Of a DNA stretch of 64,000 nt, positions 1 to 64,000 are shown one piece after another. The notes beneath the pieces are model-generated. The model searched no databases. It was not told where the DNA came from and saw only the letters and a list, made by a program, of their open reading frames with translations. Both the position numbers and the translations under genes were made by a program. Source of the stretch: Candidatus Nanopelagicus limnes (GTDB lineage Bacteria > Actinomycetota > Actinomycetes > Nanopelagicales > Nanopelagicaceae); NCBI RefSeq assembly GCF_002287885.2, contig NZ_CP016768.2:1116001-1180000 (forward strand). Direction: 5' to 3'. Within the stretch, counting starts at the first letter, position 1; the number at the start of each line of letters is the position of its first letter.

Positions 1-566
1 ATGACGGAGCTAAGTCTCCAAGTATTTGTGTGGCAGTACCAGGACTTGCCGATCGCACCATAATTATTAATGGAGTAGCTAAGACCTATGCGATGACTGG
101 TTGGCGCGTGGGCTGGATGATTGGTCCTAAAGATTTAATAAAGGCCGCTACAAATCTGCAGTCACACCTATCTTCAAATGTTTCAAATGTTTCCCAACGT
201 GCTGCAATTGCCGCCCTTACTGGTGACTTATCTGCTGTTCACAAGATGGGTGAAGCTTTTGATCGCAGGCGCAAATTAATTGTTAAATTACTAAATGAGA
301 TCCCTGGTGTTAGCTGTCCAACGCCAACTGGTGCTTTCTATGTTTATCCATCAGTAATAGGCGTGCTTGGAAAAACTATTAGAGGTAAAACTCCAAAAAC
401 CTCAGCGGAGTTAGCAACTTTAATTTTGGAAGAGGTTGAGGTTGCAGCTGTTCCAGGTGAAGCCTTTGGTCCTTCTGGTTACCTTCGATTTTCTTATGCG
501 CTAGGTGATGAAGACATTGTTGAAGGCATTGGTAGAGTTAAAAAACTTTTAAGTGAAGCTGTTTAG
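1..566 (+). CDS. Aspartate/aromatic-type aminotransferase, 3' part
   Basis: PLP-dependent fold-type I aminotransferase, cut by the left window edge. The frame is already open at position 3, so the methionine-like GTG near 30 is internal. The visible part holds the PLP-lysine region ([16 protein letters not shown], the lysine forming the Schiff base) and the C-terminal small domain with GAFYVYP and a substrate-carboxylate arginine in YLRFSYA. This pattern fits the AspC/AAT subgroup that moves amino groups between aspartate or similar acids and 2-oxoglutarate in the cytoplasm. An aspC gene close to murB and rpmG is typical actinobacterial gene order. Its stop codon overlaps the convergent murB by four bases. 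Substrate cannot be fixed from the fragment. Confidence 0.85.
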
Positions 567-1588
567 TTTAAATCTAGCCCAACTAATTGCACCTCAGCCT
601 CTAACTTAATCCCAAACTTTTCAAAGACTTTCGCCCTGGCCATTTTGGCTAATTCAATTATGTCATCGGCTGTTGCATCACCTGAGTTTGTTAATGCCAA
701 AACATGTTTATTTGAAATTTGAGCACCAGCTAATTTTTCACCCTTATTAACTCCAGCGTGCTCCATTAACCAAGCTGCAGATGTTTTAACTTTGCCATCT
801 GATTGGGGCCAACGCGGGGCATCTGCTGGCAACTTATCTGCCATATCTTTAGTAAGAATTGGGTTAACAAAAAAAGATCCAGCAGAGTTTGAATTCACAT
901 CAGTTGAATTAATTAACATTCCCTTACGGCCACGAAGTTCAAGGACTGCATTGCGCACCTTCATAATTGGAGCTCGATCACCCAGGTTTACTGATAAATA
1001 ATTTGCTAACTCTGCATAGGTAATAGGTAGCGACATCTCACCTTTTCGAAGTTGGAAGGTCACATTTAAAACTACATACCGGCCAGCATCTTCTTTAAAG
1101 GCAGAATTGCGATAAGAGAAATGACATTGCTCGTTTGTGAAAGTTATGACCTCACCTTTTTTACGATCATATGCTTTAACTCTGGCAATAGTTTCACTTA
1201 CTTCATGTCCATAAGCTCCAATATTTTGAATCGGTGCTCCCCCAACGGTTCCTGGAATTCCACTTAGGGATTCAAGATCAGCAAATCCTTTTTCAATCGT
1301 TTGCTCAACAAATTGATCCCAATCTTCCCCAGCTGAAACCTCAATCATTCCGCCACTGCATGCGTCGTAATCAAGCGCGTTACCTTTACTTTCAACTCGA
1401 ATTACTGTGCCAGCAAATCCGGCATCACTAATCAACAAATTAGAGCCACCACCTAATATCAATACTTTTTCGCCAGCTTTATCAGCAGCTTTTACAAACT
1501 CAACTAATTCATCTTCGGTATGGGCATGGACAATTTTTTGCGCAGGGCCACCAACCTTTAATGTGGTGAAATTAGATAACTGCTCCAT
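563..1588 (-). CDS. murB: UDP-N-acetylenolpyruvoylglucosamine reductase MurB
   Basis: FAD enzyme of peptidoglycan precursor synthesis: it reduces UDP-GlcNAc-enolpyruvate to UDP-MurNAc with NADPH in the cytoplasm. The 341 residues show the FAD-binding GGGSNLL loop (about 46–52), the [19 protein letters not shown] block (about 109–127) and [10 protein letters not shown] (about 234–243), whose serine is the expected proton donor. The order of motifs suits a type I MurB. The ATG at 1588 is preceded at exactly six bases by TAGGCT, so the mRNA is probably leaderless. That promoter overlaps the stop of the upstream glycosyltransferase gene. It converges on the aminotransferase gene with a four-base overlap. 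Confidence 0.95.
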
Positions 1589-1594
1589 TAGATA

Positions 1595-1600
1595 AGCCTA
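1595..1600 (-). promoter_or_regulatory. -10 box of murB (leaderless type)
   Basis: TAGGCT on the minus strand followed by six bases and the murB ATG. The spacing puts the transcription start at or next to the start codon. There is no Shine-Dalgarno sequence. Inferred from position and from the same pattern at many other genes of the window. Confidence 0.5.
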
Positions 1601-2284
1601 GCGACGTGGTGAGAGGATCTCATTTTTTCCTCTAAACCGATCCAGAATTCTTTGATAATTCTTACGTGAGTTCTTATCTCGGTAATCAGGATCAACATCG
1701 TGATAACCATGATGCCTACCTTGAGATAGTGGTAGATCTATCTGCATTAATTTTCCACCAGCATCCCTGATCGCAAGTGATAACTCTAAATCTGCATTGC
1801 GGTAGTACTTCGCACTTGGATTTGCTCCACCAGCTGAAATTGCAAACTTACGATCTAGGGCAAAGTAATAACCAAATAACACATCAACTTCACCGGCGCC
1901 TTTATCGGTGGTAGTTCGCCATTCATCCTCAAGATTTACCAATCCACCTTTCCAGCCAACACCCTGATACCCAGCTTCAAGAGATTGAAGAGTTTGCGCA
2001 ATTGGATCTGCTGTAAAAGTTGTGGAGGTGTCCATAATAAGTAAGTAATCCTCGCTGAAGGTATTAAGGAAATGGTTAATAACATTTCCCCAGCCAAGTG
2101 GGTTTTTCTCTTGGGTCAGGCTTACCTGTTTTGAATCAAATTGATCAGGTGATATCCAATTACTTTTCCCATTGGCGTAGATACTTATCGGGACTTTCGT
2201 GTTGCTAGTAATTGAATCAACACAAGTTACTAAATCTTCAAGAAAGCCTTCTGCGATTAAGCAGATGCGAATTGACCCAGCCAT
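1598..2284 (-). CDS. Glycosyltransferase family 2-like protein
   Basis: A 228-residue cytoplasmic protein that looks like a compact GT-A (family 2) glycosyltransferase. It starts with a beta strand and a helix of the nucleotide-sugar fold (IRICLIAEGF…CVDSI), has a DTS triplet near residue 85 after hydrophobic LLIM at the usual DxD place, and a NADLELSLAIRDAGGKL segment near 165–180 that resembles the acceptor-side acidic motif of GT2 enzymes. It lacks membrane segments. It lies between rpmG and murB, a spot that holds another gene in many actinobacteria. The sugar and acceptor cannot be read from sequence; a cell-surface glycan is likely. Family confidence is moderate because the DxD is degenerate. 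Confidence 0.65.
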   Translation of the reverse strand: MAGSIRICLIAEGFLEDLVTCVDSITSNTKVPISIYANGKSNWISPDQFDSKQVSLTQEKNPLGWGNVINHFLNTFSEDYLLIMDTSTTFTADPIAQTLQSLEAGYQGVGWKGGLVNLEDEWRTTTDKGAGEVDVLFGYYFALDRKFAISAGGANPSAKYYRNADLELSLAIRDAGGKLMQIDLPLSQGRHHGYHDVDPDYRDKNSRKNYQRILDRFRGKNEILSPRR

Positions 2285-2297
2285 TGGCGGGTTTTAA

Positions 2298-2468
2298 TTA
2301 ACGAGTTTCGCGGTGAAGTTGTGAAGACTTACAACGTGGACAGAACTTCTTAAGTTCCAAACGGTCTGGATCATTACGACGATTTTTGCGAGTGATGTAG
2401 TTGCGCTCTTTGCACTCAACACATGCCATTGTAATTTTTGGACGAACATCTGCGCTTTTGCTTGCCAT
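2298..2468 (-). CDS. rpmG: 50S ribosomal protein L33 (bL33)
   Basis: A 56-residue protein of the large ribosomal subunit. The reading frame begins [19 protein letters not shown] and has two CxxC pairs (CVEC and CPRC), so this is the zinc-binding C+ form of bL33. Most of the rest is basic, as expected for an rRNA-binding protein. The start ATG is preceded by AGGAG with suitable spacing. It lies directly downstream of tRNA-Thr and tRNA-Met on the same strand, the order conserved in actinobacteria, so it may be made from the tRNA transcript. A 19-base dyad sits in the gap before it. Confidence 0.96.
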
Positions 2469-2521
2469 GGTTGAGCTCCTAGCCTTGTAGTTGAATTAAC
2501 CTAATCGTTAACTTATTCGTT

Positions 2522-2540
2522 GGGTGAGGTTACCTGACCC
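2522..2540. other. Operator-like or hairpin-like dyad between tRNA-Met and rpmG
   Basis: A near-perfect 19-base inverted repeat centred on 2531: GGGT-g-AGGT / ACCT-g-ACCC, eight of nine positions pairing. It lies 54–72 bases before rpmG and 58–76 bases after tRNA-Met. No U-rich tail follows in the direction of transcription, so it is not a classical terminator. It may be a protein-binding site or an RNA processing hairpin. Function unknown. Confidence 0.4.
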
Positions 2541-2597
2541 CCACCATTTACTGAAATTGGTGCGTATTTCTATCTGCATTTATATCTTTTGTTCTAG

Positions 2598-2671
2598 TAG
2601 CGGAGGCGGGATTTGAACCCACGACACAGCGATTATGAGCCGCTTGCTCTACCAAGCTGAGCTACCCCGCC
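2598..2671 (-). tRNA. tRNA-Met (CAT), elongator type
   Basis: The minus strand folds into a complete cloverleaf of 74 bases: acceptor GGCGGGG with CTCCGCT (two G·U pairs), D arm GCTC/GAGC, anticodon stem AGCGG/TCGCT with loop CTCATAA, and T arm GTGGG-TTCAAAT-CCCGC. The anticodon is CAT. The anticodon stem lacks the three G-C pairs of initiator tRNA, and the acceptor resembles actinobacterial elongator tRNA-Met. A lysidine-modified tRNA-Ile is the alternative. CCA is not encoded (CTA follows the discriminator). Confidence 0.93.
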
Positions 2672-2703
2672 AAACTTAACTTTCAATATTTATTTTTTGT
2701 TCG

Positions 2704-2776
2704 AGCCCCCTAACGGAATCGAACCGTTGACCTTTTCCTTACCATGGAAACACTCTACCAACTGAGCTAAGGGGGC
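2704..2776 (-). tRNA. tRNA-Thr (GGT)
   Basis: A 73-base cloverleaf on the minus strand: acceptor GCCCCCT/AGGGGGC, D arm GCTC/GAGT, anticodon loop ATGGTAA giving anticodon GGT, and T arm AACGG-TTCGATT-CCGTT. It is 32 bases upstream of tRNA-Met on the same strand and probably shares its transcript. CCA is not encoded. A weak -10-like TATCCT lies at 2790–2795. Confidence 0.95.
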
Positions 2777-2831
2777 GAAGTGCTGGCTAAGGATACAACC
2801 CGGCTTTATTAATTACGAATTGAAGGCTTAA

Positions 2832-4226
2832 TTACTTTAAGTAGGCCTTACTCGCAATCTCAATACGCCTATTTTTATAAGCAGATGAAGCGCCTAATAG
2901 CAGATGCTCAAAAGGATTTCCGCTCTTTATTAACTTACCTAATTGCTCACTTTCATTTCCTTCATAAGTTTTAATCTCTAAAGTATTTGCAACTTTCACT
3001 TCTTTATGAGGTCTAATCATTCGATAAATGATAGTTAAAAGTTGTAGCCCGGAGTAGACAGTGCCACGCCAACCTCTGCCAAAAATATCTTGTAGTTTTA
3101 ACTTAAATAATGTTTTAGAGATTTCATTTTCATCTTTAGCAGGTTTATTGAGTAAATCTTTAAATATATTTGCTACTTCAGCTGCCCCAGTGACCTCCGG
3201 TAGATTGGCACAATTCTTAGCCAATTCTTGCCTTACTTTAGAATCGGTAAGTTTAGAAACCATAATTGTTATTTGATCTAACTTTGATTGATCCACCGTT
3301 AAGGCCACCTGGTTATCGGCTGCCCATCTAGCTCTTTCAGCTTGATTATCTGTTCCTCTTACATTTGGAATAAACAATGTTGGAATATTTGCAGCAAGTT
3401 CCTCATGCACACTGTTATAGCCAGCAGCACATATCGCAGCATCAAATGCGCTTAAAACATTTGCTAGTGGAAAATGTCTAATTACTTTTATATCTAGACC
3501 TGCTGGTGCAAGATTTTCACCAGCCGAATCGGTAGGTTCTTTTGTTAAAACTACTTGCAAATTTGGCCAGCTAATTAAACCTTTTAGTGCCGCTGTCATT
3601 TTGGCATTTAAGTCAGCCTCGCCAATTCCCAGTTGCACTAATACTGCAGGACGAGTTTGATCTAAGCCAAGCAAACTTCTTGCGGCAACTTTATCTAGTG
3701 AGGTTTTACGATTATAAATTGATATTGGTTTAACTACTGTTGAATCTGACCTACCTACAGTTGGACCTTTGTCATAACTTTGTCCGAAATCTCCCGGGGT
3801 AATAATTAAATCCATCATCTTTGACTGCAGATTTAGTAAATATCTTTGAGAAGTTTTTTGCCAAAATCCTCTTCGTACCCAAACTAATTTAACCTTAGGC
3901 CTAAAACTTTTTATTCCTATAATTCCTGGGTATGGCACTACGCCATCAAAGCTAACAATTTTTGCATCCGTCTCATCTATCAATGCAACAATTCGATCCC
4001 GTAAGTATTTATCCCATTCAAATCGACCCATCCATTTTCGATCACGCCCTGGGACATACTCAAAATTTACATTTGCAATTTTAGGCACTTCAACTACACC
4101 TGAAGCCATCGAAATGATAATTGGGTTTGCAAAATCCTTTAATTCAGATGCGACCGCACTAGCTCTGGTTAAGTGGCCCATGCCTATTCCATTACTTGTC
4201 GCTAGAATAATGGTTGGCTTAGACAT
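2832..4226 (-). CDS. MurG-like GT-B glycosyltransferase
   Basis: A 464-residue protein with the two-lobed GT-B plan of the GT28/GT1 superfamily. The N-terminal lobe starts TIILATSNGIGMGHLTRA with the GxGH loop (about 15–18) used by MurG-type enzymes for acceptor lipid or phosphate. The C-terminal lobe has AAGYNSVHEE (about 267–276) and GTDNQAERA (about 291–299), matching the nucleotide-sugar site. About 80 residues beyond the usual end form an uncharacterised extension. The frame is open to 4277, but ATG 4226 is favoured because TATACT lies exactly six bases before it and the longer start would run into the divergent gene. It is not MurG itself, which should sit in the division cluster. Probably a surface-glycan transferase; substrate unknown. 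Confidence 0.75.
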   Translation of the reverse strand: MSKPTIILATSNGIGMGHLTRASAVASELKDFANPIIISMASGVVEVPKIANVNFEYVPGRDRKWMGRFEWDKYLRDRIVALIDETDAKIVSFDGVVPYPGIIGIKSFRPKVKLVWVRRGFWQKTSQRYLLNLQSKMMDLIITPGDFGQSYDKGPTVGRSDSTVVKPISIYNRKTSLDKVAARSLLGLDQTRPAVLVQLGIGEADLNAKMTAALKGLISWPNLQVVLTKEPTDSAGENLAPAGLDIKVIRHFPLANVLSAFDAAICAAGYNSVHEELAANIPTLFIPNVRGTDNQAERARWAADNQVALTVDQSKLDQITIMVSKLTDSKVRQELAKNCANLPEVTGAAEVANIFKDLLNKPAKDENEISKTLFKLKLQDIFGRGWRGTVYSGLQLLTIIYRMIRPHKEVKVANTLEIKTYEGNESEQLGKLIKSGNPFEHLLLGASSAYKNRRIEIASKAYLK

Positions 4227-4232
4227 GAAATT

Positions 4233-4238
4233 AGTATA
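4233..4238 (-). promoter_or_regulatory. -10 box of the MurG-like gene (leaderless type)
   Basis: TATACT on the minus strand, six bases before ATG 4226. It supports the shorter start of the gene and lies in the 38-base gap shared with the divergent glycosyltransferase at 4265. Confidence 0.5.
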
Positions 4239-4264
4239 ACTGCAACCAAAGTTAGGAAGCTTGA

Positions 4265-5191
4265 ATGAGAAACGCACTATTGCTCGTAATTTTGGTATTA
4301 CAAATATTCACTCTGTTATATCTAATTCGTACAGCACGAAATCTTGGTACGAAAGCCACTAAACATCAACGAGAGTTGATGGAGAACATCAATATGCTCC
4401 GCGCAAGTGGCAGGAGCCATATTCTTAATCATCTTGCTATACCAAATACTAAAGAGTTTAGAAACGTAAGTTGGGATCATGTAATTTCTTTGACTAGCCA
4501 TCCAGCTAGATTTTCAACACTTGGCATTGCAATAGATCAACTATTAAACCAACATTTGATACCTAAGCAGATATATCTAAATATTGCTCAATCAGATTTG
4601 GACAAACTGCCCCCTGCAATCAAGAATTTAGAGGCGGGCGGGATTCTTAAGATTAATTCTTGTGCTGATTTAGGTCCTGGAAAGAAGTTAATTCCAACCT
4701 TAAAGCTAGTGGAGAATCTACCTATTATTGTTGTTGATGATGATTTGTTTTTTGAAACAGACCTAACGCTTAAATTAATGGTTCAGCATCACTTAACACC
4801 AAAAAGCATTATTGCCTCAAGGGTCCATAAAGTAGCTTATGAATCAGATGGCAGTATCGCCCCTTATAGTAAGTGGGCGAAGAATTACTCACTTTCAAAT
4901 GGTCCAGATGTAGATTTCTTTGCCACTTCAGGTGCTGGCACCTTATATAAAAAGGAATTTTTCCATAAAGATGTTTTAGATGAAGAAACCTATAAAACAT
5001 TGTCACTGCATACTGATGATCTATGGTGGTACGTACAAAGCAAACGAGCAGGCGTAACAACCAAGCGAATGCCTGGCTATAGCAAATTAGAGTTTATTAC
5101 TGGCACGCAAGAAGATGGTTTATGGAGTACCGGTAATCAAAATAGAAATGATCCAAACTTAAAATCTTTACTAAATAAGTACTCTCTTTAA
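4265..5191 (+). CDS. Membrane-anchored glycosyltransferase-like protein
   Basis: 308 residues with one N-terminal membrane segment (about 3–21) followed by a soluble domain. The domain opens with VISLTSHPAR (about 73–82), then LLNQHLIPKQIYLNI, LGPGKKLIP (about 136–144) and IIVVDDD (about 154–160). This order resembles bacterial capsule/LOS-type GT-A transferases, in which the triple aspartate binds the metal and sugar nucleotide. Start ATG 4265 has AGGAAG five bases upstream. It is divergent from the MurG-like gene with a 38-base gap, so the two may act in one glycan pathway. Its end lies six bases from the CCA of tRNA-Tyr on the other strand. Precise family and substrate are not known to me. 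Confidence 0.6.
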   Translation: MRNALLLVILVLQIFTLLYLIRTARNLGTKATKHQRELMENINMLRASGRSHILNHLAIPNTKEFRNVSWDHVISLTSHPARFSTLGIAIDQLLNQHLIPKQIYLNIAQSDLDKLPPAIKNLEAGGILKINSCADLGPGKKLIPTLKLVENLPIIVVDDDLFFETDLTLKLMVQHHLTPKSIIASRVHKVAYESDGSIAPYSKWAKNYSLSNGPDVDFFATSGAGTLYKKEFFHKDVLDEETYKTLSLHTDDLWWYVQSKRAGVTTKRMPGYSKLEFITGTQEDGLWSTGNQNRNDPNLKSLLNKYSL

Positions 5192-5196
5192 TTTCT

Positions 5197-5281
5197 TGGT
5201 GGCGGGTGAAGGATTTGAACCTTCGAAGGCAGAGCCGGGGGATTTACAGTCCCCTCCCATTGGCCGCTCGGGCAACCCGCC
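5197..5281 (-). tRNA. tRNA-Tyr (GTA), with encoded CCA
   Basis: Class II tRNA with a long variable arm. The acceptor GGCGGGT pairs with ACCCGCC, the anticodon stem GGGGA/TCCCC encloses CTGTAAA (anticodon GTA), and the T arm is GAAGG-TTCAAAT-CCTTC. Unlike the other two tRNA genes here it encodes CCA (5197–5199). It lies alone between two convergent protein genes. Confidence 0.96.
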
Positions 5282-5301
5282 AGGATTGTTAAGCGTGGTG
5301 A

Positions 5302-5331
5302 AGTGTAAAGCCTGACTACTTGTTATGCCAA
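5302..5331 (-). promoter_or_regulatory. Promoter of tRNA-Tyr
   Basis: On the minus strand TTGGCA (5326–5331) is followed after 18 bases by TACACT (5302–5307). Transcription would start near 5295, about 14 bases before the mature tRNA. Both hexamers fit a housekeeping sigma factor. Prediction only. Confidence 0.5.
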
Positions 5332-5339
5332 AAGTTCAA

Positions 5340-6581
5340 TTATTTATCGCTGTATCTTGCAATAAATCGAACATGATCTGGGTTTAACTCCGCAACTGTT
5401 CTTGCACCAAGTAATTTCATAGTTCTACTAATTTGTGTGCGCAGAATCTCTAAAGTGCGATCAACGCCAGGTTTTCCACCAGCCATTAAGCCATAAAGAT
5501 AAGCTCTGCCAATCCAAGTAAATTTCGCTCCACTTGCAAGAGCTGCAACAACATCAGCACCATGCATAATTCCAGTATCCACATGAACCTCTGCTTTATT
5601 GCCAACAGCTTTAACTACCTCTGGTAACAAGTGCAATGGGACCGGTGCGCGATCTAATTGGCGTCCACCATGGTTAGAAAGAATAATTGCATCAGCACCA
5701 GCATCAATTGACATCACCGCATCATCAACATTTTGGATTCCTTTAACAACAAGGCTTCCATTCCATTGCCCTCTAATCCACTTTAAATCTTCATAAGTAA
5801 CTGTTGGATCAAACATAGAATCAAGTAACTCAGCAACTGTGCCATTCCAGGAATCAAGGGATGCAAATTTAAGTGGGTCTGTGGTTAAGAAATTAATCCA
5901 CCAGGCCGGGCGTGGAATTGCATTCAAAATAGTTTTCGAAGTTAGTGAAGGTGGAATAGTCATTCCGTTTCTAACATCTCTTAATCTTGCACCTGCTACT
6001 GGAACATCAACTGTTAAAACTAAGGTATCAAAACCTGCCTCTTTGGCTCTATCAACTAGTGCCATACTGCGGTCGCGGTCTTTCCACATATAAAGTTGAA
6101 ACCAATTGCGCCCAGTTGGCGCAGCTTTTGCGACATCTTCAATTGATCGAGTGCCCATAGTTGAAAGTGTGAAAGGAATTCCAGCATCTGCGGCGGCGCA
6201 AGCTCCTGCATACTCACCTTCAGTTTGCATCATTCTGGTGAAACCAGTTGGTGCAATTCCAAGTGGCATACTCATTTTCTTACCAAGCATTTGAACTGAA
6301 AGATCCACATCTTTAACATTTAATAAAATTTTTGGTTGAAACTCTAGTTTTTCATATGCAGCACGAGCACGAGTTAAACTTGTTTCGGTATCTGCGCCGC
6401 CATCGGTGTAATCAAATGGTGCCTGCGGTGTGCGTCGCTTAGCAATATCTCGTAGATCATAAATAGTTAGCGCTCTAGTTAATCTGCGCTTACGAGGACT
6501 GAGAATTATTTTTCTAAACCGAAGTAACTGTGCAAGATCCTTTGGGCTAGGTATGCGCCGCTTAACCTTCACTTGGCTCAC
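5340..6581 (-). CDS. FMN-dependent alpha-hydroxy-acid dehydrogenase (LldD-like)
   Basis: A 413-residue member of the FMN hydroxy-acid oxidase/dehydrogenase family, whose members oxidise L-lactate, glycolate or similar acids to oxo-acids and pass electrons to quinone or oxygen. Visible marks are [11 protein letters not shown] near the N-terminus, [18 protein letters not shown] around the FMN, the ILTVDVP-like [16 protein letters not shown] segment, VVKGI with the FMN lysine, and SNHGGRQLD (about 302–310) with the catalytic His and Arg. The GTG at 6581 is chosen because GGAG lies five bases before it; the frame is open to a TTG at 6596. Respiratory L-lactate dehydrogenase is most likely, given a menaquinone-based chain nearby, but the substrate is not certain. 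Confidence 0.85.
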
Positions 6582-6635
6582 TACCGCTCCAATCAATCTT
6601 GATGAGTTCTGTAAAAACTCTTTCTATTTAACTAG

Positions 6636-6641
6636 TAAAGT
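6636..6641 (+). promoter_or_regulatory. -10 box of the YajQ gene (leaderless type)
   Basis: TAAAGT followed by six bases and the ATG at 6648, with no Shine-Dalgarno sequence. The first base of the start codon is the likely transcription start. Confidence 0.55.
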
Positions 6642-6647
6642 ATAGAC

Positions 6648-7136
6648 ATGGCTGACAGCAGTTTCGATATCATCTCAAAAATAGACCAAATGGAGTTAGA
6701 TAACGCCTTTAATCAGTGTGACCGAGAGATCGCTACCAGGTTTGATTTTAAGAATACCGATACTAAAATCGAAAAAACTGGCTTGAAGGTTGTTTTGGAA
6801 TCCAGCACAGAAGAGCGAGCCAAGGCTGCACTTGATGTTTTCAAGGACAAGTTGATTAAACGGAATGTGTCACTGAAACACCTGGATGCTGGTGAACCAG
6901 CGTTAAGCGGAAAAACTTACCGAATTAATTGTGAATTTAAAGAAGGTATTTCAACTGAGAATGCTAAGAAGATTGCCAAGTTTCTAAAGGAAAGTGGCCC
7001 AAAATCACTTAAGACTCAAATCCAGGGTGAAGAGCTGCGAGTATCTAGTAAAAGTCGGGATGATCTACAAACTGCAATTGCCCAGGTTAAAAAAGAATCA
7101 TGGGATTTTGCAGTTCAATTTACTAATTACCGATAA
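6648..7136 (+). CDS. YajQ family nucleotide-binding protein
   Basis: 162 residues, the full length of the YajQ (DUF520) family. It has the diagnostic start [20 protein letters not shown], the [14 protein letters not shown] segment, and the C-terminal FTNYR. The family consists of two ferredoxin-like domains; a Xanthomonas member binds cyclic di-GMP and others bind nucleotides or RNA. The role in actinobacteria is not established, so c-di-GMP sensing should not be assumed here. The gene has its own leaderless-type promoter, is divergent from the LldD-like gene and is followed after 20 bases by the permease gene on the same strand. Confidence 0.92.
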
Positions 7137-7156
7137 TTACTTCATAAAAGGATAAC

Positions 7157-8047
7157 TTGAAAACCAATCGAATAGGCGTTGCATATGGCGTAAGTGCCTA
7201 TGTGATTTGGGGATCTCTTCCAATTTATTGGCGATGGCTAGATCGTGCTTCAGCTTATGAAATTATGGCCAACCGAGGTATTTGGTCGCTGGTGGTCTGC
7301 TTGTTTTTTCTTGCCTTTCAAAAACAATTGCGATCTACTTTTAAATTGATTAGAAATGTAAAGACTTTTTTTATTCTTTTAACCTCTTCATTCTTACTAA
7401 CTTTGAACTGGGGAATATACATTTGGGCGGTATCTGTAGATCGAGTAGTTGAAGCATCTCTTGGCTATTACATGACACCGTTAGTTGTCGTTTGTTTTGG
7501 CGTCCTGGTTTTAAAAGAGAAATTACGCTTTGTACAAAAACTTTCTTTAAGTTTTGCAGGAGTCGGAGTAAGCATTTTGACTATAGCTTTTGGACAGTTG
7601 CCGCTTGTGGCATTTGGTTTGGCCCTAAGTTGGGGAACCTACTCGCTAATAAAGAAGAGACTTGATGCTGGATCTTTAGAAACTTTGTCTATCGAGATGA
7701 TTTTTGCACTTATCCCAAGTGCAACTTATATGTTCTACTTAATGAGCAGGAATGAAGCTCAATATGGATCTGAGCTTTGGTTCTCGTTAATACTTATGAC
7801 CTCTGGCTTAGTAACCGTAATTCCACTTCTAATGTTTAACTCCGCCGCAACTAGCCTGCCATTAACAATTACTGGTTTATTGGGCTACATCAACCCAACA
7901 ATTATGTTTTTGGTAGGGTTTATAGTTTTTCATGAACCGCTAACTTTTTCTAAAATCTTTGGATTTATATTTATCTGGACCGCACTGATTTTATTGGGAA
8001 TTGATATGTATCGATCAGGTAGATCGGTTAACCAAAGCAAAAGTTAA
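7157..8047 (+). CDS. rarD: RarD/EamA-family permease
   Basis: 296 residues with about ten hydrophobic segments in two EamA-type halves; the N-terminus GVAYGVSAYVIWGSLPIYW is typical of RarD proteins, which belong to the drug/metabolite transporter superfamily. The second half ends GLLGYINPTIMFLVGF and FHEPLTFSKIFGF, both usual for RarD. Start is TTG 7157, with AAAGGA seven bases before it. Its 3' end overlaps the convergent polyprenyl synthase gene by 33 bases. RarD was named for chloramphenicol sensitivity in Pseudomonas, but its natural substrate is unknown, so no resistance role is claimed. Confidence 0.85.
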   Translation: MKTNRIGVAYGVSAYVIWGSLPIYWRWLDRASAYEIMANRGIWSLVVCLFFLAFQKQLRSTFKLIRNVKTFFILLTSSFLLTLNWGIYIWAVSVDRVVEASLGYYMTPLVVVCFGVLVLKEKLRFVQKLSLSFAGVGVSILTIAFGQLPLVAFGLALSWGTYSLIKKRLDAGSLETLSIEMIFALIPSATYMFYLMSRNEAQYGSELWFSLILMTSGLVTVIPLLMFNSAATSLPLTITGLLGYINPTIMFLVGFIVFHEPLTFSKIFGFIFIWTALILLGIDMYRSGRSVNQSKS

Positions 8048-9001
8048 GTTATTCAAAGCCTCTTTTGCAGCTCCTGCAGGGAGATCAATTAGCAAATCAT
8101 TTGCTTCAGTTGCAACTTTACTTAGGTAGTCTTGAACTTTCTTTAAAGCTTTATGCTTTCTAAGTTCTGAAATGACACTCGGTAAATCTTCATCAGTAAT
8201 TGGCTTATTCAATTTATTGATCAAATCCTTATCGGCTGGATCATTATCAGCCATTACAAAAAGAGTTACTAAAGTAGGAATTCCTTCTTTAAGATCTGTG
8301 CCAGGAGTTTTTCCAGAGGCAGTTTCATTGCTTGCGATGTCTAATAAATCATCTGCTACTTGAAATGCCACACCAATTTTTTCGCCAAATTTAGTTAACG
8401 TTTCAACAACAGTTGGCGATGCTCCTGAAAGAAGTGCACCAAAACGAGCACTTGTTGCAATCAAAGATCCGGTTTTATCGGCAACCACTTTCATGTAGTG
8501 ATCTATTTGTGAGAGCCCCTCGCTTTTGCCTTGAGTTTCCTTTATTTGACCAATAACTAAACGCTCAAAAGTTTTTGCTTGTAACTTAACTGCTTCAGGT
8601 CCGATATCAGCCAACATGTCAGACACTTTAGAAAATAAATAATCTCCGGTCAGAATTGCTACTGCGTTATTCCATTTCTTATTAGCGCTAATTACGCCAC
8701 GTCGCAAAACTGCATCATCCATTACATCGTCGTGATACAAAGTAGCCAGGTGAGTTAATTCGCAACAAACAGCCGCTTTAATAATGTCATAATTGGTTGG
8801 ATCACCAAATTGCGCTGAAATTAAAGTTAATAAAGGTCTAAGTCGTTTGCCGCCAGCTTCAACCAGATGCCTAGAGGTCTCAACAACGAGCGGGTAATCC
8901 CCTTGAATATGTGATCGCATTAAATCTTCGACTTTTTTCATGTCTGCGATTAATGATGCTTCCAGCTGTTTATCTAGATTAGGAATACCTACTTGATTCA
9001 T
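8015..9001 (-). CDS. Long-chain polyprenyl diphosphate synthase
   Basis: 328-residue trans-prenyl chain synthase that condenses isopentenyl diphosphate units. It has the first aspartate-rich motif DDVMD (about 91–95), the second DDLLD (about 217–221) and the GGKRLRP substrate-binding arginines (about 50–56). The fifth residue before the first motif is alanine rather than an aromatic, which by family rules allows a long product. It starts directly at the nuoN stop, so it is the last gene of the menG–nuo run; the likely product is the side chain that MenA joins to dihydroxynaphthoate. Homologues are called IspB, HepT or GrcC. Chain length cannot be read from sequence. Confidence 0.92.
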   Translation of the reverse strand: MNQVGIPNLDKQLEASLIADMKKVEDLMRSHIQGDYPLVVETSRHLVEAGGKRLRPLLTLISAQFGDPTNYDIIKAAVCCELTHLATLYHDDVMDDAVLRRGVISANKKWNNAVAILTGDYLFSKVSDMLADIGPEAVKLQAKTFERLVIGQIKETQGKSEGLSQIDHYMKVVADKTGSLIATSARFGALLSGASPTVVETLTKFGEKIGVAFQVADDLLDIASNETASGKTPGTDLKEGIPTLVTLFVMADNDPADKDLINKLNKPITDEDLPSVISELRKHKALKKVQDYLSKVATEANDLLIDLPAGAAKEALNNLTFALVNRST

Positions 9002-10510
9002 TTATTTGATAAAAGTAGAGAAGTTTTCGGCGACATTAAGTAATAGCGAAGGTGCTAATCCCAGAACTGCAGATATCGCAGTTGCAACCGTGATTGAAAT
9101 TCTGCTCTTTACACTTGGAATGATTACTGAAACAGAATCATTTACTGGATCAGTAAAGAACACCATGATTATTACTCGAATGTAGAAGAAGGCGGCAATG
9201 GCGCTAGCTAGTACGCCAGTAACAACTAGGGCAATATTTCCTGATTGATATGCGGCTGAGAAAATTGCAAACTTGCCAATAAATCCAGAGGTAAGCGGAA
9301 TTCCAGCAAAACTTAGTAGCAAGAAAGCAAAGACTGCGCCAACTACAGGAGATTTCTTACCCAAGCCAATCCATCGATTTAAATCTGTGACTTCACCTGA
9401 TGAGTCTCGAACCAACCCTATAATTCCAAAAGCAGCCAATGTAGTTAGTCCATATGCCATTAGGTAAAACAATGAAGCGGCTAAGCCATCTTTATTCAAA
9501 GCTACAACACCTGAAAGTAAGAAGCCAGCATGAGCTATTGATGAATATGCCAACATTCTTTTTACATCGCGTTGCGCAATTGCAACTACTGAACCTAGCA
9601 ACATGGTTAATATGGCAATTACTGTAATTATTGGACGCCATAAAGTTTCCACTTCAGCGAAACCAATATAGAAAATTCTTAAGATTGCGCCAAAGGCGGC
9701 TACTTTTGTGCAAGCTGCCATAAAAGCAGTAATTGGCGTTGGCGCTCCTTGGTATACATCAGGAGTCCAAGAGTGGAACGGAACCGCGCTTATTTTAAAT
9801 AACAATCCAACTGATACAAAGACAATACCAATTAACAAAAATACTTCATTGGCACTTCCAGCTGCAGCGCTTATGCCAACTAGTGAAATTGTGCCAGCGT
9901 AGCCATACAGGAATGCTGCGCCGAACAAGAAGAAAGCCGACGCGTATGCGCCTAATAAAAAGTACTTAAGGGCAGCCTCTTGTGAGAGCAAGCGTTTACG
10001 TCTGCTTAATCCTGCAAGTAAGTAAAGAGGCAGCGAGAAAACCTCTAGAGCAACAAATAAAGTAATCAAGTCAGTTGCTACTGGAAATAGCATCATGCCT
10101 GCTACGGCAAATAGGAAGAGTGGGAAAATCTCAGTTTGTTGATTATTTTGCTGCAACGCAATGGCTTCCTCATTGGAGCCAGGAATTGCAGAAGCTTGGG
10201 CTGTGAAATTATCTTGATCAGCTATTAGCAATACTGCAATCAGCGCCAAAATAACTACTGTTGCTTGTAAAAAGATTCCTGCTTTATCAATTGTCACTGA
10301 ATTAACTGCTGCAGTGGTTGATGAAAGGTCTCGAATTCGCCACAGCTGAAGTAAAGATAAAAGTAAAGCCCCAACGCTAACTGTTAGTTGAACAGCAGCC
10401 CGGTGCGTTTTCCCCATGAAAGCTTCAATTAAAACTCCGATTACAGCAGCTGCAAAAACTATCAACATAGGTGATAGGAGCATGTAACCAAGTGATGGCG
10501 CGGTTAACAT
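9002..10510 (-). CDS. nuoN: NADH-quinone oxidoreductase subunit N
   Basis: 502-residue antiporter-like membrane subunit of complex I, about 14 transmembrane helices. Proton channel features are visible: KYFLLGAYASAFFLFG, VPFHSWTPDVYQGAPTPITAFMA with the conserved lysine-bearing helices (CTKVAAFGAILR), and the second-half RDVKRMLAYSSIAHAGFLLSG. It follows nuoM with a one-base overlap and is followed without gap by the polyprenyl synthase gene. Subunits L, M and N each pump protons as NADH electrons reach menaquinone. Confidence 0.95.
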   Translation of the reverse strand: MLTAPSLGYMLLSPMLIVFAAAVIGVLIEAFMGKTHRAAVQLTVSVGALLLSLLQLWRIRDLSSTTAAVNSVTIDKAGIFLQATVVILALIAVLLIADQDNFTAQASAIPGSNEEAIALQQNNQQTEIFPLFLFAVAGMMLFPVATDLITLFVALEVFSLPLYLLAGLSRRKRLLSQEAALKYFLLGAYASAFFLFGAAFLYGYAGTISLVGISAAAGSANEVFLLIGIVFVSVGLLFKISAVPFHSWTPDVYQGAPTPITAFMAACTKVAAFGAILRIFYIGFAEVETLWRPIITVIAILTMLLGSVVAIAQRDVKRMLAYSSIAHAGFLLSGVVALNKDGLAASLFYLMAYGLTTLAAFGIIGLVRDSSGEVTDLNRWIGLGKKSPVVGAVFAFLLLSFAGIPLTSGFIGKFAIFSAAYQSGNIALVVTGVLASAIAAFFYIRVIIMVFFTDPVNDSVSVIIPSVKSRISITVATAISAVLGLAPSLLLNVAENFSTFIK

Positions 10511-12015
10511 TATTTATTCACCTCCGCAACTGGATCAGTGAAGCCAGCATTTGCAACGATTTTCTCTGAAGTTGGATTTATCAAATCTAAAACTGGTTTT
10601 GGATAAAAGCCCATGACTACGATAACTGCAATTACTGGCGCAATTGCAATTTTTTCGCGAAGGTTTAAATCTTTTAGATTTTCATTACCCTCAGTTGTTG
10701 GACCATGTAAAGTTTTTTGGATAGGAATCAAGATATACAACGCTGCTAGAACTATTCCTAAAGTTCCAATGACAGCTGCCACGGGATATCTTGTATAGGT
10801 TCCAACTAGAACTAAGAATTCGCTAACAAAGCTTGATAAACCTGGCAATGCCAAACCCGACATACCAGCAATAAAGAAGCTCCATGCCATTACTGGTGTG
10901 ACTCTCTGCAATCCACCAAAATCAGAAATCGTTGAAGATTTTCTACGTGCCATCATCCAACCTGCAACCAAAAATAGAGCGGCGGTCGAAAATCCATGAT
11001 TTACCATATATAGATTAGCGCCTGACATTCCTTGTGATGTCATTGCAAAGATACCCATTGTTATAAAACCAAAGTGCGAGATAGAAGTGAATGCAATTAA
11101 TCCTTTAATATCTTTTTGGCCAATTGCCATGAATGCACCATAAATTATTGAAATAACTGCCAGGGTAATAATTAGTGGAGTAAAAGTCTTGCTTGCATCA
11201 GGGAATAAAGCTAGGCAAAATCTGATCATTCCGTATGTGCCAACTTTGTCTAATACTCCAAGTAGTAATACAGATGTTCCTGGGGTGGCAGATTTAGCAG
11301 CATCTGGTAGCCAGGTGTGAAATGGCCACAGTGGCGCTTTGATTGCAAATGCTATGAAAAATCCTAAGAATAAAAAGTTTTCAGTTTGATTATCTATCTC
11401 AAGTGTTGCTAATTGTGTTAGATCAAATGTTGCACCAATTTGGTTTCCTGAGATTACATAAATTCCAATTATTGAAGCCAGCATTAGTAGTCCGCCAAAT
11501 AAGCTGTAAAGAAGGAATTTAATAGCCGCAGCAGATCTATTTCCTGTGCCATAACCACCGATTAAGAAATAAACTGGAATCAGCATTGCCTCGAAGAAAA
11601 CGTAAAATAAAAACAGATCAGTGGCAGCGAATACGCCGATCATCATCGTCTCTAAAATCAAGATCAAAACGTAGAAAGTTTTAACTCCCCAACGCCCACC
11701 TTCAGACTCATTCCAGGTTGCTAATACAACTATTGGAACCAAAATTGTTGATAGCAGGATTAAAACTAGAGATATTCCATCTACGCCAACAGCAAAATTT
11801 ATATTAAAGGCTGATATCCAGGAGTTACTTTGCACATATTGCATCGTTGTTACTGATTTATCAAAGCCTAGGGCCAAGAATATTGAGCCAATTGCGACCA
11901 AGGTGGTTACTACAAATACATACTTTTTAATTAATTCTGAATTCTTGCTCGGTAAGAAGTAGATTAGTCCAGCACCTAGCAGCGGTAGTGCTCCAATTAA
12001 AGTTAATAAACTCAC
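10510..12015 (-). CDS. nuoM: NADH-quinone oxidoreductase subunit M
   Basis: Antiporter-like membrane subunit of complex I, about 501 residues. Diagnostic blocks are [14 protein letters not shown] (with the essential glutamate of this subunit), [34 protein letters not shown] and [18 protein letters not shown]. The frame is open to a TTG at 12030, but GTG 12015 is preferred: it gives a four-base overlap with the nuoL stop like many junctions of this operon, and GGTGA lies six bases before it. The distal membrane arm order L-M-N is preserved. Confidence 0.95.
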
Positions 12016-13901
12016 GCTGTCACCGCCCAAATAGTTGCGATCAGTGCCAAGGCACCGATAACCATCAGTAGCGCGTAACTTCTAACATAACCATTTTGCA
12101 GGGTTCGTAATTTATTACCAGTTGATATTGAAACACTGCCAACTGCTCTAACTAAACCATCAATAAATAGGTAATCAATGTTTAATAGATTTCTTACTAA
12201 AGATTGTCCAGGACGCATTAAAGTTGCCTCGTTGAAATCATCCTGGAATAAATCTCGTCGAGCTGCTTTAGTTAACATCGAAACTTTTTCTGGAGCCTTA
12301 TCTAATTGATCACCACGATATTTGAGTACTGCAATTGAGATGCCAATTGCTACAACCGCTAATGTCATTAGCGAGACAACAATTGGTGGTAGTAACTCTT
12401 TATGATGTTCCTTTAATGGATTAACAACTGGTTCTAGCCAATGAACTAATGATTCTCCTCGAGACAAAAGGTAACCAGAGCCCACTGATCCCACAGAGAG
12501 TAATCCGATTGGTATCAACATCAGGGCTGGGCTTTCATGAGGCTCATCTTTATGGCCCCATCTTTCATTTCCGAAGAAAGTTAAAATCACAACACGAGTC
12601 ATATAGAAAGCGGTGATCATTGCACCCAAAAGAGTGGCTAGTCCCAAAGCTAAACCTTTAATACCACCTTCATTAAATGCGGTTTCAATGATTTTATCTT
12701 TTGAATAAAAGCCTGCGAATGGTGGAACTCCGATGATGGCCAAATATCCCAAACCAAAAGTTAATGCTGTTATCGGCATAAACTTTCCAATACCGCCATA
12801 TTTGCGCATGTTCACTTCATCCTTCATGCCATGCATAACCGATCCGGCACCTAAAAACATACTTGCCTTGAAGAAACCGTGAGTTAATAAATGCATGATT
12901 GCAAATGCATATCCAATTGGGCCTAACCCAGTTGCTAAAATCATGTAACCAATTTGAGACATCGTAGAAGCTGCTAATGCTTTTTTAATATCATCTTTTG
13001 CTGTACCAATAATTGCGCCGAATAGAAGTGTTATTCCACCAATGATTAAAACCATTAGTTGTGCAACAGGAGCTTCATCAAATACAAAATTAGATCTAGT
13101 AATCAAATAAACGCCAGCAGTTACCATCGTTGCAGCGTGGATCAAAGCTGAAACTGGAGTTGGGCCTGCCATTGCATCTCCTAGCCAAGATTGCAATGGG
13201 AATTGTGCTGATTTTCCGCAAGCAGCAAGCAAAAGCATTAAGCCAATAGCAGTTAACTGCGTAGAGGATGCTTGATCAACATTTTCCTTCATTCCAGCGA
13301 ATGAAACATCACCAAAGGTTGCAAAGGCAATCATTATTGCAAGTGATAGTCCAACATCGCCAACTCGATTCGCAACAAAAGCTTTTTTCGCCGCGGTTGC
13401 ATAAGCTGGTTTTTGATTCCAGAATCCGATTAACAAATAGGAAGCTAATCCCACGCCTTCCCATCCAACATACAAATTCAAATAAGAATCACCTAAAACT
13501 AGAAGCAGCATTGACGCAATAAACAAATTCAAATATGCAAAAAATCTGCGTCGATCAAGATCATGTGACATATAAGCAATTGAATAAACGTGAATCAGCG
13601 TGCCAACACCTGTAATCAAAAGAACAAAGCAAATTGATAATTGGTCTAAAAGAAGTGAGGCATCGACATTAAAGGAGCCGACCGATATCCAGGTAAATAA
13701 TTTTTGAGTTACTGCTCTGCTTTCCTCTGGCCGACCTTGCATTGCGAAAAACTCAACTACTCCGATTGTGAAGGTTGAGGCAGAAACAATGGTGCCCATG
13801 ATGTGGCCCCATGAATTAGCCCGTTTTCCAGCTAACAATAAAATTGCAGAGCTAAATAAAGGTAGTGCAATTAGCCAAAGTAAATTCTCAGACGTCTGCA
13901 T
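12012..13901 (-). CDS. nuoL: NADH-quinone oxidoreductase subunit L
   Basis: 629-residue largest membrane subunit of complex I, at the tip of the membrane arm. The antiporter core has [18 protein letters not shown], the channel blocks [27 protein letters not shown] (quoted residues overlap two helices) and [21 protein letters not shown]-terminal part after about residue 480 has the long lateral helix that runs along M and N and a final membrane anchor. It begins three bases after nuoK. Length is normal for actinobacterial NuoL. Confidence 0.95.
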
Positions 13902-13904
13902 TCT

Positions 13905-14204
13905 TTATCTCTTCAACAAACTTGCATCATCAACTGATGCAGAACGCCTAGAGCGGTAAATCGTCACAATGATTGCCAATCCCACAACCACTTCACATGC
14001 TGCGACAACCATTGTGAAGAAAGCAACTACCTGTCCCTCTAAATTACTGTTGATTCTTGCAAAAGTAACAAATGCCAAATTTGCTGCATTCAACATAAGC
14101 TCGATACACATAAAGACAACGATTGAATTCCGACGAACTACTACGCCAATTGCACCAATCGTAAATAAAATCGCGGAGAGGTAGAGATAATTAGCAATTG
14201 CCAT
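13905..14204 (-). CDS. nuoK: NADH-quinone oxidoreductase subunit K
   Basis: 99 residues with three membrane helices. Helix two holds [16 protein letters not shown] with the conserved glutamate that lies in the central hydrophilic axis of complex I; a second acidic residue is in helix three ([11 protein letters not shown]). It overlaps the nuoJ stop by one base and is the usual partner between J and L. Confidence 0.95.
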
Positions 14205-14986
14205 TACTTCTCCTCCTCTTCTTCACTCTTCATTTGGAAAGTTGCGCTTTCTATCATGTCGCCTCGCGCCTGTAAGACATTAGAGATTGAAGTTGGTGCA
14301 GCCTTTCCAGTTGGCAGTAACGCTGGAACATCTACTGCATTATGCAGTGCATAAACGCCAGCAGCAGGTAATCCGGCAGCATCATTGAGATTATCTTTTC
14401 TAAATCTTGCAATTGAAAGATCTCGTTGAGCAAATTTAGATTTACTCTTTTGGCTATGTCCTAAAACCATTGCACCTAATGCTGCCGTTATAAGTAATGC
14501 CGAAACTACTTCAAATGCGAAGACGTATCTTGTAAATAACTGCTCAGCAATTCCAAATGCATTTCCTTCTGCGTTTGCTACAGAAAGTCCATAGATAGGA
14601 CGACCAAATGTTGCTCTTCCAATCAGAGTTACCAATAATCCACCAAAACCAATTGCTGCCACTATGGAAACTGGACGAAGCCCTGGAATATTTTCTTCCA
14701 ATGAATCTGAAGTATCGACACCAACTAACATCAAGATAAAAAGGAATAACATCATTACCGCACCGGTGTAAACAACTATTTGAACAATTCCTAAAAAGAG
14801 TGCATCTTGAGCGATATAGAAAATCGCCAATGAAATCATTACCCAGGCTAATAAAAGAGCTGAGTGGACAGCTTTCTTAACTAACAACATTCCTAATGCG
14901 GCAATAACTGAAAGCGGGGCTAGAAAATAAAATAAATAAGATTCTGGCGCTGCAGTAGTGCCAATATCTAATGCAAAACTAATCAT
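14204..14986 (-). CDS. nuoJ: NADH-quinone oxidoreductase subunit J
   Basis: About 260 residues. The first 170 or so hold five membrane helices, including the family block [20 protein letters not shown] around the helix whose pi-bulge couples the quinone site to proton channels. A hydrophilic C-terminal tail of about 90 residues (with [14 protein letters not shown]) is common in actinobacterial NuoJ and absent from E. coli. ATG 14986 overlaps nuoI by eight bases; a GTG at 14998 is possible but has no ribosome site. Confidence 0.93.
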
Positions 14987-15602
14987 CTTTTGCCACACCT
15001 TGTGATGGGTGAGAGCCTGTTACTTCGCCTCGATAATAATTTCCGTCATCAGTATTTGGGTACATTGGATGTGGTGGTGGAACCATCCCAGCACGTAGTG
15101 GGCCTAACAGATCATCTTTTTCAAATATTAATTTACCTCGAGTGCTATCAGCTAACTCATACTCATTTGTCATCGTCAACGCTCGAGTAGGACAGGCTTC
15201 AATGCAAAGGCCACAGAAGATGCATCTTAAATAATTTATTTGATAAACCTTGCCATATCGCTCACCAGGTGAGAATTGTTCACCCTCTTTATTGTCAGCA
15301 CCCTCAACATAAATTGCATCTGCTGGACATGCCCAAGCACATAGCTCACAACCAATGCATTTTTCTAATCCATCTGGGTGACGATTTAGTTGATGCCGAC
15401 CATGAAATCGCTCTGCCGTTGGCTCTTTAACCTCTGGATATTGAACTGTATTAACTTTTTTAAACATTGTTTTAAAAGTTACCCAAAAGCCCAAGAGTTG
15501 TTTTGGCAGGCTTGCACTTGAATGATCTGTAATTGGTGCCTTTGATTGATCAGCTTTTGCTAAACCAAACTCTTCGTGACGAGGCAATAATTCATCAGCC
15601 AT
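14979..15602 (-). CDS. nuoI: NADH-quinone oxidoreductase subunit I
   Basis: 207-residue iron-sulfur subunit linking the peripheral arm to the quinone site. Two 4Fe-4S motifs are intact: [16 protein letters not shown] and [16 protein letters not shown], binding clusters N6a and N6b. The C-terminal tail ends in a short Gly/His/Pro-rich stretch, usual for actinobacteria. It overlaps nuoH by eight bases. Confidence 0.96.
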
Positions 15603-16818
15603 TTAATTGCTCCGCTCTAGAGGTAGGTATCGCTGGTACTGGAAAACTTGGTTGAGTGGTATCAATAATCTTTGCTGCTTCAGCAAGCTTAGTTTTTTGA
15701 CGATCAATCAAAGATGTTACGGCTAAGTACAACAGAGCAACTGTGAATACAAAGGCGAATATCAATGCTTGTGGGGCGTTTTGTTGAGACATTACACGTA
15801 AAGTTGCCACGACTAAAATCCATACAAGTGAAAACGGAATTAACACTTTCCAACCAAACTTCATAAATTGGTCATACCGAAGTCGTGGCAGAGTTCCTCG
15901 TAGCCACACAAATACGAAGAAGAAAGCTAGTACCTTCACAAAGAACCAAACTAAAGTAAACCAACCACCAAGCCATTGTTCAGTGAATCCAAGACCAGGA
16001 AGTGCTCTATATCCACCAAGGAATAAGGTCGTTGCAAGTGCTGAAACTGCAATGATATTTACATATTCAGATAAGAAAAATAGTGCGAACTTAAGGGATG
16101 AGTATTCGGTATGGAATCCACCAACTAATTCACCTTCTGCTTCTGCCAAATCGAAAGGTGCGCGATTTGTTTCTCCAACCATTGAAATTGCATAAATAAC
16201 AAATGATGGGAATAAAACAACTGCATACCACCACTGATCTTGCGCGGCGACAATTTCTGAGGTTGACATTGATCCGGCATAAATAAACACCGCAACAAGT
16301 GATAGACCCATTGCAACTTCATATGAAATAACTTGAGCTGAAGAGCGAAGCCCACCTAATAATGGATAGGTAGATCCAGATGACCAACCTGCCAACACAA
16401 TTCCATAAACTCCAACTGAAGCAATCGCTAGTACATAAAGCACGCCAACTGATAGATCTGTTAATTGCATGGCAGTTTGTTGGCCAAAGAAGTTAACAGG
16501 ACCTGTCATTGGAATTACAGCAAATGCCATGAAACATGCAGTTGTGCTAATAATTGGCGCAATGACAAACACAATTCGATCAGCAGCCTTTGGAATTAAA
16601 TCTTCTTTCAAGGCTAGCTTTACGCCATCGACTAAAGCTTGCAGTAAACCAAACTTACCTACTCTGTTAGGTCCACTTCGCTGTTGCATTCTTGCAACAA
16701 TTCTTCGCTCGCCCCAAACAGACATAATGGTTAGAAAAACGCATGCAGCAAAAATAATTAATCCCTTAAGTGCAATTATCCAACCTGGGTCTTGGCTAAT
16801 TAACTGTGCATTAGTCAT
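15595..16818 (-). CDS. nuoH: NADH-quinone oxidoreductase subunit H
   Basis: 407-residue membrane subunit forming the quinone chamber with B and D. It has [18 protein letters not shown] in the first loop, [10 protein letters not shown], the E-rich loop [20 protein letters not shown] that guides protons, and [13 protein letters not shown] near the end. About eight membrane helices. Its start overlaps the nuoG stop by four bases. The C-terminal 40 residues are polar and variable. Confidence 0.96.
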
Positions 16819-19160
16819 GCTTTAGCCACCTTAACAATTGAATTACTTACTACTCCTAAATTTCTAATCAGCTGGCTGTTTACTGAGTTTCTTGGTACCC
16901 AGACTGTCGATTCTTCAATATCTGCAATTACACAAGGCAACGTTACTGCGCCATAATTATTTGAAACTCTGACTAAATCATTTTCTTTAACTCCAAGAGA
17001 ATTAGCTCGAGACTTGCTAATTACAACAATTGAACCGCGAGCAGTTCCAGCTAAGTTCTCTTCGCCATCCTGCAAAGAACCCTTATCTAACAAGTTTCGC
17101 CAAGAAGAGAGTACTGCTTCATCAGAGTTAACAGATTTAGTGGAAATCGCTGCAGCCGACTTCATCTCTGGCTTAGCTCCATCCCAACTTCCTAACGACT
17201 CTAATTCAACTCTTGCAGACTTTACGGTTGGCAGATTTATTGATTTACCCATCTCATCAGCTAGCATCGAAAGAATTCTTACATCGCTACGATTAAGTGA
17301 TTGTTCTACTGCAGCTTCGAAATTTCTAACCTTTCCTTGCCAGTCCATAAATGAACCACTCTTTTCAACAACTGCTGCAACTGGTAGCACCACTGATGCA
17401 ATTTCAGTGATGTCACTCTGGCGAATTTCTAGTGAAACGACAAACTTCTTTGAAAGCTTCAACTTTGCATCAGGTGAAATATCCATTGGATCAACGCCGC
17501 CTATTACAACTGCTTGCAAATCTGAATTAATAATTTCCTGTGTATTCAACCCTGTTGCAGTTGGAAGTGAATTAACTGCCCATGCAGTTGCGATATCAAC
17601 TCTTGCAGCAGCTTCACTAACTAATCGATTACCTGGTAATGAATTTGGCATAGCTCCTGCTGCAATGGCGCCACGTTCACCAGCACGTCTAGGTACCCAA
17701 CCTAATTTTGCACCGCTGTCTTTTACCAATTTTGCAACAGCAGAAAGTGCACCCTGGGTTTCAGCAGCTCGCTCTCCGACTAATACAACTGACTTACCTG
17801 TTAAACCAGTAATTGAATTTATTGCTGCGACTTCATTTCCTGGCGCAGTTTTAATCAAATTAGCATTTAATTTTTCACTACCTCTGCTTGCTAGGGATGC
17901 TATTGAAGTTACTTTAATAGCCCGCTTATGAACTTGCTTGTAAATTCTTAAAAATACAATTGGAGATTCATCTTCTGGCTCAAAATTAATCAACACAACA
18001 TGATCAGCATTATCAATATCTTTATATGTTGCATTTGTTGCAACAGCGCTTAAGAAATCCATCTCTTCATCACTATGTAAGCGGGAACGAAAATCTATAT
18101 TGTTTGTTCCAAGAGTTATTCGAGCAAATTTACTATAACCATAAGCATCTTCAACGGTTGCTCTTCCGCCAACTAATACGCCAGCACGTGCATCTTTTAA
18201 TCCTGCTGCAGCAGCAGCTAAAGCGTCTGGCCAAGATGCCTCTTGCAATTGTCCATTGGAATCTCTAATCAATGGAGTTGTAATTCTATTTTTTGCTACC
18301 TCATACTTGAAAGCCCAGCGACCTTTATCGCAATTCCACTCTTCATTTACTGTCGCATCTTCACCGGCTAGTCGACGTAGTGTTTTTCCTCGTCTTACAT
18401 CGGTTCGCATCGCACATCCTGATGCACAGTGTTCGCATGCAGAATCTGTAGAAACTAAATCAAATGGTCTAGCCCTGAATCGGTATGAAGTTCCAGTTAA
18501 CGCACCCACTGGGCAAATCTGTACCGTATTTCCAGAGTAGTAAGAATCAAATGGTTCATCTTCATAAATGCCAACTTGTTGTAGTGCGCCTCGTTCATTT
18601 AATGTAATAAATGGATCACCAGCAATTTGTTCTGAAAATCTAGTACATCGTGCGCAAAGTACACATCGCTCACGATCTAACAAAACCTGAGATGATATCG
18701 CAACAGGTTTTTCAAATGTTCGCTTTACTCCTTCAAATCTTGATTCACTACGTCCATTAGACATCGCCTGATTTTGTAAAGGACACTCTCCGCCTTTATC
18801 GCAGACTGGGCAATCAAGTGGATGATTAATTAACAACAACTCCATAACACCTTTTTGCGCTTTATCAGCTACAGGTGAAGTTAATTGAGTCTTAACTACC
18901 ATCCCGTTCTCAACTGGAATTGTGCAAGATGCCTGTGGTTTTGGAAATGCTCGACCATTAATTTCGATATCCACTAAACACTGGCGACATGCTCCAGCTG
19001 GTGCAAGCAGTGGGTGATCACAAAATCTTGGAATTTGAATACCTAATTTTTCAGCAGCGCGAATAACTAATGTTCCTTTTGGGACCGTTACTTCAAAACC
19101 ATCGATTACGCAGGTAATCATCTCAACGGCTTGCTCTGTGCTTAGTTCTTGAATACTCAC
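16815..19160 (-). CDS. nuoG: NADH-quinone oxidoreductase subunit G
   Basis: 781-residue large iron-sulfur subunit of the peripheral arm. N-terminal 2Fe-2S ligands are C47, C58, C61 and C79 (cluster N1b). The His-ligated 4Fe-4S site is H113, C117, C120 and C126 (N5). A further site is C166, C169, C172 and C216 (N4). It also keeps CxxCxxxC-x27-C (C242, C245, C249, C277), the extra cluster N7 found only in some bacteria. The remainder is a molybdopterin-oxidoreductase-like fold without a cofactor site. It overlaps nuoF and nuoH by four bases each. Confidence 0.95.
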   Translation of the reverse strand: MSIQELSTEQAVEMITCVIDGFEVTVPKGTLVIRAAEKLGIQIPRFCDHPLLAPAGACRQCLVDIEINGRAFPKPQASCTIPVENGMVVKTQLTSPVADKAQKGVMELLLINHPLDCPVCDKGGECPLQNQAMSNGRSESRFEGVKRTFEKPVAISSQVLLDRERCVLCARCTRFSEQIAGDPFITLNERGALQQVGIYEDEPFDSYYSGNTVQICPVGALTGTSYRFRARPFDLVSTDSACEHCASGCAMRTDVRRGKTLRRLAGEDATVNEEWNCDKGRWAFKYEVAKNRITTPLIRDSNGQLQEASWPDALAAAAAGLKDARAGVLVGGRATVEDAYGYSKFARITLGTNNIDFRSRLHSDEEMDFLSAVATNATYKDIDNADHVVLINFEPEDESPIVFLRIYKQVHKRAIKVTSIASLASRGSEKLNANLIKTAPGNEVAAINSITGLTGKSVVLVGERAAETQGALSAVAKLVKDSGAKLGWVPRRAGERGAIAAGAMPNSLPGNRLVSEAAARVDIATAWAVNSLPTATGLNTQEIINSDLQAVVIGGVDPMDISPDAKLKLSKKFVVSLEIRQSDITEIASVVLPVAAVVEKSGSFMDWQGKVRNFEAAVEQSLNRSDVRILSMLADEMGKSINLPTVKSARVELESLGSWDGAKPEMKSAAAISTKSVNSDEAVLSSWRNLLDKGSLQDGEENLAGTARGSIVVISKSRANSLGVKENDLVRVSNNYGAVTLPCVIADIEESTVWVPRNSVNSQLIRNLGVVSNSIVKVAKA

Positions 19161-20461
19161 TTCACACCTGCACTATCAAATAAAGTTGCAGCCATCGGAT
19201 CAAATGGACAAGCACCTGCTGATAAGTGATCTAAATACTCTTGGCGGAAATATTTAAGTGAAGAAATAATTGGGCTTGCTGCTCCATCTGCAAGTGCGCA
19301 GAAAGATCGACCCATAATGTTGTCGCAAAGATCTAGGAGTTTATCTAAGTCAGCCTCACTGCCTTTTCCTGCTTCTAAATCTTTAAGCACTTGAACTAAC
19401 CACCAGGTACCTTCACGACAAGGTGTGCACTTACCGCAAGATTCATGTTTATAAAATTCAGTCCAACGCAGTACTGCTCGGACAATACAAGTGGTTTCAT
19501 CAAAAATTTGTAATGCTTTTGTTCCTAGCATTGAGCCAGCAGCTGCCACACCTTCATAATCAAGTGGAACATCTAAATGCGCATCAGTAAAAATCGGAGT
19601 AGAAGATCCACCCGGTGTCCAAAACTTTAACTTGTGGCCAGTTCGAACTCCGCCAGAAATCTCTAACAATTGGCGCAATGTAATTCCAAGTGGTGCTTCA
19701 AACTGACCTGGGTTATTAACATGACCAGACAAAGAATAAAGTGTGAATCCCTTACTTTTTTCAGTTCCCATCGATGTAAACCAGGCAACACCTTGATTAA
19801 CAATGGCTGGCACAGAGGCAACTGATTCAACATTGTTAACTACAGTTGGCTTTGCATAAAGGCCCGCGATTGCTGGAAATGGTGGGCGCAATCTTGGTTG
19901 TCCTCTAAATCCTTCAAGTGAATCAAGCAGCGCAGTCTCTTCACCGCAAATATAAGCACCGGCGCCAACATGTAATACCAGCTCTAGATCAAATCCTTTT
20001 CCTAATATGTTCTTACCAAGTAAACCTGCTTTATAAGCATCTTCAATTGCTTGTTGAACTCTTCTAACAACATGAGTTACTTCGCCACGAATATAAATAA
20101 AAGCGTAATTTGCTCTAATTGCATATGAGCCAATAATTACTCCTTCAATTAAAACGTGAGGATTAGCCATCATTAGTGGAGTGTCTTTACAAGTGCCCGG
20201 CTCTGATTCATCTGCATTAACTACAAAGTAATGATCCTTGTTATCACCTTGTGGAATGAAGCCCCATTTACTTCCCGTTGGAAAACCTGCGCCACCTCGT
20301 CCACGCAATCCAGAATCTTTAACTAATTGAATAACTTCATCAGGTTTCATTGCTAACGCTTTAGCAACTGCTGTGTAGCCACCAGTTCGTTTATATCCAT
20401 CAATAGTGAATGAATCTGCTTGATCCCAATTTGCAGAAAGGACCGGCGTTAATTTACTCAT
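19157..20461 (-). CDS. nuoF: NADH-quinone oxidoreductase subunit F
   Basis: 434-residue NADH- and FMN-binding subunit where electrons enter complex I. It has GLRGRGGAGFPTGSKW (NADH/FMN loop), NADESEPGTCKD, GAGAYICGEETALLDSLEG (FMN), and the 4Fe-4S motif ESCGKCTPCREGT plus a distal cysteine near SFCALADGA (cluster N3). Start overlaps the nuoE stop by four bases. Confidence 0.97.
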   Translation of the reverse strand: MSKLTPVLSANWDQADSFTIDGYKRTGGYTAVAKALAMKPDEVIQLVKDSGLRGRGGAGFPTGSKWGFIPQGDNKDHYFVVNADESEPGTCKDTPLMMANPHVLIEGVIIGSYAIRANYAFIYIRGEVTHVVRRVQQAIEDAYKAGLLGKNILGKGFDLELVLHVGAGAYICGEETALLDSLEGFRGQPRLRPPFPAIAGLYAKPTVVNNVESVASVPAIVNQGVAWFTSMGTEKSKGFTLYSLSGHVNNPGQFEAPLGITLRQLLEISGGVRTGHKLKFWTPGGSSTPIFTDAHLDVPLDYEGVAAAGSMLGTKALQIFDETTCIVRAVLRWTEFYKHESCGKCTPCREGTWWLVQVLKDLEAGKGSEADLDKLLDLCDNIMGRSFCALADGAASPIISSLKYFRQEYLDHLSAGACPFDPMAATLFDSAGVK

Positions 20462-21084
20462 GCGCCACCTTTTGCTTTCTTTAAGCCAAGCAATGTTGGC
20501 TCTCCTGCTTGTAATCCTTCATTTGCAAGACCATCAGAAATTCCAGCAAGGACTGCTGAATTTTGTTTCCAACTTCTTAAAGTTTTTGGACCGCGGGTTG
20601 GTGCTGGCGGATTACCCGCTCTTGCGCCATCAACTAAATCTTTGACTGATTGCACAGTTTGATTGTCATAAAACTCCCAATTGACCATAACGACTGGGGC
20701 ATAATCACAAGCTGCGTTGCACTCAATATGTTCTACTGAAACTTTTCCGTCAGATGTAACACCATCATTTTCAATTGCTAGATGCTCTTTAACTGCATCA
20801 AATATTAGATCTCCACCCATCACCGCACATAAAGTATTGGTGCAGATTCCAACATGGTATTCACCAACTGGTTTTGATTTATATTGTGTATAAAAGGTTG
20901 AAACCGCAGTTACTTCAGCAGTTGCAAGATCTAACTTCTGACCAATTAACTCAATGCCTTCATTAGTTACGTAACCATCAATTGACTGCACATAATGCAA
21001 TAACGGCATGATTGCTGAACGCTTTCTTGGATACCTGGCGATAATTGAATCCATAATTGAAATCTGCTCTGAGGTAAATGCCAT
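20458..21084 (-). CDS. nuoE: NADH-quinone oxidoreductase subunit E
   Basis: 208-residue thioredoxin-like 2Fe-2S subunit. Ligands are CTNTLC (C-x4-C) and CNAAC (C-x3-C), binding cluster N1a. The helical N-terminus (RKRSAIMPLLHYVQ) packs on NuoF. The last 50 residues, rich in Pro, Gly and Ala, are longer than in E. coli but normal for actinobacteria. One-base overlap with nuoD. Confidence 0.96.
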   Translation of the reverse strand: MAFTSEQISIMDSIIARYPRKRSAIMPLLHYVQSIDGYVTNEGIELIGQKLDLATAEVTAVSTFYTQYKSKPVGEYHVGICTNTLCAVMGGDLIFDAVKEHLAIENDGVTSDGKVSVEHIECNAACDYAPVVMVNWEFYDNQTVQSVKDLVDGARAGNPPAPTRGPKTLRSWKQNSAVLAGISDGLANEGLQAGEPTLLGLKKAKGGA

Positions 21085-22424
21085 TAGCGATCCACCCCGC
21101 CCATAACTGGATCAATTGATGCAACCGCTGCAATTACATCTGCCATCTGTCCGCCTTCACACATTGCGGCAGTTGATTGCAGATTATTAAATGAAGGATC
21201 ACGGAAGTGAACTCGATACGGCCTAGTGCCACCATCTGAAACTAAATTAACTCCAAGTTCACCACGTGGTGATTCAATTGCTGTGTAAACCTGACCGGCT
21301 GGAACTCTAAAGCCTTCAGTTACTAACTTAAAGTGGTGAATCAAAGCTTCCATTGATTCACCCATAATTTCTCTAATGTGATTTAGTGAGTTGCCCATTC
21401 CATCAGCGCCAACTGATAATTGAGATGGCCAGGCAATTTTTTTATCAGCAACCATCACAGGTTGATTCTCTAATTTTTCTAATTTTGTGACGCACTGTTC
21501 AATAATTCTTAAGGATTGCTCTAGCTCTTGCATTCTGATTAAGAATCGTCCATAAACATCGCAGGTATCAGTAGTTGGAATATCAAACTCATAATTTTCA
21601 TATCCACAATATGGTTGTGCTTTGCGCAAGTCCCAGGCAAGTCCGGTTGAACGGAGCACTGGGCCTGTAATTCCTAATGTTGTGCAACCTGCTAAATCTA
21701 AGTAACCAACTCCTTGAGTTCGCTTAAGCCAAATTGAGTTTCCAACCAATAACTTTTGATTATCTTTAAAGTTATGTCTTAGGTCTTTAACGGTTTCGCG
21801 AATTTTCTTAAGAGCACCCTCTGGTAAATCTTGCGCCACACCACCTGGACGGATGTAGGCCATATTCATTCTTAGCCCTGAAAGTAATTCAAATACATCT
21901 AAAACCTTTTCGCGCTCTCTAAAGGCGAAAATCATTGGTGATAAAGCGCCAAGCTCTAGTGCTCCAGTTCCAAGTGCAACCATGTGTGAGGAGATTCGAT
22001 TGAACTCCATCATCATCACTCGAATTACTGTTGCCCGCTCTGGCACATCATTTGTAATTCCTAAAAGTTTTTCAACGCCTAAGCAATATGCAGTTTCATT
22101 AAATATCGGTGAAAGGTAATCCATTCTGGTTACAAAAGTTACGCCTTGAGTCCAATTTCTAAACTCAGTATTTTTCTCAATTCCAGTATGTAAATAACCA
22201 ATGCCACATCGAGTTTCAGTAACTGTTTCACCCTCTAACTCCAGAATTAAACGCAGCACACCGTGAGTTGAAGGATGTTGTGGTCCCATGTTTAAAACAA
22301 CGCGCTCTTCTTTAGTTGCACCAATTTCAGTTACTAAAGAATCCCAATCGCCACCAGTAACGGAATAAACCCGTCCTTCAGTGGTTTCTTGAGAGGAAGC
22401 GTATGGATCAGTAAATGTTGTCAT
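21084..22424 (-). CDS. nuoD: NADH-quinone oxidoreductase subunit D
   Basis: 446-residue 49-kDa-type subunit with the [NiFe]-hydrogenase large-subunit fold. It carries the quinone head-group site: [15 protein letters not shown] supplies the histidine loop and RMDYLSP the nearby tyrosine. Other family blocks are [10 protein letters not shown] and [10 protein letters not shown] and D are separate genes here, as usual outside enterobacteria. It overlaps nuoC by four bases. Confidence 0.97.
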
Positions 22425-23050
22425 TTGTAGCTCCGGCGTTGTGAAGGAGCAGGGACTGTTGCGCCTTTATATTCAATTTCAATTCCGCCAAGTGGATAAT
22501 CTTTTCGTTGTGGAAAACCTGCCCAATCATCTGGCATTAAAATTCGAGTTAACCCAGGGTGATTATCAAAAATAATTCCAAACATGTCATATGTTTCACG
22601 TTCGTGCCAATTTGCACCCGCCCAAACATCTACTACTGAAGGAATGTGTGGATCTTTCTCGGAAACACAAACCTCTAATCTAATTCTTTGGTTTCGAGTA
22701 ATTGATAACAATGAATAAACTGCATGTAATTCACGTGTGGTTTCCTCTGGAAAATGAATACCATTAACTCCGACACACATTTCAAAACGAAGTTGATCGC
22801 GCAAGATTTTTGCTACATCTACTAATCGCGCAGCCTTAATAAATAATGTCAGCTCGCCACGATCTACAACCGCCTTCTCAATTGCATCACTAAATAGTGG
22901 ATAGGCCCGCTCTAAATCATCTGCTACTTGATCAAAATATCCACCATATGGCCGCTGTGTAGAGGCAATAACTGTTGCAGAATTAACTAGCCCACCAAAC
23001 CCTGATGTGTCTCCACTTCCTTTGCCGCCAAACATTCCATTCTCACTCAT
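22421..23050 (-). CDS. nuoC: NADH-quinone oxidoreductase subunit C
   Basis: 209-residue 30-kDa-type subunit. The family signature is in the second half: [20 protein letters not shown] followed by [18 protein letters not shown]. The glycine-rich N-terminus before residue 35 is variable. It has no cofactor and helps assemble B, D and I. Its ATG overlaps the nuoB TGA by four bases. Confidence 0.96.
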
Positions 23051-23613
23051 GCCATTAGCCCTTTTAATTGATGAGTTGGTTTCGCAGCGAGCGCAGCAGC
23101 CTCTACCTCTTTAATAATCTTTTCTCGGTTTGGACCTAGTTTTTCATTTCCAATTTGCTCATGAAGTTTCAAGATTGCATCCATCAACATCTCTGGTCTT
23201 GGTGGGCAACCAGGTAGATAAATATCAACTGGAATTATGTGGTCAACACCTTGCACAATTGCATAGTTGTTAAACATTCCACCGGAAGAAGCACAAGCAC
23301 CCATGGCAATTGTCCACTTAGGGGCTGCCATTTGATCATAAATTTGTCGAACTACTGGCGCCATTTTGTTACTAACTCGTCCAGCCACAATCATTAAATC
23401 TGCCTGCCGTGGGGATGCGCGGAAAACTTCCATTCCGAATCTGGCTAAGTCATATCTACCAGCACCAGCGGCCATCATTTCAATCGCACAACAAGCTAAG
23501 CCAAATGTTGCTGGCCATAACGAGTTCTTGCGCATGTAACCGGCAAGTTTTTCAACTGTGGTTAATAAAAATCCACTTGGTAACTTCTCTTCTAAGCCCA
23601 CGACTAATCCCAT
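23047..23613 (-). CDS. nuoB: NADH-quinone oxidoreductase subunit B
   Basis: About 188 residues, binding cluster N2, the last iron-sulfur centre before quinone. The adjacent cysteines are in [11 protein letters not shown], with further ligands in [10 protein letters not shown] and PGCPPRPE. The frame is open to a TTG at 23634, but ATG 23613 fits the usual MGL…GLEEKLPSG start and has GGTGGA before it. It overlaps the nuoA end by ten bases. Confidence 0.96.
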
Positions 23614-23975
23614 TCCAATCCACCGCGGCGCCAAACATAGGCATATGCGACAAAGACGGTGGCAATAAATAATCCCATTTCAACTAATCCAAAAACTCCC
23701 AACTGATCAAAGGCAACTGCCCATGGGTATAAAAAGACAATTTCAATATCAAAAACAATAAAGAGCATTGCGGTTAAGAAATATTTAATAGGAAATCTTC
23801 CACCACCAGCAGCTTGCGGGGAAGGTTGAATTCCACACTCATAGGCATCAGACTTTGCGCGGTTGTAACGTTTTGGACCGGTAAGTGCGGCAGCTGCTAC
23901 GGAGAAAATCGCAAAACCAAAGCCAATTGCCCCAATCACCAGGATCGGTACATAGGGATTGAATGAGAGATTCAT
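23604..23975 (-). CDS. nuoA: NADH-quinone oxidoreductase subunit A
   Basis: 123 residues with three membrane helices; the first gene of the nuo run. The long loop has [22 protein letters not shown], with the cysteine that lies near the quinone tunnel, and [12 protein letters not shown] is the conserved helix-two acidic block. It begins 41 bases after menG. A TAAGAT box eight bases before the ATG suggests a second, near-leaderless promoter for the nuo genes; there is no clear ribosome site. Confidence 0.95.
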
Positions 23976-23983
23976 ACGGTCAA

Positions 23984-23989
23984 ATCTTA
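23984..23989 (-). promoter_or_regulatory. -10 box before nuoA
   Basis: TAAGAT on the minus strand, eight bases before the nuoA ATG. It would start a leaderless or nearly leaderless nuo mRNA independent of menG. Prediction from spacing only. Confidence 0.4.
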
Positions 23990-24001
23990 TTGTTAGCCGG
24001 C

Positions 24002-24017
24002 AGTGGCTTTTGCCACT
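24002..24017 (-). other. Hairpin at the menG–nuoA junction
   Basis: AGTGGC-TTTT-GCCACT, a perfect six-base-pair stem with a four-base loop, overlapping the first base of the menG stop codon. No U tract follows, so it is not a canonical terminator. It may be a weak terminator or stabilise RNA ends between menG and nuo messages. Confidence 0.4.
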
Positions 24018-24709
24018 TACGCCTTATACCCAATGTGAACTGCGACAATTCCGAAGGTTAGGTCCTGCCAGGCTACAGATTTCCACCCATTTTGTTCTAA
24101 TACCAAGGCTAGCCCTGCCTGATCTGGCCATGCCCGGATCGATTCAGCTAGATAGATATATGCCTGCGGATTCTTGCTAATTTTTCTAGCGATTATCGGA
24201 AGTGCTTTCATTAAATAATTTAAGTAAATTAATTTGAAGAATTTATTTACTGGATGCGAGAACTCAGCAACCACAATTTTGCCACCAGGCTTTGTTACTC
24301 GAAGCGCCTCTTTAAGAGCGGTTGAAGTATTGCTGGTATTGCGCAACCCAAATGAAATTGTCGTTACATCAAATGAGTTTTCATCAAATGGAAGTTTTAA
24401 AGCATCACCTTGCACAAATTTAATATCCTTATGTTGCTTCCTGCCTTGTGAGAGCATTCCTTCAGAAAAATCCAAAGCAATTACTTCAGCACCCATATCA
24501 ACTAACGGGCGAGATGATGAGCCGGTTCCGGCTGCAATATCTAATACTTTCATTCCAGATTTAGGCGCAATGATTGAGGTCACACTCTTTCGCCATGCCT
24601 TGGTTCGACCTAAGCTAAGAAGATCATTTAAGAAGTCGTAGCGACTAGCCACATCATCAAACATTTTTGAAACATCATCTGGATCTTTATTCATATTTGC
24701 GCGGACCAC
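24017..24709 (-). CDS. menG: Demethylmenaquinone methyltransferase MenG/UbiE
   Basis: 230-residue SAM-dependent methyltransferase, the last step of menaquinone synthesis: methylation of demethylmenaquinone at the membrane. SAM site is LDIAAGTGSSSRPL (motif I), followed by ALDFSEGML and the UbiE signature blocks YDFLNDLLSLGRTKAWRK near residues 24–41 and ISFGLRNTSNT. GTG 24709 is taken because VRANMNKDPDDV aligns with the N-terminus of actinobacterial MenG; ATG 24694 is the alternative. It lies 41 bases before nuoA on the same strand, so the quinone's final enzyme may be co-expressed with the complex that reduces it. Confidence 0.92.
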   Translation of the reverse strand: MVRANMNKDPDDVSKMFDDVASRYDFLNDLLSLGRTKAWRKSVTSIIAPKSGMKVLDIAAGTGSSSRPLVDMGAEVIALDFSEGMLSQGRKQHKDIKFVQGDALKLPFDENSFDVTTISFGLRNTSNTSTALKEALRVTKPGGKIVVAEFSHPVNKFFKLIYLNYLMKALPIIARKISKNPQAYIYLAESIRAWPDQAGLALVLEQNGWKSVAWQDLTFGIVAVHIGYKA

Positions 24710-24763
24710 ACCCCTATTCTCTTAGGAGTAGGCTTTACATACAAATCCAGCAAATAGATAGGC

Positions 24764-26005
24764 TTGAAAATAAACATGGCAGTTTTAATAACTACTGAGG
24801 TCTTAGGTGAGATTTCAGTATTAACCTCGGTTGAAAACCAATCCGAATTAACAGCTGCCTGGATTAGAAGCGGTGATGGATTAATTGGTTTTGGCGAGTA
24901 TAAAAAAATTGAAATTTCTGGAAGTGATCGATTTAAGCAGGCACGAACTTGGTGGAATAGCCAACTATCTGATTTTAAAATTCAAAACAATGTTCACGGT
25001 AGCGGCACTGGGCCGGTCCTTTTTACTTCATTTTCATTTGATTCAGATGAAAAATCAGTATTGATAATCCCTGAAATTATTTTAGGTAGAAAAAATGGAA
25101 AATCTTGGGTTACTTGGATTGGCCAAGGACGACAACCTGATTTTTCAAAGGTAGGCAATGCCCAAGCTAGTGGTGAAATAAGTTGGAGTGATGGTTCAAT
25201 CTCAGAGGATGAATGGCGTAATCAAGTTGGTTTTGCGGTGAAAGCAATAAAGGAGAATAAGTTAGAAAAGGTTGTATTAGCCAGGGATCAAGTAGCCACC
25301 TCAACTACACAGATAAATTCTCGTAGCTTGTTGCAACGGTTAGAGATTGAATACCCATCAACTTGGCTATTTTTAGTAGATGGTTTAGTAGGTGCAACAC
25401 CTGAACTATTAGTTAGATTGAGTAAATCATTAGTCACCTCAAGAGTTCTAGCTGGCACCATTAGAAAAACAGGAAATGAAGATCGTGATCTGGCATTAGC
25501 AGCTTCACTAGCAAAATCTTCAAAAGATTTAGAAGAGCATGAGTATGCAGTTAGATCTGTCGCAGACGCGCTTGAACCTTTTTGCTCCTCGACTAATGTT
25601 CCAGAATCCCCATTTGTCTTGCACCTATCTAACGTTATGCACTTAGCAACTGATGTAACTGGAGTTTTAAATGACAGCGCAAAACAGGCAGATGTTTTCA
25701 CCTTAGTTGAACAACTGCACCCTTCGGCCGCCGTTTGTGGAACTCCGACTGATCTTGCTAATAATTTAATCACAGAGCTTGAGCAAATGAATAGGCAGCG
25801 CTATGCCGGTCCAGTTGGTTGGATCGATGCAAATGGAGATGGCGAAATTGCTATTGCACTCAGATGTGGTTTGTTATCACAAGATAAGAAATCAATCAGA
25901 ATATTTGCAGGTTGTGGAATTGTTGCTGGCTCAGATCCAGCAAATGAGTTTGCCGAAAGTCAGGCTAAATTAATGCCAATGCGCACCGCACTTGAAACTA
26001 TTTGA
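24764..26005 (+). CDS. menF: Isochorismate synthase MenF
   Basis: 413-residue chorismate-using enzyme giving isochorismate, the first committed step of menaquinone synthesis. The C-terminal domain has the family blocks KVVLARD, WLFLVDGLVGATPELLVR, LAGTIRKTGNEDRD, LHPSAAVCGTP and RYAGPVGWIDANGDGEIAIALR, with the glutamates that bind magnesium. TrpE and salicylate synthases are related, but the men gene context decides for MenF. Start TTG 24764 is uncertain; ATG 24776 is in frame. Divergent from menG by 54 bases. Its last 46 bases overlap the convergent menD. Confidence 0.9.
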   Translation: MKINMAVLITTEVLGEISVLTSVENQSELTAAWIRSGDGLIGFGEYKKIEISGSDRFKQARTWWNSQLSDFKIQNNVHGSGTGPVLFTSFSFDSDEKSVLIIPEIILGRKNGKSWVTWIGQGRQPDFSKVGNAQASGEISWSDGSISEDEWRNQVGFAVKAIKENKLEKVVLARDQVATSTTQINSRSLLQRLEIEYPSTWLFLVDGLVGATPELLVRLSKSLVTSRVLAGTIRKTGNEDRDLALAASLAKSSKDLEEHEYAVRSVADALEPFCSSTNVPESPFVLHLSNVMHLATDVTGVLNDSAKQADVFTLVEQLHPSAAVCGTPTDLANNLITELEQMNRQRYAGPVGWIDANGDGEIAIALRCGLLSQDKKSIRIFAGCGIVAGSDPANEFAESQAKLMPMRTALETI

Positions 26006-27522
26006 GTAACTTCTTTTAATTTTTCTGCATTAGATTGCCTGGTTGGCACCTTAACAATTACTACCTCTAGACCTTTAACCTCTTTATGTAACCCACTTTG
26101 TAGTTCAGCCATGTCACTTACGCTGCTTACTGAGACATTAAAACCAGCACATACCTTTGCTAAATCTAAATTATGTGGTGTACCAAATAACTGATCAAAA
26201 TTATCTACTCCTGCTTGAGGCAAAGTTGAGAAGATAGCTCCACCATTATTATCGATTACATATATCCGAATGTTCTCACTGGCTGAGTTAGTAAGAGCTG
26301 AAATGTCATGAAGAAAAGTTAAGTCTCCTAAAATTGCGAAAGTGTTCTGAAACTCTCGAGCAATTCCAAATATTGTTGAGATATTCCCATCAATTCCAGC
26401 AAGACCGCGGTTTGCAAAGACTTCTATGCCACTGCGTGGGTGACAAAATGCTTCTACATCTCGAACTGGTCGAGAAGAGCCAACAAATAATGCGCTCTGA
26501 TCAGGTATTGATTCACAGATAGAAATGATTGCTAATTGTTCACTCCACTGAATCGATGCAATTTCACCAGCTGCAATATCTGAAACCTTTTCCCAAATTG
26601 CTACATCACTCTTGCTACTTTTAACTTGAGCAGGAAGGGTTGGTAGAAGTAAATTTCCCTCTCGCTTACTATCAATCTCTGAAATTCTTGGATCAATTAC
26701 TATCAAATTTTTAGCAGATTTAATGAAGTTGTTTGTACTCCTAGACAAGGTAGTCCTACCAATAACAACCACATTTTCTGGAACTAGACTTTCCAATATT
26801 TTTTGATCACTTAGAAGCAAGCTGGTATGTGCAATCGCCTTTGGAAATGAAAGTGGATCTTCAGAAATTATTGGCCAATTAAGTTTTGCTGCAAAATCAT
26901 TTATTTCATTTACCGTATATCCACCACGATCATGGCCGATTACTAGAACACCTTCACCAACTTCAATACTTCCACTAACAATGTTTAAATATGTATTTGG
27001 AACAACTTTTAAACCAGAGAGCCAATCAGATTTTTCTTGACTGATTAGTGGTTCATCAAATTGCACATTTAAATGAATTGGGCCAGATTTAAGCAAGGCT
27101 TTTAAATCGATTTCAGATGCAATGTCATGAGTTTTTATCCCTGGGAAAATATTTAATTGATTTGTTGTTTGATTCGCACCAGTTTTTCTCAATCTGCTTG
27201 GCCTGTCAGCGGTAATTATTAACAATTTATTATCGCTATGTAGTGCTTCAAGTGCGGCTGGGTGAAAGTTTGCCGCTGCAGTGCCACTTGTACAAATAAC
27301 GGCCACATAATTATTGCTCGCTTTAGAAACTCCCAAGGCAAAAAAAGCGGCACCGCGTTCATCAATTTTTACATGTAAATCAATAATTTGTTTACTTGCC
27401 GCTTCACCTAAAGCAATTAGAAATGGGGCGTTCCTTGAGCCAGGTGATACAACAAAATCACTTACGCCAACTTCGATTAATTGGCGAAGCAAGGAGTGAG
27501 CTAACTTAGTTGAATTACTCAA
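25960..27522 (-). CDS. menD: SEPHCHC synthase MenD
   Basis: 520-residue thiamine diphosphate enzyme that joins 2-oxoglutarate-derived succinyl semialdehyde to isochorismate. N-terminal marks are DFVVSPGSRNAP, the cofactor-activating glutamate in DERGAAFFALG, and CTSGTAAANFHPA. The C-terminal domain has the ThDP/Mg site AILGDLTFLHDI…NNGGAIF. TTG 27522 is the start, with GGGGG six bases before it, and it overlaps the menC stop by four bases. The 3' end overlaps menF by 46 bases. Confidence 0.94.
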   Translation of the reverse strand: MSNSTKLAHSLLRQLIEVGVSDFVVSPGSRNAPFLIALGEAASKQIIDLHVKIDERGAAFFALGVSKASNNYVAVICTSGTAAANFHPAALEALHSDNKLLIITADRPSRLRKTGANQTTNQLNIFPGIKTHDIASEIDLKALLKSGPIHLNVQFDEPLISQEKSDWLSGLKVVPNTYLNIVSGSIEVGEGVLVIGHDRGGYTVNEINDFAAKLNWPIISEDPLSFPKAIAHTSLLLSDQKILESLVPENVVVIGRTTLSRSTNNFIKSAKNLIVIDPRISEIDSKREGNLLLPTLPAQVKSSKSDVAIWEKVSDIAAGEIASIQWSEQLAIISICESIPDQSALFVGSSRPVRDVEAFCHPRSGIEVFANRGLAGIDGNISTIFGIAREFQNTFAILGDLTFLHDISALTNSASENIRIYVIDNNGGAIFSTLPQAGVDNFDQLFGTPHNLDLAKVCAGFNVSVSSVSDMAELQSGLHKEVKGLEVVIVKVPTRQSNAEKLKEVTQIVSSAVRIGINLA

Positions 27523-28460
27523 ATCAGCCCCCTATCGAATATTTCATTTACTCTATCCTGCCACCAAATTACCCTCGTTGGATCTGCTTTAAATTGCTCG
27601 ATTAAATCAGGAGTTATTTTCCTATGCTTAATAAATCCACCTTTGGCAATCAACGGCTTACTTGTTACATCTCCTTCTAACAAAGAAACTGTTCCTAAAC
27701 CACATGCACCATACAAATTTGGTACTACCGATGCCAATGCAACTCCGTGAGATATTCCTACGCTGCTCTCTAATGCACTTGAAATTACAACTGGTAAATT
27801 GATCTTTTCAATAATCTCAAGCGCTGCGCTAATTCCACCAGAGGGTGCCCATTTAATGATTGCAATGTCTGCAACCTCTTTAATTTTGGTTAGATCAGAG
27901 CCTAAAAACTTTCTAATCGACTCATCTACTGCAATTTTTAGCTTTACCTTCCCACGCAAAGATTTTATATCCCCTAAATCAATACAAGGTTGCTCTACAT
28001 AATCTATTTGCCCAGGGAACTCATTTTCATAGTTTGCCAGATTTGCAACAGCTTCTTCTAGTTGCCAACCACCGTTTACGTCTAATCTAAATTTAGCTTT
28101 TGGTATGACTCTTAATACTTCTTGCAAAATCAGGTGATCATTTAGAAAATCATTAATTTTTATCTTTACAGTTGTGCAGCCCTGAAAGCCTTTAAGTATT
28201 GAAGATACATCTTCAGCCTTTACATTAGGCAATGTTGCATTTACTTCTATCACTTCTCTAATTGGCTTTGGTGCTGGCTTGGTTGCTGCCTCAATTGCAG
28301 CTTTTAACCAGATTGCTGATTCGTTAGCGCTGTATTCAAGAAATGGAGAAAATTCACTCCAGCCTTCAGGGCCTTGGAAAAGTGCAATCTCGCGATGTTT
28401 GATTGCGCGGAAATCATTTTTTACTGGAATTGAAACTACTTTAAGTTCAAACGGGAACAT
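27519..28460 (-). CDS. menC: o-Succinylbenzoate synthase MenC
   Basis: 313-residue enolase-superfamily enzyme that dehydrates SHCHC to o-succinylbenzoate. Visible catalytic parts: KIKI (lysine pair of the second barrel strand), RLDVNGGW (metal aspartate), YVEQPC (metal glutamate), AVDESI (metal aspartate), and IIKWAPSGGI with the opposite-face lysine. The length fits the short actinobacterial MenC. It starts three bases after the menB stop and is coupled to menD. Confidence 0.92.
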   Translation of the reverse strand: MFPFELKVVSIPVKNDFRAIKHREIALFQGPEGWSEFSPFLEYSANESAIWLKAAIEAATKPAPKPIREVIEVNATLPNVKAEDVSSILKGFQGCTTVKIKINDFLNDHLILQEVLRVIPKAKFRLDVNGGWQLEEAVANLANYENEFPGQIDYVEQPCIDLGDIKSLRGKVKLKIAVDESIRKFLGSDLTKIKEVADIAIIKWAPSGGISAALEIIEKINLPVVISSALESSVGISHGVALASVVPNLYGACGLGTVSLLEGDVTSKPLIAKGGFIKHRKITPDLIEQFKADPTRVIWWQDRVNEIFDRGLI

Positions 28461-28463
28461 AAA

Positions 28464-29342
28464 TTAAGGTCGTTTAGGAAATTTTTTAAAGTTTGGTTCT
28501 CGTTTTTCTTGGTAGGCGTTTCTACCTTCTTGACCTTCCTCTGTTAAATAAAACAACATAGTTGCATCCCCTGCTAGTTGCTGCACACCAGCTAAGCCAT
28601 CATCGGCGGCATTTAATCCTGCTTTAAGTAAGCGAAGCGCGAGTGGAGAATGACGCAACATTTCTCTGGCCCAAGAAACTGTTTCGGCCTCTAGTTCTTT
28701 AATTGGCACAACAGCATTCACAAGACCCATATCTAATGCTTCTTGCGCATCGTATTGACGACACAAAAACCAAATCTCGCGTGCTTTCTTTTGCCCAACA
28801 TGAGCGGCCAATAACCCAGCACCATATCCGCCATCAAATGATCCAACCATCGGACCCGTTTGACCAAATTTTGCATTATCTGCAGCAATTGTTAAATCAC
28901 AGACAACATGTAACACATGTCCACCGCCAATAGCCCAGCCAGCTACCATCGCAACAACTGGTTTAGGGGTTCGGCGAATCTGAACTTGTAAATCTAAAAC
29001 ATTTAGTCGGCCAATTCCTTTTTTACTTAGCTCATCATCGCCGAGGTAGCCATCATTGCCTCTGACATTTATATCTCCACCGGAACAAAAAGCTTCATCG
29101 CCTTCGCCGGTGAAAATAATCACTCCGACTTGATCGTTATCGCGAGCTAAATCAAAAGCTTTAGCTAATTCAAATAATGTTTGTGGGCGAAATGCATTTC
29201 TAACCTCGGGACGATTAATCGTAATTTTCGCCATACCTTCAGAAACTTGGTATTTAATATCTACAAAATTTTCTCCGCCAACGCCGGTTTGCCAATTAGG
29301 AATCGTGCGTTCGCCTGGTTGACGCTTAATTGGCTTACTCAA
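28464..29342 (-). CDS. menB: 1,4-Dihydroxy-2-naphthoyl-CoA synthase MenB
   Basis: 292-residue crotonase-fold enzyme that closes the second ring of the naphthoate. It has [15 protein letters not shown], the oxyanion block [32 protein letters not shown], and [17 protein letters not shown], and ends in the family tail [14 protein letters not shown] with the C-terminal KFPKRP. Start TTG 29342 has AGGAG six bases before it. First gene of menB-menC-menD, divergent from menE-menA by 54 bases. Confidence 0.96.
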
Positions 29343-29396
29343 GAGCTGCTCCTAAAGTTTTATTCGGATTTAGATAAGAGATAGCCTACGGGGATT

Positions 29397-30473
29397 ATGG
29401 GAGAAAAAGAACTGCGCGATTTAATCCCGATTCAGGCTGAGTGGTCAATCCCACAACTACAAGAAAATTTAGCGGTAGCACTTGAAGGATCTGGCGCAGC
29501 CCTTTCAACCACTCAAACCCAAGCAAAACAGGTTGCGAATGAAGTAGCGCTTGTTGTTAAAACATCCGGATCAACTGGAGATTCAAAATCTGTCGTGCTC
29601 TCATCAGCAGCTCTAATTGCTTCAGCAAATGCTAGTCACAAATATTTAGGCGCAACTCCAGGAGACTCTTGGTCACTGCTACTACCTACAACACACATTG
29701 CAGGATTAAATGTAATTATTAGGGCCACAGCTCTTGGTAGCCGAGTAATTGATAATAGAAATACAGAAGATTATGTGGATGCAGATTTTGTATCAATTGT
29801 TCCAACGCAGTTATATAAAGCTCTAACTTCAGATTCAAATCTACTTGAACACTTAACAGCAGCTGAAGCAGTCTTAGTTGGTGGAGCGCCATTAAGTGAT
29901 AAATTAAAAAAAGAGGCAACAAATAAACATGTAAAAATCATTACAACCTATGGCATGACTGAAATGTCAGGAGGTTGTGTTTATAACCAAAAACCATTGG
30001 ATGGGGTAGAAGTAAAAATTTCAGATGCTGGTTTAATACAAATTAGTGGACCGATGATTGCATCAGGATATTTACTTGCAAATGGACAGTTGGAGAAATT
30101 CACAAGTCCTAATTGGTTTGATACCACCGATCTTGGTGAGATTACAAACGGAATGCTGAAGGTTCTAGGTAGAGCAGATGATGTAATAATTTCTGGTGGT
30201 GAAAAGATTTCCCTTTCTACAGTTGAAGAAAATATCAAGCAAATTCTGCCAAATGTGGAGCTAATTACTTTTGCCATGGCAGATGATCTATGGGGTGAAA
30301 AATTATGCTTAGCAAGCAGTTCTAGTATTGATATTGAAGAGTTAAGAACAAAGCTTGATCCAATACTTACTCCAAAAGAGATATTCTTATTTGAGGAAAT
30401 TCCAACGACAGCGTTGGGTAAGCCAGATCGCAAACGCGCAATTGAAATCGCAAAAGGAATGAAAACTAAATGA
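29397..30473 (+). CDS. menE: o-Succinylbenzoate–CoA ligase MenE
   Basis: 358-residue member of the ANL adenylate-forming family that activates o-succinylbenzoate with ATP and CoA. The P-loop is KTSGSTGDSKSVVLS (about 54–68), followed by TTYGMTEMSGG and the hinge block GRADDVIISGGEKIS; the C-terminal lysine lies in TALGKPDRKRA. It is shorter than the Bacillus enzyme because the N-terminal region is reduced, as in mycobacterial MenE. TAGCCT lies nine bases before the ATG. Overlaps menA by four bases. Confidence 0.92.
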   Translation: MGEKELRDLIPIQAEWSIPQLQENLAVALEGSGAALSTTQTQAKQVANEVALVVKTSGSTGDSKSVVLSSAALIASANASHKYLGATPGDSWSLLLPTTHIAGLNVIIRATALGSRVIDNRNTEDYVDADFVSIVPTQLYKALTSDSNLLEHLTAAEAVLVGGAPLSDKLKKEATNKHVKIITTYGMTEMSGGCVYNQKPLDGVEVKISDAGLIQISGPMIASGYLLANGQLEKFTSPNWFDTTDLGEITNGMLKVLGRADDVIISGGEKISLSTVEENIKQILPNVELITFAMADDLWGEKLCLASSSSIDIEELRTKLDPILTPKEIFLFEEIPTTALGKPDRKRAIEIAKGMKTK

Positions 30474-31318
30474 ATAAATGGATAGTGGGCGCAAGAGTTA
30501 AGACCCTGCCTGCAGCTGTTGCGCCAGTTTTGATTGGAACCTCTTATGCTGAAAAGATTAATTGGGGCAACGCACTCCTAGCTCTTGTTGTTTCATTATT
30601 TTTACAAATTGCAGTTAATTTTGCTAACGATTACTCAGATGGAGTTCGCGGGACTGATACTCACCGAATTGGCCCAGTTCGACTTGTGGCATCCGGATTA
30701 GCAAGTGCTAGTTCTGTGAAGCGGGCAGCATTAATCTCTTGTTTAATTGCAGCAATTGCTGGTTTGGTTTTGACTGTAAACATCTCACCTTGGCTGCTCG
30801 CAGTTGGCGCAGCAGCAATCTGGGCAGCATGGGGATACACGGGAGGTAAAAAACCATATGGCTACTTTGGTTTTGGTGAACTCTCTGTTTTTATCTTTTT
30901 TGGTCTAGTTGCAACTGTTGGTAGTTACTACATTCAAACGGAGCAGTTCAATTGGCAAATATTTTTACTATCTATGCCTGTTGGCACTTTATCCTGTGCG
31001 ATCTTAGCGATTAACAATCTGCGCGATCTGCCACAAGATAAGTTGGTTGGTAAGCGAACTATGGCTGTTCGAATTGGGGAGAAAAACACTCGAGTATTTT
31101 TCATGTTGCTTTTGTTTACCGCTCAGCTCACTGCGCTTGCAGCTGCCGGTATTAATGCATGGGCCTTAATTACCCTTATTTGTGCTCCAATAACTTATCG
31201 GGTGGTTAAACAAGTTTTAAATGGCGCAGTCGGATCAGATCTAATCGAGGTGCTTTCTAAAACTGCAAAATTGCAGTTACTCATGGCAATTTTATTGGCC
31301 GCTGCACTAGCAATCTAA
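30470..31318 (+). CDS. menA: 1,4-Dihydroxy-2-naphthoate polyprenyltransferase MenA
   Basis: 282-residue UbiA-superfamily membrane enzyme with about eight or nine helices. It transfers the polyprenyl chain to dihydroxynaphthoate. The first aspartate motif is NFANDYSDGVRGTD and the second is INNLRDLPQDKLVGKRT; both bind the Mg-diphosphate. Opening KWIVGARVKTLPAAVAPVLIG is typical of MenA. The chain is presumably made by the polyprenyl synthase next to nuoN. Confidence 0.95.
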   Translation: MNKWIVGARVKTLPAAVAPVLIGTSYAEKINWGNALLALVVSLFLQIAVNFANDYSDGVRGTDTHRIGPVRLVASGLASASSVKRAALISCLIAAIAGLVLTVNISPWLLAVGAAAIWAAWGYTGGKKPYGYFGFGELSVFIFFGLVATVGSYYIQTEQFNWQIFLLSMPVGTLSCAILAINNLRDLPQDKLVGKRTMAVRIGEKNTRVFFMLLLFTAQLTALAAAGINAWALITLICAPITYRVVKQVLNGAVGSDLIEVLSKTAKLQLLMAILLAAALAI

Positions 31319-31324
31319 AGCGGC

Positions 31325-31330
31325 TAAACT
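31325..31330 (+). promoter_or_regulatory. -10 box of the PLDc_N gene (leaderless type)
   Basis: TAAACT, then six bases, then ATG 31337. The gene follows menA by 18 bases but appears able to start its own leaderless message. Confidence 0.5.
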
Positions 31331-31336
31331 GAGCAC

Positions 31337-31588
31337 ATGATTAAGTACCTGGTTATTTTTGCCATAGTTCTTGATATCTACACACTAATTGATTGCGCCA
31401 TGACGCCTCAGGAAAAGGTGCGTAGATTTCCAAAATGGGCATGGCTGTTAATAATTGTTCTTACTGGATTTATTGGAGATATTGCTTGGTTCATTGCTGG
31501 TAGGCCAAGAAAGCCAAGACCAAATCGTGGTGGTAAAGGCAGAATTATTCCACCCGATGATGATCCAGATTTCTTAAGAAAGCTATAA
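31337..31588 (+). CDS. Small membrane protein, PLDc_N type
   Basis: 83 residues with two membrane helices (about 3–19 and 34–53) and a basic, proline-rich then acidic tail. The pattern LDIYTLIDC…KWAWLLIIVLTGFIGDIAWFIAGRP matches the small PLDc_N (phospholipase D/cardiolipin synthase N-terminal) family in which only the membrane part is present; no HKD catalytic motif exists here. The same small gene lies between menA and the cytochrome c maturation genes in other actinobacteria, so a role in membrane or respiratory assembly is plausible but unproven. It overlaps the convergent ccsB by six bases. Confidence 0.75.
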   Translation: MIKYLVIFAIVLDIYTLIDCAMTPQEKVRRFPKWAWLLIIVLTGFIGDIAWFIAGRPRKPRPNRGGKGRIIPPDDDPDFLRKL

Positions 31589-32482
31589 GCCAGAGTATGT
31601 ATGTCGGCCAGTGCCCCATACATTTATATAAATATAATTAAATAAGAAAGTTGATCCAGCTAACAAACATAACCACGCCGCTTTTCTTCCACGCCAACCA
31701 ATTGTTACGCGGGCATGTAAATAGGCAGCGTAAGCAACCCAAGTTATAAACGCCCAAGTTTCTTTTGGATCCCAACCCCAGTAACGACCCCAGGCAGCTT
31801 CAGCCCAGATTGCACCGGCAATAACTGAAAATGTCCAAAGTGGAAATACCAATGCAACTAATCGGTATGAGAGATTATCTAAAGTTTCTAAGGAAGGTAA
31901 TTTTTCTGCCCAAACTGGGCGCAACCCTTTTTGCTCATATCTATCTAAAATTAAGTATGTTGCTGCAATACAGTTTGCAAGAAGAAATACGCCACCAGAG
32001 ATAATTGCAGCTGACACATGGATTACTAACCATGGTGATTTTAAGGCTGGCATCAGTGGCGCACTTGGACGATAAAGCAAGGTAACAGCAGTTCCTAAAG
32101 TAAGTAGAACTGAAAGTGAAACCGGTAAACCCAACCAACGCAATTTATATTTCTTTAAGGCAATTAAATACGCCGCGCTAAAAGCTAACGCGCCAGTTAT
32201 AGAGAACTCATACATATTGCCCCATGGAACTCTGTTTGCAGAAACTCCCCTAAAGATATCGCCAGGCAGCAGAAGTAAGAATCCCAAAACCATGAATGCT
32301 GAAGCGAGCCGGCCAATTCGATCTGTTCGTGAGAAATCAAGCTTTGTTTTCTTTACCGACTTAGCTGGAGTTTTAACTGACCATGCAACTTCAACAGCAT
32401 GGGCAAAAAATGCTAATGTGTAAAAAACCATGGCAGAGTAAATTAAATTATTAGACAAGATTGCAGCGGAGTTATCGCTCAT
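31583..32482 (-). CDS. ccsB: Cytochrome c biogenesis protein CcsB/CcsA (haem lyase)
   Basis: 299-residue membrane protein of system II cytochrome c maturation; it presents haem to apocytochrome c outside the membrane together with ResB. About eight helices. The tryptophan-rich haem-handling loop is WGRYWGWDPKETW (about 231–243), and conserved histidines lie in VIHVSAAIISGG and near the C-terminal TGRHTY. Last gene of the phosphatase–resA–ccdA–resB–ccsB run, overlapping resB by 11 bases. Names CcsA and CcsB are used inconsistently for this family. Confidence 0.93.
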   Translation of the reverse strand: MSDNSAAILSNNLIYSAMVFYTLAFFAHAVEVAWSVKTPAKSVKKTKLDFSRTDRIGRLASAFMVLGFLLLLPGDIFRGVSANRVPWGNMYEFSITGALAFSAAYLIALKKYKLRWLGLPVSLSVLLTLGTAVTLLYRPSAPLMPALKSPWLVIHVSAAIISGGVFLLANCIAATYLILDRYEQKGLRPVWAEKLPSLETLDNLSYRLVALVFPLWTFSVIAGAIWAEAAWGRYWGWDPKETWAFITWVAYAAYLHARVTIGWRGRKAAWLCLLAGSTFLFNYIYINVWGTGRHTYSGL

Positions 32483-33920
32483 TACTCATCTCCTTAATTA
32501 AATCTGCTATCTCTTCTTCAAGCCCTGGTATTCCATTTTTAGCAAGACCAGCAACTTGAGTCTTTCTGCCTTGCTTAACCCAAATTCTTCGTTGCCTTGT
32601 AAATAAGGAAATCAGTAAACCCAAGATCGCAAGTATTGCACCAAATAGTGCAAAACCTTTTCCGGGATCGTTAACAATTTGTAAGTTAACCCAAGATTTC
32701 CATCCTGTAAATGTGATACTGCCCTCACCAAAATCGTAAGTTTCATTTAATACTAAAGCTTTAAGTCCAATCCGTTCCATCTTGCTGGTATCAATGCGAT
32801 ACACAGATTGTGGAACTCCAGTATTTAATCCAAGGTCACCCTTCCAAATTGAAACCAAAAGACGGGGATCTAATACTTCAGGATATGAAGAGAATCCTCC
32901 TCGAACTGGATCTCTATCTGCTGTTGGAAGAAATGATGCGACAAAACCAATCTGCGGCTGCATATCAGGAATCTTTATCGCCCCAATTGATGAAAGGTTT
33001 GCATCCTGCGGCAAAAATGGAGTCGGCCCATCAAAAATAACTTTTCCAGATTTATCTTTCACCACCACTATTGGTGAGTGCCCGTTAGCCTGTAAATAAA
33101 TTTTGGTACTTCCATAAGCAAGTGGTTGATTTACTTTAATGATTCTTGTGGTTTCAGCTGATCCCGCCGGATTTGCAGTTGATACCGTTAATTTGTAATC
33201 AATAGCAGCGTTTGTAACAGGGTCATACTCGGCTTTAAACTCTTTAACTGTCAATGAAAATGGCGGCAATGAATCCTCTGCTTGATACTTACCAAATCCT
33301 AAAATGTCATAAGAGGTTGGTGTATTAATAAAACGATCTCCCACATTAACTATTGCATCACCTCTACTGCCCAATAGTGAGCCGATGCCTACGGCAATAA
33401 GGATTAAAACTAATGAAAGATGAAACAGTAAGTTTCCACTTTCTCGGGCATAGCCTTTTTCAGCTGATATCGAATTCTCATCTCTTCTGATTCGAAAGTG
33501 CTTTTTTCTCAAGTACTTTTCGACGATATCTAAATCAATTTTCTTAACCTCTGCGTAATGCTCCATACGATCTAAATACTTTGGTGTAAGTGGAGGTTTG
33601 GCTCCAATAGCTTTTAAGTGATGAATGCTTCTAGGTAAAACGCATCCAATTAAGGAGATGAATAGCAGCAAATATATTGCGCTAAACCAAGGTGAGCTAA
33701 ACACTTCAAACATACTGAAACGATCAAGCCAAATTGCAGCTTGTGGATTATCAATAAAGAACTGCTTAACTTGAATTGGATTTTGGCTACGTTGTGGGAA
33801 AAGTGATCCAGGAATTGCAGCTACCGCTAATAGCAGCAATAAAATTAACGCTATTCGCATGCTAGTTAATTGGCGCCAGCACCAGCGCAAAAAGGATCGA
33901 CTATCTAATACGGTACTCAT
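32472..33920 (-). CDS. resB: Cytochrome c biogenesis protein ResB/Ccs1
   Basis: 482-residue partner of CcsB. It has membrane helices near residues 20–40, 65–90 and 165–185, a large external domain of about 220 residues, and a last helix near 430–450, the usual ResB topology. Family marks are SMRIALILLLLLAVAAIPGS, LFPQR and ESGNLLFHLSLVLILIAV with its histidine. Single-base overlap with ccdA. The external domain probably binds apocytochrome. Confidence 0.92.
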   Translation of the reverse strand: MSTVLDSRSFLRWCWRQLTSMRIALILLLLLAVAAIPGSLFPQRSQNPIQVKQFFIDNPQAAIWLDRFSMFEVFSSPWFSAIYLLLFISLIGCVLPRSIHHLKAIGAKPPLTPKYLDRMEHYAEVKKIDLDIVEKYLRKKHFRIRRDENSISAEKGYARESGNLLFHLSLVLILIAVGIGSLLGSRGDAIVNVGDRFINTPTSYDILGFGKYQAEDSLPPFSLTVKEFKAEYDPVTNAAIDYKLTVSTANPAGSAETTRIIKVNQPLAYGSTKIYLQANGHSPIVVVKDKSGKVIFDGPTPFLPQDANLSSIGAIKIPDMQPQIGFVASFLPTADRDPVRGGFSSYPEVLDPRLLVSIWKGDLGLNTGVPQSVYRIDTSKMERIGLKALVLNETYDFGEGSITFTGWKSWVNLQIVNDPGKGFALFGAILAILGLLISLFTRQRRIWVKQGRKTQVAGLAKNGIPGLEEEIADLIKEMSNER

Positions 33921-34651
33921 TAGATTATTGGGATGAATCCGCTAATTAAATCTCGTAAACTATTCATTAACTGATCCCAGAGATTACTTACCTGCAGTAT
34001 TCCGATTAGTATCAGTAAAAGGCCACCTGCTTTAGTAATCATATTTCCTTTACTTGCAATGAATTTTCTTAATGGTTCGGCTTTATCTAGGAATAATCCC
34101 ATCAAAATAAATGGCAAACCAAGTCCTACGCAATAAGCAGCAGAAAGTATTGCTCCGCGTTGTGCTGTTGCACTTTGAATCGCAAGCACTTGTACTGCAC
34201 CAAGTGTTGGACCAATACATGGAGTCCAACCAATTCCAAAAGCGAATCCAAGAAATGGTGCAAAAACTAATCCACTTCGCATCTTCCAGTTTGGTTTAAA
34301 GCTTCGGTAAAATCTTTCATTAAATAGGAAAATCACTCCAAGTGAAATGGTAAGTAACCCAAGCGCGATTGAAATGGGTCTTGAGTTCTCAGCAATTTTT
34401 GAACCTAATCCGCCAAATAGAACTCCATATGAAACAAATAGAAAAGTAAATCCGGAGACGAATAAAACTGATCCAAGGAATACCCGGCTCCTGCTCTTAA
34501 CATCACTCATTCCTGAGGCGTAAGAAAGATATCCCGGCACTAAGGGAATAACACACGGAGAAAAAAATGAAACTAAACCAGCTATAGCAGCAACAGACAT
34601 AGCTACTAAAAGGTTAGCTTCAAATATTTGATCAATTAAAAACTCAATCAT
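33920..34651 (-). CDS. ccdA: Thiol-disulfide transporter CcdA
   Basis: 243-residue six-helix membrane protein passing reducing equivalents from cytoplasmic thioredoxin outward, here most likely to ResA. The two redox cysteines are in FFSPCVIPLVPGY (C33) and GWTPCIGPTLG (C145), each at the start of a three-helix repeat. It is the short CcdA form of DsbD. Overlaps resA by eight bases. Confidence 0.95.
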   Translation of the reverse strand: MIEFLIDQIFEANLLVAMSVAAIAGLVSFFSPCVIPLVPGYLSYASGMSDVKSRSRVFLGSVLFVSGFTFLFVSYGVLFGGLGSKIAENSRPISIALGLLTISLGVIFLFNERFYRSFKPNWKMRSGLVFAPFLGFAFGIGWTPCIGPTLGAVQVLAIQSATAQRGAILSAAYCVGLGLPFILMGLFLDKAEPLRKFIASKGNMITKAGGLLLILIGILQVSNLWDQLMNSLRDLISGFIPII

Positions 34652-35183
34652 TTGCCAAGACCTTATCTAACATCTTCTTTAAACCAGCGACAGTTACTTC
34701 ACCACTGATTCGAACAGCCACTTTGCCATCTTTATCAATAATCAAAGTTGTTGGAATCGCATTTGGTATCAATGAACCACCAAACCCAAGTAGTAATGAA
34801 TCATCTGTAAATGTTGGATAGGTAAGTTTGAAATTATCATAAAAAGCTTTGGCGGATGAAATATTGTCTCGAGTTAATATGCCAGCAAATTGAACCTCTG
34901 GATAGTTAATAGAAAATTCTTGAAGCACAGGTGCTTCAGCTCTGCATGGTGCACACCAAGATGCCCACACATTTACAACTGTTACCTTCTTTGGTTCAAG
35001 TGCTATCTCGCCAGAAGTTAAAGTCTGACCAGATAGTGTTGGTGCAGATTTTCGTTCACTTTTATCAACATAGGTTGCAATTCCACTACCAGATATAAAT
35101 GAATTCTCATTCTCAGCAGATAACCCACCGCCAGAGCAGCTAGTTAACAGGAGCATTGAGATAAATACTGAAATAATCTTCAT
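34644..35183 (-). CDS. resA: Membrane-anchored thioredoxin, ResA/TlpA type
   Basis: 179-residue predicted lipoprotein. A short signal ends in the lipobox LLTSC with C16 the lipidated residue. The thioredoxin fold has NVWASWCAPCRAEAP with redox cysteines C77 and C80 and the cis-proline region NAIPTTLIID. It should keep the CxxCH cysteines of apocytochrome c reduced outside the membrane, using electrons from CcdA. Operon place between phosphatase and ccdA supports this. Confidence 0.92.
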   Translation of the reverse strand: MKIISVFISMLLLTSCSGGGLSAENENSFISGSGIATYVDKSERKSAPTLSGQTLTSGEIALEPKKVTVVNVWASWCAPCRAEAPVLQEFSINYPEVQFAGILTRDNISSAKAFYDNFKLTYPTFTDDSLLLGFGGSLIPNAIPTTLIIDKDGKVAVRISGEVTVAGLKKMLDKVLAND

Positions 35184-35803
35184 TATTTTTGAGGAAGTAA
35201 ATGTCTTGCTGGTTCTGAGTAAGAAACACCACTAACCATTCCTTTATTATCTAATTCAAAAGATGTTACTGAGGCCAGCGTGCACTCACGTTTTCTTGGA
35301 TCATGAAGAAGCCTTCTGCCTTCAACAGCGCTACGCAATATCCAGATTGGTAACTGATGAGAAACACAGATCCCATCCTTGCCGCCTGCTGCATCACGTG
35401 CAGCAAACAAAGCTTTTAACATTCTATTTATTATTTGGTCATATGGCTCACCCCAAGATGGCCGCCAAGGGTTATATAAATAACGCCAAGATTTAGGATG
35501 CTTTAAAACACCACTTCCTAATTCAAACTTCTCGCCTTCAAAAATATTACTAGCTTCAATTAAATTTTTATCTGTAGTTAGTTGTAAATTGTGTGACTTA
35601 ACTATTGGTGCAACTGTTTCTTGAGCTCGCTGCAATGGCGACGCATGAATTGCCCCAAGATTTAGATCCTTTGACCACTGCGCAATTACTTGCGCCATTT
35701 GATTACCGCGTTCACTTAGTTTCCACCCCGGTTGAAGTCCATAAAGAATCTTTTCTGGATTGTGAACCTCACCATGTCTTACGAAGTGAATTACTTGAGC
35801 CAT
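35183..35803 (-). CDS. Histidine phosphatase (phosphoglycerate mutase-like)
   Basis: 206-residue enzyme of the histidine phosphatase superfamily. The phospho-accepting histidine is in VIHFVRHGEVHNP, arginine in SPLQRAQETVAP, and the second histidine in ICVSHQLPIWIL. Substrate cannot be told; it is a phosphatase rather than a glycolytic mutase by length. First gene of the cytochrome c maturation run, a place kept in other actinobacteria. Its ATG is preceded by TATGCT at six bases, so a leaderless message may drive the operon. Confidence 0.88.
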   Translation of the reverse strand: MAQVIHFVRHGEVHNPEKILYGLQPGWKLSERGNQMAQVIAQWSKDLNLGAIHASPLQRAQETVAPIVKSHNLQLTTDKNLIEASNIFEGEKFELGSGVLKHPKSWRYLYNPWRPSWGEPYDQIINRMLKALFAARDAAGGKDGICVSHQLPIWILRSAVEGRRLLHDPRKRECTLASVTSFELDNKGMVSGVSYSEPARHLLPQK

Positions 35804-35809
35804 GCGGTA

Positions 35810-35815
35810 AGCATA
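35810..35815 (-). promoter_or_regulatory. -10 box of the cytochrome c maturation operon (leaderless type)
   Basis: TATGCT on the minus strand, six bases before ATG 35803. It lies 26 bases from the opposed TAGGGT box of the divergent HAD gene, so the two promoters probably compete or share control. Confidence 0.5.
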
Positions 35816-35841
35816 AAGCAGAGGAATTCAGGCTCGTTCGC

Positions 35842-35847
35842 TAGGGT
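35842..35847 (+). promoter_or_regulatory. -10 box of the HAD phosphatase gene (leaderless type)
   Basis: TAGGGT followed by six bases and ATG 35854; no ribosome site. Faces the divergent cytochrome operon promoter in a 50-base gap. Confidence 0.5.
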
Positions 35848-35853
35848 AGTGAT

Positions 35854-36627
35854 ATGGCGCTCACAGAAAAGCGAATTGCGTTTTTTGACGTCGACAACAC
35901 CTTATTAAAGGGATCAACGCTCTTCTTTTTAGGCCGTGGCATGTATCAAAGAGGGTTTTTTAACAAAAAAGATATCTCAGCATTTGTTCTGGCCAATATC
36001 AGATATCGACTTACTGGAAAAGAAAATAAAGAAGAGATTGCTAGATTCCAAAATGCCGCAACTGATTTCATAAAAGGTCACAATGTAATTGAAATTGAAA
36101 AAATTGGTCAAGAGATTTATGAAGAGTATGTATCACCTGCAATTTGGCAAGGAACGGTTGAAATTGCAAAAGAGCATCTTTCAAAAGATGAAGAAGTTTG
36201 GCTAGTTACAGCTACCCCACTTGATATGGCTAATTTAATGGCAAAACGGTTAGGTTTTACTGGTGCACTTGGCACAAAAGCAGAGGTCGAAAATGGTGTT
36301 TATACTGGCAAAATTATTGGAAACCTTTTGCATGGACGAGAAAAATCTATAGCAATTAAAGAGTTGGCTACCCAAAGAAGTGTTGATTTAAAGAATTGCT
36401 ATGCCTATTCAGATTCTCATCATGACATTCCTTTGCTTGAGGCAGTTGGCAATCCGCGGGCAATTAATCCCGACGCATTACTTAAAATCCGCGCTTACCG
36501 AGACAACTGGCCAATTTATGATTTTAGAAGAGCTAGACGTATTAAGAAATTACTCGGACCAATGGCTGGTCGAATGGCAGCACTTGGCTCACTTATCTCT
36601 CCGCGTAAGCAAAAACGTAAAGGGTAA
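35854..36627 (+). CDS. HAD-IB family hydrolase (SerB-like phosphatase)
   Basis: 257-residue HAD-superfamily phosphatase. Motif I is FFDVDNTLLKGST with the nucleophile aspartate, motif II is LVTATP, motif III lysine is in GREKSIAIKE, and motif IV is YSDSHHDIPLLE. The helical cap between about 25 and 110 fits subfamily IB, which includes phosphoserine phosphatase and lysophospholipid phosphatases. An actinobacterial branch is often labelled SerB, but an acyl-glycerol phosphate or other substrate is as likely. A basic C-terminal tail (RRARRIKKLLGP, RKQKRKG) could touch membrane lipid. Confidence 0.85.
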   Translation: MALTEKRIAFFDVDNTLLKGSTLFFLGRGMYQRGFFNKKDISAFVLANIRYRLTGKENKEEIARFQNAATDFIKGHNVIEIEKIGQEIYEEYVSPAIWQGTVEIAKEHLSKDEEVWLVTATPLDMANLMAKRLGFTGALGTKAEVENGVYTGKIIGNLLHGREKSIAIKELATQRSVDLKNCYAYSDSHHDIPLLEAVGNPRAINPDALLKIRAYRDNWPIYDFRRARRIKKLLGPMAGRMAALGSLISPRKQKRKG

Positions 36628-36663
36628 ATAGCCCAAGCAAAACCCGAGTAAAGTAGGCCAGTT

Positions 36664-38856
36664 ATGTCTACTGTCGCGATCACTTTTGCCGATGAGTTGC
36701 GCGCTAGATCAGATGAAGATTTAGCAACAGTATTTAAGTTAAGACCTGATTTAGTTACACCTGTTCCAAATGATTTTTCAGCTCTAGCCGCACGTGCCTC
36801 CTCCACCCCATCATTAGTTAGAGCACTTGATTCACTTAATCTTTGGCACTATCAAATAGTTGAAGCCACTTGCGCACTGCCAGAGCCGTTTAAAAAATCA
36901 GAACTAGTTGCAGTTACAAGCGAAGAAACAGCGTTTGTGCTGGATCACTTATGGCAGATGGGACTACTTTATAAAGAAGGTAATAACTTTCGCACTCCTA
37001 CAAATTTAAAACTATTAATTGGTGAAGAGCCAGCCGGCCTTGGTCCAATTTCAGTTAAGAAGTTTGATTTTGCAACACTTAAACAAATTCCGAAAGCTTC
37101 GGAGGAGGTACTAGCAAAATTAACTTGGGGACCACCTAGGGGACAGATTGCCAACATCAAGAAGCCTGGAAACGCCATTGGTTGGTTATTAGAAAACAAT
37201 GTATTAGTAGCAATTGATTCTCACACAGTTGCTCTTCCTAGAGAGATTGCCATAAAACTACGTGGCGGCAAGATTCATAAAGAGATCATCAGCACTGCAG
37301 CTAATTTAAAGGGTAAGAAAGTAGATCAAAAACAAGTAGATCTTGCAGCGGTAGCAAATATTTCAACCATTCTTCGCTGGTGTGAAGAGCTGCTACATAA
37401 CCTTTCAGATGAACCACCAACCGCGTTACGTACAGGTGGTTTAGGAGTTCGAGATCTTAAAAGAATTGCAGAACATTTAGGAGTTGATGAAGCCTGTGCT
37501 GGATTTGTTGCAGAACTTTGTTACCTAGGTGGATTAGTTGTGGTTGATTCTGACGACCAAATTTTGCCCACCTCTGCCTTTGATATTTGGTTATCTAAAT
37601 CAGCGGAGGAAAGATGGTTTTCACTCGTTGTGCTTTGGCTAGATACATCAAGGGCAAGTGGATTAATTGGAAAAGCTACTGATAAAAACATTGCACCTCT
37701 TGGTCCTGAGTTAGATCGAGCCGGAGTTTCACTAATTAGAAGAACAACACTAAAAGTATTGCTGGATAACCCGCAGATATCACCTGAAATTACTTCAATG
37801 CAAGAGATTATAAAATGGTGGAATCCACAACGAGCAAATAATGAGTTTGTGGAGTGGAATCTTCGTGAAGCAGAATGGCTAGGAATAACTGGCCAAGGCG
37901 TAATCTCAACTTTTGGTTTAAATCTACTAACTGAAAAAGAGGATTTAGGTATTCAATCTGCTATGCCAAAACCAGTTGATCATATTTTAATCCAAGCAGA
38001 TAACAGCGCAGTCGCTCCTGGGCCACTAACTCCAGAGCTTGCTTCGGAAATGGGAACGATTGCAGATATTGAAAGCAGAGGTGGAGCAACTGTTTATCGC
38101 TTTAGTGAAGGATCTATCAGGCGTGGATTAGATCATGGCAAAACTGGTGATCAAATTAAAACATTCTTAAGCAAGATCTCAAAAACTCCAATGCCACAAC
38201 CACTTGAATACTTAATCGCTGATGTTGCAAAACGACATGGCAGATTAAGAGTTGGAACCGCTCATTCATACATTAGATGTGAAGATGAGGGATTAGTTCA
38301 ACAAATTTTGCATGATAAAAAATGTGAACACTTAAGACTAAGAAAGATTGCTCCACAAGTTTTAGTTACCGAGTTTGAACTTACAGAGGTAATTGGTGAG
38401 TTGCGTGAGTATGGCTACCTACCCGCTGCTGAAAATGCAGGCGGAGTTTTGTTATCTCAACCAAATTTAAGAAGAGCGAAATCAAGACCTAAACCACCTA
38501 GAATTATTTCTGAATTTAGTGCTCCGAAAGATGCAATAGTTTTATCAGCAGTTAAAACTATTAGGGCTGGCGAGCGCAGTCGTAAAGTTGAACCAATAGT
38601 TGCAGGCACCTCATCAAATGAAACTTTGGCACTGATCAATCAATATATAAGTGAAGGTAAAACTTTGATGATTAGTTACGCCGATAACAATGGTGGGGTT
38701 TCCAATCGAATTATCGATCCGATCTCAATCTCCCTGGGCACCCTTACCGCTCGGGATGAAGCCAGTGATGAAATTGTTCAGTTTCGCATTCCAAGGATCA
38801 ATGGCGTAGCACCAACCCTCACGGTTTTGGGAAATAAGGCAGACTTAGACCTATGA
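36664..38856 (+). CDS. Helicase-associated protein with C-terminal WYL-like domain
   Basis: 730 residues with no Walker motifs, so not a helicase by itself. It matches the actinobacterial family known as helicase-associated or XPB/Ssl2-like N-terminal-domain proteins, found next to XPB in mycobacteria. The N-terminal half has repeated winged-helix-like segments (e.g. LVRALDSLNLWHYQIVEA; GVRDLKRIAEHLGV). The middle part has KPVDHILIQADNSAVAPGPL, a family block. The last 80 residues (TLMISYADNNGG, PISISLGTLTARDE, FRIPRI) look like a WYL-type ligand-binding fold. It is coupled by a four-base overlap to the M20 peptidase and then XPB. DNA repair or transcription-linked role is inferred from XPB. 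Confidence 0.8.
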   Translation: MSTVAITFADELRARSDEDLATVFKLRPDLVTPVPNDFSALAARASSTPSLVRALDSLNLWHYQIVEATCALPEPFKKSELVAVTSEETAFVLDHLWQMGLLYKEGNNFRTPTNLKLLIGEEPAGLGPISVKKFDFATLKQIPKASEEVLAKLTWGPPRGQIANIKKPGNAIGWLLENNVLVAIDSHTVALPREIAIKLRGGKIHKEIISTAANLKGKKVDQKQVDLAAVANISTILRWCEELLHNLSDEPPTALRTGGLGVRDLKRIAEHLGVDEACAGFVAELCYLGGLVVVDSDDQILPTSAFDIWLSKSAEERWFSLVVLWLDTSRASGLIGKATDKNIAPLGPELDRAGVSLIRRTTLKVLLDNPQISPEITSMQEIIKWWNPQRANNEFVEWNLREAEWLGITGQGVISTFGLNLLTEKEDLGIQSAMPKPVDHILIQADNSAVAPGPLTPELASEMGTIADIESRGGATVYRFSEGSIRRGLDHGKTGDQIKTFLSKISKTPMPQPLEYLIADVAKRHGRLRVGTAHSYIRCEDEGLVQQILHDKKCEHLRLRKIAPQVLVTEFELTEVIGELREYGYLPAAENAGGVLLSQPNLRRAKSRPKPPRIISEFSAPKDAIVLSAVKTIRAGERSRKVEPIVAGTSSNETLALINQYISEGKTLMISYADNNGGVSNRIIDPISISLGTLTARDEASDEIVQFRIPRINGVAPTLTVLGNKADLDL

Positions 38857-39920
38857 CCGCACTCTCTGATATCCAGCGCCTAGTTGAATGCGAGTCACCA
38901 ACTGAGGATTTAGCAGCCTGTCATCAAGTTATTGATACTGCCATTGAAATTGCTAGCAAAGTTCTAACTTTTAAAGCTGAAAAAATTGTTGAAAATGGTC
39001 GGCCGATTTTTTGGTGGGGTGCTAAGAATCCAAAAATTCTTTTACTTTGCCACTTAGATACAGTCTGGCCGAAGGGAACATTTACGCCAACTTGGCAGGT
39101 TAATGGCGACAAGGCAAGTGGTCCTGGTGTATTTGATATGAAATGTGGCTTCATTCAAGCAATGCACTCATTAGTTGGAATCACAGATGCTCAAAACAAG
39201 ATTGCTTTAGTTGCAACAACTGATGAAGAGACTGGCAGTGCTACATCAAAAGATTTAATTGAGCGTTTATCAAAAGGTGCGGATGCTGTCCTAGTTTTTG
39301 AAGCATCACTTGATGGCAAAGTAAAAACCGGGCGCAAAGGAACTGCGATGTATCAAATTAAAGTTACTGGACTTGCCTCCCATGCTGGCCTTGAACCTGA
39401 AAAGGGAATTAACGCTACAACTGAAATTGCAAAAATAGTTTTACAGATTGCTGCATTAGAAAATCCAGAGTTTGGAACAACTGCAGTGCCAACTGTGATG
39501 AAATCAGGAACCACCACCAATACAGTTCCAGCACTTGCGACATTAGATGTAGATGTTCGATCTTTTACAAATGCTGAGCTGGCACGAATTGATAAATCTA
39601 TTCGTAATCTAAAAAGTGATGTGGCAAAGGTTGAAGTAACTGGTGGAATAAATCGACCACCGTTAGAGGAAAGTAGCACCATGGCACTTTATGAAAAATT
39701 GGAAAAGGTTGCCGCCTCACTCGGTGTTGCAAAAGTTGGCAATGCCAGCGTTGGTGGTGCAAGTGATGGAAACCTTGCAGCTGCAGCAGGTGCCAAAGTA
39801 TTAGATGGCTTAGGTGCTGATGGACATGGCGCTCACGCCCCAAGTGAATACATAAAGATTTCTACAATCGAGCCAAGAATAAAATTAACCAATGCCTTTC
39901 TTATCGAGTTGTTGAAATGA
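38853..39920 (+). CDS. M20 family zinc metallopeptidase (carboxypeptidase G2-like)
   Basis: 355-residue dizinc peptidase. Metal and catalytic residues are seen: H67 and D69 in LLLCHLDTVWPKG, D95 in GPGVFDMKCGF, the glutamate pair E125/E126 in TTDEETGS, and a last histidine in GHGAHAPSEYIKI. The central dimerisation lid (KGTAMYQIKVTGLASHAGLEPE…) fits M20A glutamate carboxypeptidases, which release C-terminal glutamate or act on acyl-amino acids. No signal peptide, so cytoplasmic. It is embedded between two XPB-related genes with four-base overlaps at both ends, an unusual place for a peptidase. Confidence 0.88.
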   Translation: MTALSDIQRLVECESPTEDLAACHQVIDTAIEIASKVLTFKAEKIVENGRPIFWWGAKNPKILLLCHLDTVWPKGTFTPTWQVNGDKASGPGVFDMKCGFIQAMHSLVGITDAQNKIALVATTDEETGSATSKDLIERLSKGADAVLVFEASLDGKVKTGRKGTAMYQIKVTGLASHAGLEPEKGINATTEIAKIVLQIAALENPEFGTTAVPTVMKSGTTTNTVPALATLDVDVRSFTNAELARIDKSIRNLKSDVAKVEVTGGINRPPLEESSTMALYEKLEKVAASLGVAKVGNASVGGASDGNLAAAAGAKVLDGLGADGHGAHAPSEYIKISTIEPRIKLTNAFLIELLK

Positions 39921-41563
39921 GTGATGGCCCGTTAATTGTTCAAAGTGATAAAACACTTTTACTAGATATTGATCATATTCTCTCCGATGAATGTCGAAGA
40001 TCAATTGCATCATTTGCAGAGCTTGAAAAATCTCCAGAACATATTCATACATACCGATTAACACCTCTTGGGCTTTGGAATGCCAGAGCATCTGGCCATG
40101 ATGCTGAAGAGGTAATTGATATATTAATTAAGTACTCACGTTATGCGGTTCCGCATGCCTTACTAGTTGATATTGCCGAGACCATGTCTCGATATGGTCG
40201 CCTACGCCTTGAAGCCCATCCTGTTCATGGATTAATTCTGGTTTCAAATGATGCCGCAGTATTAAAAGAGGTAACGCGCGGTAAGAAGGTTGCGCCGATG
40301 TTGGGCAAACAATTAGATGATGAAACAATTGTTGTTCACCCAGGACAACGTGGCTTTTTAAAACAAGCATTACTTAAATTAGGTTGGCCAGCGGAGGATT
40401 TTGCGGGTTATGTTGATGGTGAGCATCATGAGATTTCATTGCGACAAGATGGTTGGAAGATTCGTAAGTATCAGGAGTTAGCTGCTGAAGGATTTTGGCA
40501 TGGTGGCTCAGGTGTTGTAGTTCTGCCTTGCGGTGCTGGAAAAACAATTGTTGGCGCAGCTGCTATGGCGCATGCAAAGGCAACTACTTTGATTTTAGTA
40601 ACTAACACAGTTGCTGCCCGTCAATGGCGAGATGAGTTATTGCGCAGAACAGATTTAAATGAAGATGATATTGGTGAATACAGTGGCGCTAAGAAAGAAA
40701 TTCGCCCAGTAACTATCGCGACCTATCAAGTTATGACTACCCGTAAAAAGGGTGTTTACGCCCACCTTGATCTATTTGATGCAATTGACTGGGGATTAAT
40801 TATTTACGATGAGGTTCACTTACTGCCTGCGCCAATCTTTAGATTTACCGCTGATATTCAATCCAGACGGCGCTTGGGACTAACTGCAACATTAGTTCGA
40901 GAAGATGGCATGGAGGGTGAGGTCTTCTCATTAATCGGCCCAAAAAGATTTGATGTGCCATGGAAAGAGATTGAAGCTCAAGGTTATATCGCCCCAGCAG
41001 ATTGTGTTGAGGTGAGAATTACATTAACCGATGCAGAGCGTCTAAATTACGCAACTGCAGAGCAAGAAGATCGTTATCGTTTTTGTTCAACTTCACAAAC
41101 TAAAAAAGCGGTTGCAGTAGCTTTAGCTAAACAACATGCAAATGATCAAGTTTTAGTAATCGGCCAATACATAGATCAGTTAGATCAATTATCAGAGGCC
41201 TTGGGAGTTCCAGTAATAAAAGGTGATACCCCAATTAAAGAGCGTGAAAGACTTTATGCGTTGTTTCGAAGTGGTGAACTTAAATGTTTAGTTGTATCAA
41301 AGGTAGCTAATTTTTCAATTGACTTACCGGAAGCAACTATCGCAATTCAAGTCTCTGGCACCTTTGGCTCTCGCCAAGAAGAGGCACAAAGATTGGGAAG
41401 AATTTTAAGGCCTAAAGCAGATGGACGTGGCGCTAGATTTTATTCACTTGTTGCACGTGACACTATTGATCAAGATTTTGCGCAAAATCGTCAACGATTC
41501 CTAGCTGAACAAGGTTATGCGTACCGAATTATTGATGCAGATGAGATTTTAAATAAAAGTTAA
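39917..41563 (+). CDS. XPB-type DNA repair helicase
   Basis: 548-residue superfamily 2 helicase of the XPB/ERCC3 family. An N-terminal domain (about 1–170) like the damage-recognition part of archaeal and mycobacterial XPB precedes the motor. Motor motifs: Q-like IRKYQ, Walker A LPCGAGKT (about 203–210), DEVH (298–301), GLTATLVRED (about 321–330), and QEEAQRLGRILRPK (motif VI). RED after TAT is the XPB-specific loop. It unwinds DNA 3' to 5' in characterised homologues. Overlaps the M20 gene by four bases and the convergent glutaredoxin gene by four bases. Confidence 0.93.
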   Translation: MSDGPLIVQSDKTLLLDIDHILSDECRRSIASFAELEKSPEHIHTYRLTPLGLWNARASGHDAEEVIDILIKYSRYAVPHALLVDIAETMSRYGRLRLEAHPVHGLILVSNDAAVLKEVTRGKKVAPMLGKQLDDETIVVHPGQRGFLKQALLKLGWPAEDFAGYVDGEHHEISLRQDGWKIRKYQELAAEGFWHGGSGVVVLPCGAGKTIVGAAAMAHAKATTLILVTNTVAARQWRDELLRRTDLNEDDIGEYSGAKKEIRPVTIATYQVMTTRKKGVYAHLDLFDAIDWGLIIYDEVHLLPAPIFRFTADIQSRRRLGLTATLVREDGMEGEVFSLIGPKRFDVPWKEIEAQGYIAPADCVEVRITLTDAERLNYATAEQEDRYRFCSTSQTKKAVAVALAKQHANDQVLVIGQYIDQLDQLSEALGVPVIKGDTPIKERERLYALFRSGELKCLVVSKVANFSIDLPEATIAIQVSGTFGSRQEEAQRLGRILRPKADGRGARFYSLVARDTIDQDFAQNRQRFLAEQGYAYRIIDADEILNKS

Positions 41564-41796
41564 GCCTTTACTGCTTTTGTAAACCGCTCTAAATCTACTC
41601 GCCAATAATCATGAACTTTATCTTCAATGAATATTACTGGTACCTGTTCTCCATACTCCTCTTGCAATTTAAGATCATCATCAATTAATTTAATATCTAA
41701 TTCAAACTTTAACTCACTCATTGTGGATTTAATTCGATCAATGGCGATTTCACATAAGTGGCAACCTGTGCGAGAGTAAACGGTAACTTTTTTCAT
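41560..41796 (-). CDS. Glutaredoxin-like thiol protein
   Basis: 78 residues in a thioredoxin fold of the short glutaredoxin family (DUF836-like). The redox pair is SRTGCHLC (C12 and C15) near the N-terminus, and the cis-proline is in EQVPVIFIE. ATG 41796 is chosen; the frame continues to a TTG at 41805. Partner unknown. It ends against the XPB gene and is divergent from the secreted protease. Confidence 0.85.
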   Translation of the reverse strand: MKKVTVYSRTGCHLCEIAIDRIKSTMSELKFELDIKLIDDDLKLQEEYGEQVPVIFIEDKVHDYWRVDLERFTKAVKA

Positions 41797-41886
41797 AACT
41801 ACCAACTAAAACTTTGGGAATGGGTATGAAGCATCGCTTTGGTAATGCCTTTTTGCTTAAATATTGCTGATAGATCTGCAACTGGC

Positions 41887-44277
41887 ATGGAACAATCATC
41901 TCAGACTGTTAGCCTTGCCCCTGTGCGCTTGCAATCAATTTTTACCTCAACCTTTCTCTTTACCTCGCTATTAATCGCGCCAATATCAATTCCAAACTCA
42001 ACTGCTTTAGGAATCAAGGTTGCACCAGCAAATACAGGTTTTATTTATGCCAGCGGTAAAAGCACATCAATTCAATCAACCCCTCGCCTGCCATCAGCCA
42101 ATCTTGAGAAGAAAAGTAATTTCCTAATCAACTTTAATACCGTCCCATCTTTTGCTAGAGCATCAATTCAAACTGCTGTAGACGTTTGGGCTGAAAACTT
42201 TTCATCTAGTGTGCCAGTTAATGTAAATGTTAAATGGGGAAGTTCTTCAAGTTATGGAGTTCTAGCATCAGCTAGTTCTAAAAATAACTTTTCAAATTTC
42301 ACAGGCGCTCCCGATAAAACACTTTATTACGCCTCTGCCTTAGCTAATGCTTTGGCCGGAAAAGATTTAGATCCAACTAACCCTGAAATTGAAATTTCAA
42401 TTACATCTAGTGCGCCTTGGTATTACGGAACTGATGGCAAATGTCCACCAAGAAGTTATGACTTAGTTTCTGTGATTCTTCACGAAATGGGTCATGGGCT
42501 CGGATTTATTTCCGGAAGTTACTATGACGTATTTTCTGGTTACGGCCGAATTGATCAACCAACTCCTTTTGATGCATACGCCCAACTTCCAGATGGAAGA
42601 CGATTGTCAGATATGCCATCACCATCTCTTGAAACTGGAAAAGCCATGACAACTGATTTAGTGTGGTCAGGTCAAAATGCAGTGAAAGCAAACGGTGGAA
42701 TTAAGCCAAAACTTTATACGCCAACAACCTATGAGCCTGGATCTTCAGTTGCACATCTAGATGAAAGAACTTTTTCGCAAACAGGTGAAAATGCAGTAAT
42801 GACGCCTAACTTAGATGCCGGTGAAGTATTTCATCTTCCAGGTTCTTTATTGTTAGCCCTGTTTGAGGATCTAAGGCAAAAGCCACCAGCTGGTATTGCT
42901 TCTGGTACGCCACAACCACCGCAAAATGTAAAAGCTTTAATTAGCGATCGCAGCGCAATAATTCAATTTGATCCACCAGTAAATTATCGTTTGGCTCAAG
43001 TTTCTAACTATGAAATTAAGAATATTCAAACTGGTGAATTAATTAATGCGACTGAAAGCCCAGTTATCTTCAAGGGCTTAAAAAACGGGGTTAAATACAC
43101 TTTCTCAGTTTCTGCAACAAATTCATTGGGAACATCAAATGCCGTAAATTCAAATTCGATCATTCCAGAGGCTGCCTGGAAAAGCACAACTGTTGATGGC
43201 GCCTCCGATGCGAAATATCTTGCAACAGCTACTTATGCTGGAAAACCAGTAATCGCCTACAGCGATAGCAAGAATGGAGATATCAAGCTTGCCACTTTCT
43301 CCAATAATAAATGGGGAATCAAAACAATTGATGGTAACTCGACTGCATTTGGTAGAACTACAAATGATGTCTCAGGCTATGTATCAATTTGTACATCCGT
43401 TACGGGCAAAACAAATTACTTACATCTTTTTTATGCTGATTTAAAAGATAAAGATCTTAGATATGCAGTTTACGATGGCAAGAGTTGGTATTACGAAATT
43501 GTTGATGGTGATGCACCAGCTATTCAAGATTACAAAGAATTTCCTAGAAAACGTGGCGGATCTGACGTGAGTGTTTCAAGTGCTTGTGCTGTTACAAGTG
43601 CGGGTATCCAAGTGTTTTATCGTGATGAGTCTCAAGGAATTTTATTGGGAGCAGTTAAAGACAAGCTCGATTGGCGTTATGAAATTGTTGATGGTGATAA
43701 AGATACCGAGGATAGAACCACGGGCGATGTTGCATTCCATTTAAAGTCAGTAACAGTAGGCAAGAAAATTCATCTAATTTACGATTCCGTTCGTGGTTTT
43801 GATATGGATCGAAACGTCACTAGAAGTGACATGAGATATGCAACTAGAAGTAGCGCTTTTGTTGAAGACTGGAGTTATAAAACCTTGGATGTTCCAGGCA
43901 ATGGTATTTCAGTTGCAGGATTTGATGTCGGTATTTCTAATGGTGCTAAAGGAGTAAATGTTGGTTGGTTTACAGGAAGTGGTGCATCATTTCCTAACCC
44001 GAATCAGATTAGATACCAGGTATTGGGTGCTAATACATTTACTGATGTAACCACCTCTGAGTATGGAATTCCTAATTCACCACTAACCATTGATGACAAA
44101 ACAATCATGTTTGGATGTCAATTAAGACTTTGTGCTTTGAATAGATCTAATGGCTCAGTTGATTTAATCTCTAGCGCAACTGTTCAATCTGGATCTTCTA
44201 GTAGCTGGATAACTTTAAATAAAATCAGATACGCCGTTGCTGGCGTATCTGGGAAATTAACTCTGCTTAAACCTTAA
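41887..44277 (+). CDS. Secreted zinc metalloprotease with Fn3 and propeller-like repeats
   Basis: About 796 residues from ATG 41887; the frame is open from 41839 (TTG) with ATG 41845 between, so the start is unsure. A hydrophobic signal (LQSIFTSTFLFTSLLIAP) suggests export. The protease domain has ILHEMGHGLGF with zinc ligands H199 and H203 and catalytic E200; the third ligand is not evident, as serine stands where metzincins have His/Asp. Residues about 337–425 form one fibronectin type III domain (PPQNVKALISDRSAIIQFDPP…). The rest is a run of about 70-residue units, each with a W-x-x-x-x-(V/L)DG-type end (YYEIVDGD, RYEIVDGD), like beta-propeller blades. It may cut or bind polymers outside the cell. 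Target unknown. Confidence 0.75.
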   Translation: MEQSSQTVSLAPVRLQSIFTSTFLFTSLLIAPISIPNSTALGIKVAPANTGFIYASGKSTSIQSTPRLPSANLEKKSNFLINFNTVPSFARASIQTAVDVWAENFSSSVPVNVNVKWGSSSSYGVLASASSKNNFSNFTGAPDKTLYYASALANALAGKDLDPTNPEIEISITSSAPWYYGTDGKCPPRSYDLVSVILHEMGHGLGFISGSYYDVFSGYGRIDQPTPFDAYAQLPDGRRLSDMPSPSLETGKAMTTDLVWSGQNAVKANGGIKPKLYTPTTYEPGSSVAHLDERTFSQTGENAVMTPNLDAGEVFHLPGSLLLALFEDLRQKPPAGIASGTPQPPQNVKALISDRSAIIQFDPPVNYRLAQVSNYEIKNIQTGELINATESPVIFKGLKNGVKYTFSVSATNSLGTSNAVNSNSIIPEAAWKSTTVDGASDAKYLATATYAGKPVIAYSDSKNGDIKLATFSNNKWGIKTIDGNSTAFGRTTNDVSGYVSICTSVTGKTNYLHLFYADLKDKDLRYAVYDGKSWYYEIVDGDAPAIQDYKEFPRKRGGSDVSVSSACAVTSAGIQVFYRDESQGILLGAVKDKLDWRYEIVDGDKDTEDRTTGDVAFHLKSVTVGKKIHLIYDSVRGFDMDRNVTRSDMRYATRSSAFVEDWSYKTLDVPGNGISVAGFDVGISNGAKGVNVGWFTGSGASFPNPNQIRYQVLGANTFTDVTTSEYGIPNSPLTIDDKTIMFGCQLRLCALNRSNGSVDLISSATVQSGSSSSWITLNKIRYAVAGVSGKLTLLKP
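44217..44251 (-). terminator. Intrinsic terminator of bS22, inside the protease gene
   Basis: On the minus strand a perfect 10-base-pair stem (CAGATACGCC / GGCGTATCTG) with a six-base loop is followed by ATTTTATTT. It lies 36 bases after the bS22 stop. The same bases encode IRYAVAGVS near the C-terminus of the convergent protease, so the terminator is built into coding sequence. Confidence 0.75.
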
Positions 44278-44286
44278 GCCAGGCTA

Positions 44287-44385
44287 TTACTTAGCGTTAC
44301 GGCGTTGAATTCTGGTCTTTTTAAGAAGTTTCTTATGCTTCTTCTTAGCCATTCGCTTACGACGCTTCTTAATTACTGAACCCAT
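44287..44385 (-). CDS. Small ribosomal protein bS22 (AURKAIP1/COX24 domain)
   Basis: A 32-residue, very basic protein (start [20 protein letters not shown]) that is almost identical in pattern to mycobacterial bS22, a 33-residue protein seen near the decoding region of the 30S subunit. The second half is [19 protein letters not shown] lies four bases before the ATG. It is too short for most gene finders. It is transcribed leftward after the secreted protein gene, with its own TAGTAT-like -10 in the 38-base gap, and ends in the strong terminator described above. Confidence 0.93.
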
Positions 44386-44423
44386 TTTGCTCCTTTATAG
44401 ATACTAACTATGGCTAAAGATTA

Positions 44424-45647
44424 CTAGTTAACGACTACTAAACCAAAACTTACACCCGAATCGGTGATTACAACTGTTCCTATTTCATTATTTGAGGTGA
44501 TTGCAACTGCCGGGGCAGCTAATGTGTAAGCAGACAAGAGTTCACCTTTCTTGCCTAATTCCAGCAGTACTGCAGTAGAACTCTTTGGCTTCCAAGCAGT
44601 TATATTCTTAATCGCACCAGCTGAAACAAAAGTTGCCCATGAGTTCTTGCTCGCAGTTGCTAGCGCAGTGGATTTTGAAAGATACCTGACATTCCATACG
44701 GGCTTGTTAAGAGCAGAAAACTTAGTTACAGCTGCCTCAGTTTTATTGGAGTAACTCACTTTGCCTGCTTGTAATAATCCTGAATCTATCGAACTCCAGT
44801 TTCTTGTTGTGCTCTTTAAAGTAGCTCTTGCAACCTGTTGAAGTGCTCCTGTTGATGAAATCTCTAAGGTCACAGCATCTGCCTTGCTCAGTGGTTTCAC
44901 TTTCATTAGTAGCTCACCACTTGTTCCAACAGCAGTTATCGTGCCATCAGAATTAATGATTGCATCATTGAGTGAAGTGCTTTTGCTACCTACTTTAATG
45001 ATTGGCGAGAAGGTTCCAGATTTTGTAGCTGAAGTAGAAAAGCCTGAAACTAGATTCTTCTCATAAAGATTTCCGACGACCAGTAAATTACTTCCTGAGA
45101 TAAGAATTTTCTTGGGATTTACTATATTTTCTGATAAAAACTCAAATGAATTTAGTAAGTTTCCAGTATTACTTACCTGCCAAATCTTTATCCGCTTAAG
45201 CGGGGTTGCAGTTTGTTGCCGTGGATCAATAATCACATTGTCGGGGTTTAGTACTTTTGCTGGTGTTGGTGATGTAGTAGCTGTTACAGGTGAAGATGAT
45301 GCACCAAGCACCCAGATACTGCCATCGTTATCAATTGCAGCTGCAGTAGCTATTTCATCACTTGCTCCCCCTAGCCGCAAGTTCCACATCGGGGCGCCAA
45401 TAGATGAGTAGCTGGTAATAAAACCATCGCTAAGCCCGCCTAACGCACCATTAATCCAAGTAGAGCTAGGTGATTCAGTGGTTCCAACTAACAAAATACT
45501 TACTGGTGTAAGCAAAACATCACTTACTTGATCTGATTTTGTGTAAGGCAATTCAATTAATGATTTAGTCACTTTCATTGTTGCCGCATTCACTGGATAA
45601 GGCAAAGATGCAACAACTAATATGAATAGAGCAAAGATTTTCCTCAA
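44424..45647 (-). CDS. Secreted protein of unknown function
   Basis: 407 residues. The N-terminus MRKIFALFILVVASLPYPVNA is a clear signal peptide with an A-x-A-like cleavage site. The mature part is rich in Ser, Thr and Ala and contains loosely repeated strands of the form D-G-S/T-I-x-(V/A)-(L/V)-G (DNDGSIWVLGAS, NSDGTITAVGTS, SILLVGTTES), suggesting a beta-propeller. No catalytic motif is seen and no family is recognised. Start is TTG 45647, with AGGAG before it; it overlaps the proC stop by four bases, so an exported protein is translationally coupled to proline synthesis. Confidence 0.7.
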   Translation of the reverse strand: MRKIFALFILVVASLPYPVNAATMKVTKSLIELPYTKSDQVSDVLLTPVSILLVGTTESPSSTWINGALGGLSDGFITSYSSIGAPMWNLRLGGASDEIATAAAIDNDGSIWVLGASSSPVTATTSPTPAKVLNPDNVIIDPRQQTATPLKRIKIWQVSNTGNLLNSFEFLSENIVNPKKILISGSNLLVVGNLYEKNLVSGFSTSATKSGTFSPIIKVGSKSTSLNDAIINSDGTITAVGTSGELLMKVKPLSKADAVTLEISSTGALQQVARATLKSTTRNWSSIDSGLLQAGKVSYSNKTEAAVTKFSALNKPVWNVRYLSKSTALATASKNSWATFVSAGAIKNITAWKPKSSTAVLLELGKKGELLSAYTLAAPAVAITSNNEIGTVVITDSGVSFGLVVVN

Positions 45648-46456
45648 GCTAACTCCTGCGCTCTTTTTTTAGCAGCAGACATTGCTTGTAAAACCAGTAC
45701 ATCAAAATTATTATCTGAAAAAACTTCTAATGCCGCAGCAGTAGTCCCCTTGGGGCTTGTTACATTCTTTCGTAATGTTTGGGCGTCTAAACCACTTTCT
45801 TTAAGCATTGCAGCTGATCCAGAGATGGTTTCAATTGCTAGCTTGGTCGCAATTTCATTTGATAATCCAAGTTCAACGCCTGCTTTAATCATTGATTCAA
45901 CAAAATTAAAGAAGTAGGCCGGTCCTGAGCCACTTAGTGCAGTTACTGCATCCAGCATCTCCTCCGCCACTATGACAACTTCACCTGATGCTAAAAATAA
46001 TTGAGTTGCTAATTCCATATCCTCTTTTGAAGTTTTTGAACCCGCAGCAATGGCCGAGATTCCTTTGCCAATTTGAGCTGGAGTGTTCGGCATAACCCTC
46101 ACAACCGAAACATCCGATGCTAAATGTTCTTCGATAAATTCTATTTTCTTACCAGCGGCAATTGAGATCACCAACACATTTGGTTTGAGCGTCTTCTTTA
46201 GTTCAATTAAAACAGCCTCAAGATCTTGTGGTTTTACAGCCAGAAAAATAACATCACAACTTTGGCCAATTTCTGAGATTGTTTTGATTTTTACTTTGTA
46301 CTGATTGGCTAGTTCCTCTGTCTTTTCAGCGCTTTTATCGCTTATACAAATCTGATCAGAGTTGAGTGAGTGCTTAAGTAAACTTTTGATAATTGAAGAG
46401 CCCATAACGCCAACACCAATAAAGCCAATGCATTTATTTGTCATTAGAGTGCTCAT
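45644..46456 (-). CDS. proC: Pyrroline-5-carboxylate reductase
   Basis: 270-residue cytoplasmic enzyme making proline from pyrroline-5-carboxylate with NAD(P)H. Rossmann loop is GFIGVGVMGSSII, with FLAVKPQDLE, VRVMPNTPAQIGKG and the C-terminal helix block ALSGSGPAYFF followed by TSPKGTTAAAL. ATG 46456 is preceded by TAGGCT at six bases (leaderless). An ATG at 46444 is the alternative. Followed by the secreted protein gene. Confidence 0.96.
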   Translation of the reverse strand: MSTLMTNKCIGFIGVGVMGSSIIKSLLKHSLNSDQICISDKSAEKTEELANQYKVKIKTISEIGQSCDVIFLAVKPQDLEAVLIELKKTLKPNVLVISIAAGKKIEFIEEHLASDVSVVRVMPNTPAQIGKGISAIAAGSKTSKEDMELATQLFLASGEVVIVAEEMLDAVTALSGSGPAYFFNFVESMIKAGVELGLSNEIATKLAIETISGSAAMLKESGLDAQTLRKNVTSPKGTTAAALEVFSDNNFDVLVLQAMSAAKKRAQELA

Positions 46457-46462
46457 ACTTAA

Positions 46463-46468
46463 AGCCTA
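46463..46468 (-). promoter_or_regulatory. -10 box of proC (leaderless type)
   Basis: TAGGCT on the minus strand, six bases before ATG 46456. The hexamer and spacing are identical to those before murB. Confidence 0.55.
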
Positions 46469-46498
46469 CCCAATTAGTCATTAACCATACTTAACCCT

Positions 46499-46504
46499 TA
46501 AACT
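46499..46504 (+). promoter_or_regulatory. -10 box of the cysteine-rich protein gene
   Basis: TAAACT followed by eight bases and ATG 46513. No Shine-Dalgarno sequence. Divergent from the proC box in a 56-base gap. Confidence 0.45.
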
Positions 46505-46512
46505 ATGGCGCT

Positions 46513-47373
46513 ATGGCTACGAAAAAAAGAGTGAATTCAAAGTTTTCTAAGAATGAGGTAGCTCCTAATTTTGCGCGAGATTGGGTTGAGTTTGAAAACC
46601 CAGCAAATCCTGAGGAAATATTCAAGTGTGATTTAACTTGGCTAACCTCATACTGGCAATGTATTTACGGAAATGGTTGCTGTGGAATTGATGGCGATAA
46701 ACCAGATGCTGGTTGTTGTTCAGATGGTGCTTATTACACCGGCAAAGAAGATGAAGATCGAGTTTTAAAAGCTGCTAAGAAATTAACTAAGGCGCAATGG
46801 CAATTTTATGACCAAGCACGACCAAAGAAATCTGGCGGCAAATTACAAATTTCTGAGATCGGTTTAGATAAGGATCGCAAGACTAGAAAAGTTAAAGACT
46901 CTTGTATCTTTTTAAATCGTGTTGGTTATGAAGCACCTGGCTACTCTGGATCATTTGGTTGCGTGCTACATCATTTAGCGGTTAAAGATCAGGTTCACTT
47001 TGTGGAGACCAAGCCAGATATTTGTTGGCAATTGCCACTACGCAGATCATGGGAAACCCGTGAAATTGGTGATGAAGAAATTACGGTAGTAGTAATTGGT
47101 GAGTACACAAGAAATGCTTGGGGTGAAGGTGGTGCTGATTTTGATTGGTATTGCACCAGTAACTCAGAGGCTCATATTGGAAGAGATCCTGTTTACAAAT
47201 CAAGCAAGGTTGAGTTACTAACCATGATGGGTCCAAAAGGTTATGCAGAGTTAGAAAAATTATGTAACAGCCGAATGGCTGCAATTTCAGCAGCGCGCAA
47301 GGCCCAGAAAAAGCGTGAACTTCCACTCTTTGTGATCCATCCTGCGACTAAGGCTGCACAAGAAAGCAGATAG
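46513..47373 (+). CDS. Cysteine-rich protein of unknown function
   Basis: 286 residues with eleven cysteines: C39, C50, C56, C57, C68, C69, C131, C150, C171, C214 and C251. The N-terminal group includes two CC pairs (GNGCCGID, AGCCSDG), and the later ones sit in DSCIFLN, GSFGCVLHHLA and DICWQLPL. The general order C…CC…C-x-(F/L)-L…GC-x-(L/I)-H…C-W/R-x-x-P recalls DUF3109/YkgJ-type metal-binding proteins, but I cannot assign it with confidence. No signal or membrane segment. A lysine-rich start may bind nucleic acid. It precedes radA by 26 bases on the same strand. Confidence 0.6.
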   Translation: MATKKRVNSKFSKNEVAPNFARDWVEFENPANPEEIFKCDLTWLTSYWQCIYGNGCCGIDGDKPDAGCCSDGAYYTGKEDEDRVLKAAKKLTKAQWQFYDQARPKKSGGKLQISEIGLDKDRKTRKVKDSCIFLNRVGYEAPGYSGSFGCVLHHLAVKDQVHFVETKPDICWQLPLRRSWETREIGDEEITVVVIGEYTRNAWGEGGADFDWYCTSNSEAHIGRDPVYKSSKVELLTMMGPKGYAELEKLCNSRMAAISAARKAQKKRELPLFVIHPATKAAQESR

Positions 47374-47387
47374 TCAGTCCTTGCCAT

Positions 47388-47393
47388 TAGATT
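47388..47393 (+). promoter_or_regulatory. -10 box of radA (leaderless type)
   Basis: TAGATT, then six bases, then the radA ATG at 47400. No ribosome-binding site. Confidence 0.5.
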
Positions 47394-47399
47394 AACGCC

Positions 47400-48770
47400 A
47401 TGGCAAAAGCACCTGCGAAAGATCCATTCCGTTGTGTTGAGTGTGGTTGGAGTGCCACTAAATGGGTTGGTAGATGCGGTGAATGTCAGGCTTGGGGCAG
47501 CGTTGAAGAAATAGCAGCGCCGAAGAAATTATCACTTGTTGCCGGTTCAGTAACTTCAGCTGCCAAACCAATTGGTGATGTTGATTTAGCAAGTGCAAAG
47601 GCTAGAAGCAGTGGTGTTGGTGAATTAGATCGCGTGCTTGGTGGCGGATTAGTACCAGGAGCTGCAATTTTATTAGCGGGTGAACCTGGTGTTGGTAAAT
47701 CAACATTGCTACTAACAGTTGCAGCAGAAACTGCTAAACAAGGAATTCTTTCTTTATATATCAGCGGTGAAGAATCTGCTTCACAGGTTAGATTAAGAGC
47801 TGAGCGTCTAAATGCAATTGATAAGAATTTATGGCTTGCTGCAGAATCTGATTTAGGCGCAGTGATCGCCCATATTGATTCAGTTAAACCTGAATTGCTG
47901 GTAATTGACTCAATACAAACTATCTCTAGCTCAACAGTTGATGGCTCACCTGGCGGTGTTACCCAAGTTCGCGAGATCGCCGCAGCCTTAATTAGAATTG
48001 CTAAAGAGCGATCAATAACATTAGTTTTAGTTGGACATGTAACAAAAGATGGTTCTATCGCTGGCCCAAGATTGCTTGAGCATTTAGTTGATGTTGTCCT
48101 TAACTTTGAAGGTGAGCGTCACTCCAGACTTAGATTAATCAGAGCGATTAAAAATCGATTTGGTGCATCTGATGAGGTTGGATGTTTTGATTTAAATGAC
48201 TCTGGAATTGTTGGGTTACCAGACCCAACTGGTCTGTTTACATCTCGTCACAGTGATCCAGTCCCAGGTACTTGTGTAACAGTTGCGTTAGAGGGCAGAC
48301 GAGCATTACTCGCTGAGATTCAATCATTAGTAAGTGCATCAAACTCAGATGGACGTGACTGGGGCAATTCCAGACGAGTAACAAGTGGATTAGATAACTC
48401 ACGAACTGCAATGACTTTAGCTGTATTAGAGCTTCGAGCAGGAATTAAAATCTCAGGAAGAGATGTTTATGTTGCAACCGTTGGTGGCATGAAAATTACT
48501 GAACCATCTGCTGATCTTGCAGTTGCACTCTCAGTGGCATCTGCTGCAAAAGGTTTAGCGCTGCCAGCAGATTTAGTTGCAATTGGTGAGGTTGGCTTAG
48601 CCGGTGAGATTCGAAAAGTTACTGGAATAACTCAAAGAGTTGCAGAAGCTGCCCGTCTTGGATTTAAACGAGCAATCGTGCCAGTAGGAAGTGATTTAAA
48701 GATTGCAGGTATTGAAATACTAGAAGCTGCTCGAGTTGAGCAAGCAATTAGTAAGGTGAAGATTAACTAG
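47400..48770 (+). CDS. radA: DNA repair protein RadA (Sms)
   Basis: 456-residue RecA-like ATPase that helps branch migration in recombination. N-terminal C4 zinc finger with C12, C15, C26 and C29; Walker A GEPGVGKS (about 94–101); the RadA-specific KNRFG motif in AIKNRFGASDEVG; and a C-terminal Lon-protease-like domain (VGGMKITEPSADLAVALSVA) lacking protease activity. In many actinobacteria disA follows radA; here the next gene is convergent clpC, overlapping by eight bases. Confidence 0.96.
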   Translation: MAKAPAKDPFRCVECGWSATKWVGRCGECQAWGSVEEIAAPKKLSLVAGSVTSAAKPIGDVDLASAKARSSGVGELDRVLGGGLVPGAAILLAGEPGVGKSTLLLTVAAETAKQGILSLYISGEESASQVRLRAERLNAIDKNLWLAAESDLGAVIAHIDSVKPELLVIDSIQTISSSTVDGSPGGVTQVREIAAALIRIAKERSITLVLVGHVTKDGSIAGPRLLEHLVDVVLNFEGERHSRLRLIRAIKNRFGASDEVGCFDLNDSGIVGLPDPTGLFTSRHSDPVPGTCVTVALEGRRALLAEIQSLVSASNSDGRDWGNSRRVTSGLDNSRTAMTLAVLELRAGIKISGRDVYVATVGGMKITEPSADLAVALSVASAAKGLALPADLVAIGEVGLAGEIRKVTGITQRVAEAARLGFKRAIVPVGSDLKIAGIEILEAARVEQAISKVKIN

Positions 48771-51261
48771 TAGCTTCTGCTAAATCACCAGGTGCATCTG
48801 GCAAAGCGGATTTTGGTGTTCCTTTAAAGGTAAAGGTTGCAGTATCAGTTGCATCTGAAACATCTACCAAAATAATCTCACCAGCTTTTAGATCACCAAA
48901 GAGCATCTTCTCTGATAACACATCTTCAAGCTCTCGTTGAATTGTTCTGCGAAGTGGGCGAGCGCCAAGTACTGGGTCATAACCTCGCTTTGCTAGCAAT
49001 GATTTAGCACCGGTTGTTAACTCGATTCCCATATCTTTTGCCTTCAAGCGCTCATCTAATTGAGCAACCATTAGATCAACAATCTTGACGATCTCATTCT
49101 CAGTTAACTGGTGGAATACCACGATGTCATCAATACGGTTTAAGAACTCAGGTCTGAAGTGAGTCTTTAGCTCATCTCCTACCTTTGCCTTCATGCGCTC
49201 ATAACTTCCTTGGGCATCTGCCACATTGGCAAAGCCAAGTGATAATGATTTTGAAATATCGCGAGTACCAAGGTTGGTAGTCATAATGATGATGGTGTTC
49301 TTAAAGTCCACCACACGACCTTGCGCATCAGTTAATCGACCATCCTCTAATACCTGCAGAAGTGAGTTGAAGATATCTGGATGTGCTTTTTCAATCTCAT
49401 CAAATAAAACAACAGAGAATGGACGACGTCGCACCTTCTCAGTTAACTGACCACCCTCGTCATAACCAACATAACCAGGAGGGGCACCAAATAAACGAGA
49501 TGCGGTGTGTTTTTCTGAGTACTCAGACATATCTAATTGAATTAATGCATCTGAATCACCAAATAGGAATTGGGCAAGAGTTCTTGAAAGCTCTGTCTTA
49601 CCAACACCAGATGGGCCAGCAAAGATAAATGATCCGCCAGGACGCTTTGGATCTTTAAGTCCAGCACGTGTTCTACGGATTGCTTGTGACAATGCCTTGA
49701 TAGCTTGGTCTTGACCGATTACGCGGCGATGTAGTTCATCCTCCATCTTAAGTAATCGAGCAGTCTCTGCCTCAGTTAACTTAAATACTGGAATACCAGT
49801 TGCAGTTGAAAGAACTTCAGCAATTAACTCTTCATCTACCTCAGCAACCACATCAAGATCGCCTGCTTTCCAATTCTTCTCTCGCTCTGCCTTTTCAGTG
49901 ATTAAAGATTTCTCTTTATCACGCAAGGATGCAGCCTTTTCAAAATCTTGGCCATCAATTGCTGACTCTTTTTCTTTGCGAGCAGCTGCGATCTTGTCAT
50001 CATATTCACGAATTTCAGGTGGCACAGTCATTCGGCGAATTCGAAGACGAGAGCCTGCCTCATCAATTAAATCAATCGCTTTATCTGGCAGATGGCGATC
50101 TGAAACATAACGATCGGCAAGTGTTGCAGCAGAAACTAGTGCGCCATCTGAGATGGAAACCTTATGGTGGCTTTCATAGCGATCGCGAAGTCCTTTTAGA
50201 ATTTCAATTGTGTGAGCAACAGTTGGCTCGGCAACTTGGATTGGCTGAAAGCGTCGCTCAAGAGCTGCATCTTTTTCTAAGTGCTTGCGATACTCATCCA
50301 ATGTAGTTGCGCCAATTGTCTGTAACTCACCGCGGGCAAGCATTGGCTTTAATATCGAAGCCGCATCAATTGCGCCCTCAGCCGCTCCTGCGCCAACTAA
50401 TGTGTGAATCTCATCAATAAACAAAATAATGTCGCCACGGGTGCGAATCTCTTTTAATACTTTCTTTAATCGCTCTTCAAAATCTCCGCGGTATCTAGAA
50501 CCGGCAACTAAAGCGCCAAGATCTAATGAGTAAAGCTGCTTATCTTTAAGAGTCTCTGGGATGTCACCCTTCACAATTGCTTGGGCTAATCCTTCAACAA
50601 CTGCAGTCTTACCAACTCCTGGTTCACCAATTAGAACTGGGTTATTTTTGGTACGACGAGATAGCACCTGCATAACTCGCTCAATCTCTTTTTCTCTACC
50701 AATTACTGGATCAAGCTTTCCTTCACGGGCTGCTTGCGTAAGGTTTCGGCCAAACTGATCTAAAACTAATGATGTTGATGGTTGACCCTCTGCCGGCCCA
50801 CCTGCTGCAACCGCCTCTTTGCCTTGGTAGCCAGAAAGTAATTGAATAACTTGTTGGCGAACGCGAGAAAGATCTGCGCCAAGTTTTACCAAAACTTGCG
50901 CTGCAACTCCTTCACCTTCACGAATTAAACCCAGAAGAATATGTTCAGTACCAATGTAGTTGTGTCCTAGTTGCAAAGCTTCACGAAGTGATAACTCCAA
51001 AACTTTTTTAGCACGTGGTGTAAATGGAATGTGGCCAGATGGTGCTTGTTGTCCTTGACCAATAATTTCTTCTACCTGTGAGCGAACAGCCTCTAGTGAG
51101 ATACCAAGGGACTCAAGTCCTTTTGCGGCAACGCCTTCACCTTCATGAATTAAACCTAAAAGAATATGTTCAGTACCGATGTAGTTATGGTTGAGCATGC
51201 GTGCTTCTTCTTGCGCCAGCACAACAACGCGTCTGGCACGATCGGTAAACCGTTCAAACAT
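48763..51261 (-). CDS. clpC: ATP-dependent Clp protease ATP-binding subunit ClpC
   Basis: 832-residue AAA+ unfoldase that feeds proteins to ClpP. Two N-terminal Clp repeats (about 1–70 and 77–145), first ATPase domain with Walker A GEPGVGKT (212–219), a UVR coiled-coil middle part ([18 protein letters not shown]), second ATPase domain with [12 protein letters not shown], and a C-terminal D2-small domain. Starts at ATG 51261 with GAAAGG upstream. Not ClpB: the short middle region and Clp N-repeats decide. The 146-base upstream gap has two dyads. Confidence 0.97.
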
Positions 51262-51343
51262 TGCTCAAACCTTTCTTCTCTTGATGTAAATAGCCTAATA
51301 CCAAGAGGCGACATTGTGCACTCCGAATAGGCTGTGAATAACT

Positions 51344-51391
51344 CACCCATATATTGGGTGTGTTACTGCCTTATAACCCCATAACTGGGGT
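51344..51391. promoter_or_regulatory. Paired dyads between argA and clpC
   Basis: Two inverted repeats: CACCCA-TATAT-TGGGTG (51344–51360) and ACCCCA-TAAC-TGGGGT (51376–51391), centres about 31 bases apart, or three DNA turns. They share an ACCC…GGGT half-site. They lie 83–130 bases before clpC and 17–64 bases after argA. Neither has a U tract, so paired operators for clpC are favoured over terminators; RNA hairpins ending the lysS-argA message remain possible. They do not look like the ClgR motif I know. Confidence 0.45.
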
Positions 51392-51407
51392 GTTTATGCC
51401 CAGAAAC

Positions 51408-51905
51408 TTAAAGAATTTTCAGCATTCTGGTATTTCCCAGTGTGTTGGGCTTAACACTCTCTAGGTCGAGAAATTCAGCAATACCTTCATCATAGGAACG
51501 CAGTAGTTGGGCGTAAATTTCTGGGTCAACTGGTGCACCTTGAATTTCCACAAAGCCATGGGATCCAAAAAACTTTGTTTCAAAGGTTAAGCAAAATACT
51601 TTCTTAACGCCAATCTCTTTAGCTTTTGTCAAAATACTTTCTAATATTAAATGACCAATACCTTTGCCATGCATTTTTCCAACTACTGCAACTGTTCTAA
51701 CTTCGGCTATATCTTCCCAGAGCACATGCAAAGCTCCGCAGCCAACTACTTCACCATCAACTTCAGCGACAATAAACTCTTGAACGCTTTCAAATAAGGT
51801 TACTGTTTCCTTTGATAATAATTTGCGTTCTACTGCGTAGGTATCAATAATTGCTCTGATCTTTTTAACATCAGAGGTTTTAGCAGATCTAACTACCGCA
51901 GTCAT
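51408..51905 (-). CDS. argA: Amino-acid N-acetyltransferase, short ArgA type
   Basis: 165-residue GNAT-fold acetyltransferase. It has VVRSAKTSDVKKIRAII (strand one and helix one), CGALHVLWEDIAEVRTVAV and the acetyl-CoA loop GKMHGKGIGHLILE, then FETKFFGSHGFVEI. This closely follows the stand-alone mycobacterial glutamate N-acetyltransferase that starts arginine synthesis, unlike the long enterobacterial ArgA. Start overlaps the lysS stop by one base, so it is the tail of that operon. Glutamate as substrate is by family only. Confidence 0.82.
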   Translation of the reverse strand: MTAVVRSAKTSDVKKIRAIIDTYAVERKLLSKETVTLFESVQEFIVAEVDGEVVGCGALHVLWEDIAEVRTVAVVGKMHGKGIGHLILESILTKAKEIGVKKVFCLTFETKFFGSHGFVEIQGAPVDPEIYAQLLRSYDEGIAEFLDLESVKPNTLGNTRMLKIL

Positions 51906-53401
51906 TACTCATCTCCTGCAGTTGGCTTAACTAATGGAAATAAAATTGTCTCCCTGATCCCAAGTCCAGTCAGCGCCATTAACAATCGATCAGCACCCAT
52001 TCCCATACCGCCCATTGGTGGCATGCCATGTTCCATAGCTCTTAAGAAATCCTCATCTAATCCCATCGCCTCTAAATCACCTGACGCACCAAGTTTTGCT
52101 TGTTCAGTTAATCGCTCACGTTGTACTACCGGATCAACTAACTCTGAATATCCAGTAGCTAACTCAAATCCTTCAATGTATAAATCCCACTTCTCTGCCA
52201 CACCCGGTATTTCACGGTGTGCTCGAACTAATGGAGAGGTGTCAATTGGAAAGCCCTTAACAAATGTTGGTTTAGTTAATTTCTCAATTGCTACATGCTC
52301 AAAAATCTCTTCAGCAATTTTTCCTTTAATCCATTTAGGATCAAGCTTGATGCCTAGCTTCGTAGCAATCTTTTTAAGATCATCAATTGAACTCTCACCA
52401 GTTACTTTTTCACCAACAGATTCTGAAATAGCATCAAATAAAGATATCTCACTCCAAGTTCCGCCAAGATCTAATTCACGTCCATCATGGTGCTTAACTA
52501 CGTGGGAGCCAAATACTGCTTTGGCAGAATCCTGCACCAAAGTTCTAGTTAATTCAGCCATGGTGTTCCAATCACCATACGCCTCATAAGTTTCAATCAT
52601 TGCAAACTCAGGTGAGTGAGATGAGTCAGCTCCTTCATTACGGAAATTTCTATTGATTTCAAAAACCTTTTCTAGGCCGCCCACCACACAACGTTTTAAA
52701 TAAAGCTCAGGTGCAATTCTTAAAAACAAATCCATCTCATAAGCATTACTAAAGGTTTTAAATGGACGAGCAGCTGCTCCGCCGTGCATTACCTGCAACA
52801 TTGGAGTTTCTACCTCAATAAAATTTCTGCTGCTAAAAGTTTGGCGTAATGACTTCATAACTGCTGGGCGCAACCTGGCATTACTTCTTGCTTCTTCTCT
52901 AACAATTAAATCCACATAACGCATACGTACGCGACTCTCTTCAGAGAGTGGTTTATGTTCAACTGGTAGCGGCCTTAAGGCTTTTGCAGCGAGTGTGAAT
53001 GAGTTAGCCAAAATTGATAACTCGCCTCGTTTTGAGGTAATTACTTCACCGGTTACCGAGACAATATCTCCCAAATCAATTTCAGATTTCCAAATTTCAA
53101 GTTGTTCTTCACCAATTTTATCCAGTGAAAACATTGCTTGCAGCTCTGTGCCATCACCTTCACGCAAATTAGCAAAACATAATTTGCCCGTATCGCGTTT
53201 GAAAATTACTCGACCAGTGATTGATTCAATTTCTCCGGTTGAAACATCAATTGGAAGATCTTTATGCTTTGTTCTAATCTCTAATAAAGTGGTTGTTCTA
53301 GGGACAGATACTGGATATGGCTGGCCACCACGTTTTAATATCGCAGCTCGTTTTTCTCGCCGGATACGTAGTTGTTCGGGTAGATCATCCTCATCAGCCA
53401 T
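51905..53401 (-). CDS. lysS: Lysyl-tRNA synthetase, class II
   Basis: 498 residues. N-terminal OB-fold tRNA-anticodon domain (about 55–150, with GRVIFKRDTGKLCFANLRE), then the class II core: motif 1 around RNFIEVETPML, motif 2 FEINRNFRNEGADSSHSPEF, motif 3 GMGADRLLMAL. The lysine-site block is EGFELATGYSEL. TAAGAT lies ten bases before the ATG, giving a leader of only about three bases. Follows coaX by 40 bases and leads into argA. Confidence 0.97.
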   Translation of the reverse strand: MADEDDLPEQLRIRREKRAAILKRGGQPYPVSVPRTTTLLEIRTKHKDLPIDVSTGEIESITGRVIFKRDTGKLCFANLREGDGTELQAMFSLDKIGEEQLEIWKSEIDLGDIVSVTGEVITSKRGELSILANSFTLAAKALRPLPVEHKPLSEESRVRMRYVDLIVREEARSNARLRPAVMKSLRQTFSSRNFIEVETPMLQVMHGGAAARPFKTFSNAYEMDLFLRIAPELYLKRCVVGGLEKVFEINRNFRNEGADSSHSPEFAMIETYEAYGDWNTMAELTRTLVQDSAKAVFGSHVVKHHDGRELDLGGTWSEISLFDAISESVGEKVTGESSIDDLKKIATKLGIKLDPKWIKGKIAEEIFEHVAIEKLTKPTFVKGFPIDTSPLVRAHREIPGVAEKWDLYIEGFELATGYSELVDPVVQRERLTEQAKLGASGDLEAMGLDEDFLRAMEHGMPPMGGMGMGADRLLMALTGLGIRETILFPLVKPTAGDE

Positions 53402-53441
53402 GATGTGTTAAATCTTAGCGGGTGAGGTGAGCGGTAATGAT

Positions 53442-54215
53442 TTAATTTCGCTCATGAACTAAGCGCAATCCAATTAATGTTAGATCTGGCTCATGAAATT
53501 CGATCATCTCACTTATTCCTAGCACCAATGGCGCAAGCCCACCAGTTGCAATTACGCAGACATCGCCAGAATCAGGATAAAGATCAGCTAGTTCATCAAT
53601 AATTCGATTTACTAATCCATCTACTTGACCAGCAAAACCAAAGATGGTTCCTGATTGCAGTGCTTCCACTGTGTTCTTACCAATAACTGATTTTGGTTTT
53701 ACTAATTCAACTTTACGAAGTTGAGCAGCTCTTGCAGCTAGGGCATCAACTGAAATCTCAATGCCTGGTGCTAACGCACCACCTAAAAACTCTCCCTTTG
53801 GGGAAACAACATCTAAATTGGTTGAGGTACCAAAATCAACAACAATTGCTGGTCCATCTGATCCATACAAAGTAAATGCAGCCAATGAGTTAACAATCCG
53901 ATCGGCGCCAATCTCTTTTGGGTTATCTACCAATAGAGGCACACCTGTTTTAATCCCCGGTTCAATGATTGTGGTCTTGATATCCTGATAATGATCATCA
54001 AGTAATTTTCTAATCTCACGAAGTACTGCTGGCACAGTTGAGCAGATTGCAACTCCGGTGATATCAAATCCATCAACTAGTGCTGAGTACTGCAGCCATA
54101 ACTCATCAGCGGTATCTCTTGGATCAGTCTTTACTCTCCAAGATTGTTCTAACTTATCTTTATCAAAAACTCCAAGAACTGTGTTGGTATTTCCAACGTC
54201 AATTGTGAGCAACAT
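53442..54215 (-). CDS. coaX: Type III pantothenate kinase
   Basis: 257-residue ASKHA-fold kinase making 4'-phosphopantothenate, the first step to CoA. It has the phosphate loop LLTIDVGNTNTVLGVF, the catalytic aspartate region GADRIVNSLAAF, VDFGTSTNLDVV and GGALAPGIEIS. Overlaps the nadC stop by one base. With panC upstream it links pantothenate synthesis and use; panD and panB are not in this run. Confidence 0.95.
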   Translation of the reverse strand: MLLTIDVGNTNTVLGVFDKDKLEQSWRVKTDPRDTADELWLQYSALVDGFDITGVAICSTVPAVLREIRKLLDDHYQDIKTTIIEPGIKTGVPLLVDNPKEIGADRIVNSLAAFTLYGSDGPAIVVDFGTSTNLDVVSPKGEFLGGALAPGIEISVDALAARAAQLRKVELVKPKSVIGKNTVEALQSGTIFGFAGQVDGLVNRIIDELADLYPDSGDVCVIATGGLAPLVLGISEMIEFHEPDLTLIGLRLVHERN

Positions 54216-55087
54216 TATTTACCCTTTCTAAAGTCGAGACCGATATCTAAAGCTGGGGCAGAGTGTGTGAGTGATCCAACCGCTAAATAAGTAACACCTG
54301 TATTTGCATATGCTTTTGCGTTTTCAATTGTTAAACCACCTGATGCTTCAAGTCTTACCTTGCCTGCAGCTATTGCCACCGCTTCTTGGCAAAGTTGCAC
54401 ACTCATATTGTCGAGCAGAATCACATCGGGCTTAAACTCAATTACTTCCTTGAGTTGATCAATTGAATCGACCTCTACCTCAAGTGATTTTCCAGGAAAC
54501 ATCTTCTTTGTTGCAGTAAAGGCTGCAGAAATAGTGCCGGCAGCAACTATGTGATTATCTTTAATTAATGCAGCCTCTGAAAGTGAAAGCCGGTGATTAG
54601 TAGCACCACCCATTCGGGTTGCGAATTTTTCTAAAGTGCGAAGTCCCGGTGTTGTTTTACGAGTATCTCTGATCTGACATTTAGTTCCTTCAACTTCAGC
54701 CACCCACTTACTTGTTAGTGTTGAAATTCCGCTTAAGTGAGATAGAAAGTTAAGAGCAGTTCGCTCTGCCAACAATATTTTTTGAGTATTGCCTTGTGCT
54801 GTGATTAAAACCTTTCCAGCAGCAACCTTTGCGCCTTCATCGACTAAAACCTCATAATGAGTAACACCGCAGTATTCAAGAACTGCAGCTACTACATGCA
54901 GGCCACTAACTACACCAGATGCTCTTGTTGTGAAATCTGCTGTTGAAACTTGGGAGCTAGAGATGGTTGCTACCGAAGTTATATCTTCTCCACCTGCTAA
55001 ATCCTCACCAATTGAATCTTTAACTAATTGAAAAATATGATTTGGTGAAAGCCCTAGCTTTTTTAAGTTATCTCGAAGTTGATTCAC
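54215..55087 (-). CDS. nadC: Nicotinate-nucleotide pyrophosphorylase (quinolinate PRTase)
   Basis: 290-residue enzyme converting quinolinate and PRPP to nicotinate mononucleotide. Motifs are GEDLAGGEDITS, RTALNFLSHLSGI, RDTRKTTPGLR with substrate-binding arginines and lysine, GGATNHRLSLSEAALIKDNH, and EVEVDS/ILLDNMS of the barrel end. It starts at the nadB stop, without gap. Confidence 0.96.
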   Translation of the reverse strand: MNQLRDNLKKLGLSPNHIFQLVKDSIGEDLAGGEDITSVATISSSQVSTADFTTRASGVVSGLHVVAAVLEYCGVTHYEVLVDEGAKVAAGKVLITAQGNTQKILLAERTALNFLSHLSGISTLTSKWVAEVEGTKCQIRDTRKTTPGLRTLEKFATRMGGATNHRLSLSEAALIKDNHIVAAGTISAAFTATKKMFPGKSLEVEVDSIDQLKEVIEFKPDVILLDNMSVQLCQEAVAIAAGKVRLEASGGLTIENAKAYANTGVTYLAVGSLTHSAPALDIGLDFRKGK

Positions 55088-56689
55088 TTAAATCACCTCC
55101 ACCTTGCTTTGCCAATTTCCATCAGAATCTATCTGTTGGATGATCCTACTCAGCCAATCACTTTGTGTTTGTGGGTAATCACTTCGCCAATGAGAGCCTC
55201 TTGATTCAGTTCGAAGTAATGCTGATTTCACAATTACAGTTGCAAGTAGATGAAGGTTTGTCGCTTCCCAGGCTTCAATTCTTGGATCTTTACTTGTTAA
55301 CTTAGAAAGCTCTTCTAAGGTTTGCAGAGTTTTTATAAGGGATGCTTCAGATCTTAAAACACCGGCTCCTTCACTCATTGCAATTTGAAGCGGAAGAAGA
55401 ATTTTTGGATCAAGCAAAATACTTTTTCCATCTTCAACTGGTTGCTCCTGGGCAGGTAAATTATTTGAAAGCGCTGCTGCAATTCGAGCACCAAACACTA
55501 ATCCTTCAAGTAATGAGTTAGATGCCAGGCGGTTAGCGCCATGTGCGCCAGTACAAGCTGATTCACCACAAATATAAAGCCCATCTACTGAAGATTTACC
55601 ATTTAAATCTACTAACACGCCTCCTGAGGCATAGTGAGATGCAGGTGCTACTGGGATCTTTTCTTTAGTTGGATTTATTCCATTTTTAATGCATGAAGCA
55701 TAAATAGTTGGAAATCTATGTTCGAAATCTTTTATTTTAGTTGCATCTAACCAAACGTGTGGTTGTCCACTAATCTGCATTTGATTAAATATCTCGATTG
55801 CAACAACATCTCTAGGAGCTAAATCTGCTTGCGGGTGTTTACCAACCATGAATTGTTCATTTTTGTTATTTAACAAAATTGCGCCTTCACCACGTACTGC
55901 CTCACTTATTAATGGTTGTTGCCCACGATTAGCTAGATCTCGCCATAAAACAGTTGGATGAAATTGCACAAACTCAACATCAGCTACTTTTGCGCCGGCT
56001 CTTAATGCCAATGCAACTCCATCACCAGTTGAAACAGCTGGGTTAGTAGTTTGTGAATAAACCTGACCCAGTCCTCCTGTTGCAACAACAACCGCTCTTG
56101 CTAATGCTCTGCCAACACCATCCCTGCTACCGGCGCCAATAACATGCAAAGTTACTCCGCAGACTCTGCCGGTAGGACTTTTTAACGCATCAATTGCAAG
56201 TGCGTGCTCAATTATTTCTATGCCATCATCATCTCTCACAGCTGCAAGTAATGCTCTTGAAACCTCTGCACCAGTTGCATCACCGCCTGCATGCAAAATT
56301 CTATTTCGAAGATGTCCGCCTTCTCTGGTTAATGCAATTTCACCAGTTTCAGATTTATCAAATACTGCACCTTGGGCAATTAATTTTCTAACAGCTTCAG
56401 GTCCTTCTGAAACTAAAACATCAACCGCTTTTATGTCACATAATCCTGCGCCAGCTGCCAAAGTATCTTTCTTGTGTTGATCTGGTGTATCACCGGGGCC
56501 AAGTGCGGCAGCAATTCCACCTTGTGCCCATTTAGTTGAGCCCTCATCAATTCTTGCTTTAGTTACCAATAAAACAGACATCCCATAAGAACGAAGATTT
56601 AGTGCGGTAGTAAGACCTGCAACACCTGACCCAATGACAATTACATCAGCTGATGTGCTCCAACCTGGTGAACCAGTTAACAATTTCAT
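55088..56689 (-). CDS. nadB: L-aspartate oxidase
   Basis: 533-residue FAD enzyme making iminoaspartate for quinolinate. FAD dinucleotide loop is VIVIGSGVAGLTTAL near residue 20; SSTKWAQGGIAAAL-like STKWAQGGIAAALG and REGGHLRNRILHAGGDATG form the substrate region; FVQFHPTVLW and HPQADLAPRDVVA follow; GESACTGAHGANRLASNSL is near 380. The helical C-terminus fits NadB rather than succinate dehydrogenase. Four-base overlap with panC. nadA is not in the window. Confidence 0.96.
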   Translation of the reverse strand: MKLLTGSPGWSTSADVIVIGSGVAGLTTALNLRSYGMSVLLVTKARIDEGSTKWAQGGIAAALGPGDTPDQHKKDTLAAGAGLCDIKAVDVLVSEGPEAVRKLIAQGAVFDKSETGEIALTREGGHLRNRILHAGGDATGAEVSRALLAAVRDDDGIEIIEHALAIDALKSPTGRVCGVTLHVIGAGSRDGVGRALARAVVVATGGLGQVYSQTTNPAVSTGDGVALALRAGAKVADVEFVQFHPTVLWRDLANRGQQPLISEAVRGEGAILLNNKNEQFMVGKHPQADLAPRDVVAIEIFNQMQISGQPHVWLDATKIKDFEHRFPTIYASCIKNGINPTKEKIPVAPASHYASGGVLVDLNGKSSVDGLYICGESACTGAHGANRLASNSLLEGLVFGARIAAALSNNLPAQEQPVEDGKSILLDPKILLPLQIAMSEGAGVLRSEASLIKTLQTLEELSKLTSKDPRIEAWEATNLHLLATVIVKSALLRTESRGSHWRSDYPQTQSDWLSRIIQQIDSDGNWQSKVEVI

Positions 56690-57474
56690 CGCTTACTTCC
56701 CATTGCCATATTGTCGATCAATCGGACCTGATTTACCCAACCGGCGATAATTAGACGCTTATTTCTGGTCTCAGGAGTTGCAAGAGTGAAACTTTCTTCA
56801 TCAACTAGCTCCAAATAATCCAGAGAAAAACCATCTACTTTTTTAATTAATTCTCGAGCATCCTCAATGTTATTTTGAGCTAATGCTTGGTAAATAACCT
56901 GCGCTATTTTTTTATCTTCAACAGATAGCCGAGAGTTACGCGATGAGAGTGCCAAATTACTGGAATCTCGAATCGTAGGAGCTGCAACAACATTTACTGG
57001 CAGCTTTAAATTGTTCACCATTTTTTTAATCAAAAACAACTGTTGAAAGTCTTTTTCTCCAAAAACTGCATGCTTAGGTTGAACTAAATTAAATAGGCGT
57101 TTAACTACAGTGAGCACACCAGTGAAATGTCCTGGCCTTGATTTACCTTCAAAGATATCTCCTATTGATCCAGCTTCTATCTTTTCAATTTGCCCTGGGT
57201 AAATATCTAATTCTGAGGGTGTGAATACTGCAGCTGCCCCAGCCTCTTCAGCGATTTGTAAGTCTTGTTCAAAACTTTTTGGATAAGTTTCTAAATCTGA
57301 TTTATTCTCAAATTGAAGGGGGTTAACAAAAATACTGACAATAACTTTTTCGCCAAGATTTTTACCTAATTTAATTAAAGATTGATGACCAGCATGTAGT
57401 GCTCCCATAGTTGGAACTAATACATCCCATTTTTGGCGCGCCAAATCATCGACAGATTTAATGACTTCAATCAT
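56686..57474 (-). CDS. panC: Pantothenate synthetase
   Basis: 262-residue enzyme joining pantoate and beta-alanine with ATP. The HxGH motif is in VPTMGALHAGHQSLI, followed by VSIFVNPLQF, FEGKSRPGHFTGVLTVV, FGEKDFQQL, and the KMS-like loop SSRNSRLS. Starts 39 bases after folK with GGAG before ATG 57474. Order folK–panC–nadB is that of other actinobacteria except that panD and the small membrane gene found there are missing. Confidence 0.96.
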   Translation of the reverse strand: MIEVIKSVDDLARQKWDVLVPTMGALHAGHQSLIKLGKNLGEKVIVSIFVNPLQFENKSDLETYPKSFEQDLQIAEEAGAAAVFTPSELDIYPGQIEKIEAGSIGDIFEGKSRPGHFTGVLTVVKRLFNLVQPKHAVFGEKDFQQLFLIKKMVNNLKLPVNVVAAPTIRDSSNLALSSRNSRLSVEDKKIAQVIYQALAQNNIEDARELIKKVDGFSLDYLELVDEESFTLATPETRNKRLIIAGWVNQVRLIDNMAMGSKR

Positions 57475-57513
57475 GGCTCCAGTCCTTTCCGGGTACCGGG
57501 CTAGAGGAAGAGT

Positions 57514-57969
57514 TTAACTTGCGCTTTGAATTGATGCCAACAGAGTTTTCACTGCACCAACTCCAGGAATTACCCCTTCTGGATCAATGGCTAACCATGG
57601 TTTTAAAACAAACTCCCTTGATTGTGCCAGTGGATGGGGCAGCTTTAAGAAAAGTGAATCAACTACTTGTTCACCATGCACAATTAAATCCAAATCAATA
57701 ATTCTTGGGCCCCATTTAACCTCGCGTACCCGCCCCATTTGATCCTCTATTTTAAGTAACTCGGTTAAGAGATTTTCAGGAGTTAATAGGCATTCACCAA
57801 TGACAACGGCATTAATGAAATCATCTTGAATTGGCCCGCCAACGGGTTTAGTTTCAAAATATGGTGAGACTTTAATATTTTGTAAAAGATCCTCTAAGTG
57901 AGTAACAGCTATATCTAAATTCAACTTCCTATTTTCAAGGTTTGAACCAAGAGCAATTACTGCCTTCAT
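57514..57969 (-). CDS. folK: HPPK: hydroxymethyldihydropterin pyrophosphokinase
   Basis: 151-residue enzyme that pyrophosphorylates the pterin for folate synthesis. Markers are ALGSNLENRKLNL (start), FETKPVGG, and the active-site stretch GRVREVKWGPRIIDLDLIVHG, with the ATP-binding arginines and the Mg aspartates D-L-D. Coupled to folB by a four-base overlap. Confidence 0.95.
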   Translation of the reverse strand: MKAVIALGSNLENRKLNLDIAVTHLEDLLQNIKVSPYFETKPVGGPIQDDFINAVVIGECLLTPENLLTELLKIEDQMGRVREVKWGPRIIDLDLIVHGEQVVDSLFLKLPHPLAQSREFVLKPWLAIDPEGVIPGVGAVKTLLASIQSAS

Positions 57970-58322
57970 CTACTTCTTTCTATTTCAACTTGAATATCCT
58001 TAAAATTTAATGCAATTGGCGCCTTTGGTTTGTGGACTGTCACCTTCACCGATTTTACCTTCTTAAAATCTTTAAGGATTTTAACCGCAATATTCTCCGC
58101 CAGGCTCTCGATTAATTTTTGAGGTTTACCAGTTATTTGATCATTTATTACCATTGCAACCTGCGCGTAATTAACAGTTTTAGTTAGATCATCATTTAGT
58201 TTAGAAAGTGTCAGTCTTAGCTCAACATCCACAATAAACTTTTGACCTCGCTTTTGTTCACTTTCTAAAACACCGTGAAATCCTTTTGCTTTTACGCCGA
58301 CAATTCTTATTAGATCACTCAT
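57966..58322 (-). CDS. folB: Dihydroneopterin aldolase
   Basis: 118-residue octameric aldolase giving hydroxymethyldihydropterin. It has IRIVGVKAKGFHGVLESE (with the pterin-binding glutamate), the DLTKTVNYAQVA block, KLIESLAENIA and VKVTVHKPKAPI with the catalytic lysine. ATG 58322 is chosen; the open frame to 58391 lies inside folP and lacks homology. Four-base overlaps with folP and folK. Confidence 0.94.
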   Translation of the reverse strand: MSDLIRIVGVKAKGFHGVLESEQKRGQKFIVDVELRLTLSKLNDDLTKTVNYAQVAMVINDQITGKPQKLIESLAENIAVKILKDFKKVKSVKVTVHKPKAPIALNFKDIQVEIERSR

Positions 58323-59116
58323 TTTCGAAGCCTTTCCACAACAGAAATTGCATCTTGATGGGCTTTCACGGCATGAGTGCGCACACCCCAAACTTTAAGC
58401 CTTGCCAGTTCAGTTGTTAAAGCAATGGTGGCCGCTTCTCGTTTGTCTGGTTCAGGTGCGTTCACTAATTCACCTAGAAATCTTTTGCGAGAGGCACCGA
58501 TTAATAACGGGTAACCAAGTAGTTGGAATCTTTCAATATTTCTTAGTATCTCCCAGTTATGTTCACTCTCTTTGGCAAAGCCGATTCCTGGATCCAAGAT
58601 GATTTGTTCTGGATCAATTCCTGCTTTCAATAACTGTGAAACTCGCTCATCTAATTCATCTTTTACTTCTTTGACAACATCTTTATACACGGCTTGTTTC
58701 TGCATTTCCTTTGAATGTCCCCGCCAATGCATTGCTATGTATTGAACCTTTGGATTTTGCGCAATTACTGAAGCCATCTTCTCATCAGCTAACCCACCAC
58801 TAACATCATTTATATAGCTAGCACCAGCAGCAATTGCCTGTTTTGCTACTTCAGATCGCATAGTGTCAACACTTATTACTGCGCCATCTTTTACCAACTC
58901 AGTAACCACTGGGATAACTCTTTCTAGTTCATCTGCTTCACTAACTCGATCAACCCCTGGCTTAGTAGATTCACCACCAACATCGATAATGTCGGCACCT
59001 TCTGCAATCAATCTTCGACCTTGCGTAATTGCATCTTCTTTAGATAGATATTTCCCACCATCAGCAAATGAGTCTGGTGTTATGTTTAAGATTCCCATTA
59101 CTAAGGTGCGAGACAT
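58319..59116 (-). CDS. folP: Dihydropteroate synthase
   Basis: 265-residue TIM-barrel enzyme, sulfonamide target, joining p-aminobenzoate to the pterin. Markers are MGILNITPDSFADGGKY, DIIDVGGESTKPG, SYINDVSGG, ILDPGIGFAKE and PLLIGASRKRFLG with the pterin lysine/arginine. Follows folE by five bases. Confidence 0.97.
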   Translation of the reverse strand: MSRTLVMGILNITPDSFADGGKYLSKEDAITQGRRLIAEGADIIDVGGESTKPGVDRVSEADELERVIPVVTELVKDGAVISVDTMRSEVAKQAIAAGASYINDVSGGLADEKMASVIAQNPKVQYIAMHWRGHSKEMQKQAVYKDVVKEVKDELDERVSQLLKAGIDPEQIILDPGIGFAKESEHNWEILRNIERFQLLGYPLLIGASRKRFLGELVNAPEPDKREAATIALTTELARLKVWGVRTHAVKAHQDAISVVERLRK

Positions 59117-59121
59117 TATTA

Positions 59122-59742
59122 CTACCTGCTTTGATTGATAAGTGAGATTGCTTCAGCCCTAGTTGCAGGATTTAACAGCTGACCACGAACAGCACTTGTT
59201 GTAGTTCGAGCTTGTGATTTTTTAACTCCTCGCATTGACATACATAGGTGTTCGCAATCAATAATTACTATGACTCCACCTGGTTGCAGGATTTCAACTA
59301 AAGCATCAGCAATTTGAGAAGTTAGTCGCTCTTGCACCTGCGGGCGCCTGGCATATAAATCAACAACGCGGGCTAATTTTGAAATTCCAGTTATCCGACC
59401 ACTTTCACCTGGAATGTAACCAATATGTGCCACGCCATGGAATGGAGTTAAGTGATGTTCGCAGTGAGAGAAAACTTCAATCTCTCTAACAATTACTAGT
59501 TCTTTATGGCCGATATCAAATGTTGTAGTCAATACATCCTCAGGTTTTTGCCAAAGACCAGCAAAATTTTCAGCTAACGCTTTTGCAACTCGCTTTGGAG
59601 TGTCCTGTAAACCTTCGCGATCTGGATCCTCTCCTAAAGCGTGTAATAACTCGGTTATCGCTTTTTCAGCTCTTGCTTGATCAAACTCCTTCTTGGCACC
59701 ACCATCATGTGGCCCCATGGATACGGAGTTGATCTCACTCAT
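59122..59742 (-). CDS. folE: GTP cyclohydrolase I
   Basis: 206-residue enzyme opening GTP to dihydroneopterin triphosphate. Zinc ligands are in [13 protein letters not shown] (Cys and His) and [11 protein letters not shown] (Cys), with [14 protein letters not shown] and [11 protein letters not shown] as family blocks. It is the zinc-dependent type IA. Overlaps ftsH by eight bases. Confidence 0.97.
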
Positions 59743-61804
59743 TTACATCCTTAGTTAAATCTTTTTCACTTTTCTTAGCCGCAGTTTTCTTAACTGGTTT
59801 ATCCTCTTCAATCACCTTAATTTTTGCAGGCTTTAGCGCAACCGGTGGTTGGTTTGAAGGTGTGCGATTTTGAGAACCAGTCCATGGCGCTCTTGGTTTA
59901 ACTTTCTTAACCTTCTTAAATACAGCGGCAATCTCTTCCTTGTTTAAGGTTTCATTTTCTAGTAACTCTTCAACTAAACGATCAAGAGTTTCACGATTTG
60001 CTACCAAAATATCAAACGCCTCTTGGTGGGCATTCTCAATCATCTCTCTGATCTCACCGTCAACAATTGCTGCAACATTTTCTGAGTAATCACGTTGATG
60101 GCCATAATCTCGACCTAAGAACGGTTGTGAATCTGAGATACCAAGCTTTATTGCTCCTAACCGCTGAGTCATTCCGTATTGGGTAACCATCGCTCTGGCT
60201 AAATTTGTTGCCTTTTCAATATCATTTGATGCACCAGTTGTTGGATCATGAAAAATTAATTCTTCGGCTGCTCTACCACCCATTGTGTATGCAAGTTGAT
60301 CAAGCATTTGATTTCTAGTAACTGCGTAGCGATCTTCATCAGGTAAAACCATTGTGTAACCAAGCGCCCTACCTCTTGGCATGATCGTTACTTTATGAAC
60401 AGGATCTGTATGTGGCAGTGCGTGAGCAACGAGTGCGTGTCCACCTTCATGATAAGCAGTAATTCTTCGCTCTTCTTCTGTCATTAATCTAGAAACTTTT
60501 TGTGGGCCAGCCATTACTCGATCAATCGCTTCATCAATATCGCTGTTTCTAATTGCCTTGCGCTCTTGACGTGCTGCAAGCAATGCTGCTTCATTTAAAA
60601 CATTTGCTAAATCTGCGCCGGTAAATCCAGGTGTTCGCTTTGCATAAGAGCTCAAATCAACATCTTTTGCAACTGGTTTATTCTTTGCATGCACTGCAAG
60701 AATTGCTGCTCTTCCCTTTAGGTCTGGGCGATCAACTGAAATCTGTCGATCAAATCTTCCTGGACGTAAAAGTGCTGGATCTAAAACATCTGGTCTATTT
60801 GTAGCGGCAATTAAAATAACCTGACCATTAGCTTCAAAGCCATCCATCTCAACTAGCAGCTGATTTAAAGTTTGCTCGCGCTCATCATTTCCGCCGCCAA
60901 GACCTGCACCGCGCTGACGTCCAACTGCATCAATTTCATCAACAAAAACTATTGCAGGTGCATTTTGTTTTGCTTGCGCAAATAAATCACGGACACGAGA
61001 TGCACCAACACCAACAAACATTTCAACAAACTCAGAGCCTGAGATTGAATAGAAAGGAACTTTTGCTTCACCAGCAACTGCCCTGGCAAGTAATGTTTTT
61101 CCAGTTCCTGGCGGGCCATAGAGTAAAACACCCTTAGGAATCTTGGCGCCAATTGCCTTGTATTTTTCCGGGCTAGCTAGAAAATCCTTTATCTCACGTA
61201 ACTCAGCAACTGCTTCATCAGCACCTGCCACATCAACGAATGTGTTGGTTGGCATCTCTTTATTTTGTAACTTAGCCCTTGATCTACCAAAGGATAAAAC
61301 TCGACTGCCTTGTCCACCGCCCATAAACAAAAGAAGTAAAAAGATAATTAGCAAGATTGGCAAAATGCTTAAAATTAATGAAACAAATAGTGATTGCTTA
61401 GGAACTTTGATATCCCAGGTAGTTGAAGGGGGATTACTTGTTAAAAGTTCAACTATAAGCGCTTCCTGACCAGCGACATAGGAGGCTTCAATTTTTGCAG
61501 CTCCATCTACAAATTCACCCTCTTTTAAAACTACTTGAACTTTTTGCTCTCGATCAATTACTAAAGCTGACTTAACATTATTTAATGAAATCTCATTTAA
61601 AATTACAGAAGTTTCAACCTTCTTAAACTCTTCACCAGTTGCTGAAATTTGACCAAAAATACTTACGGCAATCAATGCAGCGATAATCCAGAACAGTGGT
61701 CCGCGCAAAATCTTTCGGGCAGCGGCAGGTGAAGTTTTGTTTGGTTTCTTAGTGTTTTTAATTCCCTTAAATTTTGGGAACTTGAAACTCTTTTTTTGCG
61801 ACAC
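59735..61804 (-). CDS. ftsH: ATP-dependent zinc metalloprotease FtsH
   Basis: 689-residue membrane AAA+ protease for quality control. A basic N-terminal tail, membrane helices near 35–53 and 140–161, external loop between them, Walker A GPPGTGKT (230–237), Walker [12 protein letters not shown] region [20 protein letters not shown] and zinc site HEGGH near residue 455. A long charged tail (lysine/proline rich, after about 640) is usual in actinobacteria. Starts with GTG 61804; no obvious ribosome site. Confidence 0.97.
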
Positions 61805-61842
61805 CAGTTACATCACTTTCTTAAGACTGTTTTGATAGGGGC

Positions 61843-62394
61843 TTAAGAATAAAGGTGTTTGGCAAGAACACCAATAAACGGCAAATTACGGTACTTCTGG
61901 TTGAAATCTAAGCCGTAGCCGACCACAAACTCACTTGGAATATCAAAGCCAACATACTTTGCCTCAACCTTTACAGTGGCAGCATCTGGTTTTCTAAGTA
62001 CCGTTAAAACTGAAACAGATTTTGCACCACGAGATAGTAAATTCTCAGTCAGCCATGAAAGTGTTAATCCAGTATCTAAAATGTCTTCAACAATTAAAAC
62101 TTCTCTTCCTAAAATATCACTATCTAAATCTTTCAAAATTCTAACTACACCACTTGATTTTGTTCCAGCTCCATAGGATGAAACTGCCATCCAATCCATA
62201 TCAACATGGCGTTGTAAGTGTCTAGAAAAATCAGCCATTGCCATAATGGCGCCCTTTAGAACTCCAACTAAAATTAAGTCTCGGCCTTCATAATCTTTGT
62301 TAACTTGAGCAGCTAACTCTTTTAATCTATTTTGAATCTGTTCTTCACTTACGACAACTCGCTCTATGTCATTTCCAAGTGCTGAAAGATCCAC
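61843..62394 (-). CDS. hpt: Hypoxanthine phosphoribosyltransferase
   Basis: 183-residue purine salvage enzyme converting hypoxanthine or guanine to IMP or GMP. The PRPP loop is VLIVEDILDTGLT (about 99–111); LILVGVLKGAIMAMADF (first strand, pyrophosphate loop) and a C-terminal KYVGFDIPSEFVVGYGLDF with the purine-binding aromatics. The frame is open to 62490, but GTG 62394 is chosen: AAGGAG lies four bases before it and it starts right after the tilS stop. Confidence 0.94.
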   Translation of the reverse strand: MDLSALGNDIERVVVSEEQIQNRLKELAAQVNKDYEGRDLILVGVLKGAIMAMADFSRHLQRHVDMDWMAVSSYGAGTKSSGVVRILKDLDSDILGREVLIVEDILDTGLTLSWLTENLLSRGAKSVSVLTVLRKPDAATVKVEAKYVGFDIPSEFVVGYGLDFNQKYRNLPFIGVLAKHLYS

Positions 62395-62402
62395 GGTGCT
62401 CC

Positions 62403-63365
62403 TTATTGATTGGTTGAGAGGACAATTCTGCCTGAATTTCGCAAAAGCTTCACATTCCCAGGGAGTGATACCTCTTTTTGACCATGCCACTGTGAGATTA
62501 AGGCTTCAGCAGCTGAAATATGTTCAGCAGTTAATGTTCCAGTCGGGGCTCCAGCTTTATAGATTGCAAGACGCAAAACTCGAGTACGGATTGCCTTTGG
62601 TAATCTCTCTAAATCATTCACATCAAGATTTGTTGGATCTACTTGATTAATAAATTCAAGTGCAAATCCATCTAGGGCGTCAGCATCATCTCTAAATAGA
62701 TCAGCACTTCTCACTAAAGCTTCCGTAATTCCTGGTCCAAGATTTTCTTCAAGATTTGGTAGAACATTTCTTCTAACTCTAACTCTAGAAAACTTTGTAT
62801 CTTGATTATGTGGATCATTCCAAAATGTCATGCCAGCTTCAACACATGCTGCTTCAGTCATCTGTCTACTAATCTTTAAAAGTGGCCTGACATAAAGATT
62901 GTTTTCAACTGCCATTCCAGCCAAAGATCTAGCCCCTGAACCACGAGCTAACCCAAGTAAAACACTTTCTGCCTGATCATTTAATGTGTGGGCAAGAAAG
63001 AAATACTTTGGTTGATAGCTATCAATAAATTGGTTAAAGACTTTATATCGAGCTCTTCTTGCAGATGCTTCTAATCCATCTGTTACAACAACTTGCGCAA
63101 CGGCGCTCTCAACCTGCTGATAGCCAATTGACTTTAACTTGCTTATAACTTGTGAAGTTATCTGATCAGATCCTGCTTGTAATCCGTGATCAACCACAAC
63201 TGGAATAATCTTTTGTTCTCCGCGCTCTGCGAATAAAGCTAAGGCCAGCGCCATTGAATCTGCCCCACCAGAGCAACCAAACAAAATAGTTTGAGATGAA
63301 GAGGAAAGAAAAGGTTTGATCGCTTTTCTAATCTCCCAAAGATTTGGTGTGTTAGCGGAGTTCAT
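62403..63365 (-). CDS. tilS: tRNA(Ile)-lysidine synthetase
   Basis: 320-residue PP-loop ATPase that makes lysidine at the CAU anticodon of tRNA-Ile so that it reads AUA. The PP-loop is FGCSGGADSMALAL (32–37 SGGADS), with VDHGLQAGSDQ, LAHTLNDQAES and LARGSGARSLAGM. The short length (no large C-terminal domains) fits actinobacterial TilS. TAATCT lies seven bases before ATG 63365, within the end of the upstream NlpC/P60 gene. The neighbouring hpt and ftsH order is ancient. Confidence 0.95.
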   Translation of the reverse strand: MNSANTPNLWEIRKAIKPFLSSSSQTILFGCSGGADSMALALALFAERGEQKIIPVVVDHGLQAGSDQITSQVISKLKSIGYQQVESAVAQVVVTDGLEASARRARYKVFNQFIDSYQPKYFFLAHTLNDQAESVLLGLARGSGARSLAGMAVENNLYVRPLLKISRQMTEAACVEAGMTFWNDPHNQDTKFSRVRVRRNVLPNLEENLGPGITEALVRSADLFRDDADALDGFALEFINQVDPTNLDVNDLERLPKAIRTRVLRLAIYKAGAPTGTLTAEHISAAEALISQWHGQKEVSLPGNVKLLRNSGRIVLSTNQ

Positions 63366-63372
63366 ACCGCCA

Positions 63373-63378
63373 AGATTA
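63373..63378 (-). promoter_or_regulatory. -10 box of tilS (leaderless type)
   Basis: TAATCT on the minus strand, seven bases before ATG 63365; it overlaps the stop codon of the NlpC/P60 gene. It would let tilS and the genes after it be expressed without the upstream gene. Confidence 0.45.
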
Positions 63379-64000
63379 GACCCGACCCCCGTATGGCATT
63401 AAACCCTTGATGCTATAGATGCTGGAGTAGAGCAAATCTTTATCTTTATTGTGCGCTTCCCACATCATGCCATCCCCGGCATAGATAGATATATGGTGAA
63501 TTGTGCTTACCGTTCCCTTATATGAGTAGAAAACCAAATCTCCAGGCACCATCTCACTTATTGGCACCCGCTTGGTGGCAACCCAATAAAGTGATGAGTT
63601 AAGGCGATCCCAATTTGGCCAACCAAGTCCAGCTGATTTATACGCGGCATAAACCAATCCTGAGCAGTCAAACGTGGTTGGGCCTTCACTTCCCCAAACA
63701 TAATTCTTCTTTGCAAGTACTTGTTTCTTTGCAAACTCAACTGCAGCAAGTCGCATCGCCTCAGTTGATCTAGTACTACTTCTGCCAGTGAATCCAATAT
63801 CTGGCCAAATCTTTGATTGGTCAGGAGTAATTAATGCTCGACCTGCATTTGCCTCTTCCAGCAAAGCAATTTGGCGTTGTTGTTCAAGAGTTAATCTAGT
63901 TTTTTGTGCGACCGCTAATTCTTTAGCTAACTTGTCTTGAATTGCCTGTAATTTATCAACTTCTTCTTGTTGAATTGCTGCTGCTTCATCTGCTGCTTTC
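63376..64000 (-). CDS. NlpC/P60 peptidoglycan hydrolase, C-terminal part
   Basis: The visible 207 residues are the C-terminal end of a gene that continues past the right window edge; the frame stays open to the last base. The first 45 or so residues seen are a charged heptad-like coiled coil (Gln/Glu/Lys/Ala rich). The rest is a C40 peptidase domain with catalytic cysteine in TTFDCSGLVYAAY, histidine in IHHISIYAG and a nearby polar residue in MWEAHN. This architecture is the actinobacterial RipA/RipC-type cell-wall hydrolase, cutting the peptide stem of peptidoglycan outside the cell; a signal peptide should lie beyond the window. Confidence 0.9.
   Translation of the reverse strand, partial: KAADEAAAIQQEEVDKLQAIQDKLAKELAVAQKTRLTLEQQRQIALLEEANAGRALITPDQSKIWPDIGFTGRSSTRSTEAMRLAAVEFAKKQVLAKKNYVWGSEGPTTFDCSGLVYAAYKSAGLGWPNWDRLNSSLYWVATKRVPISEMVPGDLVFYSYKGTVSTIHHISIYAGDGMMWEAHNKDKDLLYSSIYSIKGLMPYGGRV

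Follow-up and report, generated by a model that had tools for sequence, protein, structure and literature searches.

What kind of enzyme is an exported, zincin-like protein in the streamlined cells of Candidatus Nanopelagicus limnes, and what would it do for them? The question is raised by a gene in a 64,000-nucleotide stretch of the genome (termed the window), whose product had been read as an exported zincin of unclear protease family, with an HEMGHGLGF motif lacking the third metal ligand of metzincins, followed by a fibronectin type III (Fn3) domain and propeller-like repeats. We take the organism to be an acI-type freshwater actinobacterium. Judged by titles and abstract starts, the papers listed in our searches of the open literature do not deal with this gene.

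The window protein gave a single match, at E ≤ 1, in its own genome (1.24 Mb, single contig). Its closest named relative is from a single-cell genome, actinobacterium SCGC AAA027-J17 (81% identical), and another matching locus is titled Nanopelagicaceae. The gene and its 5′ features are as follows.

41923-44277, + strand: exported metzincin-like protease with an Fn3 domain and a seven-bladed propeller, 784 aa, GTG start
41910-41915, + strand: TAGCCT, a hexamer resembling a -10 element, 7 nt upstream of the GTG, putatively of a leaderless promoter
41923-42006, + strand: signal peptide, residues 1-28, probably cleaved by signal peptidase I after NSTA (by eye)
42007-42108, + strand: N-terminal segment, residues 29-62, poorly conserved, mostly of low pLDDT and without Cys

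The open frame of the original prediction is real (41839/41887-44277, + strand), whereas its start at 41887 and length of 796 aa did not stand. Two relatives (L003 and L036) have an in-frame TAG upstream of the position matching GTG 41923, and [A/G]TGCG is aligned at this codon in all 17 rows of an upstream alignment (the window and 16 chosen relatives); on this comparison, translation almost certainly begins at GTG 41923 rather than at ATG 41887, giving 784 aa. A TGTTA block lies just before the start in 11/11 same-genus rows of this alignment, and in the window the block holds TAGCCT. The pattern TANNNT occurs 5-8 nt ahead of 10 of the 55 gene starts in the window (41923 included; one of the 55 is without upstream sequence), compared with ~5% at random places, which suggests leaderless transcription at 41923 and at other gene starts in the window. 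Several of the genes preceded by TANNNT are the first genes of units.

Inspection of the alignment by eye bore out the hydrophobic N-terminus and the export previously claimed, as in most rows that reach the N-terminus an Arg leads into a hydrophobic stretch and then an A-x-A-like site. The first of the five Cys residues (174, 490, 555, 732, and 737) is residue 174, so a lipobox is absent, and no C-terminal anchor was apparent by eye in the window protein. Residues 29-62 could possibly form a prosegment.

The catalytic part of the protein comprises the following elements.

42109-42897, + strand: metzincin-like catalytic domain, residues 63-325, from the domain model, MMP-type structural matches, and a partial match to NF038122
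42481-42504, + strand: HEMGHGLG, with His187, Glu188, His191, and Gly194, all four invariant in 33 rows
42505-42753, + strand: 83-residue stretch from Gly194 to the third His, 82-92 residues long in 33/33 rows
42754-42756, + strand: His278 (SSVAHLDE), proposed third zinc ligand, in 33/33 rows
42799-42801, + strand: Met293 (NAVMTP), proposed Met-turn, in 33/33 rows

These counts refer to a protease-domain alignment (A5) of 33 rows from three phyla: the window, 18 further Nanopelagicaceae, 13 Bacteroidota, and 1 Desulfobacteraceae. The HEXXHXXG active-site helix is present throughout, H187, E188, H191, H278, and M293 are invariant, and 12-14 residues separate the third His from the Met in every row. 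Apart from these, the window's domain has a single His, H304, which 32 of the 33 rows keep. At the classical third-ligand place, the 11th of the motif, the Ser previously reported was confirmed in 27/27 rows of the full-length alignment (A2), that of the window among them; across the 33 A5 rows this place varies among Ser, Gly, Ala, Asp, and His. The contiguous HEXXHXXGXXH/D signature is thus absent from the window, with His at its last position in 1/33 rows (L011) and Asp in 2/33 (L014 and L016). The His-bearing row, a Cytophagales homologue (L011:3354-4118), has a His at both the classical and the displaced place. In eight further actinobacterial domains (L099-L106), His and Met were seen by eye at matching places. 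The third ligand reported as lacking is therefore better sought in the invariant His278, 83 residues past the motif Gly, for which these alignments argue.

We modeled the catalytic domain alone (residues 60-329) with AlphaFold2, obtaining a pLDDT of 93.8 and a pTM of 0.91. Foldseek gave no match for this domain at E ≤ 0.001, the best being MMP-10 (E 0.025). When Foldseek's own candidates were re-examined with VIA-align, the best 50 PDB rows listed were all MMP-type catalytic domains (Z 10.6-9.2), including MMP-11 (Z 10.6 with 130 aligned, rmsd 2.7) and karilysin (Z 9.9 with 134 aligned, rmsd 3.5); the aligned range of the model runs from 5 to ~260, beyond the Met at model position 234. Leishmanolysin does not appear in these 50 rows, to which we attach no weight. 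Among PDB sequences, profile A1 retrieved only MMP-16 (E 0.0035, over ~30 residues), with leishmanolysin (1lml) at no better than E 1, over the HExxH stretch.

The profile searches of the zincin domain had a mixed outcome. The only peptidase profile clearly matching the window protein is NF038122 ('metallo_LGF', NCBIfam), which covers residues 133-300, spans both His motifs, and has an E of 6e-15, yet at 56 bits falls short of its curated cut-off (80); unlike the NF038122 family, the window protein also carries the Fn3 and propeller tail. This profile matches 38/38 A3 members at E ≤ 1, and our search of the open literature found nothing on it. The matrixin profile PF00413 likewise stays below its cut-off (13.5 bits versus 24), and is the commonest weak match among Pfam peptidase profiles (22/38 A3 members at E ≤ 1, best 4.6e-5). 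Fn3 is the only Pfam family above cut-off on the window protein.

Because of the displaced invariant His and Met and the matrix-metalloproteinase-like predicted fold, we place the protein in the metzincin group, where its family had been called unclear. Both alignments and model indicate a metzincin-like protein with a displaced third ligand, its chain extended by an insert that separates the HExxHxxG helix from the third His. The invariant HExxH, His, and Met, the MMP-like model, and the signal peptide recognized by eye also support the earlier description as an exported zincin. The predicted catalytic core resembles that of the MMPs and karilysin (M10); unlike in M10, the third His is displaced and PF00413 is below cut-off. 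A long insert between the HExxHxxG Gly and the third His, followed by a Met-turn, is also found in leishmanolysin and invadolysin (MEROPS M8). In the portion of the source consulted, the insert of Leishmania leishmanolysin is given as 62 residues and 19 Cys are reported for GP63 (PMC11957388). The window protein has an insert of 83 residues and 5 rather than 19 Cys, and its N-terminal segment is without Cys, so a cysteine-rich domain and a cysteine switch find no counterpart here. We considered M8 membership and rejected it: the M8 profile PF01457 gave no match at E ≤ 10 either to the window protein or in its own genome (the control matched 2/14 genomes, 0 over cut-off), and the window protein is for this reason not filed as M8. 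The 25 Pfam families listed for the A3 members do not include PF01457. Other Actinomycetia proteins combining the protease with Fn3 (L104-L106) score 239-253 bits to the A2 profile across these two domains and keep the His and Met by eye; their tails differ, in an 868-aa protein or in >2000 aa of repeats reading like Fn3, and their listed matches stop before the propeller.

The C-terminal half contains three further features.

42916-43137, + strand: fibronectin type III domain, residues 332-405 (PF00041, E 7e-8, 33 bits versus a cut-off of 25)
43174-44274, + strand: C-terminal beta-propeller, residues 418-784, with seven sheets in the model and propeller structural matches
43609-43737, + strand: conserved propeller stretch in the A2 alignment, residues 563-605 (blade 3 and the start of blade 4)

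The claimed Fn3 domain was thus recovered, as one PF00041 domain over cut-off. The propeller, for which a blade count by structure prediction had been proposed, also appears in the full-length model (pLDDT 83.3, pTM 0.70), where we counted by hand seven beta-sheets with strands within residues 433-470, 487-528, 549-590, 602-656, 664-709, 717-750, and 760-783, the last of them apparently closed, in this model, by strand 420-425. The repeats agree in part with their first description: YEIVDGD does occur in two copies (residues 524-530 and 586-592), whereas a unit of ~70 residues does not fit, since the only four VDG/IDG strings in the C-terminal half, at 424, 469, 527, and 589, are spaced by 45, 58, and 62. 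The VIA-align rows listed are mostly propellers (Z 27.2-23.9, aligned over ~417-784), with the WD40 protein Ski8 (Z 27.2) at the top, level with lectins from Photorhabdus (Z 27.0-26.3; PLL3 27.0, PHL 26.6), and Foldseek ranks ROS1/Sevenless first. Given these equal scores and that first rank, the lectin likeness is unspecific and a lectin label was rejected. C490, C555, C732, and C737 are invariant in the 27 A2 rows, which fits an oxidizing, extracellular location. Conservation among the blades is highest in blade 3 (546-598), where 19 of 53 columns are invariant; the mean top-residue frequency in A2 is 0.79 for blade 3, 0.69 for the protease, and 0.64 for the whole propeller.

Matches to the window protein were found in 187/201 genomes of the family (own genome included), in 98/99 of the good ones and in 17/17 genera, with one match in most positive genomes. 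The profile search of the order sample gave 147/151 genomes and 104/104 good ones, all 151 being members of this one family. Of the class-sample genomes, 131/296 match the full-length profile at E ≤ 1e-5; among the matches listed, full-length ones come only from the 28 same-family genomes, the others covering the protease or, mostly, Fn3 only, and the protease domain is found in G221, G349, G358, and some genomes of family f4. The propeller profile matches 11/148 class-sample genomes, all Nanopelagicaceae, and none of the other 137; the listing names 20 of these, each from another family. In the phylum sample, the protease domain occurs in 3/246 genomes, one being the own genome and the other two belonging to family f4. 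A locus titled as a Bifidobacterium breve MAG (L027) carries a Nanopelagicaceae-type locus, and its label looks wrong. Toward its base, the tree of the protease shows long branches and unresolved forks, with the 19 Nanopelagicaceae rows on one side of a branch (96/92); their attachment point is unsure, which counts against a simple descent story.

Among the 14 negative family genomes, 11 are in genus g17. A true loss in this genus was considered and rejected, as the helicase neighbor is also missing in 9 of the 14 and the other five (G056, G197, G104, G163, and G173) have contigs that stop at the expected position or short of it. In G104, the only negative of good quality, the contig edge reads by eye as the N-terminus of the protease, and tblastn with the window protein gave no match at E ≤ 1. 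For these 14 genomes, neither loss nor presence of the gene is shown.

The gene lies in a conserved neighborhood, of which the adjoining genes in the window are listed here.

41560-41805, - strand: glutaredoxin-like DUF836 protein (PF05768, 62.7 bits), at the same place in 11/11 named loci
44287-44385, - strand: 32-aa very basic protein, matched in 6/11 loci with a wrong-frame query, which shows conserved DNA only
44424-45647, - strand: 407-aa exported protein, with similar sequence in 10/11 loci (26-74% identity; L004 ends before it)

The order helicase, glutaredoxin-like gene, protease is kept in 11/11 named loci. Downstream of the protease, proC and a gene at 46513-47373 (+ strand; g46513) follow in 9/11 loci and radA in 8, the remaining loci ending earlier; L010 and L028 have ~2 kb extra ahead of radA. 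We presume the names proC, radA, and XPB-type helicase from the look of the sequences, and the 32-aa protein is presumably bS22-like (ribosomal protein bS22), by its motif. The product of g46513 (286 aa, 60-88% identity in 9/11 loci) had no Pfam match at E 0.1, and in the g17 contigs examined this gene lies between the helicase and the protease. The 407-aa protein had no Pfam match over cut-off. No transporter was found by Pfam among the four neighbors scanned, and no division or wall gene was seen adjoining the protease.

Whole-protein dN/dS is 0.059-0.094 in five pairs, with 0.045-0.110 as the range of all domain and pair values; silent sites approach saturation in four of these pairs, and domain borders are approximate for rows starting upstream. 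The least saturated pair (L003/L036, dS 0.31) has a dN/dS of 0.094. These comparisons point to strong purifying selection on the gene, whose locus is conserved; together with its presence in 98/99 good family genomes, the dN/dS values support the important role suggested for the protein.

As the protein is exported, intact, and near-universal, it is most likely an active secreted endopeptidase, an activity that we infer. With moderate confidence, we propose a Sec-exported, metzincin-type zinc endopeptidase, cell-associated or close by, which degrades extracellular proteins to importable peptides. His187, His191, and His278 would bind zinc, Glu188 would act as the general base, and Met293 would form the Met-turn beneath the metal. 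The Fn3 domain may be a spacer carrying the seven-bladed propeller special to Nanopelagicaceae, through which the enzyme could attach to its substrate or to the cell envelope. The enzyme would most likely remain cell-associated or close by, and the peptides cut from extracellular proteins would be imported, in a feeding role. Such a role is favored by the expressed oligopeptide transporters and peptide use described for acI in the part of the source consulted (PMC5574706). The absence of transporters among the four neighbors scanned tells against the proposal, as do the weak Foldseek and PDB-profile matches of the catalytic domain. The own genome has one SBP_bac_5 match, which is no special sign, since 11/14 control genomes match too; it has no subtilisin-family match, whereas the control matched 7/14.

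The same active enzyme might instead serve envelope maintenance, trimming or shedding the cell's own surface proteins or acting in wall turnover or division, with the propeller binding a partner on its own cell; this is quite possible, if not the outcome we expect. Near-universality, with one match in most positive genomes, fits housekeeping as well as feeding, and combined with a propeller found only in Nanopelagicaceae it fits maintenance almost as well as feeding, making peptide scavenging and envelope maintenance close rivals. The fixed neighborhood also reads as housekeeping genes in all 11 named loci, as far as they reach. The stronger conservation of blade 3 than of the protease speaks for this reading, but the propeller as a whole is less conserved; no division or wall gene adjoins the protease, and scavenging enzymes can be universal too.

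Two further readings fare worse. That a zincin without a third ligand has Ser or water in its stead could be read from the Ser held throughout A2, yet it becomes highly improbable when the 11th place varies over the 33 rows while the downstream His is invariant. We also think it quite unlikely that a dead protease acts as an adhesin or lectin through its propeller: the model does align well to PLL3 and PHL, but Ski8 and ROS1/Sevenless make this likeness unspecific, none of the five catalytic residues varies, and the propeller is constrained to much the same degree as the protease. The active endopeptidase with a feeding role remains our preferred reading.

A bacterial metzincin with a displaced third His can, as here, be mistaken for a ligand-deficient one. 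Rather speculatively, a distinct bacterial metzincin family, with 82-92 residues before the third His, may have acquired a unique propeller by fusion in the Nanopelagicaceae ancestor and may now be an indispensable surface enzyme throughout the family. If true, this would be a lineage-defining extracellular catalyst in streamlined cells thought to live on the uptake of small molecules. The propeller could serve as a marker, and an exported protease kept almost throughout the family, together with a domain special to the lineage, offers a concrete, testable element of the cell-surface biology of these bacteria.
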